From: Methanohalophilus sp.
GTDB taxonomy: Archaea > Halobacteriota > Methanosarcinia > Methanosarcinales > Methanosarcinaceae
Length of the DNA: 64,000 nucleotides
Assembly (NCBI RefSeq): GCF_030156785.1
Contig: NZ_JASGLW010000005.1
Coordinates: 1-64,000, forward strand
Direction of reading: 5' to 3'
Part shown: positions 1-64,000 of the stretch, piece after piece
How the letters are laid out: each line of letters starts with the position of its first letter
Position numbering within the stretch: position 1 is the stretch's first letter
Position numbers and translations under genes: made by a program
The notes under the pieces: model-generated
Told to the model about the DNA's origin: nothing
Databases searched by the model: none
The model's input: only the letters and a program-made list of their open reading frames with translations

Positions 1-594
1 GTTGAGATCCGCTCCCGCTCCGGCTTTCATTGCATCAACGTGGAGTATGTCAGCACCTGCAGATTCAATTGTTTTTGCCAGTTCCTCGTCATCCACAACA
101 TTTGCCCTGATCTTTACCGAGAGTACAACACCCGTTTCCTTGATCAGGCGAATCCATTCCGTAAGGCGCGGGAGATCTTTCATCAGTGCTTCCCCTGCGC
201 CGATTTCGATCATTTCTTCTTGCCTGCAATGTGCATCAAGCTCAAGAATCCCGCTTGCTTCCCTGATCATATTTGCGGCTTCAATTAAAGGCTCAATTGA
301 GGTACTTCTCAGATTGAATCCAGCAGCTCCGGATACTTCGGTCTTCTCAATTTCACTTTTCAGGAATTCAAGTGGATTGTCAGATACAAATTCTTCTCTT
401 CCTCTGGATTCAATTCTTTTTGCAGCTTCATTGGTTGCAGCATCCAGATTATATCCTCCAAGTATCACCAGCCCGGCGTTTTTGCCATAGCGGTTTGCAA
501 ATGAGCTATCAGTTTTACCCGCCATGGAAGCGATAGCAATAGGGTTATTAAATGAAATGTAACCGCTCTTTATGTCAAATAATTCGTCAGTCAC
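1..594 (-). CDS. Archaeal DUS/NifR3-related TIM-barrel protein, partial
   Basis: The reading frame is open from a GTG at 594 to the window edge, so the C-terminus is missing (198 codons seen). The GTG is preceded by an AGAGGAT ribosome site about 5 nt upstream. The N-terminus reads VTDELFDIKSGYISFNNPIAIASMAG-type, followed by NAGLVILGGYNLD and SAGADILHVDAMKAGAGADLN, the alternating strand/helix pattern of an FMN-type (beta/alpha)8 barrel. It resembles the short archaeal family related to dihydrouridine synthase and dihydroorotate dehydrogenase (TIGR00736-like, from memory). The substrate is not known to me. It is separated by about 270 nt of empty sequence from the protease gene on the same strand. 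Confidence 0.7.
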   Translation of the reverse strand, partial: MTDELFDIKSGYISFNNPIAIASMAGKTDSSFANRYGKNAGLVILGGYNLDAATNEAAKRIESRGREEFVSDNPLEFLKSEIEKTEVSGAAGFNLRSTSIEPLIEAANMIREASGILELDAHCRQEEMIEIGAGEALMKDLPRLTEWIRLIKETGVVLSVKIRANVVDDEELAKTIESAGADILHVDAMKAGAGADLN

Positions 595-863
595 GATAAA
601 ATCCTCTGGAATCTTTACTAATGAGACATGTAGAGGATGCAGCGCCCTTTATTTAACTTTTGTCAGGTGCACAGGGAAAAAACAATACAACGGAAAGTGA
701 TCATTTCAGGTCTACCCTTTATCCTGTGTGCATGTAAATAATGCATTCACAGATATTGCAGGTATGATCAGCAATACAGAGAAGACCTTTTGTGAAAGTA
801 AATAGTGAACCTAAAACGATAGGAGAGGACATGAACTCATTCAATTTGCATTAGGTCTTCGCA

Positions 864-1985
864 TTAGGGCCGGATACCAAGTTTAACATCCACTGTTATC
901 TTTTCGCCTTCCCGATAAATAATAAGCTCTATAATCTCACCTGGTCTTTTGCTATTGACATAGGATATTATTTCGTTCGTGGTATACATAGAAATATCAT
1001 CAATTCCCACAATGATATCTCCATTCACAAAAACGGGTTTCCCGTCGATTACTTTTTCCTCAGCGGCTATTAAGCCGGCTTTGTCGGAGGGTCCGTCTTC
1101 AACTACATCCACCACCATCACTCCATTTGCTGCTTCATTACTGAGTCCCATATATTCAGCAGCAAGAGGGTCCACCTCCAGCATACGGATTCCCAACCAT
1201 GAGTGTTCGTATTTTCCCGTAGCTATTATTGAATCAGCTACCTCACGTACACGGTTTGAAGGAATTGAAAACCCAACGTTATCTCCGCCTTTTGCACGGT
1301 TGATTCCGATTACTTCTCCCGAAAGGGAAAGTAAAGGACCACCTGAATTGCCGGGATTTAGTGCGGCGTCTGTCTGGATCACATTAGACATTGAAAATCC
1401 TTCCTCGGTGGGGAGGGTTCTTCCAGTCGCGCTGACAATTCCCTGCGTCACGCTTCCTTCAAGACCGAAAGGGCTTCCGATTGCAAGCACAATCTGTCCG
1501 GGACGGACTTCCGATGAGTTGGCAAGCTTAAGCGGGGATGGGTTTAAATCTTCGTCATAGGGTATGGTGGATATTTTCAGGACTGCGATATCCGAATACC
1601 TGTCTCCTCCCACGATCTCAACAGTATTGCCCTATCCATTGATGAAATAGACTTCCACGGTATCAGCATCTTCGATCACATGTTGGTTTGTGACAATGTG
1701 TCCAGAGTCATCATAAAGGAACCCGGATCCACCTGTAGTAAATTCGACCCCGTTGATTTTTCCTTTGGCCCTCACGGATACCACGGAATCTTTGGCTTCA
1801 GCATAAAGTTTTTCATAAATTTCAACTGAACTTGTATTGAAGTTGATGGATGACTCTAATCCATTGCCAGAGTTTACATCAACCTGTTTTCCGCTGTATA
1901 ACATTGCTGTAAAAGTCATGCCGATTACAAAACCAATTATGAGTATTGCAAACACAGTAGCATAATTGGTATGTTCGTCTCCCAT
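864..1985 (-). CDS. HtrA/DegP-type serine protease with one in-frame amber codon
   Basis: Membrane-anchored trypsin-like protease (S1C family) with a C-terminal PDZ domain, expected to act outside the membrane in protein quality control. One frame from ATG 1985 (purine-rich GGGAGCGG upstream) to TAA 864 gives 373 residues if the TAG at 1634-1632 is read. The N-terminus has one membrane segment (about residues 13-31). The catalytic His lies in TNQHVIED before the TAG. The Asp (DIAVLK) and Ser (GNPGNSGGPLL) come after it. The PDZ part follows (GLIAAEEKVIDGKPVFVNGDIIVGID). No other lesion is visible. The flanking residues FING and GNTVEIVGGDRYSDIAVLK align with the usual HtrA strand pair without a gap, so the TAG replaces a single residue. 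It may be decoded as pyrrolysine, or the gene may be newly broken. Confidence 0.8.
1632..1634 (-). other. In-frame UAG codon inside the HtrA-type gene
   Basis: The plus strand reads CTA here, giving TAG on the coding strand between FING and GNTVE. If it terminates translation, the product is a 117-residue membrane stub with only the His of the catalytic triad. If it is read as pyrrolysine, the protein is full length. The neighbouring frame is intact on both sides. That the codon is TAG is direct observation; pyrrolysine decoding is inference from the lineage. Confidence 0.75.
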
Positions 1986-2020
1986 GATCCGCTCCCTTCT
2001 TCCGGAGATATTACTATTAC

Positions 2021-2388
2021 GAGTCTGTTTCAAAACATAAATGCCACTTCTTCTAATTATAGTTTGAGGGGTATTGAAATGGAATTTAGAAAACTTTCTG
2101 ATAATCAATGGGAATTTATTAAATCTATTCTACCGCCCAGCCAATAAACTGGTTAGGAGAAGAGCTGATGACCACAAGATCATCAATGGTTATTCTCTTT
2201 GTTTTAATTGCAGGATGTATGAAGAGATATGCTAAATGAACCAGTATTGAATGATTATTGGTTTAAGATGGGGAGAAGATTAGCAAGCAGATATGAAAGA
2301 CTCAATGCATTTTTTTAGGGGATTGCTGGATATTGCATGTTTCATGTTATACTGGAAAAATTATAAGAACAAGTTAGGAAACAGTTTC
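2021..2388. mobile_element. Internally deleted IS5-type element (about 368 bp)
   Basis: The left end GAGTCTGTTTCAAAA (2021-2035) is matched in inverted orientation by TTAGGAAACAGTTTC (2374-2388), 11 of 15 positions. Between them lie only the N-terminal and extreme C-terminal coding pieces of an IS5-type transposase. It is therefore a MITE-like deletion derivative unable to move on its own. No clear target duplication is visible. It sits 36 bp upstream of the HtrA start codon. The element type is inferred from transposase similarity. Confidence 0.65.
2079..2367 (+). pseudogene. IS5-family transposase remnant
   Basis: ATG 2079 opens with MEFRKLSDNQWEFIKSILPP, the standard start of IS5-type transposases (DUF4096-like), then hits TAA. 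A shifted frame continues RRADDHKIINGYSL, matching the GRKRADDRKIINGIL region. Near the 3' end, RYERLNAFF and GLLDIACFMLYW match the family C-terminus. Several stops and frame changes, and loss of the whole catalytic core, make it non-functional. Confidence 0.75.
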
Positions 2389-2554
2389 ATCATAAAAATG
2401 GTAATAGGTTAACTGAGTTTAGGGGAAGGTATTTCCTCAGAGCAGTTATATATATCAATACAAAAAATCATTTTCCTACGTGCAATTCTAAAATATTTCA
2501 CATATCTAATAACTTCTCTGACAGTCTCAAATTAAAGCTTAATTAGAAAATGGG

Positions 2555-2591
2555 CATAAAATAAAGCTTTAAAATCATAAAATAAAGCTTT
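2555..2591 (+). repeat. Tandem 16-bp direct repeats, 21-bp period
   Basis: CATAAAATAAAGCTTT occurs exactly at 2555-2570 and again at 2576-2591, two helical turns apart. A partial third copy (ATTAAAGCTTAATTA) lies just upstream near 2531. They sit about 35 bp upstream of the TATA-like box of the secreted-protein gene, on one face of the helix, so they could bind a regulator. No regulator is known for them. Confidence 0.55.
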
Positions 2592-2623
2592 TAAAGATAC
2601 AATGGTTGATTCATAAAAGTATG

Positions 2624-2634
2624 CTTATATATTC
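2624..2634 (+). promoter_or_regulatory. TATA-like promoter box
   Basis: CTTATATATTC lies 55-65 nt upstream of ATG 2689. A start about 26 nt downstream would leave a leader of roughly 30-35 nt carrying the strong AAAGGAGG ribosome site at 2672-2679. Confidence 0.5.
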
Positions 2635-2688
2635 ATCTTGTCAAATGGCACGTATTAAATGATTTTGGAATAAAGGAGGAAAGTTACT

Positions 2689-4029
2689 ATGAACATCAAT
2701 AATAAAAAAATATTTGCATTATTCGCTTCAGTCTGTATGCTGTTAACAATTCTTCCGGCTGCGGCTTTACACGAAGGTAATTTGAATAATGTAACTGTTA
2801 ATTCTGCGGCTCAGGTTTTTGCGAGAAACGCATCAGGAGCATCAGGAGGGTCCGCAGTTACTTTAATGGCTGACCCACAAATTATGAACAGGGATCGCAT
2901 CCAGTACTCAAAACAGTTACAGCATGAGTCGCTTAAAGCAAGGAAAGATTTGAACAGGGCAAAGGCAATGTTCAATAATGGGAGTGCAACGGAAGAAGAC
3001 ATTTTCAATGTTTCAAGGGATTACCTTAACACCACCATTGACTACATGATAACCAGCCTGAATGAAACAAAGACTGTTCTCAAGGAGAACAACGGAGACG
3101 AAGATCAGATAGAACTTCTTGAGAGTTACATCAAGGAACTTGAAGAAGCAAAAGAAAGTCTTGAAGACGCAGAAGATAGAAAAGATCTTGCAGATGTTGC
3201 CAAATCGGTACGTGATATCTGGAAAGATGCACACAAAGATATCAATTTGTCAAGGGCTGTCCACATTGTAAGAGGTCTGGAGGCTTATCTTGTCAAGGCA
3301 GAGAGGACTTCTGAACGACTGGACTTTGAAATAACAAGATTAAACGAAAGTGGTGTTGATACTTCCGGGGCAGAGGAATTGCTCGGAGAGTATAATTCTC
3401 TTGTTGCAGAAGCAAGTGAATATCTTGATCTTGCAAAAGATAACTATCAGGCAAATACAACAGAAGCTGCTGCCTATGTTCAATTGGCAATAAACAACAT
3501 TAAGGAAGCAAATACAATACTTCGAGATCTTCTTGGGGAAATAAAGGATCAACGTCCAGGGTATGCTAAATTTGCAGGTCCAGGTGTTGTAAATGCAGAA
3601 GGTGATGGTACTGCAGTTCTTTCCGGGGATCTGGATATTGAACTTTCTGCCACAAATGCAACTCTAGTTGTGAAGGATCTTGCAGGGGATGCTGTCGTTG
3701 ATGTGGAAGGTGAATATGATCTCTTCAACGGCGGAGAATCCCGTGGTGAGGGCGTACCCTCTCAGGTATATCACAATTTCACAGGTAATGCTTCCATCTC
3801 AGGATCGAGGCTAACTGTAATGGTTCATGGCTTCGACATATCTTTTGAGGGTGAAGGCATGGGAAGTGTAATGCTTTCAGGTGAAGGCTCTTGTGAAATT
3901 AATGATGAAAATATCTCTCTCCAGAGTTTTGAATGGGCTAACGTAGTTGATGATGAGGGAGACGACGAGGACCATGAGAATGATGAAGGGGATGAATCAA
4001 ACGAAAATGAAACTGAGGATATGGAGTGA
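2689..4029 (+). CDS. Secreted acidic coiled-coil protein of unknown function
   Basis: 446 residues. ATG 2689 follows a near-perfect GGAGG site with 9 nt spacing. A Sec-type signal peptide spans about residues 1-27 (NNKKIFALFASVCMLLTILPAAA). Residues about 65-285 are helical and charged, with DLNRAKAMF, ELEEAKESLEDAED and ERLDFEITRL coiled-coil-like runs. Residues about 295-420 look like a beta domain with glycine-rich strands (GTAVLSGDLDIELS, GSVMLSGEGSCEIN). The tail is almost pure Asp/Glu/Asn. It probably sits at the cell surface. The next gene, a lipoprotein, is translationally coupled to it, so the two may form one envelope module. I do not recognise a named family. Confidence 0.75.
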   Translation: MNINNKKIFALFASVCMLLTILPAAALHEGNLNNVTVNSAAQVFARNASGASGGSAVTLMADPQIMNRDRIQYSKQLQHESLKARKDLNRAKAMFNNGSATEEDIFNVSRDYLNTTIDYMITSLNETKTVLKENNGDEDQIELLESYIKELEEAKESLEDAEDRKDLADVAKSVRDIWKDAHKDINLSRAVHIVRGLEAYLVKAERTSERLDFEITRLNESGVDTSGAEELLGEYNSLVAEASEYLDLAKDNYQANTTEAAAYVQLAINNIKEANTILRDLLGEIKDQRPGYAKFAGPGVVNAEGDGTAVLSGDLDIELSATNATLVVKDLAGDAVVDVEGEYDLFNGGESRGEGVPSQVYHNFTGNASISGSRLTVMVHGFDISFEGEGMGSVMLSGEGSCEINDENISLQSFEWANVVDDEGDDEDHENDEGDESNENETEDME

Positions 4030-4034
4030 TTGAA

Positions 4035-4304
4035 GTGGCATCAGCTCGCTTTATTTATCTTTGTTTCATTATATGCGCAGTTGTTCTCATTGCCGGATGT
4101 GTCGGAAATGATGAGGCAGCGACAGAATCCGCTGCAGTTTCTCCCGCAGATTCAGTTTCTGATTATGCGGATAAGGTACTTGCTGAAGAAGGAGCGGCGT
4201 TGACTGATGAGGAGCTTGCTTCTCTTGAAGAAGACATTGCAGAACTGGAAGTAATGCTTGAAGATCTAGAATATGATTCAAATCTGACTCTGGAGGAGTT
4301 TTGA
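4035..4304 (+). CDS. Small acidic lipoprotein
   Basis: About 89 residues. The N-terminus is a hydrophobic segment ending in a lipobox (VLIAGC), so the cysteine is probably the lipidated first residue of the mature protein. The mature part is Ala/Glu/Asp-rich and helical (LTDEELASLEEDIAELEVMLEDL). Two GTG starts are possible: 4026, overlapping the upstream stop, or 4035, which has GGAG at 4023-4026 with 8 nt spacing. I chose 4035. Coupling to the upstream secreted protein suggests they act together on the outer face of the membrane. Function unknown. Confidence 0.65.
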   Translation: MASARFIYLCFIICAVVLIAGCVGNDEAATESAAVSPADSVSDYADKVLAEEGAALTDEELASLEEDIAELEVMLEDLEYDSNLTLEEF

Positions 4305-4320
4305 GTCCTCCATCTTTTTT
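4292..4320 (+). terminator. Hairpin plus T-run after the lipoprotein gene
   Basis: GGAGGA (4292-4297) pairs with TCCTCC (4306-4311) around an 8-nt loop and is followed by ATCTTTTTT. The stem overlaps the end of the coding sequence, including the TGA in its loop. It is a plausible end for the two-gene transcript. Confidence 0.55.
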
Positions 4321-4519
4321 AATTGGGTAAATATAAATGCCATGCAGAAAACCTCTAGCTAGGTATGGTGGTGTGAACAATCTCAAGGAGATAGTCAAAT
4401 AGTATAATGCTCAGTAAAAAACGATAAGAATGATGTTTATATTTACCGTTGTTCTATTGTTCATGTGGGCCTTTTATTTGCGGGTCTTATAAGGTTGGCG
4501 AAGTCAAACTATCAAATGA

Positions 4520-4530
4520 TTTATATATAA
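4520..4530 (+). promoter_or_regulatory. TATA-like promoter box for htpX
   Basis: TTTATATATAA lies about 66 nt upstream of ATG 4596, leaving a short leader with a GAGGT ribosome site 6 nt before the start. Confidence 0.5.
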
Positions 4531-4595
4531 TTACAAATCAATTTGTGTCAACTTAGTATGAGATTTCATTTATCTTTGATACTATGAGGTAAATC

Positions 4596-5444
4596 ATGAG
4601 GAATATGCTAAAAACCACCGTATTACTGGCGACACTTACTGGCTTGCTGGTGATCATTGGTTCTTACTGGGGTACCGGAGGAATGGTCATTGCGTTTGCA
4701 TTTGCTCTCCTGATGAATTTTGGTACCTATTGGTATAGTGATAAAATCGTTCTTAGGATGTATCATGCGAAGGAAGTTACTGAAGCAGAAGCGCCACAAA
4801 TTTACCGCATAGTGCGTAATCTTGCTCATTCTGCGGGTCTTCCCATGCCGAGGGTATACATTGTCCAGACTTCAATGCCCAATGCATTTGCAACGGGCAG
4901 GAATCCCGATCATGCGGCAGTAGCAGTTACAACTGGTATTTTAAAGCTTCTTTCCGAAGAAGAACTCGAAGGCGTACTTGCCCATGAAATGGCCCATGTG
5001 AAGAACCGCGATACCCTGATAAGTGCAGTAGCTGCTACAATTGCCGGTGTTATTACTATGGTGGCAATGTGGATTCGCTGGGCTGCAATTTTTGGCGGTA
5101 TTGGTGGAAGGGATGGCGATAACAATATTGTCGGTTTCATTGCAATGGCCATTATAGCACCAATTGCAGCAACAATAATTAGGCTGGCAATATCCCGATC
5201 TCGTGAATTTGCAGCAGATGCTGAAGGTGCTCGTATTTCACACAAGCCATTGGCTCTGGCAAGTGCTCTTGCAAAACTGGAAGCAGCTTCATCAAATTAC
5301 AGGGCAAGTCCCTCTGATGTGAAGCCCTCTGAGAGTACTGCACACATGTTCATTGTCAATCCACTTCGGGGCAGTACCCTGATGAACCTGTTCAGGACAC
5401 ATCCTCCTACTGAGGAACGTATCAGAAGACTAAGGCAAATGTAA
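4596..5444 (+). CDS. htpX: HtpX-type membrane zinc metalloprotease
   Basis: 282 residues, the usual HtpX size (M48 family). It degrades damaged membrane proteins from the cytosolic face. Two N-terminal membrane segments cover about residues 6-45. The zinc site HEMAH is at residues 130-134, inside [16 protein letters not shown]. Two more hydrophobic segments lie at about 148-168 and 178-198. The third ligand is probably the Glu in [11 protein letters not shown]. The C-terminus has the family ending [13 protein letters not shown]. The gene is alone, with its own TATA-like box, and converges on the DUF488 gene with a 1-nt gap. Confidence 0.92.
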
Positions 5445-5445
5445 A

Positions 5446-5877
5446 TTAAAAAGTGAGTGAAGTCTGGCCCGGTTCAGTAATGTGAATTATCCGGACCTCT
5501 CTTTTTTCTAATTCCTGTGAGATAAAATGCCGATGACAATATCTCGGATTCTTCTCAGCACACATTAAAGCAATTCCTGTATTTTCGTTGTTCGCTTTTT
5601 CTATTATTGAATACAGTACAGAGATGGCATCTCCAAAATCCGCTGATTCCATGAATTTTTGATAGGGAATCATGCGAATTCCACCGATTTGTGGGCAGTG
5701 CACGTATTTCAATTCCCTCTTAGGTAGTTCTGCCATAAGATATTCCAGATTAAATTCTTCTCTTTCTGAATGTGGATAACTGCGTACATCAATTAGATGG
5801 GATATTCCATGTTTTCTGAGTAAGCCTATAAATTCTTCAAAGCTCCGGTTTCCATATCCTATCGTATAGCAAATCAT
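5446..5877 (-). CDS. DUF488 family protein
   Basis: 143 residues. The N-terminus CYTIGYGNRSFEEFIGLLRKHGI, the internal LIDVRSYPHSEREEFN and the C-terminal LMCAEKNPRYCHRHFIS are the conserved blocks of DUF488. The molecular function of the family is not established; the conserved Cys and His motif suggests an enzyme or metal site. ATG 5877 has an AAGGATTGG ribosome site. It is convergent with htpX and has no obvious operon partner. Confidence 0.85.
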   Translation of the reverse strand: MICYTIGYGNRSFEEFIGLLRKHGISHLIDVRSYPHSEREEFNLEYLMAELPKRELKYVHCPQIGGIRMIPYQKFMESADFGDAISVLYSIIEKANNENTGIALMCAEKNPRYCHRHFISQELEKREVRIIHITEPGQTSLTF

Positions 5878-6352
5878 AGAATTTCCAATCCTTTAGAAAT
5901 TTATACTGATTTCATTTAACTCTCCATGATTCTGCTTCATAACGATTAAATCTTGTGGCTCCTCCACATCTTTTCTTTTTCGGGTTCATTATATTGATCG
6001 AAATATTGCTTTATATCAATCTTGACCATAAGTATTCACGAATTATCCTGATTATATCGTAAGCAGACTCTGCAAAGAACTGGTTTTGTTATTGGTCTTC
6101 TACTCGATTTTATCTTTATAGTTTCTTTTCTATTACTTTAATGAACCTTTTACTGTAATATGATTATGTGTAATTTTGAATCGTGGTAACATGGAAAAGG
6201 TGGCACTTTTTATGCATATATAATGGGATAGGGGGCTGATTATAGAAGATTATAAGATTAGTAAACTACTGAATAGAAGCAAGAATTAAAAGCAGTTTTT
6301 ATACCACCACAATTCTACTTTTACAAACTTGCTCATTTTTTCCTTTTATCAA
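5878..6352. other. AT-rich intergenic region with no gene seen
   Basis: 475 bp between the DUF488 start and the radical SAM stop. It is rich in short A/T runs, has frequent stops in all frames and shows no recognisable protein fragment, tRNA or strong hairpin. It must contain the DUF488 promoter. Confidence 0.5.
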
Positions 6353-7054
6353 TTAATTTCCGCAATGAATTGATTTTTTACCATTTTCACCTATGATAAC
6401 AACCGTTGGTACCACATGGCATGCAATAGAAGCTAATTCCTCCATCTCATTCCACGAAGGTACGGGATCTGAATAATCTTTAAAAGGAAGATCAAAATCA
6501 GGATTACTCAAAAATTGATACAGAAGAACTTCCGAAGCCCCCTCTAACAATGGAATAACCTTCTCAAATCGTTTTCCTGTTACATAGCCGGGAATCAAGC
6601 GTATCCATATTCTGAGCCATTTATTCTTTGCCAATTCAAGGGATTTTGAAAGATTTGCTACATATTTATCCACTCTGTCCTCAGGCATTCCGGTTAATTC
6701 CGCAAGGGAAGCAGTATCATCCATTGGTGCTTTCAACTCAAGAACAAAACCTTTCACATAGGGCATTGCTAGCTCCAGAACTTCAGGTTTCATGCCATCA
6801 GATTTCAATAGCGTTTCGACACCAAGCCGATCCAGTTCTTCGATCAAAGACATCAAATCTTTTTGGATAGTGGGTTCTGCACCTCCAAGAAAAACCTTTT
6901 GTGCATCGGAATCTCTGACAAAATCTATAATCTGATCAATCGAATACTCTTCAAATGGCTGGGTAATGTGTACACAGTATGGACATTTGAGATTACAACC
7001 AAAAAATTCCAGTCTTACTTCACCATTGTTTTCAGATAAGTTAATTAAACGCAT
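6353..7054 (-). CDS. Radical SAM protein, PflA-like archaeal type
   Basis: 233 residues. The [4Fe-4S]/SAM motif CNLKCPYC (CX3CX2C) is at about residues 20-27. It is followed by a variant glycine motif LGGAEPTIQ where GGEP is usual. The barrel part reads VETLLKSDGMKPEVLE and FVLELKAPMDD. It resembles pyruvate-formate-lyase-activating-enzyme-like proteins, whose radical target I cannot name. ATG 7054 has a GAGGTAAT ribosome site. The gene is monocistronic and divergent from the 99-residue gene. The product probably makes a 5'-deoxyadenosyl radical; the substrate is unknown. Confidence 0.75.
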   Translation of the reverse strand: MRLINLSENNGEVRLEFFGCNLKCPYCVHITQPFEEYSIDQIIDFVRDSDAQKVFLGGAEPTIQKDLMSLIEELDRLGVETLLKSDGMKPEVLELAMPYVKGFVLELKAPMDDTASLAELTGMPEDRVDKYVANLSKSLELAKNKWLRIWIRLIPGYVTGKRFEKVIPLLEGASEVLLYQFLSNPDFDLPFKDYSDPVPSWNEMEELASIACHVVPTVVIIGENGKKSIHCGN

Positions 7055-7190
7055 TGCTATTACCTCTATTTACAATTACCAGACAATAGACTACAAAAAC
7101 ACTGTGCTTAACATAAATATAACCAGGGGATAAGCTATAAAAGCAGAAAAGCTAAATGTAGGGCAATCACGTCAATAATGGTGTAATAGC

Positions 7191-7490
7191 ATGCTAAAAA
7201 AGCTTACTCTGGAAGACCTCAAAAGAAGTAAAGATAAACAACAGGCATCAGACTCGAGTGATATCCTAGAAGGACTTTACGATCTCATTATCCCGCCGGG
7301 AACGCCATCATATATAATATATGATCTGGTAGAGGAATTTGATCTCGAGCCCCTTGAACGCAAAATTAATGTGAATATCGTGGAATGTGAGGAAAGGGAG
7401 GTAATTGTATTAAGAGGTAAACTTGAAACTGTTCAGGAAGCCGAAAAATACCTTCATCAGGAACTCAATGCGTACGTGAATTCTGATTAA
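7191..7490 (+). CDS. Small conserved-looking protein of unknown function
   Basis: 99 residues, ATG 7191. The N-terminus is basic and polar (MLKKLTLEDLKRSKDKQQ), then comes an ordered part with IIPPGTPSYIIYDLVEEFDLEP and VIVLRGKLETVQEAEKYL. The composition (acidic C-terminal half, no signal, no cysteine pair) suggests a compact cytosolic domain. Codon use matches its neighbours. The stop overlaps the stop of mmp2 on the other strand by 2 nt, so the two are convergent. I do not recognise a named family; a methanogen-specific protein is a guess. Confidence 0.55.
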   Translation: MLKKLTLEDLKRSKDKQQASDSSDILEGLYDLIIPPGTPSYIIYDLVEEFDLEPLERKINVNIVECEEREVIVLRGKLETVQEAEKYLHQELNAYVNSD

Positions 7491-8467
7491 TGAGATTTAA
7501 TACCGGTAATAATGTCTTTCTCAAAGTCAAACACACATGCTTTCTTACCTTCGTACTCAATTTCAAGCTGCAGGGATGACGTGATTACCCCTACTTCAGT
7601 AGCAGTAATCCCTACGTCTTCGAAAGCTTTAATGCAATCACCTACTTTATCCGGCTTTACTGTTACAACATAACCCGTGGCAGGGTAAATTTTCAGCCAC
7701 TGAACCAGAGGCATGGATTCTGGAGATGGTATTTTACTTAGATCGACCTTTGCACCGACGCCACTGGTTTCACAAAGCATTCCAAGAGTACCAATTGTGC
7801 CAGGATTACTGATATCTTTACCGGCAGTCACCAATCCGGCTTCTCCAATATCCTTCATAACAAGATAGCGTGCTTTTACAGTTTCAGCATCCTTAAATGA
7901 AGTAGTATCCCAGCTGTAAGGCGAATTTTCTCCCACCTTGCCATCAAGATCATAGGCCAAAATGATTGCGTCTCCTGCGGATGCGGTATCACTGCGGATA
8001 AGAGAATCCTTGCGGGCAATACCTATTATGGCAACAGCAAGTGAATTATACGGAGTATCTGGATGCATATGTCCACCGACCATGGGAACACCGAACTTGC
8101 GAATACCTTCACGCATGCCTTCAAGCATCTCATTTGAAACATCCTCATCACTTGAAGACATGACATTCACCATCGCAAGAGGTCGGCCCCCCATCGCGGA
8201 AATATCATTTACATTTACAACAATTGAAGTATATCCTGTCCACCAGGGACTTGCATCTACTATTTTTCCCCATATCCCGTCTGCCGCAAAAAGAATTACC
8301 TCGTCGCTGCCAATATCAATTACCGCAGCGTCATCTCCCATATCCACAATAGTTCCAGAATATTCCGACTGCACATCCTCAAACATCCTAGCAATATCCG
8401 CAATCGGTTTCTTGCGGACAACCCCTTCAAAATTGCAGAGTTCATGGGCCAAATCATCAAGATTCAA
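7487..8467 (-). CDS. Methanogenesis marker protein 2 (AIR synthase/SelD-like)
   Basis: About 326 residues of the PurM/SelD-type ATP-binding fold. The nucleotide motif VDMGDDAAVIDIG is near residue 42. VNVNDISAMGGRPLAMVNVM and MVGGHMHPDT are the family's following blocks. It belongs to the methanogen-restricted marker 2 family (TIGR03267 as I recall); the substrate is unknown. I chose TTG 8467 (MNLDDLAHEL) because AAAGGTG lies 7 nt upstream; GTG 8476 is the alternative. It is the last gene of the queC-to-mmp2 run, 18 nt after nifB from this start. Confidence 0.82.
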   Translation of the reverse strand: MNLDDLAHELCNFEGVVRKKPIADIARMFEDVQSEYSGTIVDMGDDAAVIDIGSDEVILFAADGIWGKIVDASPWWTGYTSIVVNVNDISAMGGRPLAMVNVMSSSDEDVSNEMLEGMREGIRKFGVPMVGGHMHPDTPYNSLAVAIIGIARKDSLIRSDTASAGDAIILAYDLDGKVGENSPYSWDTTSFKDAETVKARYLVMKDIGEAGLVTAGKDISNPGTIGTLGMLCETSGVGAKVDLSKIPSPESMPLVQWLKIYPATGYVVTVKPDKVGDCIKAFEDVGITATEVGVITSSLQLEIEYEGKKACVFDFEKDIITGIKSH

Positions 8468-8485
8468 ATTATACACCTTTGCAGG

Positions 8486-9430
8486 TTAGTTTTCAGGATC
8501 TTTTTTCGCATGTTTGTGGCTTTCAATCTTGATAAGATTTCTACGCATTTCACTCATCTGAGATAGATCCTTCCCAAGAAGACCATATGCATCGGAGCGA
8601 CATTGTCTGCAGTGGCTCATCTGCTTTACATACGGTTCACAGGCATCCTGAATAGCTTTTCTCTCTTTGTTCGTAGGAGGTCTCAGGTCTGCAAATGTTG
8701 CCTGCGCAATGAGAGGCATAACATTCATGATGTAAATACCCATTTCACTTAGTTTTTTAGCCACATCTATAATATGATCATCATTGATTCCGGGAATGAG
8801 TACAGTATTAATTTTTACAACAAGACCTGCTTCCACAGCTTGTTTGATCCCTTCAAGCTGGTTTTCAAGAAGAATCGAAGCACCCTCCACTCCGTGGTAA
8901 ACCTTGCCGTCATAAACAACATGATCAATAATTTTAGCACCTATTTTGGGGTCGATTGCGTTCATAGTCACTGTCAGTGTTGAAACTCCGACTCTCAAGA
9001 TGTCCTGCATTTTTTCGGGAAGTGATAGACCGTTTGTGCTGAGACAAAGCGTGACATCAGGGAACTCGTTTTTGACTAACTCAAATGTCTCAAATGTCTC
9101 GTCATTAGCAAGGGGATCTCCGGGCCCTGCTACTGCAACAACCTTGATGAAAGGATACTCTTTCAGAACCTGACGACTTTTTTCAAAAGCCTGCTGTGGA
9201 GATAAGACTTCACTGGTAACCCCCGGTCTGCTCTCGTTAACGCAGTCGTACTTACGATCACAGTAGTTGCACTGGATATTACATTTCGGTGCTACTGCCA
9301 GATGCATCCGCCCGAATTTGTGCTGGGCATTTTTATTATAGCAGGGATGTTCTGCAATTCTTCGGTGAACATCATCGGTAAAATTTACCTCTTCGCACTT
9401 TTCTGGCAGATTATCAGTTTTTTCAGACAA
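8486..9430 (-). CDS. nifB: NifB-type radical SAM protein (FeMo-cofactor core synthesis)
   Basis: About 314 residues, the short archaeal NifB without the C-terminal NifX-like domain. The radical SAM motif CNIQCNYC lies in RMHLAVAPKCNIQCNYCDRKYDC, preceded by the diagnostic HPCYNKNAQHKFGR. The C-terminus has CRQCRSDAYGLLG. NifB makes the 8Fe-9S-C NifB cofactor from two [4Fe-4S] clusters. I chose TTG 9430 since GGAGGA at 9442-9437 lies 6 nt upstream; ATG 9475 has no ribosome site. No other nif gene is in view. Its place between queD and mmp2 suggests a methanogen role beyond nitrogen fixation, which is inference. Confidence 0.88.
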   Translation of the reverse strand: MSEKTDNLPEKCEEVNFTDDVHRRIAEHPCYNKNAQHKFGRMHLAVAPKCNIQCNYCDRKYDCVNESRPGVTSEVLSPQQAFEKSRQVLKEYPFIKVVAVAGPGDPLANDETFETFELVKNEFPDVTLCLSTNGLSLPEKMQDILRVGVSTLTVTMNAIDPKIGAKIIDHVVYDGKVYHGVEGASILLENQLEGIKQAVEAGLVVKINTVLIPGINDDHIIDVAKKLSEMGIYIMNVMPLIAQATFADLRPPTNKERKAIQDACEPYVKQMSHCRQCRSDAYGLLGKDLSQMSEMRRNLIKIESHKHAKKDPEN

Positions 9431-9496
9431 AATATATCCTCCATTTTTAAGGCGTGAACTTATTGGAGCAGCCATAGATATAAGTTTGGGAAAACT

Positions 9497-9859
9497 TTAG
9501 TCAAAACCGTCAATCTGGCACCACTTGCCTTCTCCTTCCCATACTTTCACAGAAACCCGATAAGGCAAGGCATCAGATAAACGGGCATGGATAGCCTCGC
9601 AAAGATTTTCCGAACTTGGAAATTCAAGAATGTCGTTCAGCAAACGGTGATCATATTCTTTCAGGATTTTACGCACAGTACTTTTGATGTCATAGAAATC
9701 CATTACCATGCCAGTTTCCTTTTTCTCACCTTCAATCACAATTTCGGTCTTATACGTGTGACCGTGCACCACTCCGCAGGTTTCATGCCCCGGAAGATAG
9801 TGTGCACTGTCAATGTATTCAATAATTCCGAGTTTCATCTTTGTATTTGCATTTGTCAT
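9497..9859 (-). CDS. queD: QueD/6-pyruvoyltetrahydropterin synthase family enzyme
   Basis: 120 residues from ATG 9859. It has the zinc histidines in DSAHYLPGH and HGHTYK, the catalytic Cys in HETCGVVHGH, and a C-terminal Glu in KVWEGEGKW. In preQ0 synthesis it makes 6-carboxy-tetrahydropterin from dihydroneopterin triphosphate. ATG 9859 overlaps the queE stop as TAATG, and the longer frame upstream lies inside queE, so the short start is right. It is part of the archaeosine-precursor operon. Confidence 0.9.
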   Translation of the reverse strand: MTNANTKMKLGIIEYIDSAHYLPGHETCGVVHGHTYKTEIVIEGEKKETGMVMDFYDIKSTVRKILKEYDHRLLNDILEFPSSENLCEAIHARLSDALPYRVSVKVWEGEGKWCQIDGFD

Positions 9860-10581
9860 TATAAACACCCCCACATCTTGTGAGTCTGGGGAATTATACG
9901 TGTATCTACAATGTCCAGCAGACGATATTGGCAATCCAGCAAAAACGATGGGCTGGCAGCCATGTGTTCCTGTGTCACCGGCTGGAGAATGACACAGCTT
10001 AGATATCTATGAATATCCTCGATAATTAATATTAAGTCATCCATAGACGTTTTTGAGGTAACAACCACTTTACAGAAACAATCACGACAATCCGTATTGC
10101 GAAGAATGCTGAAACATTTTATTGTGTTTTTTAGATGTAACTCTAATTCATCCTCCGGTAAACCTGGATCAAGTTTGACATCACCTGAAACATAACTAAC
10201 TTTATCTTTTACTTTCCTAGCCATGTCCGGAAGTGTCATGTTGCTTTCAAGATAAAGCGGAACATCGGTTGAGAGGGCTGAAATAAAATCAGCATTGAGT
10301 AACGGCTCGCCACCGGTAAGAGATACTGAATGAATTTTGTCGTAGGATTCAATCAACTTATCCACACTTGCAGGACCCATTGGATTTTTCACATGCAAGA
10401 ATGAAATGGGTTTACTAGGGGATTCGTACTTGCAACTGCCCGGAGGCGCAACGGGAGTATCACAGTAACTGCAATTAAGGTTGCAACCTGAAAATCTCAC
10501 AAACGCCTGTCGGACTCCTACATAGGGTCCCTCGCCCTGCACGGCACAAAACACTTCAATCAGGTTTGCTTCCTGGATCAA
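9859..10581 (-). CDS. queE: 7-carboxy-7-deazaguanine synthase QueE
   Basis: 240 residues. A radical SAM enzyme that converts carboxy-tetrahydropterin to 7-carboxy-7-deazaguanine. The N-terminus has the QueE signature EVFCAVQGEGPYVGVRQAFVR, then the cluster motif SGCNLNCSYCDTP and the SAM motif VSLTGGEPLL. An extra Cys-rich segment, NTDCRDCFCK, lies near residue 160. It overlaps DUF366 by 4 nt (ATGA) upstream and queD by 1 nt downstream, which implies coupled translation. Confidence 0.92.
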   Translation of the reverse strand: MIQEANLIEVFCAVQGEGPYVGVRQAFVRFSGCNLNCSYCDTPVAPPGSCKYESPSKPISFLHVKNPMGPASVDKLIESYDKIHSVSLTGGEPLLNADFISALSTDVPLYLESNMTLPDMARKVKDKVSYVSGDVKLDPGLPEDELELHLKNTIKCFSILRNTDCRDCFCKVVVTSKTSMDDLILIIEDIHRYLSCVILQPVTQEHMAASPSFLLDCQYRLLDIVDTRIIPQTHKMWGCL

Positions 10582-11138
10582 AATACCCCCAATTGTCGGG
10601 ATTTTCTTAAGTCGGCTTCAATGTCTTCTATTTCAAAAACATATTTTTTGGAAACCACATCCATCAGGTTCACTGCTTGCTTCTCGGTCATGCCAGCATC
10701 CTTAAGATTTCCATAGAAATCATGGGAGACATTTACGCCAAAATGTATTTTTTGGGAAATAGCAGAAGTGCTTGCTATTGATACCGACAGTTTCTTTCCA
10801 TCTACGAAAAGATCGTCCCCCTTCCGTTCCACTGCGATTCCTTTATCTGTTAGCACTGAAGCAAAAATAGTAGCTAGCAAGCGTTGTCTGGCATAAACAA
10901 GTTTAAGATCGGTAGAATCAAAGTGTTCCACTATAAAATGCAGCATGTCCGGCGATTCAATCGATTCGTTTTGCCTGCGGTCTTCCAGATCAATCATATG
11001 CTCAGGGAAAACATCACATGCACCCCTGAAAGCGATTATTGAATCAGATTGGATTCCAAAAGCCGAATAGGCCCAGAGTGATGATATTTGACTACCGTCG
11101 TAATCGATTCTCTTATCCATGACATAAGCTTCTATCAT
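10578..11138 (-). CDS. DUF366 family protein in the preQ0 operon
   Basis: 186 residues. Conserved blocks of the archaeal DUF366 family are IDYDGSQISSLWAYSAFGIQSDSIIAFRGACDV, IDLEDRRQNESIESPDMLHFIVEHFD and HFGVNVSH. The biochemical role is not known. It overlaps queC (ATGA) and queE (ATGA), so it is translated in step with both. That argues for a role in 7-deazaguanine synthesis or its regulation, which is inference from context. No signal peptide or membrane segment. Confidence 0.8.
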   Translation of the reverse strand: MIEAYVMDKRIDYDGSQISSLWAYSAFGIQSDSIIAFRGACDVFPEHMIDLEDRRQNESIESPDMLHFIVEHFDSTDLKLVYARQRLLATIFASVLTDKGIAVERKGDDLFVDGKKLSVSIASTSAISQKIHFGVNVSHDFYGNLKDAGMTEKQAVNLMDVVSKKYVFEIEDIEADLRKSRQLGVF

Positions 11139-11827
11139 TGGCTTATACCCTCCGTTTCAGCAAACAGTGGATCAGCCCTTCCGATTTTTTCAAACGCAAG
11201 AGAGCGTCTTTTACAGCTTTCACAAACCCCGCATGGATCAGGACCTGATGCATAACAACTCCAACTCCATTTAAGCGGTGCATCATTTTCCAGAGATGTT
11301 TTTACGATAGATTCTTTATCCATGCCGAGCAATGGAGCATAAACTTTCACGCCTTTAAGAGTAGAATATGTGAAAAAAAGGTTTGCGGCATCCACAAATT
11401 TAGGAGAATTGTCTGGGAAAGTCGCTGCTTCTTCTGCATTGAAACCGACAATAATAAATTCACAATCCATTGTTTCAGCGAAACATGCTGCAATATTCAG
11501 CATCAAACCATTGCGATTCGGAACCCACACTGATGCTGCAGTTTTTGTTGCTGTTTCAGAGAAAAGGTCCTTAGTCGAAGGTTCAGGTAATGATTTCTCT
11601 TTGTTCACAAGAGATGTAGTTGTTATAGCTTCCAGCCAACCAAGCTGGATGGTTTTGTGGATGATGTTATAGTGATCACATATTTTTTTAGAAAAGGATT
11701 TCTCAATCGCTGCGGAACGTTGACCATAATCAAAAGTTAGTGCAAGGGCGATGTCCATTTTTTTCTTTGCAATCGCAAGAGCTGCTACTGAGTCCAGCCC
11801 ACTGCTCAAAAGACATATCCCTTTCAA
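11135..11827 (-). CDS. queC: 7-cyano-7-deazaguanine synthase QueC
   Basis: About 230 residues. ATP-dependent conversion of 7-carboxy-7-deazaguanine to preQ0. The PP-loop motif is LLSSGLDSVAAL near the N-terminus (Ser-Ser-Gly rather than Ser-Gly-Gly). The C-terminal zinc site reads CYASGPDPCGVCESCKRRS. I chose TTG 11827 because GGAGGA at 11839-11834 lies 6 nt upstream; TTG 11833 would touch that site. It is the first gene of the operon queC-DUF366-queE-queD-nifB-mmp2. Confidence 0.92.
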   Translation of the reverse strand: MKGICLLSSGLDSVAALAIAKKKMDIALALTFDYGQRSAAIEKSFSKKICDHYNIIHKTIQLGWLEAITTTSLVNKEKSLPEPSTKDLFSETATKTAASVWVPNRNGLMLNIAACFAETMDCEFIIVGFNAEEAATFPDNSPKFVDAANLFFTYSTLKGVKVYAPLLGMDKESIVKTSLENDAPLKWSWSCYASGPDPCGVCESCKRRSLAFEKIGRADPLFAETEGISQ

Positions 11828-12017
11828 AATCAATCCTCCGGCTATTACCCCAGTATTCTTTAAAGGTTATTTATAGGTATCTAACCTTATAAATGACAAT
11901 AGCCTTCATATCGTTCCATCGGATGATTTATAACAAGCGAATTATAGATCGAAAGGAGATATAATCCATCTACTACATTATACAGATGTATTATTTTTGT
12001 GTACCTGCTCTCCTATA

Positions 12018-12998
12018 TTAAAACATTTTGAGATTTTCACCAATTCCGCTTTCAATAGCTCTTCTGTATACTAAATTACCGACAGCAACATCCTGTATAG
12101 CAAGGCCGGTTGAATCAAAGATAGTAATGTCTTTCTCTGATACCCTCCCCTTCTTCAATCCTGTTATAACTTCACCGATTTCACAACAAATCATATCTTC
12201 AGTGATTATACCGGAGCTAAGGGGAACATTTACTTCACCTGAATGGAAAGCCTGAAGCTTGTCATCTACCACGACTCTTCCTCTTTTTAGTATTAAAGGG
12301 TCAAGTTCTTCCTTTCCCTGAGCATCTGCCCCGATAGCATTTATGTGTGTACCTTCAGCGATCCACTCTTCTTTGACTATAGGATTCCGGGAAGGAGTTG
12401 CCGTAACCACTATATCAGACTGGCAAACATCCGAAATTGTTTCGGCAACTACAACATCACATGACAATAATTTCTCAGCAAATGAAACAAAAGAATTTGC
12501 TGACGCACTACTTCGCGTATAAACTTTCACACACTCAAGGTCAAAGCTTTCAGACAAGCCCAGCAACTGGCATCTAGCCTGGTTGCCTCCACCAACAAAA
12601 CCTGCAACTTTTGAATCTTTTCTGGCAAGATGTTTTGCCGCAACGCCACCAGCAGCACCTGTACGCATATTCGTAAGATAGGTGGCATCCATGATTGCCA
12701 GCGGTGCACCGGTTTCTGTCGAATTGAGAACAAAAACAGCCATCACTGTCGGCAATCCTTTTTTCCTGTTTTCAGGATGCACATTAACAATTTTGACTCC
12801 TGCAATGTCATCTTCTTCCAGAAACGCAGGCATTGTACGTAAATCGCCATTGTGTTTAGGGAAATATAGATATGGTTTAGGAGGCATTTGAACTTTCTTT
12901 TTTCCATGTTCCGCAAATGCCTTTTCTACCGCGTCCATTGCAGAAGGCATGTCAAGGACCGCCTTCACATCATCCTGATTAAGCCAGAGAATATCCAG
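12018..12998 (-). CDS. Ornithine cyclodeaminase/alanine dehydrogenase family enzyme
   Basis: About 326 residues (mu-crystallin fold). N-terminal ILWLNQDDVKAVLDMPSAMDAVEKAF, then the catalytic Lys region KIVNVHPENRKKGLPTVMA, and the Rossmann motif GFVGGGNQARCQLLGL. Archaeal members such as the Archaeoglobus enzyme make alanine from pyruvate with NADH; ornithine cyclodeaminase is the alternative. The start is unclear. No ATG, GTG or TTG lies at the expected N-terminus; CTG 12998 has GGGGTG 5 nt upstream. ATG 13070 or 13076 would overlap the divergent DUF434 gene. I set 12998 from family length. Confidence 0.78.
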   Translation of the reverse strand: MDILWLNQDDVKAVLDMPSAMDAVEKAFAEHGKKKVQMPPKPYLYFPKHNGDLRTMPAFLEEDDIAGVKIVNVHPENRKKGLPTVMAVFVLNSTETGAPLAIMDATYLTNMRTGAAGGVAAKHLARKDSKVAGFVGGGNQARCQLLGLSESFDLECVKVYTRSSASANSFVSFAEKLLSCDVVVAETISDVCQSDIVVTATPSRNPIVKEEWIAEGTHINAIGADAQGKEELDPLILKRGRVVVDDKLQAFHSGEVNVPLSSGIITEDMICCEIGEVITGLKKGRVSEKDITIFDSTGLAIQDVAVGNLVYRRAIESGIGENLKMF

Positions 12999-13068
12999 TT
13001 GAACACCCCATAAGGGTTTATTGTACGACAGGTATAAAAGATCTGTTTTAGAAATGAAGTATGCAACC

Positions 13069-13725
13069 ATGAGCAAGTATGAAGACGAATTGAGAATTTT
13101 GGCGGTTGCAGCAGAAGACCTCCGTTATCTTTTGAGCAAAGGGTATCCCAGAGCAGGAGCGCTAAAGTTTGTGAGTGATCACTATCGGCTTTACTCGAAA
13201 CAAAGGCATATATTGAACAGGACTGTCATAAAACCGGACATTGTGGAAAAAAGAAAAAACAAGATAATCGAGTGTGACCAAATACCCGGGAAAAGCCTTG
13301 CTATTGATGGCTATAATGTGCTCATCGGAATAGAAACCGCATTGGAAGACTATACACTATGGGTTTCAGACGACGGGTATGTGAGAGATATTAGAGGAAA
13401 ATTCAACAATTTTAAGATGACAGATACCACAATTATTGCAATCGATAAACTCATGGAAATATTGCACCAGAATCAACCTTCCCGGACAACAATTCTCCTT
13501 GACAGACCCATGAGCAACAGCGGGAATCTAGCAGTTCTTTTGAGAAAAAAAATGAAAGAACATCGTATTGAAGGCGATGCACTCACTTCAGATCACGTGG
13601 ATTATGATTTGAAAAACATTCAGTCAGACATAATTGCAACTTCAGATGGAATAATTATTGACAGTGTGAGCAAGGTTGTCGACATTCCCGCATGTTTTAC
13701 AAAATACTGGGGAATAAATTTATAG
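13069..13725 (+). CDS. DUF434 family protein, ends in TAG
   Basis: 218 residues from ATG 13069 (MSKYEDELRILAVAAEDLRYLLSKGYPR). The DUF434 blocks RYLLSKGYPRAGALKFVSDHY and LAIDGYNVLIGIETAL are clear. The central GYNVL/DRPMSNSG region may form a NYN- or PIN-like fold, but I cannot assert nuclease activity. A TATA-like GGTATAAAAG lies at 13031-13040. It is the only gene here that ends in TAG (13723-13725); TGA follows seven codons later, so readthrough would add little. Confidence 0.78.
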   Translation: MSKYEDELRILAVAAEDLRYLLSKGYPRAGALKFVSDHYRLYSKQRHILNRTVIKPDIVEKRKNKIIECDQIPGKSLAIDGYNVLIGIETALEDYTLWVSDDGYVRDIRGKFNNFKMTDTTIIAIDKLMEILHQNQPSRTTILLDRPMSNSGNLAVLLRKKMKEHRIEGDALTSDHVDYDLKNIQSDIIATSDGIIIDSVSKVVDIPACFTKYWGINL

Positions 13726-13755
13726 CAGATACCTGCAACGTCAGGTTGATGTAAG

Positions 13756-14676
13756 TTGAGCACAGAACTAAAAGCCGTGAAAAGAATAGCTATTGCCTGT
13801 GGAAACGAACCTGACTGGACAACAAATGCTTTTCTTAAATCATGCAGAAAGGCAGGCGTAGAGGGAATCCAGCTGAATCTGCAAAATCTTAACGTTGATC
13901 TGGACAATTCCTTTGTTGAGAATAAAAATGTCCATGACTTTGATGCTGTGATCGTCAGGGATGTCGTTGCTTCAGGTAATGAAGGTCTGTCGTTTAGATT
14001 TGACTGGATTAAGGAGCTTGAAAAAGAGGGAATTCCTGTAATAAATTCCACAGAAGCAATCCAAAATGCAGCGAGCAAATTTCACACAACATATCTTCTC
14101 AGGAAAAAACAAATCCCAGTCCCTTCCACCCACATTGTGCAGGATCTGGAAAAAGCAATTGATATTGTGAGTGCTTCAAAAGACATTGTAATTAAACCAC
14201 TTCATGGTTTTAAGGGGCATGGGATTTACAGGATTGTTGGCAATGCTGTAATCTCAAATAATGGAGAAAAACTCCCTATGGAAGCTGAAAAGTTACTCCG
14301 GCAATTGATCGAGGAAAGAGGGTGCCTCTACATACAGGAATTTGTCGAGAATCCTTTCAGGGATATCCGGGCATTTATTGTGGGAGGAGAAATCATTGCA
14401 GCCATTTACCGCAGTTCTGCAAAAGGATGGATCAATAACCTCAGCCAAGGTGGCAAGGCCAGCCGGTGCATATTGAATGACGAACAAAAGGAACTATGTG
14501 TGAAAGCGTCTGAGGCTGTCGGAACAACCTATGCAGGAATAGATCTAATAGAAGGGGAAAAAACCGACATGGTTCTGGAAATCAATGCCACACCCTCAGG
14601 AGCAGGTATTTATAGGACATGGGGAATTTATCCAACCGACAGGATCATCGAGCATGTCGTTGAAAAGCTGCTTTGA
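13756..14676 (+). CDS. RimK-like ATP-grasp ligase, probable MptN-type glutamate ligase
   Basis: 306 residues from TTG 13756, with an AGGTTGAT site upstream. ATP-grasp features: [16 protein letters not shown] (ATP-binding loop), [20 protein letters not shown], and [16 protein letters not shown] with the metal-binding Glu and Asn. In methanogens, RimK homologues add alpha-L-glutamate to tetrahydromethanopterin (MptN) or gamma-glutamates to F420 (CofF). The size and sequence style fit MptN, which would give tetrahydrosarcinapterin, but the assignment is from memory. It lies just before pth2 and truD on the same strand. Confidence 0.72.
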
Positions 14677-14698
14677 ACTTATTTTCAGGAGAACTTCA

Positions 14699-15052
14699 AT
14701 GGACAGATTCCAATATAAGCAGTGCATTGTTGTCAGGGAAGACCTGAAACTTTCCAGTGGAAAACTTGCGGTACAGGTAGCACATGCTGCGGTTTCAGCC
14801 ATGATAGATGCAACTGACAATGACGTGAAAAAATGGCTGCGAGAGGGACAAAAAAAAGTTGTCCTGAAGGTTCCCACAGAAAAAGATTTATTCAGGCTTA
14901 AAACAGATGCTGAGATGCAGGGATTATCTGCTTCGCTTATACGAGATGCCGGACTTACAGAGATTCCACCTAATACAGTTACTGCTCTTGGAATCGGACC
15001 CGCAAAAGCTGATGACATAGATAGGGTCACAGGAGATCTCAAACTGCTGTAA
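14699..15052 (+). CDS. pth2: Peptidyl-tRNA hydrolase 2
   Basis: 117 residues, the normal Pth2 size. [28 protein letters not shown] carries the catalytic region, followed by [33 protein letters not shown] and the C-terminal [13 protein letters not shown]. It recycles peptidyl-tRNAs released from stalled ribosomes. ATG 14699 follows TTCAGGAGAACTTCA, a GGAG site with 7 nt spacing. A longer upstream frame runs inside the ligase gene and is not used. Confidence 0.95.
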
Positions 15053-15118
15053 ACAGACCGGTAATATGATCAAATGATGGATGGACTTTCCTTAGCCAGA
15101 CAAATGTTACGGTGATTG

Positions 15119-16468
15119 ATGTTGTCAGTGATTGAAAAAACACAGCAAATCGAGGTTCCTGAAATTGAAAGAAAAACCGGTATTGATATTTATGCAACTC
15201 CTGCTGAAGGAATTGGGGGACAATTGCGTCAGCTCCCTGAAGATTTTATTGTGAAGGAAATAGCTGAAGACTTTAAGGAAAGCAAAGACGGAAAATATCT
15301 AATCCTTGAGATGACAAAACGAAACTGGGAAACCCACCATCTCATAAGGGATATATCCCGCGCACTTGGCATCAGTAACAGGCGGATTGGAATTGGCGGC
15401 ACCAAGGACAAACAAGCAGTTACAACCCAGAGAATAAGTATTTTCAACATTTCTGAAAGTGAAATTGAAAATCTACACATAAAAGATGTGAATTTCAAAA
15501 TACTTGGTCGCTCCAACAGGGATGTGGGGTTGGGAGATCTTGTCGGAAATGAATTCAATATAACAATTCGGAATATCGATATTGAAAGAGATGAGCTTGA
15601 GTCCCGGATGAAGCTGACTTCCAACACAATCCTTGAAATGGAAGGAGTACCCAATTTCTACGGTATCCAGAGATTTGGGGCACGCAGACCAATTACCCAC
15701 CTGATCGGGGAATCAATTGTCAGAGGTAATATAGAAAAGGCTGCGATCGATTACATTGCAAAAGCTTTCCCGGATGAACCCGAAAAAACACAGCTAGTTA
15801 GGAGGATGGTAGAAGATACCCGCAATTTTGCAGAAGGGCTCTACAGGTATCCGCTGCAATTGCGATACGAGAGAGCTATGATGCATCACCTTCATGTGAA
15901 CCCTGATGACTATGTCGGTGCATTTGAGACGCTTTCCCTGAAAATGCGGAAATTGTTTGTCCACGCTTACCAGTCATATCTTTTCAACCGCATGCTCTGT
16001 CTTCGCATGAAAAAAGGACTTGAACTGAACCGTGCGTACGTGGGAGATATCGTTTGTTTCAAAAACCAACAGGGACTACCAGACACAAGCAAATACGAAT
16101 ATGTAACCGAGAATAATCTTGCAGGCATGAATAGACTCCTCCGTCACGGCAGGGCATTTGTTACCGCTTCACTTCCCGGATACAGAAGCGATTTCGCATT
16201 CGGTATACCGGGAGATGTTGAAAGCTCTATCCTGAAGGAAGAAAATGTACCCCTTGAAGGATTCAAAGTTCCTGACATGAAAAAAGTGGGTTCAACCGGC
16301 CAGAGGAGAGAAATACTCCTGAAGGTTAAACCTGAATACACAATAGATGATGATGAACTCAATCCGGGGAAACTTAAAGCAAACTTGCGTTTTTCTCTCC
16401 CCAAAGGTAGTTATGCAACTGTTGTCCTCAGGGAATACATGAAAACTGACCCAATCAAAATGGGATGA
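15119..16468 (+). CDS. truD: tRNA pseudouridine synthase D
   Basis: About 449 residues. Makes pseudouridine 13 in tRNA. The catalytic Asp is in GIGGTKDKQAVTTQR. NFYGIQRFGARRP is the conserved NxxGxQRFG motif. The TRUD insert and the C-terminal LRFSLPKGSYATVVLREYMK match archaeal TruD. ATG 15119 lies behind GGTGAT; TTG 15116 is the alternative. It forms a translation-related group with pth2. It is convergent with pyrG, 5 nt apart. Confidence 0.95.
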   Translation: MLSVIEKTQQIEVPEIERKTGIDIYATPAEGIGGQLRQLPEDFIVKEIAEDFKESKDGKYLILEMTKRNWETHHLIRDISRALGISNRRIGIGGTKDKQAVTTQRISIFNISESEIENLHIKDVNFKILGRSNRDVGLGDLVGNEFNITIRNIDIERDELESRMKLTSNTILEMEGVPNFYGIQRFGARRPITHLIGESIVRGNIEKAAIDYIAKAFPDEPEKTQLVRRMVEDTRNFAEGLYRYPLQLRYERAMMHHLHVNPDDYVGAFETLSLKMRKLFVHAYQSYLFNRMLCLRMKKGLELNRAYVGDIVCFKNQQGLPDTSKYEYVTENNLAGMNRLLRHGRAFVTASLPGYRSDFAFGIPGDVESSILKEENVPLEGFKVPDMKKVGSTGQRREILLKVKPEYTIDDDELNPGKLKANLRFSLPKGSYATVVLREYMKTDPIKMG

Positions 16469-16473
16469 AGGAA

Positions 16474-18063
16474 TTATTGTTTTCCTTCAAGCATGGACTC
16501 CATGAATGCCTTAAACGGAGATGACGGTTTTCCGGGTCTGGACCTGAATTCCGGATGGAATTGTGATGCGAAGAAGAAACGATGATCCGGAATTTCCGCA
16601 ATTTCCATTCTATTCTTGTTCTTGCCTGAGAAAATCATTCCCTTAGCTTCAATCCGTTCCACAAAATTTGGATTTACCTCATACCTGTGCCTGTGTCTCT
16701 CAATAATGTTTTGTGAACCATAAATTTTCTCGGCTAAAGAACCTTCACGCAGGACGGCTTCATAGTCCCCAAGACGCATGGTTGCACCCATATCAACGAT
16801 ATTTTTTTGCTCCGGCAGGATATCAATTACAGGGTAAGGGGTATCTTCATCAAACTCGGTACTGTTTGCACCATCAAGTCCCACTACATTTCGTGCAAAC
16901 TCGACTACTGAAAGTTGCATTCCAAGGCACAGGCCTAGGAAAGGAATATTATTCTCCCTTGCATAGCGTATTGCAAGGATTTTACCCTCAACGCCTCTTT
17001 CTCCAAAGCCTCCTGGTATAAGAAGACCATCATAGTCAGCCACCATTTTCACAGCATCAGGATCTTCATCAAACTTCTCGGAATTTATCCAATCCACGTT
17101 CAAACAACAACCACATTCAATCGCCGCATGCTTGAGGGCTTCATTGATGCTGATATATGAATCTTCAAGATGTGTGTATTTTCCCACCACTCCAACCTTG
17201 ATTTCCGTTTTTGCATTATGCATTCTCTCAACCATTTTCTCCCATGAATCATCCATTGAGATCGTTGAAAGGTTGAGTTTGGACATCAGGTATTCAGTAA
17301 GACCTTGATTCTCCATTTGAAGAGGCACTTCATAAATGTCATTGGAATCATGGGCACTGATTACAGCTTCCACAGGAACGTCACAGAAAAGGGATATTTT
17401 TGAGCGTGTTTTTTCCAGCAAAGGCTCATTGCACCTTGCTACAATTACGTCCGGAGATAATCCGAGCTCTCGAAGCTCCTTTACTGAATGTTGTATGGGT
17501 TTGGTTTTCTGGTCTTTCTGGGCATCAAGGATCACCAGAGTCACATGTATAAATGCAATGTCCTCTTCCGCCTCTTCTCGGTGCATTTGCCTCACAGCTT
17601 CGAGGAACGGCATACTTTCGATGTCACCAACCGTGCCTCCCACTTCGATTAAACAAATGTCTGCACCACTTTTTGCAGATACTTTTCTTATACGATCCTT
17701 GATTTCGTTGGTAATGTGAGGAATAATCTGAACAGTCTTACCAAGGTATTCACCACGCCGTTCCTTGGAAATTACTGACTGGTAGATTTTACCAGTTGTG
17801 AGGTTATGGTCTCTTGTAAGTTCGGTATCCAAAAAACGCTCGTAATTACCAAGATCAAGATCCACTTCACCTCCATCTTTCAGGACATACACTTCCCCAT
17901 GCTGGAAAGGACTCATTGTACCTGCATCAATGTTGATGTAGGGGTCAATCTTGATAGCGGTTACATTGTAACCACGGTTTTTGAGATTTCTCCCCACGGA
18001 TGCCGTGGTGATGCCTTTACCCAAACCGCTCATAACACCGCCAGTAACTATAATATACTTCAT
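16474..18063 (-). CDS. pyrG: CTP synthase
   Basis: 529 residues, full length. Synthetase domain with [23 protein letters not shown] at the start and [20 protein letters not shown]. The glutaminase domain begins near 290; its nucleophile is in [12 protein letters not shown], and its His and Glu are in FHPEFRSRP. Converts UTP to CTP with glutamine nitrogen. The next gene upstream on this strand encodes a membrane protein 19 nt away, so the two may share a transcript. Confidence 0.97.
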
Positions 18064-18082
18064 TCCACAACCTCATTTTTCA

Positions 18083-18736
18083 TCATCTAATAAATGGCAA
18101 ACGGACAAACAAATAGGCCGCTGCAGCAGTAAAAATTATGGCTAAGAATACAGATGGATAAAATCCAAAAGATATACCCTTTTCCCCCAATAAATGGGGG
18201 ATTGAACTGATAAAAAGATAGGCAGCAATCAAAACCACAATACCAACCATCAGAACCATGAGCTTTTGCATGTCTACTGCCCGGAACGATTTTCCCGCCA
18301 TTTCCAAAAGTGGTGAACTTGCCCTTGTTCCGGAAATCTTGCAGGATGGGGGTTCGAACACAGTATCCTCATACTCGTCTCTTATCATCCCAATTTCATG
18401 TTTTTCTGTACCGATGTTGATTGTAAAACTGTCTTTTCTGGATCCGTAACCGACCATAACAAAAACGTTACCTGTGTTGAAAAGTTTCCCGTCATAGGGA
18501 ATCCGGACTACCACCGGTACATATTCTTCATGCGTTACGTAAGGGTTATCATCAAGAAAAGTTACATAGTCCTCCAGATGGGGATCCACTGAAAGATTGA
18601 CATGGGTTGGTGAACCATAGTTTATAATCACCAGTTCGAAACTATCTTCACTGCCTGGGACAAGGGGAACATTAAGGACAGGGGATTCAAACTCAATAGA
18701 ATTGACACCAAGACGATTAATGTGGATTTGCTGCAA
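18083..18736 (-). CDS. Archaeal membrane protein with beta-rich N-terminal domain
   Basis: 217 residues. Residues 1-125 are beta-rich (VPLVPGSEDSFELVIINYGSPTHVNLSVDP, VPVVVRIPYDG), like an immunoglobulin-type or DUF7524-like domain. Two hydrophobic segments follow at about 155-175 and 190-210, with a very short C-terminus. A membrane-anchored soluble domain is likely; its side of the membrane is uncertain because there is no N-terminal signal. It lies between the Trm112-like gene and pyrG on the same strand. Function unknown. Confidence 0.6.
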   Translation of the reverse strand: MQQIHINRLGVNSIEFESPVLNVPLVPGSEDSFELVIINYGSPTHVNLSVDPHLEDYVTFLDDNPYVTHEEYVPVVVRIPYDGKLFNTGNVFVMVGYGSRKDSFTINIGTEKHEIGMIRDEYEDTVFEPPSCKISGTRASSPLLEMAGKSFRAVDMQKLMVLMVGIVVLIAAYLFISSIPHLLGEKGISFGFYPSVFLAIIFTAAAAYLFVRLPFIR

Positions 18737-18749
18737 CTTTTAGTTCTCC

Positions 18750-18932
18750 TCAATCTCTTATGTCAGGTGGAAGCAAATTGGGAATACCTTCTTTTATAGG
18801 ATAGTATTCATCGCACTTCCCACAGTAGAGTGTGCCTTCCATGACCTCTTTGTTATCTTCGTTTTGTATGTTGAGGATAAGATCACCTTTACATACGGGA
18901 CAGGCAAGGATATCTACCAGTTCCTTTTTCAT
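18750..18932 (-). CDS. Trm112-like zinc protein
   Basis: 60 residues. CPVCKGDLILN and YCGKCDEYYPIKEGIPNLLPPDIR are the Trm112 blocks: a four-Cys zinc site and the conserved YPI.EGIP.LLP ending. Archaeal Trm112 binds and activates several methyltransferases that act on tRNA, rRNA and release factor. It sits 13 nt ahead of the membrane protein gene, probably in one transcript with pyrG. Confidence 0.88.
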   Translation of the reverse strand: MKKELVDILACPVCKGDLILNIQNEDNKEVMEGTLYCGKCDEYYPIKEGIPNLLPPDIRD

Positions 18933-19046
18933 TTAGTCACCAGAAATACATACGTTGCTACTCATATCAAACTTTTGGTTTTTTGATATTTGGAAATTAG
19001 ATTATCACAAATAAATTAATCTACCTGTGTCAACGTTTATTTGACC

Positions 19047-19985
19047 ATGCTGGATCTCATGATAAGGGTGCTGGATTTTGCTCTCCCAATCCTGTTAATG
19101 ATATTCCTTGGCTTGTTTGGCACGGGGTTACTCATAGAACTAGGATTGATGCAAAAACTCACGGGACTTACAAAACCCCTTATCAAGCATACAAACTTAC
19201 CTGAAGAATGTGGGGCTGCATTTGTTGTTTCTCTGGGATCCACCTTCGCTGCAAACAGTATGATCGTCAAAGTAAGAGACAATGGATGTATCAGTGACCG
19301 GCAAACAATGCTCTGTGCAATTCTAAACAGTACTCCGGCATACATCCGGGAAATCCTGACTTACCAGATCCCGATTGTTCTACCTGCTCTGGGTTTTATT
19401 GTAGGAGGTTTTTATGTGGGAGTTTTCATCCTGACAGCCATTGTTAAGATATCTGTGATAATCATATTGAGCAGGATATGGTTTGAAGACAGTAAATGCA
19501 CTCCTGCAAAAGAAGTCAAAAAGGAAAGACCTACACTGAAGAAAGCCCTCTCCAAAATCTTCCACAGAGAAAAAAAGCTGTTCACAAAAATTGCTATTAT
19601 TTACCTTTCAATGACAACTCTTGTTTTTGCACTACGAGAAAGAGGTGCATTTGAAATATTCAGTGTCCTACCGCTGGCAGAAATTTTTGGCATCCCTCCG
19701 GAGAGCATTGTGCCCCTTACAACATACGTGGCAAGCCCTATCCTAGGAGTTTCCCTTTTGGGACCAATGATCGGGGAGGGGAGTATTACATATATTCAAG
19801 CCATGATTGTGCTAATGCTCGGAAGTATGTTCATGCTTCCAATATTTGCATTCCGTACTATATTGCCCCGGTATGTTGCCCTTTTCGGACCTAAACTTGG
19901 TGCAAAAATCGTTACCCTCTCAACCGGAATAAGCATAATTGTCCGTTTTTGCATCCTTGTGGTATTGCTCATGATTGCGCGATAA
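19047..19985 (+). CDS. Nucleoside-recognition (gate) domain membrane protein
   Basis: About 312 residues with roughly eight hydrophobic segments. The two halves each carry a gate-like block: LGLFGTGLLIELGLMQKLTGLTKPLIKHTNLPEECGAAFVVSLGSTFAANSMIVK and the later FGIPPESIVPLTTYVASPILGVSLLGPMIGEG. Such proteins are related to spore-maturation and nucleoside-transport gate domains; the solute is unknown. ATG 19047 and TTG 19041 are both possible. A central polar loop of about 45 residues is rich in Lys and Glu. No operon partner. Confidence 0.72.
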   Translation: MLDLMIRVLDFALPILLMIFLGLFGTGLLIELGLMQKLTGLTKPLIKHTNLPEECGAAFVVSLGSTFAANSMIVKVRDNGCISDRQTMLCAILNSTPAYIREILTYQIPIVLPALGFIVGGFYVGVFILTAIVKISVIIILSRIWFEDSKCTPAKEVKKERPTLKKALSKIFHREKKLFTKIAIIYLSMTTLVFALRERGAFEIFSVLPLAEIFGIPPESIVPLTTYVASPILGVSLLGPMIGEGSITYIQAMIVLMLGSMFMLPIFAFRTILPRYVALFGPKLGAKIVTLSTGISIIVRFCILVVLLMIAR

Positions 19986-20140
19986 AAAGTGGAACTTATT
20001 GATATTACGATATGATGAGAAACAAAAGGATCAGTATTAAAAGAGCAAAGATGAAAAGACTTTATACTGTTGTCAAAAACGTGTTCCATCAGGATTTGTA
20101 AGGATAACAATTCTGAGAAGACTAACTCAAAAAAGGACAA

Positions 20141-21208
20141 TTATTCAGAAGTCTCCGGTGGATTCCACCCTAATCTCTTCATAACCATTTTTATCCGGGC
20201 ATTAATTTCCCTTTTATCAAAAGGTTTTGAAATATAATCATCGATTCCAAGTTCCATCCCTTTTAACTTGTCTTCAACATTGGTTTTTGCAGAAACCATA
20301 ATTATAGCAATATCTCTCGTTGCCCTTACTTTTTTCAGTTTTTCTACGACTTCATATCCATCCATATCCGGCATCATTATGTCTAATAAGATGAGATCCG
20401 GAAGTTCTTTCATTGCAATTTCAACAGCTTCCTTTCCACTGTATGCTACTAGGAAGTCATAGGGTTCACTTGCAAGCGAGAGCTTGATAAGATCCACTAT
20501 ATCAGGTTCGTCATCCACGATAAGTATTTTGAGTCTGTCTTTTTTGACTTTTCTTTGTAGATATTCAAGTTCAATTTCACGATCTTCGACACGGTACTGA
20601 ATATCAAGGGTTTTCAAACCAATTTCAGTGTGCATTTCCCCAGATTCTGAAATTTCAATTATAATGTCAAAAAAAGATTTCATAGTATTTTGCACTTCTG
20701 CGGAACTACCTTTATTTAGCATAGAAATGATGCTTCCGGAATGTTCCGTTGCAATGCGTGTCAGGAATTTCCCAAAATTCTCCACGACCTGAAGGTTGTC
20801 CTTTGAAAGCACATTCAGATCATCGATAACAAGCAGGGATTCAGGGTAATCGGTGAAAAGTTTTTCAACATGAGAACCTATTTTGATGTAATCAGTCTGT
20901 GAACTGCAATAAAGGGTGTTTTTTGCAGATTCAATGGCAGGATTCTCAACATCAATAAACCAGATCCTGTCAAGAAACGATTTGATATCAAATCCATATT
21001 CGGTAAATCGAGAAAGGACTCTTTCACGCGAATCCTTGAGACAAAGCCAGATGATTTTCTTATCTTGCTCATTTTCCAGAACTGAAGATATATAAAAATG
21101 AATAATGCGTTCACCAAAGACATTTGCAGGTGTAAGTAATAATACATTTTTTCCTTCCAGTTCCCTGCGCAGTGTTGCAAGTATTTCTTCAGTTTTTTCT
21201 TCAGGCAT
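20141..21208 (-). CDS. Response regulator with RecA-like N-terminal domain lacking a Walker A motif
   Basis: 355 residues. The C-terminal CheY-type receiver (about 232-350) has the acidic pair in LIVDDEPDIV, the phospho-acceptor Asp in DLILLDIMMPDMDGY and the Lys in YISKPFDKRE. The N-terminal 200 residues resemble the archaeal RecA/KaiC-like sensor fold (DUF835-like): a Walker B-like SLLVIDDLNVL is present but no GxxGxGKT. A short coiled-coil linker (EDREIELEYLQRKVKKDR) joins them. No DNA-binding domain or adjacent kinase is seen, so output is probably by protein contact. Confidence 0.8.
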   Translation of the reverse strand: MPEEKTEEILATLRRELEGKNVLLLTPANVFGERIIHFYISSVLENEQDKKIIWLCLKDSRERVLSRFTEYGFDIKSFLDRIWFIDVENPAIESAKNTLYCSSQTDYIKIGSHVEKLFTDYPESLLVIDDLNVLSKDNLQVVENFGKFLTRIATEHSGSIISMLNKGSSAEVQNTMKSFFDIIIEISESGEMHTEIGLKTLDIQYRVEDREIELEYLQRKVKKDRLKILIVDDEPDIVDLIKLSLASEPYDFLVAYSGKEAVEIAMKELPDLILLDIMMPDMDGYEVVEKLKKVRATRDIAIIMVSAKTNVEDKLKGMELGIDDYISKPFDKREINARIKMVMKRLGWNPPETSE

Positions 21209-21297
21209 CGTTTCCTCTTCCTGATCCTTACCTGCTCTATTTGTTTTCTAATGATATTAATGTTTGGGGAGAAAAACAAAATGAGAATGGGGAAGGC

Positions 21298-24090
21298 TTA
21301 GTTAGCATTCCCCTGTATTTGTGCAACTAATGTATTCTTTCCTACAGCAAGTGCGTCCTCGATCTTAGATGGATCCGTTCCTCCACCTTGTGCAAGGTCA
21401 GGTTTACCGCCACCTCCTCCGCCCACAACAGCTGCAACTTCGCGCACAATAAGGCCAGCATTAGCTCCTTTCTGTACTGCGTCTTTTCCTGCCGAGGCTG
21501 CTACTTTCACACCGTCATAATCACTAAGCAGGAGTGTCACAAGATCACTGTTTTCAGCGGAAAGCTGTTTTACCATTTTTGCCAGTTCTGCGGCATCTAC
21601 ACCTGGAATAAATTCCGCTATCAGCATGACTCCTGAAATGTCTTCTGCTTTATCCACAAGCTGGCTGATTCTTAAGGAAGCAAGCTCTTCCTTGAGTTTT
21701 TCGTTTTCCTTCCTCAGCGTTTTCCATTCTTCAAAGAAACGTTTTGTAGTCGCAGGAAGTTGTTCCGCAGGGACACGGAGAGTCTCAGCAGATTGCCTAA
21801 TCAGATTGTCCATCTGCTGCATCGCCACAACAGCAGCTTCACCTGCTGCATATTCTATCCTTTCAACACCATCCTGAATTCTCTCAGTTTTGAGGATTTT
21901 TATGGCTCCAATCTGACCTGTATAGGTGCAGTGTGTACCTGCGCACGCTTCAATATCATTTCCAACATGCAAAACCCTGATCTTCTTTCCTGGAGGGACG
22001 CCTCCCTGATATAGTCCAAAGCCATATTTCTGTTCGGCTTCGGTTCTATCCATCCACTCACTGACAACTCTTCTGTTTTCCATAACCATGCGATTTGCCA
22101 GGATTTCGATTTGTTCAATTTCTCCCTGAGAAATGCGCTTGTAGTGTGAAAGATCAAGCCTTGCACGGTCAGTAAATTTCTGAGCTCCTGCCTGCCATAT
22201 GTGGTCACCAAGCACTTCCCTTGCAGCACCATTTACTATGTGTGTTGCAGTGTGATGTCTTGCATGTGCCATTCTTCTTTTCTCGTCAACTTTCCCGTGG
22301 ACAAGATCTCCTTTCCGGATGCGGAGTTCATCATCTATTTGATCAATAGTGTGGATTACAACCCCGTTAATCATCTGGACGTCAACAACATTGAGCATGG
22401 CATCTTCCACTGTGATAGTGCCATGATCTGCAGGTTGCCCGCCACCTTCAGGGTAAAAGAGTGTATTGTCAAGAACTATATTATTATCGAAAACGTCAAG
22501 TACAACCGCCTCAAAATCAAGCCGATGAGGTTCATCATAGAACAGGCGTTTGGTTGCCGGTAGATTGCTTATCCTGTCAGCAAATGGTGATTCTTTTTTT
22601 TCTTCCTTTGTGCTCTTGCTGTGCTTATCAGCTACAAGCGAGTAGAAATTGTCGGGAAGATCAACTTCTACTCCAACCTCTGCAGCAGCATCTTTTGCTA
22701 TTTCAGGAGGTACTCCGTGACTGTCATACATTTCGATGATAGCGTCAAGCGGCATTTTTTCATTGTTTTTCTTGTAATGTTTTGCCGACTTCTGGATCAT
22801 CTTCCTTCCACGATTAAGTGTTTCTTGGAATTTCTTCTCTTCTAATTCAAGGATTTCGTGAATAACATCAAAGCGCTCTGCAAATTCAGGATATTCAGGA
22901 AGGTTGCGAATGTGCATATGCACGATTTCAGAAAGCGGGGTCGTTATGCCACGATCCTGCATCATCTTCAGGCATCTCCTGATAACAAGGCGTGCCAGAT
23001 AGCCTGCTTTTACATTGGAGGGGATAATTCCATCACCGAGCATGAAAGTCAGGCAACGGCTGTGATCAGCTATGGCATAAATGTCTTCCACAGGTTCCAT
23101 GATAGCAGTGAGTTTGTCAACTGTAATTCCGATGTCATACGCCACTTGCTTACGAAGCTCGAAAAGATTGGCTCTCTCGCTTATGTCCATAAGTCCTGCA
23201 AGTCTTGCATTCTGGGAAAGAATGTTTGAGTATTCCTCGTCTTCAAGGCGGTGTTCAACGCCTGCAAGTTCCATCAATTCTTCAACAACGTTTGGAAAAA
23301 CAGCATCATAAATGGTAGGTGAACCCTTTGAAGCCCATACAAACCTTTCCAGACCATAACCAGTATCAACTATATAATTATCCATTTTACGGTATGGTTC
23401 TCCCTTGATAATTATATCCCCTTCCCTGTGCTGCTGGAGATCCATAAACACAAGGGTTGCAACTTCAAGACCTCCAATAAGAGTTTCTAGACAAGGACCT
23501 GCATTACCTCCGCCAGCCCAGGGCTCTTCCTTATATGTTATTGCATAGGGATCCGCTCCCAACTTGTTGAGGAATCCATCGCAGAGCTCAAGGGTGTGTT
23601 CTTTCCAGTAGATCTCGTTGTCTTTGGTGTTGAATGCATGGTGTGCCATCATCTCAAAGGTTGTGAGATGCCTGCCGCTACGCCCTACTGCATCAAGATC
23701 AGAAAGCCTGATGCATGGCTGTGAAATTGTAAGTGGGTTTGCTGGTGGAGGTACCTGTCCTGAGGTTACAAATGGCTGAAAATCCGCAATTGATGCGATT
23801 GTAAGATATATGTCATCTCTCCAGCGTGCAATTACAGGGTATCGTTCGATGCGGGTATGGCAATTTTCCTCAAAATAGCTAAGGAAAAGTTCCCTCATCT
23901 CAGTCAGATCATGGCTTTTTTTGAAAATAGGATTCCCTATAAATGTGTAAGGATCACACGGAGCATCACCGCATGTTTCTCTTTCTATATCCCTTGTCCA
24001 GAAAAATTTACCACATTTTGGACATTGTTTACGACTAAATCCGTTTAACTTGAAAAAATCAATTTGATATTCCTCTTCCAGCATAATCAT
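21298..24090 (-). CDS. alaS: Alanyl-tRNA synthetase, archaeal type
   Basis: 930 residues, full length. Class II catalytic core after an archaeal zinc-binding N-terminus (CPKCGKFFWTRDIERETCGDAPC). The editing domain has HARHHTATHIVNGAAREVLGDHIWQAG and CAGTHCTYTG. The C-Ala part ends with VGGGGGGKPDLAQGGG. It charges tRNA-Ala and clears mischarged Ser and Gly. ATG 24090 (MIMLEEEYQ) or ATG 24084 could be the start. The gene stands alone. Confidence 0.96.
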   Translation of the reverse strand: MIMLEEEYQIDFFKLNGFSRKQCPKCGKFFWTRDIERETCGDAPCDPYTFIGNPIFKKSHDLTEMRELFLSYFEENCHTRIERYPVIARWRDDIYLTIASIADFQPFVTSGQVPPPANPLTISQPCIRLSDLDAVGRSGRHLTTFEMMAHHAFNTKDNEIYWKEHTLELCDGFLNKLGADPYAITYKEEPWAGGGNAGPCLETLIGGLEVATLVFMDLQQHREGDIIIKGEPYRKMDNYIVDTGYGLERFVWASKGSPTIYDAVFPNVVEELMELAGVEHRLEDEEYSNILSQNARLAGLMDISERANLFELRKQVAYDIGITVDKLTAIMEPVEDIYAIADHSRCLTFMLGDGIIPSNVKAGYLARLVIRRCLKMMQDRGITTPLSEIVHMHIRNLPEYPEFAERFDVIHEILELEEKKFQETLNRGRKMIQKSAKHYKKNNEKMPLDAIIEMYDSHGVPPEIAKDAAAEVGVEVDLPDNFYSLVADKHSKSTKEEKKESPFADRISNLPATKRLFYDEPHRLDFEAVVLDVFDNNIVLDNTLFYPEGGGQPADHGTITVEDAMLNVVDVQMINGVVIHTIDQIDDELRIRKGDLVHGKVDEKRRMAHARHHTATHIVNGAAREVLGDHIWQAGAQKFTDRARLDLSHYKRISQGEIEQIEILANRMVMENRRVVSEWMDRTEAEQKYGFGLYQGGVPPGKKIRVLHVGNDIEACAGTHCTYTGQIGAIKILKTERIQDGVERIEYAAGEAAVVAMQQMDNLIRQSAETLRVPAEQLPATTKRFFEEWKTLRKENEKLKEELASLRISQLVDKAEDISGVMLIAEFIPGVDAAELAKMVKQLSAENSDLVTLLLSDYDGVKVAASAGKDAVQKGANAGLIVREVAAVVGGGGGGKPDLAQGGGTDPSKIEDALAVGKNTLVAQIQGNAN

Positions 24091-24622
24091 CCCAGTTGAG
24101 TTTTATTAGTATGAATTTTGAGAACTTAATATTCTATCACGTAAACTACCAAGCCTTAAAAACATTTCCGACAGCCTACCGTGTTCCTGCATATGCTGCT
24201 TTTTTAAAACCTTTTCATCTGTGTGATATTTTCATGTATTCATCAAATCCAATTTTCCCAGAGATACTGCGCTCATCCTCCTGTTTTCATGGATGGTTTA
24301 GAGGATCTTCAGATTTATCTTTGTGATCCTATTGTTGACGATCCTATACTTGAGGTAAATATTATTATAACAAGTGTGAAGCAAGCGGCGGGCAATTTTC
24401 AGAAGGAATTTTCAAAGAGTCAAAATTACATGCCGTTAAACCCAACAAAACAATACATCTTGAAGTAACGTTAAAAATGATCTCTTGCATCCATTATTAC
24501 CTAAGGCAAATCCTTGTGGAACTGCCTCTTCTTCCATCTTCTACTTTTCGTTCTTATATTTTAATCTGGTTTTAAGCTAAACCATATGTTTAAGAATTGT
24601 TAGAAATTAAGTAGGTACTGAA
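24091..24622. other. Intergenic region between alaS and surE
   Basis: 532 bp between divergent genes, so it holds both promoters. A short open frame near 24290-24468 (MDGLEDLQIYLCDPIVDDPILEV) looks slightly protein-like, but it has no ribosome site and I recognise nothing in it. No tRNA, repeat or strong terminator was seen. Confidence 0.45.
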
Positions 24623-25411
24623 ATGTCCAAAAAAATTCTTCTGACTAATGACGATGGCGTTTATGCCGCAGGAATACGTGCTGCTTACAGAAGTGTAAGT
24701 CCTCTGGGGGATGTAACTATCTCTGCTCCTGCAATCCAGCAAAGCGGGGTTGGGAGATCAATTTCTATATTTGAGCCTCTTCGAATTCACAAGACAATAG
24801 TTGATGGAGTTGATGCGTATGCTGTGGGAGGTACTCCGACTGATTCTGTTATTCTCGGAATTTTTGCAATACTTAAGCAAAAACCCGATTTAATTGTCTC
24901 AGGCTTTAACATTGGTGAAAATATAAGCACAGATACCGTTACCACATCCGGCACTGTGGGTGCGGCACTTGAAGGCGCCAGCCATGGTATTCCTGCAATC
25001 GCAGTTTCTATTCAGGTCACCGAAGAAGGACTAAAATTTGATGATCTAAGGCATCATGAAGATGATTTTGATGTAGCCATAAAAGTCGTAAGAAAAATTG
25101 CGGACAAGGTTCTCAGATATGGGTTGCCTGAAAATGTGGATGTTCTTAATGTAAACATTCCTCATGACGTTGAGAATGATCCTGAAATCGAGTTTACCCG
25201 TCTTTCAAGAAAGCTTTTCATGACCGATGTTGAAGAGCGGTATGATCCAAGAGGCAGACCATATTATTGGATTGCCGGTGATCTGGTTGCCGTGGGTGAT
25301 GAAGGCACTGACGTACATGCTGTAGCCCAGAAAGGGAATGTGTCAGTAACTCCCCTTAGTCTGGATTCAACCGCAAGAGTCGATTTTTCGGAATTGGAAA
25401 AACTGATTTGA
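24623..25411 (+). CDS. surE: SurE-type 5'-nucleotidase
   Basis: 262 residues. The N-terminal ILLTNDDGVYAAGIRAAY carries the Asp-Asp metal site. SAPAIQQSGVGRSIS holds the conserved Ser, and SGFNIGENISTDTVTTSGTVGAALEG the Asn ligand and oxyanion region. It removes phosphate from nucleoside monophosphates and related compounds. It ends 2 nt from the stop of the small gene on the other strand. Confidence 0.93.
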   Translation: MSKKILLTNDDGVYAAGIRAAYRSVSPLGDVTISAPAIQQSGVGRSISIFEPLRIHKTIVDGVDAYAVGGTPTDSVILGIFAILKQKPDLIVSGFNIGENISTDTVTTSGTVGAALEGASHGIPAIAVSIQVTEEGLKFDDLRHHEDDFDVAIKVVRKIADKVLRYGLPENVDVLNVNIPHDVENDPEIEFTRLSRKLFMTDVEERYDPRGRPYYWIAGDLVAVGDEGTDVHAVAQKGNVSVTPLSLDSTARVDFSELEKLI

Positions 25412-25413
25412 AA

Positions 25414-25563
25414 TCAGCGTTTAAGGCTTACTTCCATTTTGCTCCAGTCTTTCCCGACACCATGAAGGCTTTCGGCTGATGCCCTGATCACGTTTCCAAG
25501 AAACTTCTGGACAAAATCGTTTATCTCAATATCTTTACCGTCAACTGTGAGAACTACTTCCAT
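25414..25563 (-). CDS. 49-residue protein coupled to moaA
   Basis: ATG 25563 to TGA 25414. The sequence starts MEVVLTVDGKDIEINDFVQK, continues FLGNVIRASAESLHGVG and ends SKMEVSLKR. The start lies 6 nt after the moaA stop, and a GGAGGT ribosome site overlaps that stop, so translation is very likely. It reads like a compact beta-alpha-beta fold with an amphipathic helix. I do not know the family. Its place behind moaA suggests a link to molybdopterin synthesis or simply co-expression; this is inference. Confidence 0.72.
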   Translation of the reverse strand: MEVVLTVDGKDIEINDFVQKFLGNVIRASAESLHGVGKDWSKMEVSLKR

Positions 25564-25569
25564 TAATTA

Positions 25570-26475
25570 TTACCTCCGGTTGTAGGGTACTCTTTTCTTC
25601 ACTGCTAACTTAAAAAGTTCACGCAACTCTTCAATGGATGCACCTTTTGTGTCAACAAGATTATCATTGGTGAGTAAACATGGTTTGAATTTGCCATCAG
25701 CTGTAACCCTTAATCGATTGCAACGGGCGCAAAATTCCGTGTTGTCCACCGGGCGTACTACTTCCACTTCAGTGCCATCAATCATATACTTGCGTCTTCG
25801 GTGCATAGTCCGAACACGGATTTCATCCGCTTTCTCAGCAAGCATTTTTTCAATATTTTCCGCATTGACCTGAAATCTGGAAGTTTCATTGAAATCCATT
25901 AACTGTATCAGTTGGAGGACAACTTTTCCATGATATTTCCGGGTAAATTTCATCATCTCGTCAATCTGGTCATCATTAATTCCCTTCAGAAGAACCATGT
26001 TAAGTTTTACAGGAGTCAGTCCAACTTCGACTGCCGCATCTATTCCTTCAAGAACTTTTTTATGCAGCTTCGGGCTACGGCAGATAATTTTCCCATAACA
26101 CTCAGGATCAAGACTATCCAGACTGACGTTCACTCTGTCAAGCCCGGCTTCTTTTAGACCTTTTGCTCTTTCTTCAAGATAAATTCCGTTTGTTGTAACC
26201 GAAACATCTTTAAGAGGAGGAAGATTTCGCAGAATTTCTTCAAAATCCTTCCTTACCAGTGGCTCCCCGCCTGAAAATTTGACCTTCCAGATTCCGTATT
26301 CTGTGCCAACTTTCACAATATTGGCAATTTCCGTGGGAGTCATTTCCTCCTGACTGCCTTCACTTCCTTCATTGTGGCAATAAATACAGTTAAGATTACA
26401 TCGTTCTGTAATAGATATCCTCAGACTTTTTACAGGTCTTCCGTAAGAGTCTTTGAGTTCGATAGTAGGTTGCAT
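25570..26475 (-). CDS. moaA: GTP 3',8-cyclase MoaA
   Basis: 301 residues. Radical SAM enzyme starting molybdenum cofactor synthesis from GTP. N-terminal cluster motif ITERCNLNCIYCHNEG, SAM motif VKFSGGEPLVRKDF, and the second cluster's cysteines in FCARCNRLRVTADGKFKPCL. The C-terminal GG pair seen in bacterial MoaA is absent; the protein ends PYNRR, as in some archaea. It is followed by the 49-residue gene. fdhD at the right end of the window is another molybdoenzyme-related gene. Confidence 0.93.
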   Translation of the reverse strand: MQPTIELKDSYGRPVKSLRISITERCNLNCIYCHNEGSEGSQEEMTPTEIANIVKVGTEYGIWKVKFSGGEPLVRKDFEEILRNLPPLKDVSVTTNGIYLEERAKGLKEAGLDRVNVSLDSLDPECYGKIICRSPKLHKKVLEGIDAAVEVGLTPVKLNMVLLKGINDDQIDEMMKFTRKYHGKVVLQLIQLMDFNETSRFQVNAENIEKMLAEKADEIRVRTMHRRRKYMIDGTEVEVVRPVDNTEFCARCNRLRVTADGKFKPCLLTNDNLVDTKGASIEELRELFKLAVKKRVPYNRR

Positions 26476-26548
26476 GGGTTTATTAGTAATGGTTTGTTGA
26501 GGAAACTGATGGTAATTGCTATATATAAAATAAACTCAATTGCTACCC

Positions 26549-27868
26549 ATGAAACGTTCCATACTTATTGCAGGTACCCATAGTGGAGTAGGTAAAACGA
26601 CGGTTTCAATGGGTATTATGGCAGCCTTAAGGCGTAGAGGGCTTAATGTTCAGCCATATAAAGTGGGTCCTGATTACATTGATCCTTCTCATCACAGGGC
26701 AATTTGTGGTCGCCCCTCGCGCAACCTTGATACTTTTATGATGGGCGAAGATGGTGTACAAAGCTGCATGAAAAACACCTACACAAACGCTGATATTGCT
26801 GTTGTTGAAGGAGTAATGGGTCTTTTTGATGGTATGGAGTCAACTGAAATCGCAAGTTCGGCACATGTGGCAAAATGTATGGATATTCCGGTTTTGCTGG
26901 TTGTGAATGTACATGGCATGTCGCGAAGTACCGCTGCGCTTGTCAAAGGTTACTCCGAATTTGACAGTGGTGTGAGAATTGCTGGTGTTGTCCTCAATCG
27001 TGTCGGAAGTCCGAGACACAAATCCATGATTGTTGATGTGCTTGGTGATATGCCTGTGGTAGGAGCTCTCCCGAGGAACCAGAATATTTCAGTTCCCTCA
27101 CGGCACCTCGGTCTTCACATGGCAGAAGAACAGGACTATGATGTCGATATGCTTGCAGATTTCATTGAGGAAAATATTGATCTGGATGCGGTACTTGCAA
27201 TTGCCGAAGAACCAAAAATTCCAGAAACAATAGAGAAATATAAATCATCAGTTGAAGCGGATGTAACTATTGGAATCGCTCTTGATCATGTTTTCTGTTT
27301 CTATTATGAGGACATGTTTGATGCATTCAGACGTGCAGGCGCAGAGATTAAGTTTTTCAGCCCGCTTGAAGGCGAAGTTCCGGATGTGGATGGACTGTAC
27401 TTTGGCGGTGGCTATCCTGAACTGCACATCTCAGAACTCGAAAAATCAAAAACCACTCACAAACTCAAGGATTTCTCAGCTGAGGGGATGCCTATCTACG
27501 GTGAATGTGGGGGTTTGCAGTATCTCGGTAAATCCTATGAGATAGATGGTCGAGTTTACAAAATGGCAGATCTGTTCCCGTCAGAAACATTTCAGACAAA
27601 GAGGTTGCAGGCACTTGGTTATACAAGAGGTTATGCAGACAGTCCACTGTTTAAAGGTGAGATGCGCGGACATGAATTCCACTATTCTCTTACTGACTGT
27701 GCACCTGACAGCAGGTTTGCATATACGATGCAACGGGGTAAAGGAATAGTTGACGGCAAAGATGGCATATATGAGCACAATTCCCTTGCAAGCTATATGC
27801 ATGCACATCCAGCCACATTCCCTGTTAATGAATTTGTGGAAATGTGCCGCAAATACAACCGCAGCTAA
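26549..27868 (+). CDS. cfbB: Ni-sirohydrochlorin or cobyrinate a,c-diamide synthase
   Basis: 439 residues. N-terminal ATP-binding domain with Walker A SILIAGTHSGVGKTTVSMG and KVGPDYIDPSHH. C-terminal glutaminase-like domain (about 245-439) with the nucleophile Cys in YGECGGLQYLGKSYE and the paired His in GHEFHYS. Glutamine-dependent amidation of the a and c acetates of either Ni-sirohydrochlorin (F430 pathway, CfbB) or cobyrinate (CbiA). Methanogens use such enzymes for both; no neighbour decides. ATG 26549 (MKRSILIAG) is better than TTG 26540. Confidence 0.85.
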   Translation: MKRSILIAGTHSGVGKTTVSMGIMAALRRRGLNVQPYKVGPDYIDPSHHRAICGRPSRNLDTFMMGEDGVQSCMKNTYTNADIAVVEGVMGLFDGMESTEIASSAHVAKCMDIPVLLVVNVHGMSRSTAALVKGYSEFDSGVRIAGVVLNRVGSPRHKSMIVDVLGDMPVVGALPRNQNISVPSRHLGLHMAEEQDYDVDMLADFIEENIDLDAVLAIAEEPKIPETIEKYKSSVEADVTIGIALDHVFCFYYEDMFDAFRRAGAEIKFFSPLEGEVPDVDGLYFGGGYPELHISELEKSKTTHKLKDFSAEGMPIYGECGGLQYLGKSYEIDGRVYKMADLFPSETFQTKRLQALGYTRGYADSPLFKGEMRGHEFHYSLTDCAPDSRFAYTMQRGKGIVDGKDGIYEHNSLASYMHAHPATFPVNEFVEMCRKYNRS

Positions 27869-27876
27869 TTCAAAAC

Positions 27877-28683
27877 TTATTCTTTTTTGTCAAAGTTTCC
27901 CGGGCGATACCCTTCCAGATCAAGGGTTATATAATGGAATCCAAGCTTGCGGAGTTTCGGCATAATCCAGTCCCTTTTTGAAACAAGATCTGAGCACATG
28001 TTTTCAGGCACTTCGATGCGCGCAAAACTCCCACCGTCATGAAGCCGCACTCTGCATTGCATTATTCCGCAATCGTGGAGGATATTTTCCCCTCTCTCTA
28101 TTATTTCCAGTTTGTCAGAATCGAGCTTTTCATTGTAGGGCATTCGTGAAGCAAGACATGCAGAAGAGGGTATATCCCAGAATTCCAGCCCCATTTCCCT
28201 TGCGATTTCACGAATATCATTTTTGTCGATCCCTGCTTCCACAAACGGATGACAAATCCCTTCCTCGGAAGCAGCATGGAGACCTGGGCGGTATTCAGCC
28301 AGATCCGAAAGATTTGTCCCATCGGCGATGGTCGTAATACCATGTTCTCCTGCGATCTGCTTCAATGTGCTGCAGATTTTTTTTTTGCAATGATAGCACC
28401 TGTCGTTTTGATTATTCCTGATTTCGGGGATTTTCAGGGGATCAAAAGGCAGCATTTTGAGGCAGATCCCGTACCTTTCAGCAATATCACGGGCACGGCG
28501 GACATCCCTGCGGGGTATAAGCGGAGAATCAACCAGCACACAGAGATGTTTATCATTTAGCACTTTTTTTGTGATCACAGCTAACAGGGAACTGTCTGTA
28601 CCTCCCGAATACGCAATCAGTAGCGTACCCTTGTCGGAAATAAATTGTTCCAGCTTTTTGAGCTTATCTTCGTGCAGGTTCAT
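27877..28683 (-). CDS. larE: LarE-like PP-loop sulfur transferase
   Basis: 268 residues. PP-loop ATPase motif LLIAYSGGTDSSLLAV at residues about 20-35. The LarE block NNQNDRCYHCKKKICSTLKQIA holds two cysteines (CxxC). Family members activate a carboxylate with ATP and transfer sulfur, by sacrificing a cysteine or through an iron-sulfur cluster; the CxxC here may favour the latter. No larB or larC is in view, so a nickel-pincer role is doubtful. It overlaps the ThiF-like gene by 4 nt (ATGA), and the operator upstream of that gene links both to the sulfur locus. Confidence 0.85.
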   Translation of the reverse strand: MNLHEDKLKKLEQFISDKGTLLIAYSGGTDSSLLAVITKKVLNDKHLCVLVDSPLIPRRDVRRARDIAERYGICLKMLPFDPLKIPEIRNNQNDRCYHCKKKICSTLKQIAGEHGITTIADGTNLSDLAEYRPGLHAASEEGICHPFVEAGIDKNDIREIAREMGLEFWDIPSSACLASRMPYNEKLDSDKLEIIERGENILHDCGIMQCRVRLHDGGSFARIEVPENMCSDLVSKRDWIMPKLRKLGFHYITLDLEGYRPGNFDKKE

Positions 28684-29414
28684 TTTTCACTGCAACTCCA
28701 GCATATTTCACAGGATGGATTCCTGGAGATTTTGAGTTCTTCGGTTGTGCCGGATTTTCCGTCCCACACAACCATCCTGCCAGTATAGAGATCTTCCTCT
28801 CCAAGCAGGTATTTGATTGCTTCGTTTGCCTGCATGGTTCCTACAACCCCAGCAGTTGTCCCGATTATCGGGAACAGTTCCTTTGGAGGTTTTCTTTTGA
28901 AGATGCATTGGATACAGGGCGTTTTCCCAGGCAGAATTGTTGTCATCTGGCCATGGATACCGTGTACCGCTCCGTGAATAAGTGCAATATTATTCTCAAC
29001 TGCAATCCGGTTTAGCAGAAAACGTGTATCGTAGTTGTCCAGTGCATCTATGATCACATCCGCATCTCCGAGTAGCTCTTTTGCATTGTCGTCTGTAATT
29101 CTGTCCCCGATAGTCTCAATGGTTATGAAGGGATTGATGTCTTTCAGCTTTTCCCCGGCGGAGCAAACCTTCTTTTTCCCCATATCATAATGCCAGTGGA
29201 GAATCTGCCTGTTAAGGTTACTCAACTCCACACTATCCATGTCAATGATCCGTATATGCCCCACACCGGCCACGGCAAGATAATTAATAATAGGCGATCC
29301 AAGCCCTCCGCATCCGGCAACAACGGCCCTGGATTTCTTGAGGCGCTCCTGCCCCTCCTCCCCGATCATCATTATCTGGCGGCTGTACAACTTTTTCTCT
29401 GCGTCAGAAAGCAT
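28680..29414 (-). CDS. ThiF/MoeB/HesA-type E1-like adenylyltransferase
   Basis: About 244 residues from ATG 29414, which has GAGGATT 8 nt upstream. ATP-binding motif VVAGCGGLGSPIINYLAVAGVGHIRIIDMDSVELSNLNRQ. The conserved Asp is in DVIIDALDNYDTRFLLNRIA. One zinc pair is near PCIQCIF and another at the C-terminus (CEICWSC). Such proteins adenylate the C-terminal Gly of a ubiquitin-like sulfur carrier (ThiS, MoaD, SAMP type). No carrier is encoded beside it. It is the first gene of the larE operon, divergent from the HTH regulator. Confidence 0.88.
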   Translation of the reverse strand: MLSDAEKKLYSRQIMMIGEEGQERLKKSRAVVAGCGGLGSPIINYLAVAGVGHIRIIDMDSVELSNLNRQILHWHYDMGKKKVCSAGEKLKDINPFITIETIGDRITDDNAKELLGDADVIIDALDNYDTRFLLNRIAVENNIALIHGAVHGIHGQMTTILPGKTPCIQCIFKRKPPKELFPIIGTTAGVVGTMQANEAIKYLLGEEDLYTGRMVVWDGKSGTTEELKISRNPSCEICWSCSEK

Positions 29415-29480
29415 ATGCCCAATCCTCTTTGACAGGTACTGTTTTATTCTTTTTATTTCTGTTGAACTTGATATGCATCG

Positions 29481-29496
29481 GTTCACATATGTGAAC
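29481..29496. promoter_or_regulatory. Palindromic operator, thiF-like side
   Basis: GTTCACATATGTGAAC is a perfect 16-bp palindrome in the divergent interval, about 67 bp upstream of the ThiF-like start. It is one of four copies of the pattern TTCAC-N4-GTGAA in this 560-bp stretch. It lies upstream of an A-rich TATA-like stretch on the minus strand. The binding protein is inferred to be the adjacent HTH protein. Confidence 0.72.
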
Positions 29497-29550
29497 AAAT
29501 AACTGTACTCTTTGGTTTTAATACTTTAGTCGGTATACTCGAGAAACCCG

Positions 29551-29566
29551 GTTCACGATAGTGAAC
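29551..29566. promoter_or_regulatory. Palindromic operator, regulator side
   Basis: GTTCACGATAGTGAAC has identical half-sites and an asymmetric centre. It abuts the A/T-rich box TATTTATTTATTTATTAA, which probably includes the TATA element of the HTH gene starting at 29626. Occupation would cover the TFB site, which suggests autoregulation. Confidence 0.72.
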
Positions 29567-29625
29567 TATTTATTTATTTATTAATGTTTATATCCTATCA
29601 AAACAGACCTTGTGTTGGAATACTC

Positions 29626-29952
29626 ATGAAAGTTAAAACCCCCTGTGAGGTTGTGGTTTGGGACATCCTTCCTGCGATCCGTGCGGCACTTGCAGCCGAA
29701 TTGGTACACTCGGGTGTATCACAACAGGATGTAGCCTCCATTTTCGGAATGGCCCCCTCGGCGGTATCACAATACCTGACCAAAAAGCGCGGATATAAGA
29801 TTGAATTTGACGACGAGATTAAAGAAGTCATAGCCGAACTTTCAGCTGAAATCAAGTCCGGCAGTGATGTAGATCTCCCTAAAAAGTTCTGTGAAATATG
29901 CAGGCTGTTAAGGACAGAGGGTGAAAAGTGCCCCTCTGACCCGGATGAATGA
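29626..29952 (+). CDS. HTH transcriptional regulator (COG2522-like)
   Basis: 108 residues from ATG 29626 (MKVKTPCEVVVWDILPAIRAALAAELV). The helix-turn-helix is GVSQQDVASIFGMAPSAVSQYLTKKRG. The C-terminal part has a Cys cluster (KFCEICRLLRTEGEKC) that could bind a metal or Fe-S cluster and sense sulfur or redox state. It lies between the ThiF/LarE operon and the tRNA-Cys-SepCysS-MetY-MetX run, both of which carry the same palindrome at their control regions. It is the obvious candidate regulator of this sulfur locus; the link is inference. Confidence 0.82.
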   Translation: MKVKTPCEVVVWDILPAIRAALAAELVHSGVSQQDVASIFGMAPSAVSQYLTKKRGYKIEFDDEIKEVIAELSAEIKSGSDVDLPKKFCEICRLLRTEGEKCPSDPDE

Positions 29953-30006
29953 TCTCCTGAATGTTCATCTCGTTCTAAGATTAAGTATTTATAGTATGAG
30001 CGTATA

Positions 30007-30035
30007 TTCACAATTGTGACTTCACAATTGTGAAG
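30007..30035. promoter_or_regulatory. Double palindromic operator upstream of tRNA-Cys
   Basis: Two copies of TTCACAATTGTGA lie with centres 14 bp apart (30008-30019 and 30020-30035; the second, CTTCACAATTGTGAAG, is perfect). They end 5 bp before the tRNA-Cys gene, downstream of the TATA-like TATTTATAG near 29985. The expected transcription start would fall inside the pair. That geometry suits a repressor of the tRNA-Cys/sepCysS transcript. Confidence 0.75.
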
Positions 30036-30040
30036 TTTTT

Positions 30041-30111
30041 GGCCGGGTGGCAGAGTGGTTATGCGTCCGACTGCAGATCGGAGTATGTGAGTTCGATTCT
30101 CACCCCGGCCT
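30041..30111 (+). tRNA. tRNA-Cys (GCA)
   Basis: 71 nt. Acceptor GGCCGGG pairs with CCCGGCC; anticodon stem TCCGA/TCGGA encloses CTGCAGA with anticodon GCA. The T-arm reads GTGAGTTCGATTCTCAC. The discriminator base is T (U73), a known identity element of tRNA-Cys. CCA is not encoded. It lies 15 bp before the enzyme that makes Cys-tRNA from Sep-tRNA, so the two are probably co-transcribed. Confidence 0.95.
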
Positions 30112-30126
30112 TTTTGGAGATATCAA

Positions 30127-31506
30127 ATGAAAAGTCCTAAAAATGATCTAATAGGGAAAACCTTCGAAGCCCTTTTTACCCTTGAGGATATCCGCGAGTT
30201 AATTCGGCAATCCTTACCAGGGGGTCTTTCGGCCGAAGAGGAGATTTCCTTTAAGCAGAAAACGTCAAGGCTCAGGGATATTGTTGAATCCCTTGAGGCA
30301 GGCGGAGCCGGGAACAACCAGGCTCTACCATCAGTAGTTGACGGCATAGGACTGCGCTTTCGTGAAGAAGGATACATTAATATCCAGCCAATACAGGCTG
30401 CTGGCAGGCTGACCCCTGAAGCAAGGAAAGCGCTAATTTCCTATGGCGACGGGTACTCTACCTGTGACACCTGCCGCAAGCCTTTTCGTCTTGATAAAAT
30501 AAGCCGTCCTCCAATTGCTGACTTTCATGATGAACTGGCAGAGTTTGTGAACATGGATGTAGCACGTGTGGTGCCCGGAGCACGGAGGGCTTTTCAGGCG
30601 GTAACCTCGTCGTTAGTTGAAAAAGGTGATTCAGTTATTGTTTCGGCGCTTGCACATTACACGGAATTCCTTTCGGTGGAAGCTGCAGGCGGCTTGATTC
30701 GTGAAGTTTCACTCGATGAGAACAATTTGGTTACTGCAGATGCGGTTGCGGAAAAGATCGAGGCGGTAACAAGGGAAACAGACAGAACTCCCAAACTTGT
30801 ATTTATTGATCACTTTGACTATCAGTTCGCCAACGAGCATGACGTCGAAGGAATTGCAAAGGTAGCCCACCAGTATGACATTCCGCTGCTTTACAACGGT
30901 GCGTACACGGTGGGGATAAAACCGGTGGACGGTAAGAAAATCGGTGCCGACTTCGTTGTTGGCTCTGGTCATAAGTCAATGGCATCGGCTGCACCATCCG
31001 GTGTTCTGGCGACCACCGATGAATATGCAGACCTAATTTTCCGTACAACCCAGATGACTGGAGATGTAACAGGCAAGAAATTTGGGATCAAGGAAGTGGA
31101 GATGATGGGATGTACCCTCATGGGAGGAACCCTGCTCTCCATGATGGCATCGTTCCCACATGTGAAAAAGCGGACGAAAAACTGGGATGAGGAAGTTAAA
31201 AAATCTAATTACTTCCTGAAGGAATTCCTGAAAATTGAAGGAAACGAAATAGTATCCGAATACCCGCGCAAACACACTCTTACCAAGGTGGATACCTCCG
31301 GCACGTTTGATAAGGTTGCAAAAAACAACAAGCGCCGTGGTTATTTCCTTAGTGACGAGATGTCAAAACGCGGCATAGTGGGCATGTTCTCCGGAGCAAC
31401 TCGGCAGTGGAAACTCAATACATACGGATTGAGTTGGGAGAAAATCCATTTTCTTTCGGATGCGTTCAAAGAAGTTGCAGAGAAATATGAGCTTAATGTG
31501 AATTGA
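30127..31506 (+). CDS. pscS: O-phosphoseryl-tRNA:Cys-tRNA synthase with N-terminal extension
   Basis: 459 residues, PLP enzyme turning Sep-tRNA-Cys into Cys-tRNA-Cys. The catalytic cysteines lie in YSTCDTCRKPF. The PLP Lys is in DFVVGSGHKSMASAAPSG. The core normally takes about 380-395 residues. Here an extra 60-80 residues precede it (KNDLIGKTFEALFTLEDIRELIRQSLPGG...), helical and charged, probably a SepCysE-like scaffold domain fused to the enzyme. ATG 30127 has a TTTGGAGAT site. It lies directly behind tRNA-Cys and before metY. Confidence 0.93.
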   Translation: MKSPKNDLIGKTFEALFTLEDIRELIRQSLPGGLSAEEEISFKQKTSRLRDIVESLEAGGAGNNQALPSVVDGIGLRFREEGYINIQPIQAAGRLTPEARKALISYGDGYSTCDTCRKPFRLDKISRPPIADFHDELAEFVNMDVARVVPGARRAFQAVTSSLVEKGDSVIVSALAHYTEFLSVEAAGGLIREVSLDENNLVTADAVAEKIEAVTRETDRTPKLVFIDHFDYQFANEHDVEGIAKVAHQYDIPLLYNGAYTVGIKPVDGKKIGADFVVGSGHKSMASAAPSGVLATTDEYADLIFRTTQMTGDVTGKKFGIKEVEMMGCTLMGGTLLSMMASFPHVKKRTKNWDEEVKKSNYFLKEFLKIEGNEIVSEYPRKHTLTKVDTSGTFDKVAKNNKRRGYFLSDEMSKRGIVGMFSGATRQWKLNTYGLSWEKIHFLSDAFKEVAEKYELNVN

Positions 31507-31517
31507 GGTGTAAATAA

Positions 31518-34272
<2,755 letters not shown>

Positions 34273-34432
34273 TGCTTTTTCCTTCTCTTTATTTGGCTAA
34301 TATAATTTTTGAAAATATTGTTTTGTTAGGAAAACGTATAGAGTATTTTGCAAAGGCGTCTGAAAAAGACATTACACTTTCTGATAGTTGAAGAATTTAT
34401 CACTGAGTTCCTATTTTTCTTATGTGGAATTA

Positions 34433-34535
34433 GATGTGATTATTGTGGGACATGGTCCCGATCGAATGCCTATACCGCACCCCGCGATCTTGCAAATAAT
34501 GGAATCAAGACTGTTGTCCTTGAAAGTAACAATTA
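34433..34535 (+). pseudogene. Remnant of an FAD-dependent reductase (geranylgeranyl-reductase type)
   Basis: In one frame DVIIVGHGP matches the start of the FAD-binding GxGxxG motif. After a frame change the text continues APRDLANNGIKTVVLES, matching the next helix and strand of such proteins. No start, C-terminal domain or ribosome site remains. It lies in a 485-bp interval between metX and the FetA-like gene, with nothing else recognisable. The family is inferred from this short stretch. Confidence 0.6.
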
Positions 34536-34757
34536 TTTTGGTCGGATTTTGGTTAGTCTAGTTACCTCAATAACATTAAATTTGAAATCGGTATTAATGG
34601 ATGTGTAAAACGCGGTTTTTTTGGATAAATACTTTCATATAATATTCAGGTGAACTAGCATTTATATCCTTTACCAACAGAAGATGAATGTATTATCCGG
34701 TTGGATATTCTGGATTTTATTATTAAATGTCTAAATAAATAGGGTAAACAAAAGCTC

Positions 34758-35387
34758 ATGAATACTGAACTTTTGAAGTATGAGGATGTATCTATCCGCT
34801 ATGGTGAGAAGGAAGTACTGTCTAACTTCAACCTTGATATCAACAAAGGTGATCGTATCCTGCTCAAAGGCAGGTCAGGTTCAGGCAAGTCAACACTTTT
34901 GAAGATGCCGATGGGATTTGCTCATCCCACAAGAGGAAGAATCTTCTTTAACAACCACTTGCTTGACAGTGATACAGTATGGAATGCAAGAAAAAGGATT
35001 GCTTATGTTTCCCAAGATCTTGATATCTATGAAGGCTCTGTCAATGAGTTTATCGAGGAGGTATTCTCCTATTCCTTCAATCAAGGTAAACTGGACAGGA
35101 CAAAGCTCCGGAGACTCCTTGTCTATTTGGGATTTCAGAAAGATGTTCTTGAGATGGATTTCGAGGACCTCTCAGGAGGCGAGAAACAGAGGATAGGCAT
35201 CATTATGTCAGTGCTTATTGGAAAGGACATCTACCTGCTCGATGAGATCACTTCATCCCTTGATGGTGCTCTAAAAGAGAAGGTGGCAAATTATTTCCTT
35301 GAGCGAAAGGAATGGACACTTGTGATCATATCCCATGATGATGTGTGGGAAAAGAGAGATGTTAAGGTCATACCAGTGGGTGTTTAA
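34758..35387 (+). CDS. FetA-like ABC transporter ATPase
   Basis: 209 residues. Walker A LLKGRSGSGKSTLLK, signature LSGGEKQRIGI, Walker B DIYLLDEITSSLD and the switch His in VIISHDD. The small size and the UPF0014-type permease immediately downstream (0 nt gap) match the FetAB pair, described in bacteria as an iron exporter. The direction and metal in archaea are not established. The preceding interval contains a flavoprotein remnant. Confidence 0.85.
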   Translation: MNTELLKYEDVSIRYGEKEVLSNFNLDINKGDRILLKGRSGSGKSTLLKMPMGFAHPTRGRIFFNNHLLDSDTVWNARKRIAYVSQDLDIYEGSVNEFIEEVFSYSFNQGKLDRTKLRRLLVYLGFQKDVLEMDFEDLSGGEKQRIGIIMSVLIGKDIYLLDEITSSLDGALKEKVANYFLERKEWTLVIISHDDVWEKRDVKVIPVGV

Positions 35388-36185
35388 ATGGATGCTGTAG
35401 ATATTGGTTACTTCTCCCTTGCGGCCTGTTTCCTGTTGCTCACAGTTCCTTTTCTTGTGAGTCACTACCTCAAGCTTGGTATGATCCATGATACTGTAGT
35501 ATCGGCCTCAAGGATGATTGTTCAACTTGCTTTTGTGGGAGTTTTTCTTACCTTGCTCTTTGACCTTAACAGTTCGATCGTGAATCTTCTTTGGTTGCTT
35601 GTGATGATCCTTGCAGCAACCCATTCCTCTATAAATGATGTAGGTCTTGACCTTAAGAAGTTACTTTTGCCTATCATGGTCTCATTCATAGCAGGTAATT
35701 TCCTAGTTATCCTTTACTTCAATACTTTCGTGGTGGAGCTTGAGAACCTCTTTGATGCCAGATATCTTATCCCTATATTCGGCATGTTTCTTGGCAATTC
35801 ACTAAGGGGTAACATCGTGAGCATCAACAATTTCTATGATACCATCAGGAGGAACGAGAACCGTTATCTTTACAGTCTTTCACTGTGTGCGAAAAAACAT
35901 GAGGCTATTCTTCCCTATGCAAGGAAAAGTCTCAAGCTTGCACTGAAACCTTCTATTGCAAACATGTCAACGATAGGCCTAGTGTCATTACCGGGAATGA
36001 TGACTGGTCAGATCATTGCGGGTTCCAGCCCGATCCTTGCTATCAAATACCAGATGGCTATCATGATAGGGATCTATGTTTCTACTGTGATGACTGTCAC
36101 GATCGGTATCTTCATGACCATACGCTCGAGTTTCGATGATTATGGCATACTAAAAGAAGATGTGTTCAAATCAGCAACTGCCTGA
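35388..36185 (+). CDS. FetB-like (UPF0014) ABC transporter permease
   Basis: 265 residues with about seven hydrophobic segments. Conserved parts are the VVSASRMIVQLAFVGVFLTLLF helix, YLIPIFGMFLGNSLRGNIVSIN, and SLKLALKPSIANMSTIGLVSLPGMMTGQIIAGSSP, typical of UPF0014/FetB. The start codon touches the stop of the ATPase gene, so they form one unit. Likely an exporter of iron or another metal; inference from the bacterial family. Confidence 0.85.
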   Translation: MDAVDIGYFSLAACFLLLTVPFLVSHYLKLGMIHDTVVSASRMIVQLAFVGVFLTLLFDLNSSIVNLLWLLVMILAATHSSINDVGLDLKKLLLPIMVSFIAGNFLVILYFNTFVVELENLFDARYLIPIFGMFLGNSLRGNIVSINNFYDTIRRNENRYLYSLSLCAKKHEAILPYARKSLKLALKPSIANMSTIGLVSLPGMMTGQIIAGSSPILAIKYQMAIMIGIYVSTVMTVTIGIFMTIRSSFDDYGILKEDVFKSATA

Positions 36186-36528
36186 TCAGATCATGTTCTT
36201 CTTTTTCTTGATTATTCCGCGTCTCCTGTTTTCTTGTTCATTACTTTTCAGGATTCAATGAATACGCGACTTTGGCATTTCGATAACAAATTTCCCAAGC
36301 AGGAAAAGAGGATAAAAAATGGAATGAATTGTAAAGGCAACTATGCAATAAAGGACTAATCAAGAAAGGTATGATTTTATTGACTGCTATCTAATAAAAA
36401 TTATTTGAGAATATCACTACACCAATTCATAAATATTGAGGTAGATATTCATCATCCTATTTGTGTTACGGATAAGATAAGAAACAGAAAAATCGGCAGT
36501 TAATAGCAATCCTCTAAAAAATAGTTGT
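36186..36528. other. Intergenic region between fetB-like and thermosome genes
   Basis: 343 bp between convergent genes. It is A/T-rich, with stops in all frames and no protein-like text. The terminator of the thermosome gene borders it on the right. Confidence 0.5.
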
Positions 36529-36550
36529 TGCACAGCTTGAAAGCTGTGCA
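36529..36550 (-). terminator. Terminator hairpin of the thermosome gene
   Basis: TGCACAGCTT and AAGCTGTGCA form a perfect 10-bp inverted repeat around 2 nt (a shorter stem with a 4-nt loop in practice). On the minus strand it is followed by AACAACTATTTTTTAG, a T-run. It starts 25 nt after the thermosome stop. Confidence 0.7.
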
Positions 36551-36574
36551 TGAAATATCTATTTCCCTGAAAAC

Positions 36575-38212
36575 TTACATCTGAGGCATTCCGCCCATTC
36601 CGCCGTCCATTCCGCCGGATGGCGCCTCAGGTGCACGGGTTGATGCGATGATGTCGTCAATTCTCAGGATCATAACGGATGCTTCTGCAGCGGCATTGAT
36701 TGCCTGTGTCTTAATCCTGAGTGGTTCGACAACACCTGCTTCCCACATATCAATGACTTCACCGAGGTAGACATTCAAACCAGCGGTTTTTGTACCATTC
36801 TCGTGGTGGGATCTCAGTTCGACAAGCATGTCGATCGGGTCTAGACCTGCATTTTCTGCGAGTGTCCTTGGCACTACCTCAAGAGCCTCGGCAAATGCCT
36901 TTACTGCGAGCTGTTCTCTGCCGCTGAGGGATGCTGCGTAATCCTGAAGTTGAAGTGCAACCTCTATTTCAGGTGCTCCTCCACCAGCTACGAGTTTTTC
37001 ATCTTCGATGGCTACTGCAACTACACGTAATGCATCGTTGAGTGCTCTTTCTATATTGTCAATAACGTGTTCGGTACCGCCACGGAGAAGGATTGAAACG
37101 GATTTTGGATTCACACAACCGGTAATGAAAATCATGCTGTCTCCAGCAATCTTCCTTTCTTCTACCATTTCAGCTTCACCGAGGTCATCTGCGCTCATCT
37201 CGTCGATGTTGGTAACCAATTTTGCACCGGTAGAGCGTACGAGTTTCTCCATATCGCTCTTCTTTACACGCCTGACTGCGAGAATGCCTGCCTTTGCGAG
37301 GAAGTGCTGTGCCATGTCATCGATACCTTTCTGGCAGAAGACAACATTTGCGCCAGTGTTCTTGATCTTTTCGACAAGGTCACGAAGCATCTTTTCTTCC
37401 TGATCAAGGAAGGACTGGAGCTGGTCCGGAGAAGTGATGGATATTTCCGCGTCTACTTCGGTTTCTTTGAGCTCGATTGCACTGTTGAGGAGAGCTATCT
37501 TTGCGCCTTCTACTTTCTTTGGCATGTTGGAGTGTACGCGCTCCTTGTCAAGAATCATTCCTTCGATGAGCTCGCTGTCTTCGATGGAACCACCGACTTT
37601 CTTCTCTATCTTGATGTTTTCAATGTCGATGGATTCGCCGTCACTCTTTTCTGCAATGCTTGCAACTGCTTTGACAGCAATATCGCTGAGTGTTTCCTTG
37701 GAAGCTTCTGCACCCTTTCCTGTCATTGCTGTGCCAGCGATGTTAATAAGAGTTTCACGGTCGTCTACGGTGATCTCTTTTGCAAGTTCTTTGAGGATCT
37801 CACTTGCCTTATCAGCGGCCAGCCTGTAACCTGCAGCAATGATTGTGGGATGGACATCCTGATTGATGAGGTCTTCTGCTTTCTTGAGAAGTTCACCGGT
37901 GATGATAGCCGCAGTTGTTGTACCGTCTCCGACCTCATCATCCTGGGTCTTTGAAACCTCTACAATCATCTTTGCAGCGGGGTGTTCAATGTCCATTTCC
38001 TTGAGAATAGTTGCACCATCGTTGGTAATTACAACATCTCCGAGGGAGTCCACGAGCATTTTGTCCATACCCTTTGGACCAAGAGTTGTCCTTACAGCTT
38101 CAGCGACAGCTTTTGCTGCCATAATATTGTTGCTCTGGGCATCCCTGCCTCTTGTTCTCTGGTTACCTTCCTTTAAAATGAAAATTGGCTGTCCAGCCAT
38201 TTGTCCTGCCAT
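36575..38212 (-). CDS. Thermosome (group II chaperonin) subunit
   Basis: 545 residues. ATPase motifs [14 protein letters not shown] and [17 protein letters not shown] near the N-terminus, [24 protein letters not shown] in the middle, [14 protein letters not shown] in the second equatorial part, and a Gly/Met-rich tail ([13 protein letters not shown]). It forms a double-ring chamber that folds proteins with ATP. The start region [16 protein letters not shown] is normal for archaea. Single gene with a clear terminator hairpin. Confidence 0.96.
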
Positions 38213-38384
38213 TGTATTCCTCCTGTAACATTATTTGTCAATATGATAGCCTGAATCTCAGGTTGTTTGTACATGTTTGTAGTTCTATATAAAGGTTACT
38301 TTATGAAAAAAAGCTGTAAAAACAATTAAAGCAACATCCCATAAGGGGGCACTGCTAATTAAAAAAAGAATTGAGGAACAAAGT

Positions 38385-38558
38385 TCATTTTACAATGGAC
38401 TTTGGTGACCTGTGTTTAAAGCGCCTCTTTGTTCCGGATGAAGTGTAGCGCTGGGCAGGCGCAGTGTGTGTTTTCTCTGCATCTGCCTTTTTGACCTTAA
38501 TTACGTTTCCTTTTCTGCCTTTGACTTTTACCCATTCAATGCTTCCGGTTTTGCCCAT
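38385..38558 (-). CDS. 57-residue basic protein (DUF5350-like)
   Basis: ATG 38558 to TGA 38385. [21 protein letters not shown] is followed by [21 protein letters not shown] and a Lys/Arg-rich end ([14 protein letters not shown]). I recall a methanogen family DUF5350 with the same MGKTGS start and QRYTSSG block. The strong positive charge suggests binding to RNA or DNA; function unknown. It has its own transcript. Confidence 0.75.
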
Positions 38559-38686
38559 TATGAGTCCTCACTAGATAAGTATGATTTCTAAATTAAGCTA
38601 ATGTGGTTTTCCATACATGTAATGCTACTTATTAAAGGTTGCGGGAAATTCATTAATAAAAAAAAGTATGATGGGAAAATCCCACC

Positions 38687-39571
38687 TTATTCAGTTCCCA
38701 GAACTTCGTTGTATTTCTCGGGATTCTCCTCAAGCCATTTTGCAGCGGCTTCTTCAGGGGTCATACCCTTATCTATGTCCAGCATAATTGCTTCAATGTC
38801 GGATATGTTCATTGTATACCTGCTAATGATTTCGTAAAGCTCAGGTTTATCTACCTTCAGGGTTTTGGGTGCAACTGCAACAATGTTATCGCTTCCACCA
38901 AAAGCGCCCTTTGGGTCATCGAGGTATTTCAGATCCATACGACTAAATGCCCAGTGAGGAGACCAGAGGGTTACTACAATCCATTCCTCATTGTTAATGG
39001 CTCTCTGCAATTCAGTTACCATACCTACAGTGCTTGCAGCAGATAATTTATAATCCAGCTCGTATTCCTCAATAGCAGTTTCAGTGGTCTGCATGATTCC
39101 TGCACCGGGTTCAATTCCCTGTATTATTCCACCAAACTTTTCTTTTTCAGAGTTAAGTTCAGCAATAGAATCAATTGTTACGTATGAGGGTACTACAAGA
39201 CCTGTTTTAGCGCCGGTTGAAATATTTCCGACATAGTCAAGTTTGTCTTCATACTTTTCCCAGTATTGTCCTTGGGTATGAGGCAACCATGCTGATACAT
39301 AGGCATCAATTTCTCCCTGTGCAACTCCTTGGTATATAGCACCAAGATCCGCATTTACAATTTCTACTTCATAGTTACCTGTTGATTCCAATATCTGTTT
39401 GAGAACCTGTGTATTTGCTCGGGAATCGTCCCATCCGGGGTCTCCGAGCACTACATATGTTTTCATAGACTCTGCTTCTTCAGATGTACCGTCCTGTCCT
39501 GTACATCCTGCGGCTACAAGCGACACTACAAGCAATAGTCCCAGCAAAATAGCTTTTAATTTGTTTTTCAT
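38687..39571 (-). CDS. Glycine-betaine ABC transporter substrate-binding lipoprotein
   Basis: 294 residues. Lipoprotein signal LLGLLLVVSLVAAGC with lipidated Cys near residue 23. The mature protein is of the OpuAC/ProX type: DPGWDDSRANTQVLKQILE, YVSAWLPHTQGQYWEKY and LWSPHWAFSRMDLKYL supply the aromatic residues that bind quaternary ammonium compounds. It captures glycine betaine or a relative outside the membrane. It is the last gene of the three-gene importer, 40 nt after the permease. Confidence 0.92.
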   Translation of the reverse strand: MKNKLKAILLGLLLVVSLVAAGCTGQDGTSEEAESMKTYVVLGDPGWDDSRANTQVLKQILESTGNYEVEIVNADLGAIYQGVAQGEIDAYVSAWLPHTQGQYWEKYEDKLDYVGNISTGAKTGLVVPSYVTIDSIAELNSEKEKFGGIIQGIEPGAGIMQTTETAIEEYELDYKLSAASTVGMVTELQRAINNEEWIVVTLWSPHWAFSRMDLKYLDDPKGAFGGSDNIVAVAPKTLKVDKPELYEIISRYTMNISDIEAIMLDIDKGMTPEEAAAKWLEENPEKYNEVLGTE

Positions 39572-39611
39572 ACTGTATCTCCTCCTTTTTGATAAAATGA
39601 AGACTGCATAA

Positions 39612-40442
39612 TTATTTTGGGGTAAGGTGTTGTGTTATCCTATCAAGTACAATAGCAATTATTACGATCCCTATACCTGCTTCGAAACCGGCTGCAATAT
39701 CCACGCGCTGTATACCTATTAATACTTGGTAGCCGAGTCCACGTGCACCTATCATTGAAGCAACTACAACCATTGAAAGAGATAACATAATACACTGATT
39801 AACTCCCGCCATAATGGTTTTCAAAGCCACGGGAATTTCCACTTTAACCAGCTTTTGCCACGGCGTCGATCCAAAAGCATCTGCAACTTCAACCAGTTCC
39901 TTTGGAACTTCGCGTATGCCAAGGTTGGTTAACCTGATTGTAGGTGGCATTGCAAATACCACGGTTGCGATCATTCCTGGTACGTTTCCGAGACCAAAAA
40001 AAATCACTGCAGGAATCAGGTATACAAAAGATGGCATTGTCTGCATAAGATCAAGGATTGGCTTGACAATATGCAGAATGTGATCATTTTTTCCACACAG
40101 TATTCCGATTGGGATGCCTATTACCAGCGCCATCCCTGCTGATGCTATCACCAAGGCCAGAGTCTCGATGGATAATTCCCATAAATCCATGCTTAAGATC
40201 AAAATAAATCCCACTGCCGAGCCAATTGACAGTTTCCAATCCTTATTGCTTACCAGATAAGCAATTGCTGCTATTAACAGGATAAATAGCGGCTCCGGAA
40301 TCAGTAACAACCCGTTTTTCATAATCAACAGGAGATATCCTAAAATATCACTGAATGCATCCAAGTAAAATCCAAGATGGTCGTTTGTCCAGTAGACTGC
40401 TTCCTCTACAAAATCTCCCAGAGGTATCCTTGGGATTGTCAT
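39612..40442 (-). CDS. Glycine-betaine ABC transporter permease
   Basis: 276 residues, about six membrane segments. The ATPase-contact loop is GIREVPKELVEVADAFGSTPWQKLVKVEIPVALKTIMAGVNQ, the EAA motif of OpuAB/ProW proteins. The N-terminus PRIPLGDFVEEAVYWTNDHLG is typical. It overlaps the ATPase gene by 4 nt (ATGA), so expression is coupled. Confidence 0.93.
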   Translation of the reverse strand: MTIPRIPLGDFVEEAVYWTNDHLGFYLDAFSDILGYLLLIMKNGLLLIPEPLFILLIAAIAYLVSNKDWKLSIGSAVGFILILSMDLWELSIETLALVIASAGMALVIGIPIGILCGKNDHILHIVKPILDLMQTMPSFVYLIPAVIFFGLGNVPGMIATVVFAMPPTIRLTNLGIREVPKELVEVADAFGSTPWQKLVKVEIPVALKTIMAGVNQCIMLSLSMVVVASMIGARGLGYQVLIGIQRVDIAAGFEAGIGIVIIAIVLDRITQHLTPK

Positions 40443-41596
40443 TTTTCATCCTCCTCAACTTTTTTAAGAGCACTCAGTATACTTCCCCTTACAATGGTTC
40501 CAACAAGCTTTTCATTGGCATTAACAACTGCTATAGGCTTGTCAGTTTTTACACTTATTGAAATTAAGTCCTGAAGAGGAGTTTCAGGTGATGTTATTGG
40601 GAAATTTTTTGTGAGGATTTCAGATATCTGTTTTTTTTCTTTTAGTCCTTTTACGGCATCATCAACCATCAATAATCCATGGAGCCTTTTGTTTGCATCA
40701 ACTACAAAGATTGAAGATCTGCCATGAATCTCCATAAGCTTGAGTGCAACTTCAATACCTGATCGTATAGATACCACTGGATCTGGTCTTTTCATGACAT
40801 TTTCAGCTGTCAATATTTTTGTCTTATCAACACCTGCGACGAATCTGGATACATAATCATCTGCAGGGTTTGTCAGGATTTCTTCAGGTGTTCCGATTTG
40901 AGCAATGACACCATCTTTCATGAGGGCAATACGGTCTCCAAGTTTCAGGGCTTCATCAAGATCATGGGAAACAAATACGATGGTTTTCTGCATATTTTCT
41001 TCAAGCTCAAGAAGTTCATCCTGCATATCACTGCGAATAAGAGGATCAAGTGCGCTGAAAGCTTCGTCCATTAAAAGAATGTCAGGATCCGTTGCAAGTG
41101 CTCTTGCAAGACCAACTCGCTGTTGCATACCTCCGCTCAATTGACTTGGTTTGCTTTTTTCATGTCCTTTTAATCCTACCCTTTCAATTACTTCCTCGGC
41201 TATCCTGTACCTTTCATCTTTAGCTATTCCCTGGATTTCGAGTCCATAGGCTACATTGTCAATAATTGTCCTGTGAGGAAGAAGTGCAAAATTCTGGAAA
41301 ACCATACTGATTTTCCGTTCTCTGATTTCACGTAACCGATCTTTATCTACAGCCGTGACATCTTCGCCATCAATAAGAATATTTCCTGAAGTCGGTTCAA
41401 TAAGTCTGTTAAGACATCTCAAAAGAGTCGATTTCCCGGAACCCGATAGCCCCATCAATACAAAGATTTCGCCTTCGTATATTTCAAAACTCGCATTATA
41501 AAGACCAACTGTTTGCCCGGTTTTGTTGAAAATTTCAGTCTTTGAAAGACCTTTTTCAACATAAAAAAGAGCTTTTTTCGGGTGTTTCCCAAACAT
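40439..41596 (-). CDS. Glycine-betaine ABC transporter ATPase with CBS domains
   Basis: 385 residues. Walker A GLSGSGKSTLLRCLNRLIEPTSG, signature LSGGMQQRVGLARALA and Walker B ILLMDEAFSALDPLIR. C-terminal CBS pair (about 270-380: ENVMKRPDPVVSIRSGIEVAL, SIFVVDANKRLHGLLMVDD, PIAVVNANEKLVGTIVRGSIL). In OpuA systems this module senses ionic strength or cyclic dinucleotides and gates transport. First gene of the importer operon; the long A/T-rich interval upstream should hold its promoter. Confidence 0.93.
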   Translation of the reverse strand: MFGKHPKKALFYVEKGLSKTEIFNKTGQTVGLYNASFEIYEGEIFVLMGLSGSGKSTLLRCLNRLIEPTSGNILIDGEDVTAVDKDRLREIRERKISMVFQNFALLPHRTIIDNVAYGLEIQGIAKDERYRIAEEVIERVGLKGHEKSKPSQLSGGMQQRVGLARALATDPDILLMDEAFSALDPLIRSDMQDELLELEENMQKTIVFVSHDLDEALKLGDRIALMKDGVIAQIGTPEEILTNPADDYVSRFVAGVDKTKILTAENVMKRPDPVVSIRSGIEVALKLMEIHGRSSIFVVDANKRLHGLLMVDDAVKGLKEKKQISEILTKNFPITSPETPLQDLISISVKTDKPIAVVNANEKLVGTIVRGSILSALKKVEEDEK

Positions 41597-41861
41597 TTTG
41601 GTTAGATTGTTGACAACTATTTTTTTCTTTTTTTTCCTCCTAATGAAAATAACTCCTTTTGATTTTGTAGAGATTATCTATATTATGTAATCTCTAGATT
41701 ATACGTTATAATTATAATCTGTTTTCTTATTGAATTCGCTGACTAATCATTTGTTCATTAGTTTTATAGTTTTTGTCTCATTTAATTATGATCCTCCAGG
41801 ACATTCCTTTTTTATAAATTTGGCAACAATTATATCCACACAAAACAAGAGTATAGTCGAA

Positions 41862-43115
41862 ATGAGTCTTGAACCAGTTCACATCAGAGCAATAGCAGAT
41901 CTTGCAAGCCGTATAGATGCTGACTTTGAAACACCGGAAGAAAGCGAGGTGGATGATATTCTTCCCCTCCTGCAGGAATTGAAACATGAGTCGAAAATTA
42001 TCCTGAAAGCACTGGGGAGGGTGTTCACTGGCAAGGTGAATATTGAACAAATATCCTCCTGCAAAGATCCTGCTCAAAAGACGTTTGCCTGCGACAGCGG
42101 AAGTAGTAATCCACGCAATTTTGAATCAGGGGTAACAGTTGATTTCTGTCACTGTGCCCTTGCATGTACACCTTCTGATCTTGATATTCATACAAAACGT
42201 ACCATTGTAGCAGTTATATATTCCCCTTCATGGAGATGTTGTGTCAACACTGATGAAAACTGGAATCTGTTTGACAATGGTAATGGCAGATCTAGACTTG
42301 TCCGCATTAATCCCGGTCTACTTCAAACACGGGAAAAACGAATGGTACATAATGTTGCCCTTTATCTGGCGGAATCGGAACATATGTTATGGCTTAAGGA
42401 GATCCCAGCAAAAAATGATTTTTTTATAATGGATGGTCCTCTTTATCCAAAGCAGTTAATGTATTGGATGGTTGTTCCTTCCGGTGAAGTCCAGATTCGC
42501 TATGATCCACATGCAAAGCAAATTTTGCAGAATTATATCGATATTGTTGACCATTTTATGAAGGAACAAATTCCTATTATAGGATTTGTCAAAAACCCCG
42601 GGGATAAGCAGGTGGTCCAGACGTTGAGGAAGCAGGAGATAGATATGGATATTCCATGGATGGAGGATGCCCAGCTTTTTAAATCCATATTAAGACCTTC
42701 TGAGAAAGAAAGCAGGAACTGCATTACTTTTACCAATTGGTTTATGCATCCACACCAATTTTACGAGAGCATACTGGATACGACCACTCCTTTGATGGAC
42801 GAATCCCTGCACCATGCATTTGGGGTGGAAGATTATGCGTTGACATTTTTTGTTGTTTTTGTTCCTTCAATGAATGTGTTGTTTAAGATAGAGGCGCCAT
42901 ATGGTCTCACAAAGGATGATAATATGCGGTCTTTGATCACAAAAAAAGTGCTCTATGACATTTCTATAAACGGATTGCCAATGAGTCTTTCAAAGGCGGA
43001 TAGCTTGGGCAAAATCCGGAAAACCGAAAGGGCACAGATCCTGAAACAGTTCAGAAAGCTGGGTCCTGATACTACTTATAATGATTTGAGATGGAGTGAT
43101 ATGAATGAGTCTTGA
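41862..43115 (+). CDS. nurA: NurA-domain nuclease
   Basis: 417 residues from ATG 41862 (MSLEPVHIRAIADLASRIDADFETPE). A longer frame upstream to 41730 is hydrophobic text without support. NurA features are an N-terminal helical part, LDIHTKRTIVAVIYSPSWRC in the core, and FMKEQIPIIGFVKNPGDKQVVQTL with FKSILRPSEKE and LHHAFGVEDYALTFFVV. With HerA it resects DNA ends 5' to 3' for recombination. It overlaps herA by 11 nt. Confidence 0.85.
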   Translation: MSLEPVHIRAIADLASRIDADFETPEESEVDDILPLLQELKHESKIILKALGRVFTGKVNIEQISSCKDPAQKTFACDSGSSNPRNFESGVTVDFCHCALACTPSDLDIHTKRTIVAVIYSPSWRCCVNTDENWNLFDNGNGRSRLVRINPGLLQTREKRMVHNVALYLAESEHMLWLKEIPAKNDFFIMDGPLYPKQLMYWMVVPSGEVQIRYDPHAKQILQNYIDIVDHFMKEQIPIIGFVKNPGDKQVVQTLRKQEIDMDIPWMEDAQLFKSILRPSEKESRNCITFTNWFMHPHQFYESILDTTTPLMDESLHHAFGVEDYALTFFVVFVPSMNVLFKIEAPYGLTKDDNMRSLITKKVLYDISINGLPMSLSKADSLGKIRKTERAQILKQFRKLGPDTTYNDLRWSDMNES

Positions 43116-44931
43116 TGATTTTGATGATCTGCTGAAAGTTGGGGAAAAATACGGAGAAGGGAAACACGAAGCCGCACAGAATGCAAACCAGACTTCAGAA
43201 AATTCCCGCTTTGAAGAATACACTCCTGATGATTCTATCAATCCCACATTATCAGATGCAGGAGATTCTGCCTTCGGGACGATTGTTTCAGGGATGGAAC
43301 CTATCGAGATTACCGAATCAGGGGCACGGATTACAGGTTATATTACTTCCTCTCGCAGATCCGCTGTGAGGCTTGGAACGTATGTGATGGTTCCTTACGG
43401 CAACGAAGATCTATTTGCAAGGGTCTGGAAATTGCAATACATGCAGGAATTTGAGGTTGATGACGCTACAGAACTCCACTCCCGTAGAATGCTGAAAAGC
43501 AACACAACGGATGAAGTGGATTACAAGTTTCTTGCATACCTTGATCCGATCTGCATCCTCTATTCAAAAGACGGCAAACTGATGCGGAGGATGACTGACA
43601 GGCTTCCTCGGCCGAACGCTTTGATACTCCCTGTAGCCGACAAGATGAAAATTCAGACCGGTCTCAATATGCCAACTGAGGGTATATTCCTTGGTCATCT
43701 CAGCGTAGGCGGCGAACTTGTCTATACACATGCATCTCCTCCCACGGTCGCATACTACATGCGAAATGATTATTCCTTAGGTGATCCGCTGATTTTCAGG
43801 CATATGCTGGTTTGCGGAAGTACGGGAACTGGGAAGACATTCCTGACAAAAAATATCCTGCGGCAGTTCTTAAATGAAGACAACCGCTATGTTGTCAGGG
43901 ATGAAATTGGGCAGGGAGCCAAAGGCAGGCTTCCGTGCCTTGTGGTAATGGATCCGCAGGATGAATATTCACAGTTCTTTGAAGAGAATACCGGACTTAC
44001 TTCAGATGATAAATTCGTGTTCCAGTCAGAGGCTGTGGAATATGGTGCCTATCAGGATACTCGCACGTTTATTGCAAAAGTTGAAGGGCATCCTTACAGC
44101 GGAAAATCAAGGGCAATACAGACGGATTTCACAATTCCGTTTGAGATGGTGAAAGACAATCCCTGGCTGATAGCCGCAGCCGAGCTGACCCAAAATCAGC
44201 AAATAGGCATTGAAAGGTTGCTTGATGATTATTTCAGTGAACCTGGTACACACACATACCGTGGGTTTGTTGAATTCGTAGATGATCCAATGCGTCGTTC
44301 TGAATATGTTGATGGCGGTAAACTACACGAATCTTCCTATGATGCCATTGCAAGAAAAATCAATAATAGGTCATTTTCAGCAGTTTTTGATCAGCCCGCA
44401 ACACCTGTAACCGAAATTCTGGATGAGATTTTCAAAGCAGGAAGGATCAGCGTGTTTCCCACCGAGTATGTGAATAATGTACGTATCCGGGATCTGATTA
44501 CTCTTGCATTGATGACAATTACAGTGGACAACAAACTCAGCACCTCCGGTGACAGGGCAGTGAAGAATACTCCGGTAATCCTTGTGCTTGACGAAGCCCA
44601 TAGGTACCTTTCAAATGCAACCTCGGCGCACTCAAGACGGATCATTTCAAAGTTTGCAGACGCTGCACGTCAGGGGCGAAAAGAAGCTCTGGGGCTTTTC
44701 CTGATTACACAGGATCCACAGGATATCGATTCAACTGTGCTCAAGCAGATTAACACGCGTGTAATCCTTAATCTTTCCAATGATGCCGCTATAAAAGCTC
44801 TTAATGTCCCGCTTTCATATGAGAAGCGAATTCCGTATCTTAAGAAGGGACAAATGATTGTCCACAGTCCCGATAACAGTGATACCGTGGAAATCACGGG
44901 CCTTTCCACTTGTGTTGTCAAACATGCGTGA
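43105..44931 (+). CDS. herA: HerA-type DNA translocase
   Basis: 608 residues. The N-terminal HAS-like barrel (about 60-200) includes RITGYITSSRRSAVRLGTYVMVPYG. The RecA-like motor has Walker A LVCGSTGTGKTFLTK near residue 237, Walker B VILVLDEAHRYLS near 490, and the sensor/Arg part RQGRKEALGLFLITQDPQDID. It forms a hexamer that pumps DNA to NurA. ATG 43105 lies inside the end of nurA. The first 60 residues are polar and probably disordered. Confidence 0.92.
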   Translation: MSLDDFDDLLKVGEKYGEGKHEAAQNANQTSENSRFEEYTPDDSINPTLSDAGDSAFGTIVSGMEPIEITESGARITGYITSSRRSAVRLGTYVMVPYGNEDLFARVWKLQYMQEFEVDDATELHSRRMLKSNTTDEVDYKFLAYLDPICILYSKDGKLMRRMTDRLPRPNALILPVADKMKIQTGLNMPTEGIFLGHLSVGGELVYTHASPPTVAYYMRNDYSLGDPLIFRHMLVCGSTGTGKTFLTKNILRQFLNEDNRYVVRDEIGQGAKGRLPCLVVMDPQDEYSQFFEENTGLTSDDKFVFQSEAVEYGAYQDTRTFIAKVEGHPYSGKSRAIQTDFTIPFEMVKDNPWLIAAAELTQNQQIGIERLLDDYFSEPGTHTYRGFVEFVDDPMRRSEYVDGGKLHESSYDAIARKINNRSFSAVFDQPATPVTEILDEIFKAGRISVFPTEYVNNVRIRDLITLALMTITVDNKLSTSGDRAVKNTPVILVLDEAHRYLSNATSAHSRRIISKFADAARQGRKEALGLFLITQDPQDIDSTVLKQINTRVILNLSNDAAIKALNVPLSYEKRIPYLKKGQMIVHSPDNSDTVEITGLSTCVVKHA

Positions 44932-45352
44932 GGTTTTCAAAAAATAATAAATATAGCGGCAATCATGCTTGGTAGCAACATTGTTGATTACAGGTCTACA
45001 CATTGCTTCTTCGAGGCTTGCCAGCCTCTGGATGGTCCTTTTTATTCATCTACCGGGGCAACTTTTCTGGCGTTGCTGGCGATTCATTGGAGTCCATAAT
45101 AGAATGATCTCTGTGCAAGAGAATGTTATGAGATTTATCAAAAACTGTGCCCATTGCAGGTTTTTTTATGATTTTTCTGTTTTGACTTTTAGCAATTCTG
45201 CTTCTTAAATACTAGGTTATTTGCAGAAAATATAAATGAGGAGATCAAAATTAGCTCCTAAATCCTCTTCCCATTCTAATTTGATATTCTCGAAATACAC
45301 GAAACATGGAGAAGATTACTTTATATATTTCTTCTCCTATGAGTAATTGACT
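44932..45352. other. Intergenic region after herA
   Basis: 421 bp. Short open frames near 44969-45208 (MVATLLITGLHIASSRLASL) look faintly like a decayed membrane or enzyme gene but end in stops and carry no motif. The TATA-like TTTATATATTTC near 45320 probably serves the DUF134 gene. Nothing else is supported. Confidence 0.45.
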
Positions 45353-45694
45353 ATGGGATATAGAGGAAGACCCAAATCACCTAGGAGAATCGGATGCAAA
45401 CCACGCATAATGTGCTTCAAACCCTGCGGAATCCCTATGAAGGAAATTGAAATAGTTGAGCTTGCAATTGAGGAACTTGAAGCATTAAGGCTTGTGGATG
45501 TCGAAAGACTGCATCAGGAAGAAGCTGCAAATCAAATGGGTATCTCACGAAGAGCTTTCTGGAAGGATCTCCAGAATGCAAGAACAAAGGTAGCGTTTGC
45601 ACTTTCTACAGGGAAGGGTATCGAAATCCTTGATACAACAACTACTACTACCACTAATACTAATATTAATCCAGAAAATACAGAGGACGATTAA
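45353..45694 (+). CDS. DUF134 family HTH protein
   Basis: 113 residues from ATG 45353 ([28 protein letters not shown]). The N-terminal Cys block and [50 protein letters not shown], a sigma-70 region-4-like helix-turn-helix, define DUF134. A Thr/Asn-rich tail follows. Such proteins often lie beside NBP35-type ATPases, as here (2 nt gap), so it may regulate Fe-S cluster supply; this is inference. Confidence 0.87.
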
Positions 45695-45696
45695 AC

Positions 45697-46536
45697 ATGA
45701 GTTCAAACATTCAATCATCTGAAAGTCTTTTGAGTGCGAAACCAGAAGAGCCAAAAATTGTCACAAATTTGCGAGGAATTAAGAATAAGATCATGATTAT
45801 GAGTGGCAAAGGGGGAGTTGGTAAAAGTACAGTATCCGCCAATCTTGCAGCATTCCTTGCAAAGAAAGGTAAAAAAGTAGGTCTTCTGGATAGCGATATT
45901 CACGGACCTACGATCCCTACGATGTTTGGCATTGAAGACCAGCGCCCGACAGTTGGTGAAAAGGGAATTGAACCTGTAAAAGTCTCAGAAAATCTGAAAG
46001 TCATGTCTATCGGACTTCTCCTTGACAACCAGGATTCACCTGTAATATGGAGAGGACCTGCAAAGATGGCTGCCATTAAGCAATTTCTTGAAGAAGTTGA
46101 TTGGGGAGTGCTGGATTATCTAATTATAGATCTTCCCCCTGGCACCGGAGATGAGCCACTGAGTATAGTACAGCTCATAGGAAAGATTGATGGTTCGATT
46201 GTTGTTACAACTCCTCAGGATGTTGCTCTAACAAGCGTGCGTAAATCTCTCAAGTTCGCAGAAACACTTAACGTTCCCATCATCGGCTTGGTTGAAAACA
46301 TGAGTGGAGTCATATGCCCAGAATGTGGAAAAGAAATCGACATTTTCGGACGTGGAGGTATTGAAAAGGCTGCGGAAGATTTCAAGATTCCGATTCTTGC
46401 AACACTGCCAATCGAGCCTGCAATATCAGCAACCAGCGACGCAGGGAACGTATATACAGAGGGAGTGGACTCCAAGTGGAGTGAAGGTTTCAATGAGATT
46501 GTTGAATTCGTGGAAGACTTTACTCAAAACAAGTAA
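45697..46536 (+). CDS. Mrp/NBP35-type Fe-S cluster carrier ATPase
   Basis: 279 residues. The deviant Walker A KIMIMSGKGGVGKSTVSANLA, DSDIHGPTIPTMFG, and DYLIIDLPPGTGDEP are ApbC/NBP35 hallmarks. CxxC in VICPECGKEIDIFG binds the bridging cluster at the dimer interface. It delivers [4Fe-4S] clusters to target proteins. Second gene of a five-gene same-strand run; about 22 nt before the DUF169 gene. Confidence 0.93.
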   Translation: MSSNIQSSESLLSAKPEEPKIVTNLRGIKNKIMIMSGKGGVGKSTVSANLAAFLAKKGKKVGLLDSDIHGPTIPTMFGIEDQRPTVGEKGIEPVKVSENLKVMSIGLLLDNQDSPVIWRGPAKMAAIKQFLEEVDWGVLDYLIIDLPPGTGDEPLSIVQLIGKIDGSIVVTTPQDVALTSVRKSLKFAETLNVPIIGLVENMSGVICPECGKEIDIFGRGGIEKAAEDFKIPILATLPIEPAISATSDAGNVYTEGVDSKWSEGFNEIVEFVEDFTQNK

Positions 46537-46558
46537 TCTCAAAATGGAGATCGAACAA

Positions 46559-47257
46559 ATGGATAACAAACAAATCAGTGAGAAACTCAAAGAAATACTT
46601 TATTTGAGATACGAACCAGTGGCGGTAAAACTGGTTCACAAAGGTGATGAAATTCCTGAAATATTTGATATTCCTTCTCAAAAAATCCGGCACTGCCAAT
46701 CCATTATGCGGGCTCGTAAAGGCGAAAGCTTTGTAATACCGGCAGACATGCATGCTTGTGTTGTTGGGGGTTCCAGTCTTGGCTTGTTGCCTACCCCTGA
46801 AAAGGTAAGGAGTGGTGAATTTCATCACAATCTTGGCATGTTTGGAAGCAACGAAGCCGCATCAAAAATGATTGAAGAACGTGTCGAACTTGAAGAGGGG
46901 TCAATAATAGCAACAATTGTTTCTCCCCTGAAAGACGCGGTGTTCGAGCCTGATGTTGTGATTGTTGTTGATCTTCCAGAGACTCTATACTGGCTGATTC
47001 CAGCTACTACCTATGAAAAGGGCGGGCGGGTTAATATAAGCACTGCCCCATTTCAGGCAACCTGTGTGGATTCAACACTGATGCCCCTCACAACGGGCAG
47101 GATTAATCTTTCACTTGGTTGCTTGGGATGCCGCAAGGCTACAGATATACAGAACGATGAAATGCTCATTGGAATTCCTTATAAGGATCTACCACAGATT
47201 GTAAAAAATCTGGAAGAATTACATGAAGGACCTATGAAAAAAACACGAGGAAAATAA
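46559..47257 (+). CDS. DUF169 family protein
   Basis: 232 residues. ATG 46559 (MDNKQISEKLKEILYLRYEPVAVKLV) has GGAGAT 7 nt upstream; ATG 46544 is the alternative. Family blocks: EPVAVKL near the N-terminus, RHCQSIMRARKGESFVI, LPTPEKVRSGEFHHNLGMFGS, and CVDSTLMPLTTGRINLSLGCLGCRKATD. The conserved cysteines (CQS, CLGC) suggest metal or Fe-S binding, which fits its position behind the NBP35-type carrier. Function unknown. Confidence 0.87.
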   Translation: MDNKQISEKLKEILYLRYEPVAVKLVHKGDEIPEIFDIPSQKIRHCQSIMRARKGESFVIPADMHACVVGGSSLGLLPTPEKVRSGEFHHNLGMFGSNEAASKMIEERVELEEGSIIATIVSPLKDAVFEPDVVIVVDLPETLYWLIPATTYEKGGRVNISTAPFQATCVDSTLMPLTTGRINLSLGCLGCRKATDIQNDEMLIGIPYKDLPQIVKNLEELHEGPMKKTRGK

Positions 47258-47264
47258 GGATCTA

Positions 47265-47999
47265 ATGACATCTGGAATTAAAGTGGCCGTTGACAGGGGC
47301 TTCTTCTGGCTGGATCAACAGCAACCTGCTGAACTAAAAGAAATTAGTCGCTTTTATCTTGTATACAATCTATGGAATAGGGATGAACACAGGACAAATT
47401 GCCTGAAAGAAAGTCTACAGGATATACAGTCATACAGTATCAGAGATATTTCAAGGGCAATCTCTTCCGGCATTGTTGAGCGACAGAATTTGTCTGATCT
47501 AGTCTTACAAATTAAAGAACAACAAAATCAAGATGGTTATTGGGGAAACAAGGATATTTACGATACGATTTATTCGCTTACAGCCCTTGCCAACATTGGA
47601 CATTACAATCCGACAGGATGTAACTGGATACTGAATAACTTCTCTTCCGAATGGAAATATCCCGGGACTGTTTCCCTGATAATTACAGCTCTCATAAAAC
47701 AGGGAAAGGCAGGAAATACCGACATATATGATACTTTTATTAACCGAGAAGTACAGTGGTTGCTTGACAACAAAACAAGTGAAGGCGGATGGAAGTACAT
47801 AGCCACAACAACAATCGTAATTGATGCATTGATTGATGCAGGGCACCCCGATGCAGTCAATGATGCCACAAAATGGTTGCTCAGTACACAGAATTCGGAT
47901 GGTTCATGGGGAAAAGGCGAAAAAAAGAATAACACAACAGCGATGGTTCTCGCTTGTTTTTCGAGATTAACAGAATTTTCAGAAGAGCAGTTTTTATAA
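47265..47999 (+). CDS. Alpha/alpha-toroid (squalene cyclase/prenyltransferase-like) protein
   Basis: 244 residues. Three QW-like repeats: QNQDGYWG (88-94), SEGGWKY (172-178) and QNSDGSWG (209-216), each followed by a helix pair (DIYDTIYSLTALANIG, IATTTIVIDALIDAG). This is the alpha/alpha barrel of terpenoid cyclases and prenyltransferases, but it is much shorter than those enzymes (about 600 residues) and no DxDD or catalytic acid motif is seen. It probably binds a ligand or protein. Starts 8 nt after DUF169 with AAGGATCT upstream. Confidence 0.7.
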   Translation: MTSGIKVAVDRGFFWLDQQQPAELKEISRFYLVYNLWNRDEHRTNCLKESLQDIQSYSIRDISRAISSGIVERQNLSDLVLQIKEQQNQDGYWGNKDIYDTIYSLTALANIGHYNPTGCNWILNNFSSEWKYPGTVSLIITALIKQGKAGNTDIYDTFINREVQWLLDNKTSEGGWKYIATTTIVIDALIDAGHPDAVNDATKWLLSTQNSDGSWGKGEKKNNTTAMVLACFSRLTEFSEEQFL

Positions 48000-48033
48000 A
48001 GGAAATCTGGATAATGATAACTGAGGGGAAGTA

Positions 48034-48465
48034 ATGAACAATAATTTCCTAAAATATCATCCAGAATCAAACACTTACATTGCTGAAAAAAGATCCTATT
48101 TTAAGGATGAAATAAGGGTTGATGGCAACCTGATTGCCGGTGCACTATCCAATTTTTGGAAATCCCTTCGGGTTAACGGCTCAGTGGAACTGGGGAAAAG
48201 GACGATTGTTCGCGGGGATTTGCAGGCAAAACGTATTCTTCTTGGACCGGGAAGTGAAATTCATGGCAATCTTCATGCAGAGGAAGAAGCAATTTTGCTT
48301 GATGGAGCAATTGTAACCGGTTCCGCCACCTGCGGTGGACAGATGAAAATAAGACCCGGATGTAAAATTGAATTTGCCAAAGCTGACAGGGAACTTGAAA
48401 TCGTAGGCAAAGTACAAATAGGGGACATCGAATCAGGAACCCGCGTGGTTGTCCGCTCCGATTAA
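48034..48465 (+). CDS. Bactofilin-like polymer-forming protein
   Basis: 143 residues. Regular beta-helix text: EIRVDGNLIAGAL, SLRVNGSVELGKRTIVRGDLQAKRILLGPGSEIHGNLHAEEEAILLDGAIVTGSATCGGQMKIRPGC. Short strands alternate with glycine turns, as in bactofilins, which polymerise into membrane-associated filaments. The protein is of bactofilin size and cytosolic. It closes the run that begins with DUF134. It converges on the ABC transporter genes. Confidence 0.75.
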   Translation: MNNNFLKYHPESNTYIAEKRSYFKDEIRVDGNLIAGALSNFWKSLRVNGSVELGKRTIVRGDLQAKRILLGPGSEIHGNLHAEEEAILLDGAIVTGSATCGGQMKIRPGCKIEFAKADRELEIVGKVQIGDIESGTRVVVRSD

Positions 48466-48473
48466 ATCCTCAA

Positions 48474-49232
48474 TTATTTTTTGCGTTCTTCCGCAAGTTC
48501 TTCTAAAAGCTTATTGCGAAGCTCATTTGCCTGCCGACTAGTGCGATCCCGTGGCCTTGGAAGAGTTACGGTTACAATTTCCTTGACCTTACCGGGTCTT
48601 GCGGACATGACTACTATACGGTCGGCGAGATAAACCGCTTCATCAACGCTGTGAGTTACAAAGAGAATTGTTATTTTCTTTTTGCTCCAGATCTGGAGCA
48701 ATTCTTGCTGCAGCAAGTTTCGGGTCTGGGCATCAAGCGCGCCGAAGGGTTCATCCATGAGCAGGACGGATGGGTTATTTGCAAGTGCCCTTACAATCGC
48801 AACTCTCTGCCGCATTCCTCCGGATAATTCATAGGGGTAACTGTTCCTGAATTGTTCAAGACCTACCAGATTTAGGTATTCTTCCGCAGTTTTCAACCTT
48901 TCTGCTTGTGGAACATGTTGCATTTCCATCCCAAATGTTATGTTTTCCATAACCGTTCTCCAGGGGAAAAGAGAATACTCCTGAAATACCATTCCTCTTC
49001 TGGGATCAGGAACTGTAATCGTATCACCATCAAGAGTTACCTGACCCGAATCCGGAATATCAAGTCCTGCTATTATGCGCAACAGAGTGGTCTTCCCACA
49101 GCCTGATGGACCTATAATACATACAAATTCCCCATCTTCTATTTCAAGACTCACATCTTCAAGGGCTTTTGTTGATTCTCCACTATCTTTCTCAAAGGAC
49201 TGCGAAATATGTTTAACTGAAAGATGCCCCAT
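48474..49232 (-). CDS. NitT/TauT-family ABC transporter ATPase
   Basis: 252 residues. Walker [20 protein letters not shown], signature [16 protein letters not shown], Walker [16 protein letters not shown] and the switch His in [15 protein letters not shown]. The sequence is of the SsuB/TauB/NrtD group that energises uptake of sulfonates, taurine, nitrate or similar anions. It shares its first base with the permease stop, so the genes are coupled. Confidence 0.92.
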
Positions 49233-50017
49233 CAGACAACCACTCCTTTACGCCATTTCAGGATTTTTCCATCAACATACCACCTAAAAACACGGTCAAT
49301 TAATAATCCAAGAAAACCGAGTATTAGCATGTAAACCAGTACGTAATCCATCTGATGAAGATAGTAATGCCACCAGATCTTGTATCCCAACCCACTGCTG
49401 CTTACTCCAAACATCTCAGCTGCTACAAGACACATCCATCCAACACCCATTGCAATCCTTATACCGGCAGCAATTGAGGGCATGGACGACGGTAAAGCTA
49501 CATGGCGTATCAAACATCTGTCATTCATACAGCCAAGCACTTTAGCTGCTTCCACATAAACTCTTGGAATTCCTTTGAATCCAGCAACAGTATTTATAAT
49601 AATTGGAAAAACAGCCCCTACAAAAATAACAAAACCTGCAGAGATATTTGTCAGACCAAACCAAACTATTGCAAATGGTATCCATGCAAGCGGAGGAATC
49701 GGGCGCACCACTTCAATAAGAGGATCAATCGCCTTATTTACATATTTGAACCACCCCATTGCCACCCCTATTGGGATTCCAATAATCAGGGCTGCAAAGA
49801 GACCAAGACCAAAATGCACAAGGCTAGTAAGTAAGTCCATAAAGATAACGCCAGTCTGGACAATATTAACAAATGCTGAAACAACATCGGTAAAGCTTGG
49901 AAGAATAAGTTTTCTCTGGATTAGAAAGTCTGCTATGAACTGCCAGATGATGATTACAACTAGCAGAGATATAAGATCAATACCTTTTCCTGAAAAAGTA
50001 CTCTTCTGGTGATTCAT
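49232..50017 (-). CDS. NitT/TauT-family ABC transporter permease
   Basis: 261 residues from ATG 50017, which has GGAGGT 3 nt upstream; a longer frame from 50053 is less likely. Six membrane segments. The coupling loop is [46 protein letters not shown], the EAA motif of SsuC/TauC proteins. Middle gene of the importer. Confidence 0.92.
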
Positions 50018-50095
50018 GTGACCTCCGGAAAAAATGGAGAGCTGTGCCTCCACTTCCGGAAGCTATTATGTACAGCTCATTAAAGTATGTTGCCG

Positions 50096-51100
50096 TTATT
50101 CTTCTGTGGCAGCCTTGTAGAAACTCAGATCAAATATATCATCCTGAGTCAACTCAGTATCTATGTAACCAAGATCATGCTGTACCTTGGCATAATTTAC
50201 AGTTGAGTTTACAATTATATTTGGATCTGCAATCCACTGGCCATCCCACTCATCAAGGGAAGCGCGTACAACATTAACATCCCATCCGAGTTTGTCAGCA
50301 AATATCTGGGCTGCTTCATCTTTATTCTCAAGGTTATACTCAGTTGCCTTAATGTGGGTTTTCACAATCTGTGTAACCAAATCAGGATTATTGCGGATGA
50401 GGTCACCACTCACAACCAATACACAGCATGCATGTCCAGGCATGATTTCACCGGAAGATACAACGGGTCTCCCACTGCCTTCTTGTTCAATGAGGGTGGG
50501 TGCGGGATGTGGAAGGAACACACCATCAACATGACCTGCAGAGATAGCAGCAATTGCATCTCCCGGACCCATTGCCTTGATAATCACATCTACATCCGGT
50601 TCGAGCCCGTTTTCAATGAGCCAGTTACGCAGAATGGTATCCTGAATGGTTCCCGGTGGGAAAGTTGCAATTGTGAGTCCTTTAAGATCTTCGGGACTTT
50701 CATACGGAATTTCTGGAGCTAAAACAAGATCAGAACCCTGTGAATTTACCCCTGCAACAATTTTGGCATCAAGACCACCGCTTAGTGCAGAAATAAATGG
50801 AGCTGCACCAACGTATGCTACATCCAGGTCGCCTGCAAGCATTGATTGCATTTCAGGAGCACCTGTGGGGAATTCAAATTCATTGATTGTTGTTACGCCA
50901 AAAGGCGCGAGGTCTTCAGCCCACCAGCCCTTTTCATAAGCAGTCATGTATGCAATCTGGTGAGTGCTTGGCTGATATCCGAAATTGATCACTTTTACGA
51001 CCGATGCTTCGCCGTCTTCTTCCGGTGAAATACAGCCGGAAATCAAAACGACGCCGGCAAATACAATCAAAATTAACAAAATAGTTTGAAGTTGTTTCAT
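50096..51100 (-). CDS. NMT1/TauA-like substrate-binding lipoprotein
   Basis: 334 residues from ATG 51100 (MKQLQTILLILIVFAGVVLISGC, lipobox Cys at 23). The mature part has INFGYQPSTHQIAYMTAYEKGWW and MLAGDLDVAYVGAAPFISALSGG, the SsuA/TauA-type fold. ATFPPGTIQDTILRNWL and FLPHPAPTLIEQEGSG follow. It binds the transported anion outside the cell; a sulfur compound, nitrate or a thiamine precursor are all possible. First gene of the importer, divergent from the HTH regulator. Confidence 0.9.
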   Translation of the reverse strand: MKQLQTILLILIVFAGVVLISGCISPEEDGEASVVKVINFGYQPSTHQIAYMTAYEKGWWAEDLAPFGVTTINEFEFPTGAPEMQSMLAGDLDVAYVGAAPFISALSGGLDAKIVAGVNSQGSDLVLAPEIPYESPEDLKGLTIATFPPGTIQDTILRNWLIENGLEPDVDVIIKAMGPGDAIAAISAGHVDGVFLPHPAPTLIEQEGSGRPVVSSGEIMPGHACCVLVVSGDLIRNNPDLVTQIVKTHIKATEYNLENKDEAAQIFADKLGWDVNVVRASLDEWDGQWIADPNIIVNSTVNYAKVQHDLGYIDTELTQDDIFDLSFYKAATEE

Positions 51101-51123
51101 GATAATGCCTCTCAAATAAACAC

Positions 51124-51150
51124 GTCCTATATAGTAAGTCCTATATAGTA
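51124..51150. repeat. Tandem 13-bp repeats in the importer/regulator control region
   Basis: GTCCTATATAGTA occurs at 51124-51136 and 51138-51150, period 14 bp. Each holds the palindrome CTATATAG. It is 24 bp from the substrate-binding protein start and 130 bp from the regulator start. It may be an operator, or it may carry the TATA elements of the importer promoter; both are possible. Confidence 0.6.
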
Positions 51151-51279
51151 GATATAATCTGCAAACTGGAACCATCAAATTTATAGTTTGCCGTGAAACA
51201 TAATTATTTAACCCAATAGTGATAATCTCCAAGGTAATATTTCCTAATAATGAACAATATGTGGAGGAGATTATACAAA

Positions 51280-51810
51280 ATGAGTACTGCAAACAAAGTT
51301 ATAGAAGCTGCATTTGAATCTGATGAAGCTTTCCAACAAACCTTACTTAAGGTCATTAAAGAGGATCTGGGGCTCACAGCAATTAAATTTTCAGAGTATT
51401 CCGGGATTCCTCCAAGTACTCTTTACAAACTTATGTCTGGAAACAGGGAGCCAAATCTGCGCACAATAAGGCAAATTGTAAAAACCATACGCAAAATAGA
51501 AGGGCAGGAAAAAGACGATTTCATTGCAGTAATTGCTGCAAGACCCGTGCTTGACAATATAAAGGAATCAAAAAAGAAAATCTGTGGTAACCTCTGTACT
51601 ATTCGGGAATACTCAGCCACGACGATGGAAGAAGCTATAATTGCCGCAGTGAGAGCTGAAAGGGAAGGTGCAAAAGCACTTGTATGCGCTCCTATAGTCA
51701 GCCCTACCGTTGAGAAAATTCTTCGCATCCCGGTTTCAACTATTATGCCAAAAAATAGTCTTGTGGAAGCTATTGAAAACGTGGCTCGCAAGGTTGAAAT
51801 TAAAGGATAA
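51280..51810 (+). CDS. HTH regulator with PrpR-N-like sensory domain
   Basis: 176 residues from ATG 51280, with GGAGGAGA 9 nt upstream. Residues about 25-65 are an XRE-type HTH (GLTAIKFSEYSGIPPSTLYKLMSGNREPNLRTIRQIV). The C-terminal 90 residues (TIREYSATTMEEAIIAAVRAEREGAKALVCAPIVSPTVEKILRIPVSTIMP) resemble the PrpR N-terminal sensory fold. It is divergent from the NitT/TauT-type importer and is the likely local regulator, which is inference. Confidence 0.8.
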   Translation: MSTANKVIEAAFESDEAFQQTLLKVIKEDLGLTAIKFSEYSGIPPSTLYKLMSGNREPNLRTIRQIVKTIRKIEGQEKDDFIAVIAARPVLDNIKESKKKICGNLCTIREYSATTMEEAIIAAVRAEREGAKALVCAPIVSPTVEKILRIPVSTIMPKNSLVEAIENVARKVEIKG

Positions 51811-52000
51811 AAAAGTATTGTTAATTAAACATGAGTAGTTCTTTATTTCTATATTTTATAGAGCAAAACACAACATTAAGCGTTTGTTTGATGAATTCCC
51901 TTTGTTCATCAGAAAGTTTAAACTCATCCATAGAATCCCGGCTAGAAGCCCTCGAAAAACAGATGGATTTGCTCCTAAAAACGCTATCAGAAGAAAAGAG

Positions 52001-52074
52001 TGGGCCCGCTGAGATTCGAACTCAGGATCCCCGCCGTGTAAAGGCGGTGTCATAACCGTCTAGACCACGGGCCC
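52001..52074 (-). tRNA. tRNA-Val (TAC)
   Basis: 74 nt on the minus strand. Acceptor GGGCCCG/CGGGCCC, anticodon stem CCGCC/GGCGG around TTTACAC, anticodon TAC. T-arm GCTGAGATTCGAACTC on the plus strand. Discriminator A, no CCA. An open frame of 74 residues that runs into it is a tRNA shadow. Confidence 0.95.
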
Positions 52075-52150
52075 AGATTTATTGCAACTCCTTAATGGAA
52101 AAGCTGGTATATATCATTTTTGTAGTCATACCGCTCTCATCTGGAAGCTT

Positions 52151-52160
52151 TTTATATAAA
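52151..52160 (+). promoter_or_regulatory. TATA box, leaderless start
   Basis: TTTATATAAA is centred about 24 nt upstream of GTG 52179. At normal archaeal spacing the transcript would start at or within a few nt of that GTG, so the mRNA is probably leaderless. No Shine-Dalgarno sequence is seen before the GTG. Confidence 0.6.
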
Positions 52161-52178
52161 AATGTCTGATTACGCATA

Positions 52179-52793
52179 GTGCCTGAATCCTCCTATGAAA
52201 ATGAGTCTGAGATTGAAGAGCTTTATCTCGGAGACTATGCAAGCATCGGTTCAATTGTAAGGGAAGCTCTTCCCTTTGAGCTGGTAGCAACAGTAGGAGG
52301 TGTGTTTGCAGGTTTAATTTTTTCCGGGATGACCAACGAATTGCAGATGATTCCGGGGTTGATTGTTATTGCTCCTGCAGTTTTGGGTATGAGGGGAAAC
52401 ATTTCTTCAACACTTGGTTCTCGACTCGGAAGTGCTATTCATATGGGTCTGATTACTGAAGTCGACATGAATAACCCTGAGCTTACTAACAATATTATAG
52501 GTTCCCTTTTATTGAGCTTTATGCTATCTATTTTCCTGGGCATAATGGGTCATTTTATGACTCTTGCAATTGGTCTTGAAAGTGCGGGACCTTTTGTCCT
52601 TATAGCTATTGCAGTAATTGCCGGAGTTTCATCTGGATTAATTCTATCAGTTGTTGCTGTGCTTTTCGCGTTAGGTATGTTCAGGTTCGGATTTGACCCT
52701 GATAATGTAGTAACTCCAGCAATCGCAACAATCGGTGATATTGTATCCATGATAATGCTCTTCATTGCAGCAAAGGTGGTGATTCTCCTGTGA
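52179..52793 (+). CDS. MgtE/SLC41-type membrane domain protein, first half
   Basis: 204 residues with about five hydrophobic segments. The block FSGMTNELQMIPGLIVIAPAVLGMRGNISSTLGSRLGSAIHMG is the MgtE membrane-domain signature; the Asp-rich FDPDNVVTPAIATIGDIVSM forms part of the ion path. It lacks the cytosolic N and CBS domains of bacterial MgtE. Starts at GTG 52179, probably leaderless. It overlaps the second half by 4 nt (GTGA). Likely Mg2+ or other divalent cation transport. Confidence 0.85.
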   Translation: MPESSYENESEIEELYLGDYASIGSIVREALPFELVATVGGVFAGLIFSGMTNELQMIPGLIVIAPAVLGMRGNISSTLGSRLGSAIHMGLITEVDMNNPELTNNIIGSLLLSFMLSIFLGIMGHFMTLAIGLESAGPFVLIAIAVIAGVSSGLILSVVAVLFALGMFRFGFDPDNVVTPAIATIGDIVSMIMLFIAAKVVILL

Positions 52794-53350
52794 GTTATTA
52801 CACCATTAAGGGTATTGTGAGAGGTAGTGTTCCAATTCTTGTTTTTACAGCATTTATCGGCATCATTGCAGGGCAGATTATGAATACAAGACTTGATAGT
52901 CTTCTCTCTTCACCTGTTCTTTTACTTCTGATCCCTGCTCTCATCAAGATTGGAGGAGATACCGGAAGTATGCTTGCAGCAAGACTTGCATCGGCTTTTC
53001 ATATGGGTTTGGGTACCACACATATTCAAAAGAATCCGGTGGTAAGGAACAGCCTGGTAGCTGCTTTTATTGTAGGTATAATTGCATCATTTGTCGTTAG
53101 TTTCCTTGTTTGGATAGCAGGACACTACTTAGATAATTCCCTGCCATTTCGTATAATATTCCAGCTATGTGTCATTGCTGAGATTTTTGAATTGATTGTT
53201 GTATATGCAGCAACGCTTGGAATCGCTATAGCATCTCACCGCTTTGGGCTGGATCCTGATGATACTATTATTCCCATTATTGCAACTCTGGGGGATATTG
53301 TGGGAGTGCTGGCGATATTTACTACAATTAATGCCTTTAACATAATATAA
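52790..53350 (+). CDS. MgtE/SLC41-type membrane domain protein, second half
   Basis: 186 residues, about five hydrophobic segments. It repeats the pattern of the previous gene: LIPALIKIGGDTGSMLAARLASAFHMGLG and FGLDPDDTIIPIIATLGDIVGV. Together the two halves resemble the duplicated membrane domain of SLC41 carriers as separate subunits. Starts at GTG 52790, which overlaps the previous stop. The pair is followed by a PhoU/TrkA-C protein 52 nt away. Confidence 0.85.
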   Translation: MSYYTIKGIVRGSVPILVFTAFIGIIAGQIMNTRLDSLLSSPVLLLLIPALIKIGGDTGSMLAARLASAFHMGLGTTHIQKNPVVRNSLVAAFIVGIIASFVVSFLVWIAGHYLDNSLPFRIIFQLCVIAEIFELIVVYAATLGIAIASHRFGLDPDDTIIPIIATLGDIVGVLAIFTTINAFNII

Positions 53351-53402
53351 ACTAAAATCACTAATATATGAAGATAGAATATATATTCAAGGTCGAAATA
53401 TC

Positions 53403-54605
53403 ATGTCGCCAAAGGAAATAAAGTACAGTCCGAGAAACCTTAAGGATCTTCTTATCGAGATGAAGAACACTTCCGAATTAATGGTTGATTTGGCATATTC
53501 TGCAATGGTTTATGATGATGAGGACATTGCGCATGAAGTCAATAATCTCGAAGAACGCATGGACACTTATTTCTATCAAATGAACATGGCTGCAATACTC
53601 AGCACCAGGAAAGTGGATGAAGCTGAGGAAATGACCGGTGTTCTTCAGTTGGCTTCTTCATCTGAGAAAATAGCAAATGCAGCAGGTGACATTGCTAAGA
53701 TAGTATTGATGGATATGGGGATTCCCCTTGAGTTGAAAATGGCATTGAGGGAAGCTGAAGAAACAATTATTCGCTCAACTGTAAGTGAAGACTCACCAAT
53801 GGTGGGTGCTACACTTGGTGATCTTGAACTTGACACTGAAACAGGGATGTGGATAATAGCAATCCGGCGCAATGCAGACTGGATTTATGATCCTGATCAC
53901 TCTACAAGAATAAGAGCCGGCGATGTGTTATTTGCGCGTGGTCATGACGAAGGGGTTCCACTTTTAGTGGAGCTTGCTACTAATCACAAGTATATCCCCC
54001 AAAGAATCGACCATGAACGTATTCTCAGGGATCTTGAAAGGGCTGTTGATATTATTGTGGATATGAAAAACATGGCTGAGCTTTCTGTGGGACTTGCATA
54101 TTCAGCAATTCTCTTTGACAACGATGATATTGCAGAAGAAGTCAAAGCCATAGAAGTAGAAATGGATTCGATGAAATACGATCTTCAGCATTGGGTACTT
54201 GAAACTGCAAAACATGTAGAAAATGTAGATCAGTTAAAGGGTCTACTCGATCTTGCAAATGCTTCAGAAACAATCTCCGATGCTGCATATGGCATTGCTG
54301 ACACAGTCCTGAGGGATATTGAATTGCATCCCATCATAACTCTTGCTGTCAGGGGTTCGGATGAAGTAATAACTCGTCTGAAAGTTGAGGATTGCTCACC
54401 AATTGTAGGCAAAACATTTGGTGAACTCAAATTGAGCACTGAAACCGGCGTACATATTATGGCAGTAAAAAGAAACGGAAGGTGGGTTTACAGCCCTAGT
54501 GCAAGAACCAAGGTAGAAAGTGGCGATATCCTGATAGGTCGCGGTTCCCACACAGGAGAAGAAGCACTAATTGAGATGTGTTCCTGTCCGGTAAGAAAGG
54601 ATTAA
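53403..54605 (+). CDS. Duplicated PhoU-like/TrkA-C (RCK-C) regulatory protein
   Basis: 400 residues built of two similar halves. Each has a PhoU-like helical part (LLIEMKNTSELMVDLAYSAMVYDDEDIAHEV and IIVDMKNMAELSVGLAYSAILFDNDDIAEEV) and a TrkA-C domain (VGATLGDLELDTETGMWIIAIRRNADWIYDP and VGKTFGELKLSTETGVHIMAVKRNGRWVYSP). It has no membrane segment or NAD-binding domain. RCK-C domains bind small ligands and gate ion channels, so it probably gates the two MgtE-type subunits upstream, by inference from the operon. Confidence 0.85.
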   Translation: MSPKEIKYSPRNLKDLLIEMKNTSELMVDLAYSAMVYDDEDIAHEVNNLEERMDTYFYQMNMAAILSTRKVDEAEEMTGVLQLASSSEKIANAAGDIAKIVLMDMGIPLELKMALREAEETIIRSTVSEDSPMVGATLGDLELDTETGMWIIAIRRNADWIYDPDHSTRIRAGDVLFARGHDEGVPLLVELATNHKYIPQRIDHERILRDLERAVDIIVDMKNMAELSVGLAYSAILFDNDDIAEEVKAIEVEMDSMKYDLQHWVLETAKHVENVDQLKGLLDLANASETISDAAYGIADTVLRDIELHPIITLAVRGSDEVITRLKVEDCSPIVGKTFGELKLSTETGVHIMAVKRNGRWVYSPSARTKVESGDILIGRGSHTGEEALIEMCSCPVRKD

Positions 54606-54612
54606 AATCCCT

Positions 54613-54852
54613 TTATTTTTTTTCGTATTTGCTAAGTGCAGAACGGGCCATCATATTGGAGCCAAAGATATAAATCACCATGACAACTCCAAGCCAGATG
54701 AAATGCTTCCCGATATCTGCCATATCCAGATATTTGAGCGCAAGGCCTATGAATAGGATTACCATGCTTACAAGCCCGATTTTACGGTTTCTGTTTTGTA
54801 TACGAATGTAATTTTGTTTTTCCAGCATGTAGTTTTTCTTATCTTCTTTCAT
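54613..54852 (-). CDS. Small two-segment membrane protein
   Basis: 79 residues. A basic N-terminal region (KQNYIRIQNRNRK) precedes two hydrophobic segments at about 26-42 and 50-68. It ends in Lys/Glu. The sequence is not assigned to a family. It follows sua5 by 10 nt on the same strand, so it is probably in that transcript. Confidence 0.55.
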   Translation of the reverse strand: MKEDKKNYMLEKQNYIRIQNRNRKIGLVSMVILFIGLALKYLDMADIGKHFIWLGVVMVIYIFGSNMMARSALSKYEKK

Positions 54853-54862
54853 GCTCTTATCC

Positions 54863-55912
54863 TCAAAGATTAATCATTTTACTGGCAGCTTTTCGCAATC
54901 TATTAAAGACGGCAGCACCAATTCCCTGTGACGTAAATGAACCGTCTACCAGTATGATATCGATTCCTTCCATGTCCATTTCTCTCATTGCACTAAAAAT
55001 CCGCTGGGCTGCGACAGAAGGTTGGGAGGCTAATCCTAATGAAATAACTTTCATGGCTACAAAATTATCCTGAAGCTCTTCTGTTAGGAGGACTCCGATC
55101 TTCTTTTCTTCGGATGAGTATTGCTGTATTAATTCTGCAATCTTTTGTTTTATAGCTTCCGCACTTCCTTCCAGCAGGATAACTTCCGCATGGGGGGAAT
55201 AATGAGTATATTTCATTCCGGGGGATAGCGGGTTTTTAATACCTTCCTTATTGTCTTTGTATCCAATTTCCACTTTTCCGACAACAGTTTCGATATCTTC
55301 CCTGGAAATTTCTCCTGGTCTCAGGATTATTGGAATGTCACCTCTTGCATCTACAACAGTTGATTCAATGCCGATTTCCGTGTTTCCTCCGTCAATGATT
55401 GCATCTATTTTTCCATTGAGATCATTCATTACATGTGATGCAGACGTAGGACTTGGGCTTCCGGATCTGTTGGCACTGGGTGCTGCAATAGGTGTGCCAG
55501 ATGCAAGTATGAGTTCACGTGCAATTTTATTTGAAGGAAGCCTGATTGCCACACTATCCAGTCCCGCAGTGGTGATATCTGGTACAATTTCTTTCTTTTT
55601 CAGGATTAATGTAAGAGGTCCGGGGCAAAATGTGTCCATGAGTTTTTTTGCTGTGGGATTTATCTCATCTGCAAGACGGAAAAAATCTTCTTTTTTTGCA
55701 ACATGTACAATTAGCGGATTATCAGCAGGTCTTCCTTTAGCTTCAAAAATTTTCTGAACTGCATCTGGATTCAGGGCGTTGGCTCCTAATCCATAAACTG
55801 TTTCTGTTGGAAATGCAACGAGCCCACCTGCCCGAATTATTTTTCCGGCGGACTGCATTACCTCTTCAAAATTTCCCTTGTCCTGAACAAAAAGATGGGT
55901 TTGCATCTTCAT
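54863..55912 (-). CDS. Sua5-type L-threonylcarbamoyladenylate synthase
   Basis: 349 residues. YrdC domain (1-210): GGLVAFPTETVYGLGANALNPDAVQKIFEAKGRPADNPLIVHVA and SGTPIAAPSANRSGSPSPTSASHV. The linker after it holds KNPLSPGMKYTHYSPHAEVIL, and the C-terminal Sua5 domain follows. It makes threonylcarbamoyl-AMP for t6A37 of tRNAs that read ANN codons. The start is ATG 55912 or 55906 (MQTHLFVQD). It ends 10 nt before the small membrane protein. Confidence 0.93.
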   Translation of the reverse strand: MKMQTHLFVQDKGNFEEVMQSAGKIIRAGGLVAFPTETVYGLGANALNPDAVQKIFEAKGRPADNPLIVHVAKKEDFFRLADEINPTAKKLMDTFCPGPLTLILKKKEIVPDITTAGLDSVAIRLPSNKIARELILASGTPIAAPSANRSGSPSPTSASHVMNDLNGKIDAIIDGGNTEIGIESTVVDARGDIPIILRPGEISREDIETVVGKVEIGYKDNKEGIKNPLSPGMKYTHYSPHAEVILLEGSAEAIKQKIAELIQQYSSEEKKIGVLLTEELQDNFVAMKVISLGLASQPSVAAQRIFSAMREMDMEGIDIILVDGSFTSQGIGAAVFNRLRKAASKMINL

Positions 55913-55927
55913 TGGAGTATTCCATCT

Positions 55928-56272
55928 TTATTTGTAAGTTTTTCCGTAATCATCCATAATTGATTCATCACACAAACCGACACCATGTCGGTGTGCAGCT
56001 CTTGCAATCATGTGGGCAGCGATAGGTGCTGTTAATAGCAGAAATAAACCTACAGTTATAGCTTTTAATCCCATTGCCGAAAGTCCGACTTTCAACACAA
56101 TACCAATCATTACTGAAAACGCACCGACAGTTCCGATTTTTGTTGTAGCATGAAGGCGATTATAGACATCAGGAAGACGCAATAAACCGATCATTCCAAG
56201 AAATACAAAGGCTATTCCTATCAGGAAAAAAAACATACTGATAGCGTCAATTGCAGTAGTTAGTGTACTCAA
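55928..56272 (-). CDS. mnhG: Mrp antiporter subunit G
   Basis: 114 residues, three membrane segments. FLGMIGLLRLPDVYNRLHATTKIGTVGAFSVMIG is the MnhG/PhaG signature. Last gene of the seven-gene Mrp operon, overlapping mnhF by 4 nt. The complex exchanges Na+ for H+. Confidence 0.92.
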   Translation of the reverse strand: MSTLTTAIDAISMFFFLIGIAFVFLGMIGLLRLPDVYNRLHATTKIGTVGAFSVMIGIVLKVGLSAMGLKAITVGLFLLLTAPIAAHMIARAAHRHGVGLCDESIMDDYGKTYK

Positions 56273-56535
56273 AATACAGTCCCCTCATCAAGATATTTGG
56301 ATATTGTTACTGTTCCTATGAATGAAATTATTGAAAGTACAAGGGCAACATCAAGGAAAAAAATAGATTCCTGTACAAATGAATAAACACCAAGTGTTAC
56401 CACGATTACTGTAGTCATTGCATCAAGAGCTACCACCCTGTCCGGGATGGTGGGTCCGACTATTACCCTGTAAACGCATGGGATCATTGAAAGAACCATG
56501 AAAACAAGGACAATGTAAAATAGTTCTGAAATCAT
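56269..56535 (-). CDS. mnhF: Mrp antiporter subunit F
   Basis: 88 residues, three membrane segments. YRVIVGPTIPDRVVALDAMTTVIVVTLGVYS is the conserved MnhF/PhaF block. Overlaps mnhE and mnhG by 4 nt each. Confidence 0.92.
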   Translation of the reverse strand: MISELFYIVLVFMVLSMIPCVYRVIVGPTIPDRVVALDAMTTVIVVTLGVYSFVQESIFFLDVALVLSIISFIGTVTISKYLDEGTVF

Positions 56536-57026
56536 TCAAATGCCTCCAAGACGTATTCTTCCAGGTCATCACGAATGGAATCACGAAGTTCCTTTGGATC
56601 GGAAACATCAATTGAATGGATATAGAGTGCGGATCTGTCGTTTGAAACATCAATTGTAAGTGTTCCGGGCGTCAGTGTAATGGTATTGGCGATTGCAGTT
56701 ATGGATAAATCCTTTGTGGTACGCACCGGTACTGCAATGATTCCAGGATGGATATCTATTTTTGGCTGCAAAACGATTTTTGCTACCACAATACTGGCTT
56801 TTATAATTTCTACTATGAGCATTGAAAAGTATCTGACTAATTTTGGTATCCGGAATATAATATTGCGATATGATGTCTGCTTATCGATATCATAAAGTTC
56901 CTTAAATGGCCTGATTACTAAGAGTCCCAGTACAAGGCCGATGAGGAAATTTGGCAAATTAATAGCACCATGAAGGAAACACCATGTCGCTCCCAGTGTT
57001 ACTGAATAAATAACATACTGTTTCAT
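56532..57026 (-). CDS. mnhE: Mrp antiporter subunit E
   Basis: 164 residues. Two N-terminal membrane segments, then YFSMLIVEIIKASIVVAKIVL and the C-terminal ITLTPGTLTIDVSNDRSALYIHSID, both diagnostic for MnhE. Overlaps mnhD by 4 nt. Confidence 0.92.
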   Translation of the reverse strand: MKQYVIYSVTLGATWCFLHGAINLPNFLIGLVLGLLVIRPFKELYDIDKQTSYRNIIFRIPKLVRYFSMLIVEIIKASIVVAKIVLQPKIDIHPGIIAVPVRTTKDLSITAIANTITLTPGTLTIDVSNDRSALYIHSIDVSDPKELRDSIRDDLEEYVLEAFE

Positions 57027-58567
57027 CTTACACTCCTCTCGAGTACTGCTGTTATGTATGGTTGTGGATCAAGCAATTCATTTGCAATTGATGTAGAAAG
57101 TGCCATTAAGGGTTCCGGGTAAATTCCGAGAATCAAAACAATCCCTGCCAGTATTACCATGGGGATTGCCATTCTGGTTGACACGGTGTGAGTATGATAG
57201 TCTCCATATTCATCAGTTGCTTTCTCGCCCCAAAACATGAGAAGCCATGCTCGGAACATGTAGAAAAGGGTCAATATTGCAAATAATAATGCGATTATTA
57301 TTGGGATATAATATTCACCCAAAAGTCCTGCATCAAAGAGGACAAATTTTGCAATAAATCCTCCCATTGGCGGAAGTCCTGCAATTGACATGGAACCTAT
57401 AAGAAAAATACCGCTCATCAGAGGTGCGGTTTTTACCATCCCTCCCATTTTGCGCATGTCTCTTGTACGTGCATGGTGAATGATCCCGCCAGCTGTCAGG
57501 AAAAGCATGGACTTAGCAACCGCATGATTGACAAGGTATACAAAAGTTGCTGCAAGTGCATAAGCAGTACCCATACCTACTCCTAAAATCACATAACCAA
57601 TTTGGCTGATACTTGAATATGCCAACAAACGTTTAACATCATTTTGGCCGATTGCTGAAATTGCCCCGATTATTATAGTTAGAAGTGCCAATATAATTAT
57701 AATTGGCTGAAGGATGAACATCGCATCATGGAATATTAGGTAACACACCCTTAGGATTCCGTATACTCCTACCTTTATCATTATTCCGCTAAGCATTGCA
57801 CTTATTGGTGAAGGTGCAGATGGGTGTACGTCAGGGAGCCAGTAATGCAAGGGGAAAATGGCGGCTTTGTTTCCAAAGACAACAATGAACAAGAGTGCAA
57901 TGACATATATATGCCATGGCATAGTTCCCGCAGCGTTTAGAGTTTCGATTTTGACAGCTATGTCTGCCATATTGAGTGTTCCCACTGTAGCATAAAGAGC
58001 AGCAATTGCAATAAGCATAACAATGGAACCCAGCATGTTAAGCATGAGATACTTGAAAGCGGCTTCCATTTTGTCAGGTATTTTTGTAAAGCCACCTTTT
58101 CCGGAAGCAACTACAAGTCCGCATGATGATAGTAGCAGGATTTCGAAAAAGACAAACATATTAAATATGTCGCCTGTGAGGAAAGTACCGTTAAGTCCTG
58201 CAACCAGTAAATTGAATAATGCATAATATGTTGTGTTGAGGGCTCTACTGTCCATATAGTCAAGGGAGTATATCAGTGCCATAAGGGAGACAAGGGAGCT
58301 AACTACTACCAGTCCCGAACTAAGTAGATCGGCCACCAGAATAATTCCATATTTACCCCATTCGCCGACTTCATAAACCAGAATCCCGTTATTCCAGACG
58401 TTGAAAAGGAGTACAATGCTCAATGCAAATAGTATTAATGAAGCAAAGAGATTAATGCCCTTCTGGAAAGATGGCATCGTCCTGAGTATCACTGTTATTG
58501 TCGAAAGGACGATGGGCAATACTATCAGTATAATAGGAATGTGGTTTGATATATACATTAACCCCAT
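57023..58567 (-). CDS. mnhD: Mrp antiporter subunit D (NuoN/NuoM-like)
   Basis: 514 residues, about 14 membrane segments. The proton-channel part has GNKAAIFPLHYWLPDVHPSAPSPISAMLSGIMIKVGVYGILR and LLAYSSISQIGYVILGVG. It is homologous to complex I antiporter-like subunits. Overlaps mnhC by 10 nt. Confidence 0.94.
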   Translation of the reverse strand: MGLMYISNHIPIILIVLPIVLSTITVILRTMPSFQKGINLFASLILFALSIVLLFNVWNNGILVYEVGEWGKYGIILVADLLSSGLVVVSSLVSLMALIYSLDYMDSRALNTTYYALFNLLVAGLNGTFLTGDIFNMFVFFEILLLSSCGLVVASGKGGFTKIPDKMEAAFKYLMLNMLGSIVMLIAIAALYATVGTLNMADIAVKIETLNAAGTMPWHIYVIALLFIVVFGNKAAIFPLHYWLPDVHPSAPSPISAMLSGIMIKVGVYGILRVCYLIFHDAMFILQPIIIILALLTIIIGAISAIGQNDVKRLLAYSSISQIGYVILGVGMGTAYALAATFVYLVNHAVAKSMLFLTAGGIIHHARTRDMRKMGGMVKTAPLMSGIFLIGSMSIAGLPPMGGFIAKFVLFDAGLLGEYYIPIIIALLFAILTLFYMFRAWLLMFWGEKATDEYGDYHTHTVSTRMAIPMVILAGIVLILGIYPEPLMALSTSIANELLDPQPYITAVLERSVR

Positions 58568-58977
58568 AACCTCCGCAGTTTTGAGATGTCTGTAGTCCCG
58601 TATTCTTCATATATGCGATATATAAGGATCAAAATAAATGCGGTTGTTGCCAGACTGATTACAATAGCAGTAAGTACGAGTGCCTGTACAAGAGGATCAA
58701 CGTATATCATCTCAGCTGATTCAGGAACAATAGGTGCAAGAATTGAATTTGCAAGATCATCTGTGAAGATTGTCCCGGACGAAGGTTCAATGTGTTCGCC
58801 GGTTATTATTGGTACCTTTTCTCCGTTAAAAAGACCGGTTGAAACAATTAACAGGTTTACTGCATGTGAAAGAATGGAAAGCCCAATGACCACTTTGATG
58901 AGATCTTTCCTGAGGATAAGGAAAGTTCCGATACCAAAAAGTAATGCTATGGTTATTGAAAGCAATGTATTGTTCAT
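58558..58977 (-). CDS. mnhC: Mrp antiporter subunit C (NuoK-like)
   Basis: 139 residues, three membrane segments. IGLSILSHAVNLLIVSTGLF and the C-terminal DPLVQALVLTAIVISLATTAFILILIYRIY are conserved MnhC blocks. A polar loop of about 45 residues lies between segments 2 and 3, longer than in many bacterial forms. Overlaps mnhB by 4 nt. Confidence 0.93.
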   Translation of the reverse strand: MNNTLLSITIALLFGIGTFLILRKDLIKVVIGLSILSHAVNLLIVSTGLFNGEKVPIITGEHIEPSSGTIFTDDLANSILAPIVPESAEMIYVDPLVQALVLTAIVISLATTAFILILIYRIYEEYGTTDISKLRRLWG

Positions 58978-59390
58978 TTTTCCTCCCCCAGTGTTTTGAA
59001 TATGTAAAGAAGGCTTCCGATTACTACAAAATAAACTCCTGTATCAAAGAGTGCTGCAGAAACCAGTTCGATTTCTCCGAACATTGGTAGGTGTACCAAC
59101 TCCACTGCGCTCCTGAAGAAATTATGATTAAAGGGTATGGCCGCAAAAGCTGTCATTGATGCCAGTAGTAGTCCAAATGCAAACCATTTGTCCCATTCCG
59201 GATTAAAGAAGGATTTCACATTCTTAAGTCCAAAAACTACATATGTGAGTGATATTACTGATGCAAACATAACTCCTCCGATAAATCCTCCTCCGGGGTT
59301 ATTGTGTCCTGCAAGCAGGAGGGATATGGAGAATAAAATTATCAACGGGATGCATATCTTAGTAACAGTTTTGGTAATGAGAGTTGTCAC
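58974..59390 (-). CDS. mnhB: Mrp antiporter subunit B
   Basis: 138 residues, four membrane segments. LLAGHNNPGGGFIGGVMFASVISLTYVVFG and ALFDTGVYFVVIGSLLYIF are the MnhB signature. Overlaps mnhA by 4 nt. Confidence 0.93.
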   Translation of the reverse strand: MTTLITKTVTKICIPLIILFSISLLLAGHNNPGGGFIGGVMFASVISLTYVVFGLKNVKSFFNPEWDKWFAFGLLLASMTAFAAIPFNHNFFRSAVELVHLPMFGEIELVSAALFDTGVYFVVIGSLLYIFKTLGEEK

Positions 59391-61756
59391 TGTTTGTCAC
59401 CTCTACTGCTTATGAGGTTATATGTTCCTAATGCAGCAAGACAGAGTACTGAAATTTCTCCCAGAGTATCGTATCCCCTGAAATCAACAATTATGACATT
59501 GACAATGTTATGGCCACCTGCGAGAGGGAGGCTCTTCTCCACAAAATAATATGAAAGGGATTCTAATGGGTATACTATTTCATGTGTTGCATTGAGTAAC
59601 AGGATCAATACTGTGAGGGATACTGCTGAAGCAATAACGAGGTCTTTTGCCATGGTGGTTCTGGATATTTTTTCTCTGAATATCTGCGGAACCCTGACAA
59701 TCACCAGCAGGAAAATTATTGTGGTAAGTGTTTCCACCAAGATCTGAGTCATGGCAAGATCTGGTGCTTTGAGATAGATGAAAACAAGGCTTACAAGGTA
59801 TCCCACAGCTGAAAGTGCGATTATGGCATGCAGGTATTTTTTTAAGACTGCAGATGCGATGGCTGCAATTATCATCAGACCAAGTATTAGGACCTCATAT
59901 GCAGGGACATTAAAGTTCAGGTTATCCGGAATCAGAGTAGCCGCAACCATGAGGGCAGGTATTGTTCCCAGAATTACGAATAATAGAAGCATGGCATTAA
60001 TGTAGGTCTTTATAGTACCCGGCTGGAAACATCCAGCAAAGTCTCCAGCTCTGGATTTTGCACCATCTACTATTTTATCATATACGTAATTCATGCTAAA
60101 CCATGGAATGCGTTCATTTGTCCGGTTTTGCCATGCAGCAATATTGTCATATTTTGTGTAGACTGCAATTCCAATCAGGAATGTTGCAATTGTCATCATC
60201 AGGGATGTTGTGAATCCATGCCACAGTGCTACATGCAGATGTACTTCCTCAAGCAAGATTCCAGCGGTAGCCGGTTTGATTATGTAATAAACGGCAGTGG
60301 ATGGCGAAATCCCGATGAATATTACAAGGACTGCAAGGAATGCTGCAGGAATCAGCATGGTCAATGGTGCTTCATGGACATGCTGGGGAAGGTGATGATC
60401 CTGTCGTTTCCCAAGGAATATCCCGTCGATGAGTTTTATTGAGTATGCAAATGTAAATACACCACCCATGACTGCTATTGCAGGAATAAGAACTTCAAAT
60501 GGTCCTCCAAGTATATGCCCCATCTCAAGAGAAGTCTCATAGAACATTTCCTTGCTGAGGAATCCGTTCAGAGGTGGCACTCCTGCCATAGCAAGAGCTG
60601 CAATTGATGCGATTATGAATGTGATAGGCATCTCTTTTCGCAATCCTCCAAGCTTGCGGATGTCACGGGTAGCAGTTTCGTGGGCTACAATTCCGGCTAC
60701 GAGGAAAAGACATGCTTTGAATATTGCATGGTTGAGGAGATGGAATGTGGCTGCTGCAACCCCGATTCCGGGTTCATGATACGATGTGTATCCATACATT
60801 GTCATCATGTAGGCAAGCTGGCTGATAGTCGAATAAGCGAGAATTGCTTTGATATCCGTCTGCCTGAACGCTAGGAATCCTGCAAGTAGCATTGTGAATA
60901 TTCCGATTCCACCTACAAGGATAAACCATGCATCTGTTCCGGAAAATATTGGATGCATGCGTGCAATCAGGTATATACCGGCTTTTACCATTGTTGCGGA
61001 ATGCAGGAAAGCACTTACCGGAGTTGGGGCTTCCATTGCATTGGGAAGCCATATATAGAAAGGACCCTGTGCGGATTTCGCAGAGGCACCGATCACAATC
61101 AGGATTAGGGTTATAAGAAACAATGGATGTACCTTAAGATTCTGTACAATTTCTGGATTCTGGAGGATTGTAGGAATATCAAACGTACCGGTTATGGAGT
61201 GTAGTAAAATGAATCCAGCCAGCATGAATAGTCCGCCTCCAACTGTAATGAGCAATGATTTGGTTGCGCCGTAGATTGAAGCGGGTTTGTTTCTCCAGTA
61301 GCCGATAAGCATGAATGATGTAATGCTGGTAAGCTCCCAGAAAATAAAGAGCTGGATTAGATTTGATGAAAATACCATTCCGATCATGGATCCCATGAAA
61401 AGTAATAGGTATTTGTAGTAGCGTGGTAGGTCCTCTTTGTGGGACATGTAGCTATTGGAATAACCCATTATGATAAAGCCAATACCAGATGCAATAAACC
61501 CTATCATCATCGAAAGACCGTCTGCATAAATTCCAAATTCAATGCCTGCAGACGGTAACCAGGTTATTGATTGTTTAATTGCATGACCTTCTGCTACAGT
61601 GTGGGTAACCTGTCCAATGAGAATAAAACTGATTAATGCAATGGCTGCCGAAAACCAACCAATGCGATGTTTGATGCCTTTTTCAATAAAGGGAACAAAC
61701 AAAGCGGCAACAAATGGAAAAAATATCGCCAGAATGATTGCATTAAAGGGGTCCAT
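59387..61756 (-). CDS. mnhA: Mrp antiporter subunit A (NuoL-like, with MnhB-like C-terminal domain)
   Basis: About 789 residues from ATG 61756 (MDPFNAIILAIFFPFV). Some 20 membrane segments. The NuoL-like core has KSAQGPFYIWLPNAMEAPTPVSAFLHSATMVKAGIYLIARM and the quinone-oxidoreductase-like ATFHLLNHAIFKACLFLVAG. The last 200 residues form the MbhD/MbhE-type domain ending ...IVDFRGYDTLGEISVLCLAALGTYNLI. ATG 61756 fits a TATA box centred about 28 nt upstream; ATG 61774 is too close to it. First gene of mnhABCDEFG. Confidence 0.94.
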   Translation of the reverse strand: MDPFNAIILAIFFPFVAALFVPFIEKGIKHRIGWFSAAIALISFILIGQVTHTVAEGHAIKQSITWLPSAGIEFGIYADGLSMMIGFIASGIGFIIMGYSNSYMSHKEDLPRYYKYLLLFMGSMIGMVFSSNLIQLFIFWELTSITSFMLIGYWRNKPASIYGATKSLLITVGGGLFMLAGFILLHSITGTFDIPTILQNPEIVQNLKVHPLFLITLILIVIGASAKSAQGPFYIWLPNAMEAPTPVSAFLHSATMVKAGIYLIARMHPIFSGTDAWFILVGGIGIFTMLLAGFLAFRQTDIKAILAYSTISQLAYMMTMYGYTSYHEPGIGVAAATFHLLNHAIFKACLFLVAGIVAHETATRDIRKLGGLRKEMPITFIIASIAALAMAGVPPLNGFLSKEMFYETSLEMGHILGGPFEVLIPAIAVMGGVFTFAYSIKLIDGIFLGKRQDHHLPQHVHEAPLTMLIPAAFLAVLVIFIGISPSTAVYYIIKPATAGILLEEVHLHVALWHGFTTSLMMTIATFLIGIAVYTKYDNIAAWQNRTNERIPWFSMNYVYDKIVDGAKSRAGDFAGCFQPGTIKTYINAMLLLFVILGTIPALMVAATLIPDNLNFNVPAYEVLILGLMIIAAIASAVLKKYLHAIIALSAVGYLVSLVFIYLKAPDLAMTQILVETLTTIIFLLVIVRVPQIFREKISRTTMAKDLVIASAVSLTVLILLLNATHEIVYPLESLSYYFVEKSLPLAGGHNIVNVIIVDFRGYDTLGEISVLCLAALGTYNLISSRGDKQ

Positions 61757-61778
61757 GTCTTTTCTTGATTGCATTACC

Positions 61779-61788
61779 GATATATAAC
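61779..61788 (-). promoter_or_regulatory. TATA box of the mnh operon
   Basis: GTTATATATC on the minus strand, centred about 28 nt before ATG 61756. The predicted transcript starts within a few nt of that ATG, so mnhA is probably leaderless. This supports 61756 over 61774. Confidence 0.55.
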
Positions 61789-62065
61789 TGTTGTTAATGA
61801 ATAATTAAAAAAATAATACAGTTGGTATGATTTAGGTATTTGAGTATTGCACTTTGCGAATCATTTTAGTTCAAACCAATTATATTTTTGCATAAAAATG
61901 TAATCTTATACTTTCTTTTTGCTAGTTAGATAAGTTGCTTTATATGAATGCCTCCTGCGTGGAACAAATTATATATAGGGTAAATTTGTATAGGAGTGTT
62001 TGCTTCAGGCATGCGGTTCCTGAAGAAATGGCATCCTCGTTTTTGTGGATGTCAATAAAATATAT

Positions 62066-62139
62066 GGGCTCGTGGTCTAGCTGGTTATGACGTCGCCTTG
62101 ACATGGCGGAGGTCCGGAGTTCGACTCTCCGCGGGCCCA
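62066..62139 (+). tRNA. tRNA-Val (GAC)
   Basis: 74 nt. Acceptor GGGCTCG/CGGGCCC with one G-U pair, anticodon stem CGCC/GGCG around TTGACAT, anticodon GAC. T-arm CGGAGTTCGACTCTCCG. Discriminator A, no CCA. First of three same-strand tRNAs; a second tRNA-Val (TAC) is at 52 kb. Confidence 0.94.
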
Positions 62140-62192
62140 CCATAATCCGATAACTATAAATGCAAACACATTAACTATGTGTTGCTTACAAT

Positions 62193-62266
62193 GCCCAGGT
62201 AGCTCAGTTTGGGAGAGCGCTGCCCTGAAGAGGCAGTTGTCCCCGGTTCGAGTCCGGGTCTGGGCA
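62193..62266 (+). tRNA. tRNA-Phe (GAA)
   Basis: 74 nt. Acceptor GCCCAGG pairs with TCTGGGC, anticodon stem CTGCC/GGCAG around CTGAAGA, anticodon GAA. T-arm CCCCGGTTCGAGTCCGGG. Discriminator A, no CCA. 53 bp after tRNA-Val. Confidence 0.95.
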
Positions 62267-62287
62267 CCAGGGATAGGAATTGAATAT

Positions 62288-62359
62288 ACACCAGTAGTGT
62301 AGTGGTTATCACCGGGCGTTGCCAACGCTCGAACCCGGGTTCGAATCCCGGCTGGTGTA
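62288..62359 (+). tRNA. tRNA-Gly (GCC)
   Basis: 72 nt. Acceptor ACACCAG/CTGGTGT, anticodon stem GGGCG/CGCTC around TTGCCAA, anticodon GCC. T-arm CCCGGGTTCGAATCCCGGG-like. An A-U first pair is unusual for tRNA-Gly, but the anticodon is clear. No CCA. Last of the tRNA group, 21 bp after tRNA-Phe. Confidence 0.93.
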
Positions 62360-63507
62360 CTCATTTATTTTTATATATCATTTTTAATAATTTACCCATC
62401 TCCAATGGGTTTGGTGTATTGTTTCTGATTCTTCTGTGTTTTTTGCACTTCTATATAAAAAATATATGATTGTGAAAAAAATACTATAAGGATACATATT
62501 CAATAAATTCAATAAATGTGCTGCAAATAATATTTGTTTTAAACCTTTAGTGCTGTCACGTAAGCTGTACAACATCGTACTAATTTTTGAGTATAATCAA
62601 GGGTATGGGAAAGCAAGCAGTTCATAGATACTCTTAGAAGATGTTTTCAGTTTCGCTATATGATTCTCAAACTATATTTAAACCAGCATTGTTGGGAACA
62701 GAGTCGCTGGAATTCATAAGATGTTGTTGTAATCGCAAACCATTTCACGTATATGCATCCAAATTATGTCCAATAGGTAGGTCAGAATAATACCATATGC
62801 CTTCAATATAATCGTTTATCTATGACACTATTTTAATGAATAGTTTACCAGTAATACCTCTTTTTACAGAGCCTGTTTCAAAGATCCATTTTAGTATCCT
62901 CCCTTCTGCCGGGAAATGATTTCTAGAAAAGCAATGCAAGTGAATTAACTACAGATAGATGAATCCCAAAACATGCTACAGCGAGGCGCAGTAGTGGCAA
63001 CAATTAATGTCATTAGCCTTCAAATCTGTGTCAATGAGGGGATGCATTCGATCAGAATTCCCTTGATATCCTGAACCTGATGATGAAGGGAGCAAGGTCA
63101 CAATGATAGGTCGTTTTGCTCAACTGACTCCCCAGAGACTCAAAAAGTCTTCAACTCTTAATATGGTTAAGAACTGAAAGGATTGATAATGATAAGTTAA
63201 TTCCCCTGACCCAAAGATTCGCTCTCGGAATCAATTGCTTTCTTGGATGTTGTACTATTAACGGCAAGCAGTCATGAAATGACGCTATTGATAATTTTTG
63301 ATACAATTCTGCACGCATCAAATGTAGTATTATTGGAAGTTGTCTCCTTTATCAGAATCCTTTTTTGAAAAGGGATATAGCAGTTTATGGATACAGAAAT
63401 AGTGGATTCTGACTTTGATGCTTGATATTGTGGGACAGGCATGAGGCACTCCCACAAATACTCAAAAATTGCGGAAAAATCATTTAGTGACAATGGTTAA
63501 ATTGTGG
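62360..63507. other. Gene-free region with possible mobile-element debris
   Basis: 1148 bp with stops in all frames. Short fragments of open frame (for example 63272-63493 on the minus strand) have no start signal and no recognisable motif. One 15-bp match to the IS5-type terminal repeat lies at 62869. It is probably decayed mobile DNA and spacer; no RNA gene was supported. Confidence 0.5.
62869..62883 (+). repeat. IS5-type terminal-repeat-like sequence
   Basis: GAGCCTGTTTCAAAG matches the left end of the remnant at 2021-2035 (GAGTCTGTTTCAAAA) in 13 of 15 bases. No partner end in inverted orientation was found nearby and no transposase text is clear next to it, so it may be a lone, decayed end. 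Confidence 0.45.
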
Positions 63508-64000
63508 TTAGATCAATATCCTTTCCGGATTTGAATAAATATAAAGATTGGGTCTGCGTGCAAATCCAACCAGTGTTACATTATTTGCCTGTGCAAGTCT
63601 GATTCCCTGATCCATTGGTGCAGCCTTGCTTACTATTACAGGAACTTTCGCATTCACAGCTTTTCCCACCATGGTAACAGACAATCTGCCTGACGTTGCC
63701 ATTATGCACTTATGAAGCTTTACACCTTCAAGTGCTGCTTTGCCGATTGCCTTGTCAACAGCCGAAGCCCGGCTAACGTCCTCGCAGAATGCAAGTATTT
63801 CACCATCCTGACTTGCAATAATCGTCGAATGGGCACCGCCTGTCCTTCGCCAGATCTTCCCTTCTTCAAAAATATGATCAATAAGATCAAAAATCGTATC
63901 TTTCTGTACTCTTAAGTTAGGATCTGGATCAGCAGTACATTTTGTCAGTTTTTTTGTCTTGCAAAAAAGCTTGTTATTATCAATCTCAATCGAAGAAATA
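63508..64000 (-). CDS. fdhD: FdhD-type sulfurtransferase, partial
   Basis: The 5' end is outside the window; 163 codons to TAA 63508 are seen. VSRASAVDKAIGKAALEGVKLHKCIMATSGRLSVTMVGKA and PVIVSKAAPMDQGIRLAQANNVTLVGFARRPNLYIYS are the conserved FdhD core and C-terminus. GGAHSTIIASQDGEILAFCEDV precedes them. FdhD passes sulfur from a desulfurase to the molybdenum/tungsten cofactor of formate dehydrogenases. Only one Cys (LTKC) is seen where the CGxC loop of bacterial FdhD is expected. Confidence 0.92.
   Translation of the reverse strand, partial: ISSIEIDNNKLFCKTKKLTKCTADPDPNLRVQKDTIFDLIDHIFEEGKIWRRTGGAHSTIIASQDGEILAFCEDVSRASAVDKAIGKAALEGVKLHKCIMATSGRLSVTMVGKAVNAKVPVIVSKAAPMDQGIRLAQANNVTLVGFARRPNLYIYSNPERILI

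Follow-up and report, generated by a model that had tools for sequence, protein, structure and literature searches.

A preQ0 operon beside a nifB–mmp2 pair in a Methanohalophilus-like genome: a probable role for the pair in methyl-coenzyme M reductase activation

Why should nifB lie between the genes for preQ0 synthesis and mmp2, the gene for methanogenesis marker 2, in an archaeon in which no nitrogenase was found? The genes occupy one strand of a 64,000-nucleotide stretch of DNA, here called the window, from a Methanohalophilus-like member of the Methanosarcinaceae whose genome is 94.6% complete. A sequence-only reading had taken the six genes to be a single unit and had suggested, as a possibility, a shared need such as Fe-S supply or the assembly of a methanogenesis cofactor. 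The features discussed are as follows.

11870..11877, minus strand: TATA-like box CCTATAAA upstream of queC, candidate promoter of the que block (similar TATAAATAATA-type boxes precede queC in several relatives)
11135..11827, minus strand: queC, which opens the que block and encodes 7-cyano-7-deazaguanine synthase (TIGR00364, 174 bits against a cut-off of 150.3; PF06508)
10578..11138, minus strand: predicted DUF366 protein (PF04017), second gene of the que block (Pfam PF04017, 246 bits)
9859..10581, minus strand: queE-like radical SAM gene (best NCBIfam match TIGR03963 at 63 bits, below its cut-off; PF04055 above its cut-off)
9497..9859, minus strand: queD (6-carboxytetrahydropterin synthase; TIGR03367, 93.7 bits against a cut-off of 89.25)
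9477..9491, minus strand: BRE/TATA-like element TCCCAAACTTATATC in the queD–nifB spacer, putative nifB–mmp2 promoter by its conservation
8486..9430, minus strand: nifB, short form without a NifX domain, 314 aa (TIGR01290, 375.5 bits against a cut-off of 343.65; TTG start with GGAGG)
7487..8467, minus strand: mmp2 (methanogenesis marker 2), AIR-synthase/ThiL/HypE-like (TIGR03267, 474.6 bits against a cut-off of 365)

An open reading frame check and the family models bear out the genes, strand, overlaps and spacers first read from the sequence. The queC and DUF366 genes overlap by 4 nt, DUF366 and queE by 4 nt and queE and queD by 1 nt; the queD–nifB spacer is 66 nt and the nifB–mmp2 spacer 18 nt. 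TTG starts with good ribosome sites had been claimed for three genes. This holds for nifB and queC, each of which has a strong GGAGG site, but the TTG of mmp2 has a weaker AAGGTG site, competes with a GTG at 8476 and is the start codon in most, but not all, aligned relatives. Similarly, three products had been said to use or serve radical chemistry; among the six, Pfam assigns radical-SAM domains to NifB and QueE only.

Comparison of gene order across the Methanosarcinaceae reveals that every adjacency in queC–DUF366–queE–queD is intact in 28 of 28 loci and that of nifB with mmp2 in all 33 loci with usable flank. We conclude from the latter that the nifB–mmp2 linkage exceeds chance. The two genes are also paired in 39 of 39 genomes of the family in the phylum sample and, among named loci of the family for which no less than 1.5 kb of upstream sequence is available, in 49 of 50, the remaining one (L197) having mmp2 without nifB upstream. 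In 27 of 32 loci of the family the que block adjoins nifB; this neighbourhood, too, is therefore not accidental within the Methanosarcinaceae, and the linkage noticed in the window is indeed conserved. In the other five loci the que block is separated from nifB, and nifB–mmp2 is intact there. Outside the family, nifB and mmp2 lie apart in 17 of 17 genomes of the same order with both genes placed, are non-adjacent in 34 of 34 other genomes of the phylum that list both on one contig (the closest being 14 kb apart), and are not adjacent in any of 18 named loci with enough flank. The nifB–mmp2 link rests on a single family.

Restriction to one family is what might be seen if the order had simply been fixed in the ancestor of the Methanosarcinaceae and retained by slow rearrangement, Mmp2 being unrelated to NifB. 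Other neighbours are likewise well conserved, with orf99–mmp2 intact in 26 of 30 loci and alanine dehydrogenase–NYN-like in 9 of 10. The nifB–mmp2 pair nevertheless surpasses orf99–mmp2 as well as the flank controls, a radical-SAM pair (15 of 24) and queC–alanine dehydrogenase (6 of 24). Moreover, the BRE/TATA-like element that precedes nifB was found upstream of mmp2 in 0 of 47 regions, as expected if mmp2 depends on the nifB promoter. Neutral retention of the order is, on balance, a doubtful explanation.

The element upstream of nifB bears directly on the number of transcription units. It is present in 28 of 37 Methanosarcinaceae regions, with 0.6 expected across all 48 examined; its pattern is unmatched upstream of nifB in the other nine and in 11 of 11 regions outside the family. 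The sole exact match to TCCMMAAYNTATATC in this genome is the element in the queD–nifB spacer, and exact matches occur once per genome, at nifB, in 8 of 8 genus genomes searched. If a single mismatch is tolerated, a pattern nearly identical to it should turn up by chance 0.43 times in the window alone, and the case for a promoter therefore rests on conservation. A wider regulon was considered and rejected: a search of 36 genomes found the element at 21 sites, of which 14 lie at nifB, and the other seven are close to the rate in the reversed control (10). These seven adjoin what we take to be P-II/amt and carA, cobalamin-type, homocitrate-synthase-like and sensor kinase genes and unassigned ORFs.

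A single polycistronic unit, in which preQ0 synthesis, NifB and Mmp2 would share one transcript to meet a joint requirement, for example the supply of Fe-S or SAM, would account for six same-strand genes with short gaps and for the frequency with which que adjoins nifB, well above that for queC and its other neighbour. It would also fit two Methanoperedens-type genomes in which two genes for queuosine, queA and tgt, precede mmp2, giving it a second deazaguanine neighbour. A scan that returned 6 terminator-like sites, with 3.7 expected, placed none between queD and nifB; a sigma-70 scan (9 promoter-like sites, 11.6 expected) was disregarded because the model is inapplicable to archaea. Thus, of the strong promoter and terminator by which a break between queD and nifB might be recognised, a conserved promoter-like element is present, as judged by sequence, and a terminator-like site is absent. 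That element, together with the different TATA-like box upstream of queC, queD–nifB gaps of 344–412 nt in five loci and the five loci in which nifB–mmp2 stays where it is and the que block lies elsewhere, weighs against the proposed single unit, which we consider unlikely. Two adjacent transcription units are the likelier arrangement, the spacer element being the putative promoter from which nifB and mmp2 would be co-transcribed. In large-genome members of the family, several of them named Methanosarcina, the nifB–mmp2 gap is about 540–1200 nt and TATA-like sites occur in some, so co-transcription is doubtful there.

What, then, does NifB serve? By Pfam the protein consists of a Radical_SAM domain alone; it matches the solved NifB structures 6y1x at 393.5 bits and 7bi7 and 7jma at 271–272 bits. 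A CX3CX2C motif (C50, C54 and C57) and a C-terminal CRQC (C274 and C277) supply what are presumably the cluster ligands. At 1e-40, PF00148 gave no match in this genome or in the remaining five genomes of the genus that the phylum sample contains. NifDK was not found in the genome, at its 94.6% completeness, and CfbD/CfbC of F430 synthesis (CfbD, 551 bits to TIGR03282) is the only NifD/NifH-like pair found. Service to an undetected nitrogenase or nitrogenase-like enzyme is highly improbable: the missing part of the genome leaves room for such a gene, and 91 of 158 nifB-bearing genomes have a NifDK-like match, but all seven genus relatives searched each contain only one short PF00148 match, resembling the CfbD of this genome, and nifB–mmp2 is intact both in the seven Methanosarcinaceae genomes with NifDK-like matches and in those without.

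The distribution of nifB tracks that of methyl-coenzyme M reductase (MCR) more closely than that of nitrogenase. Genomes with mcrA contain nifB in 138 of 143 cases and mmp2 in 139 of 143; nifB is found in 56 of 60 genomes with mcrA and no NifDK-like match, and in 11 of 90 with neither. The description of mmp2 as methanogen-only does not hold strictly, as 22 of 161 genomes with an mmp2 match (1e-45) have no mcrA match. Eleven of these belong to one family (f9), whose rows as listed score under the TIGR03267 cut-off, and three of the 22 (G100, G184 and G272) score above it; other mcrA-less cases, in families that otherwise bear mcrA, may be assembly gaps. These matches bear on the marker label and not on the identity of 7487..8467 as Mmp2.

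A connection to MCR is also suggested by biochemistry. The MCR activation complex contains L-cluster-like Fe-S clusters, of which NifB is the probable source, according to the paper describing it (PMC12176620); Mmp2 is not named in that paper. The guess that nifB without nitrogenase serves a methanogenesis cofactor gains support from these clusters, as well as from the content of this genome and the distribution with mcrA. Among neighbours outside the Methanosarcinaceae, clustered for 11 nifB and 28 mmp2 loci, a cfbB-like F430 gene recurs near mmp2. In a further count it shares the retrieved stretch with mmp2 in 6 of 38 loci outside the family (one record, L108 and L210, being counted twice) and in 0 of 35 family loci. 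It lies some 1.5–4.5 kb from mmp2, on the opposite strand with other genes intervening, and one of the six was confirmed by model; this proximity lends weak support to an MCR link. Literature searches for Mmp2, also with nifB, archaeosine and queE, showed no description of a nifB–mmp2 pair among the matches listed, and no assigned function for Mmp2 was found in the literature searched. The matches listed for DUF366 concerned longer names such as DUF3669 or unrelated subjects, judged by title or abstract.

The AlphaFold model of Mmp2 (pLDDT 90.3) matches ThiL, PurL, HypE and SelD in a Foldseek search of PDB structures, and the motifs GDDAA and NDI.AMG are invariant. The HypE, SelD and ThiL equivalog models score 23.3, 73.1 and 93.3 bits, none reaching its cut-off (251.6, 125 and 184.15, respectively). 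As modelled, Mmp2 appears to be an ATP-binding-type relative of PurM, ThiL and HypE and a putative partner of NifB.

Overall, we think it probable that the locus comprises two neighbouring same-strand units, a preQ0 operon (queC–DUF366–queE–queD) and a bicistronic nifB–mmp2 with its own conserved promoter, and that the NifB cluster serves MCR activation, with Mmp2 contributing an ATP-dependent step. NifB would make the [8Fe-9S-C] cluster (NifB-co, or L-cluster), which would enter the McrC/Mmp7 electron path to F430 reduction in MCR; the cluster is assigned to this path because the genome yielded no nitrogenase. Most likely, NifB provides the L-cluster-like clusters of the activation complex. 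Mmp2, a PurM-superfamily protein with ATP-binding-type motifs, would most likely act in the making, transfer or insertion of the cluster, or more broadly in MCR activation. The analysis here covers which genes are present, how well the pair and the spacer element are conserved, the absence of NifDK matches and the mcrA distribution, and the clusters and their probable source are taken from the literature (PMC12176620); we infer the promoter role of the element, nifB–mmp2 co-transcription and the step performed by Mmp2. By analogy, Mmp2 could tentatively be viewed as a dedicated ATP-using maturase, acting with NifB to make or deliver the [8Fe-9S-C] clusters of the MCR activation complex, and nifB–mmp2 as the centre of a cofactor pathway older than its use in nitrogenase.

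The pair bears on the question of how L-cluster-like clusters are delivered to the MCR activation complex. Its occurrence in nearly all testable genomes of the family, with an apparent private promoter, leads to the specific prediction that Mmp2 acts with NifB, a prediction open to test in Methanosarcina because it is amenable to genetics. An MCR-linked role would give a reason for the retention of nifB in methanogens without nitrogenase.

Among known systems, the solved NifBs are matched near full length by the protein described here, including both cysteine motifs. Unlike nitrogenase NifB, its gene adjoins mmp2 and not nif genes. In Methanothermobacter marburgensis a cluster of Mmp genes is followed by nifB, and the activation machinery includes McrC, Mmp7, Mmp17, Mmp3 and A2, according to the paper on the complex (PMC12176620). 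The mmp7 and mmp3 genes are present in this genome, both on contig C15; here nifB adjoins mmp2, on a different contig from them. The nearest other named family to mmp2 is the sll0787 family TIGR04049 (292 bits against a cut-off of 321.3), and sll0787 we take to be the AIR-synthase gene of the Nit1C cluster. The Nit1C AIR-synthase gene is likewise clustered with a radical SAM gene (PMC1199592), but the cluster is a bacterial nitrilase cluster and its radical SAM protein is of another family. With HypE, ThiL, SelD and PurM of the AIR synthase superfamily, Mmp2 has in common the fold and the N- and C-terminal AIRS domains, at 15–24% identity in the best 50 structural matches listed and with equivalog scores far below cut-off. 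Within this superfamily, HypE-type proteins in hydrogenase maturation provide the model for the role tentatively proposed for Mmp2 with NifB.

Open reading frames and family models bear out the gene list, strand, overlaps and spacers of the sequence-only reading. The genes concerned are:

11135–11827, minus strand, queC
10578–11138, minus strand, DUF366 gene
9859–10581, minus strand, queE
9497–9859, minus strand, queD
8486–9430, minus strand, nifB
7487–8467, minus strand, mmp2 (methanogenesis marker 2)

The first four, the que block, overlap by 4 nt (queC/DUF366), 4 nt (DUF366/queE) and 1 nt (queE/queD); spacers of 66 nt and 18 nt then precede nifB and mmp2, respectively. The queE gene is present as called, although its scores lie only under the curated QueE cut-offs, and the radical chemistry claimed for three proteins narrows to two, since NifB and QueE are the only radical SAM proteins among the six. 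Another protein of this class, NrdG2-like (below the cut-off), is encoded downstream of mmp2 at 6353–7054, adjoining orf99 (7191–7490), a convergent reading frame that matches no NCBIfam or Pfam family.

Adjacency was counted in 34 loci of the Methanosarcinaceae, each pair being scored only where there was enough flank and the same orientation being required. The nifB and mmp2 genes adjoin in 33/33 loci, and queD–queE, queE–DUF366 and DUF366–queC each in 28/28; queD adjoins nifB in 27/32. Further out, adjacency is found for mmp2–orf99 in 26/30, orf99–radical SAM gene in 15/24, queC–alanine dehydrogenase in 6/24, alanine dehydrogenase–NYN-like gene in 9/10 and NYN-like gene–mptN in 2/6. Where the que genes do not adjoin nifB, they lie about 2 kb further away in one locus (L095), and no que gene was found in the fetched stretches of the other four (L079, L080, L081 and L093). 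Among named loci of the family with at least 1.5 kb upstream, nifB lies upstream of mmp2 in 49 of 50, four more having been left out for too little upstream sequence; in the single exception, L197, upstream fragments resemble a transposase by eye. In the phylum sample, the two genes are together in 39/39 family genomes, 17 of them with gaps of 99–889 nt. In some large-genome members (G017, G174, G256 and L193), mmp2 is preceded by a tandem pair of nifB genes, whose identity in the G017 locus (L082, 9729–12056) is 71%; relatives of these genomes, several named Methanosarcina, have a single nifB and a gap of approximately 540–1200 nt.

Outside the family, nifB and mmp2 are apart in all 17 genomes of the same order with both placed, 16 of which have them on different contigs, so that broken assemblies could conceal some linkage. 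They are likewise apart in 34/34 phylum genomes among the matches listed with both on one contig (nearest, 14 kb), and in 18/18 named loci with enough flank, which belong to ANME-2 or Methanoperedens or come from records whose names stop at the order or say simply archaeon. Beyond the family, six of 38 mmp2 loci (L102, L107, L109, L185, L186 and L192, of an ANME-2-type sister group) have the F430 gene cfbB on the opposite strand at a distance of about 1.5–4.5 kb, confirmed in L192 by the family model (639 bits); cfbB was found near mmp2 in none of 35 family stretches. In two Methanoperedens-type genomes (L105, and L108 at 5988–8147, one record with L210), queA and a queuosine-type tgt immediately precede mmp2 and share its strand, a second deazaguanine-related neighbour in another family; the L108 genes score over the cut-off.

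The gaps between queD and nifB, measured hit to hit, span 68–412 nt and have a short element in common, approximately CCA(A/C)AA-Y-N-TATATC, which can be read as a putative archaeal BRE and TATA box. In the window this is:

9477–9491, BRE/TATA-like element, 46 nt before the nifB TTG

Within the window by itself the element is unremarkable, 0.43 matches being expected with one mismatch, and the case for it therefore rests on conservation. Within 450-nt upstream regions, the pattern precedes nifB in 28/37 family and 0/11 outside sequences, where shuffling expects 0.6 over all 48. It was found once upstream of queC (1/30) and not upstream of mmp2 (0/47), queD, queE or DUF366 (0/29 each), orf99 (0/30) or the radical SAM gene (0/16). 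The exact 15-base element has one match per genome, at nifB, in 8/8 genus genomes and is at nifB in 14/23 family genomes; across 36 genomes it has seven matches away from nifB, roughly as many as a reversed control gives (10). It is still at nifB in L079, with no que gene adjoining, and the pattern was not found in the other four loci of that kind. A different TATA-like box precedes queC in several relatives. In L125 and L126, of a sister family, the nifB-type element occurs once between what we take to be a P-II/amt pair and carA, possibly by chance. Overall, we infer that the que block and nifB–mmp2 would be two adjacent transcription units; their fusion with each other in one unit, as first proposed, is probably wrong given the conserved promoter-like element between queD and nifB.

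As had been noted, no nitrogenase was found in this genome (1.55 Mb, 94.6% complete). Its sole NifD-type match (1e-15) is CfbD-like, with 551 bits to CfbD (TIGR03282); the adjoining NifH-type gene scores 427.5 bits to CfbC (NF033200), a third gene at the site is CfbB (673 bits), and these genes belong to F430 synthesis. Most of the length of NifB aligns with solved NifB structures, and the cysteines of CX3CX2C and CRQC, presumably ligands, are retained. Seven family genomes (G011, G014, G017, G024, G027, G034 and G035) have NifDK-like hits (1e-40), on a different contig or at least 34 kb off; because nifB–mmp2 is intact in all of them too, the linkage is independent of nitrogen fixation.

Across 246 genomes of the phylum with completeness of 85% or more, whose relatedness makes the Fisher test values overstate independence, nifB occurs in 138/143 with mcrA: 82/83 with NifDK-like hits as well and 56/60 with mcrA only. 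The proportions are 9/13 with NifDK-like hits only and 11/90 with neither. In a published account of the methyl-coenzyme M reductase activation complex, McrC and Mmp7 bind three clusters that resemble [8Fe-9S-C], with NifB probably involved in forming them; according to work cited there, methanogens that lack nitrogenase cannot do without NifB, and in Methanothermobacter marburgensis nifB follows Mmp genes (PMC12176620). Both mmp7 and mmp3 are present in our genome, about 3 kb apart on another contig (C15). The presence of nifB without nitrogenase is therefore explained already in outline, and the methanogenesis role guessed for it is supported both by its tracking of mcrA and by that account.

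Mmp2 has both AIR-synthase domains in 21/21 relatives, and its predicted model (pLDDT 90.3) matches ThiL, PurL, HypE and SelD. The GDDAA and NDI.AMG motifs, which we assume to be ATP-binding, are invariant in 21 sequences. Since it scores far under the cut-off of every named function, Mmp2 is probably an ATP-using protein with no substrate assigned. A weaker mmp2 homologue, with E from 1e-85 to 1e-96, occurs in f9 genomes of the phylum sample in which mcrA gave no hit (for example G080, G087 and G093), and the methanogenesis-marker label is therefore not strict.

The original observation of this neighbourhood is sound. The new part is modest, namely a family-wide nifB–mmp2 pair with its private promoter-like element, and makes Mmp2 function testable. 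The neighbourhood, through the gene order of one family, most simply predicts that Mmp2 would partner NifB; Mmp2 is not named in the activation-complex paper (PMC12176620). The nearest other named family to Mmp2 is sll0787; in the Nit1C cluster, too, an AIR-synthase gene is found close to a radical SAM gene (PMC1199592).
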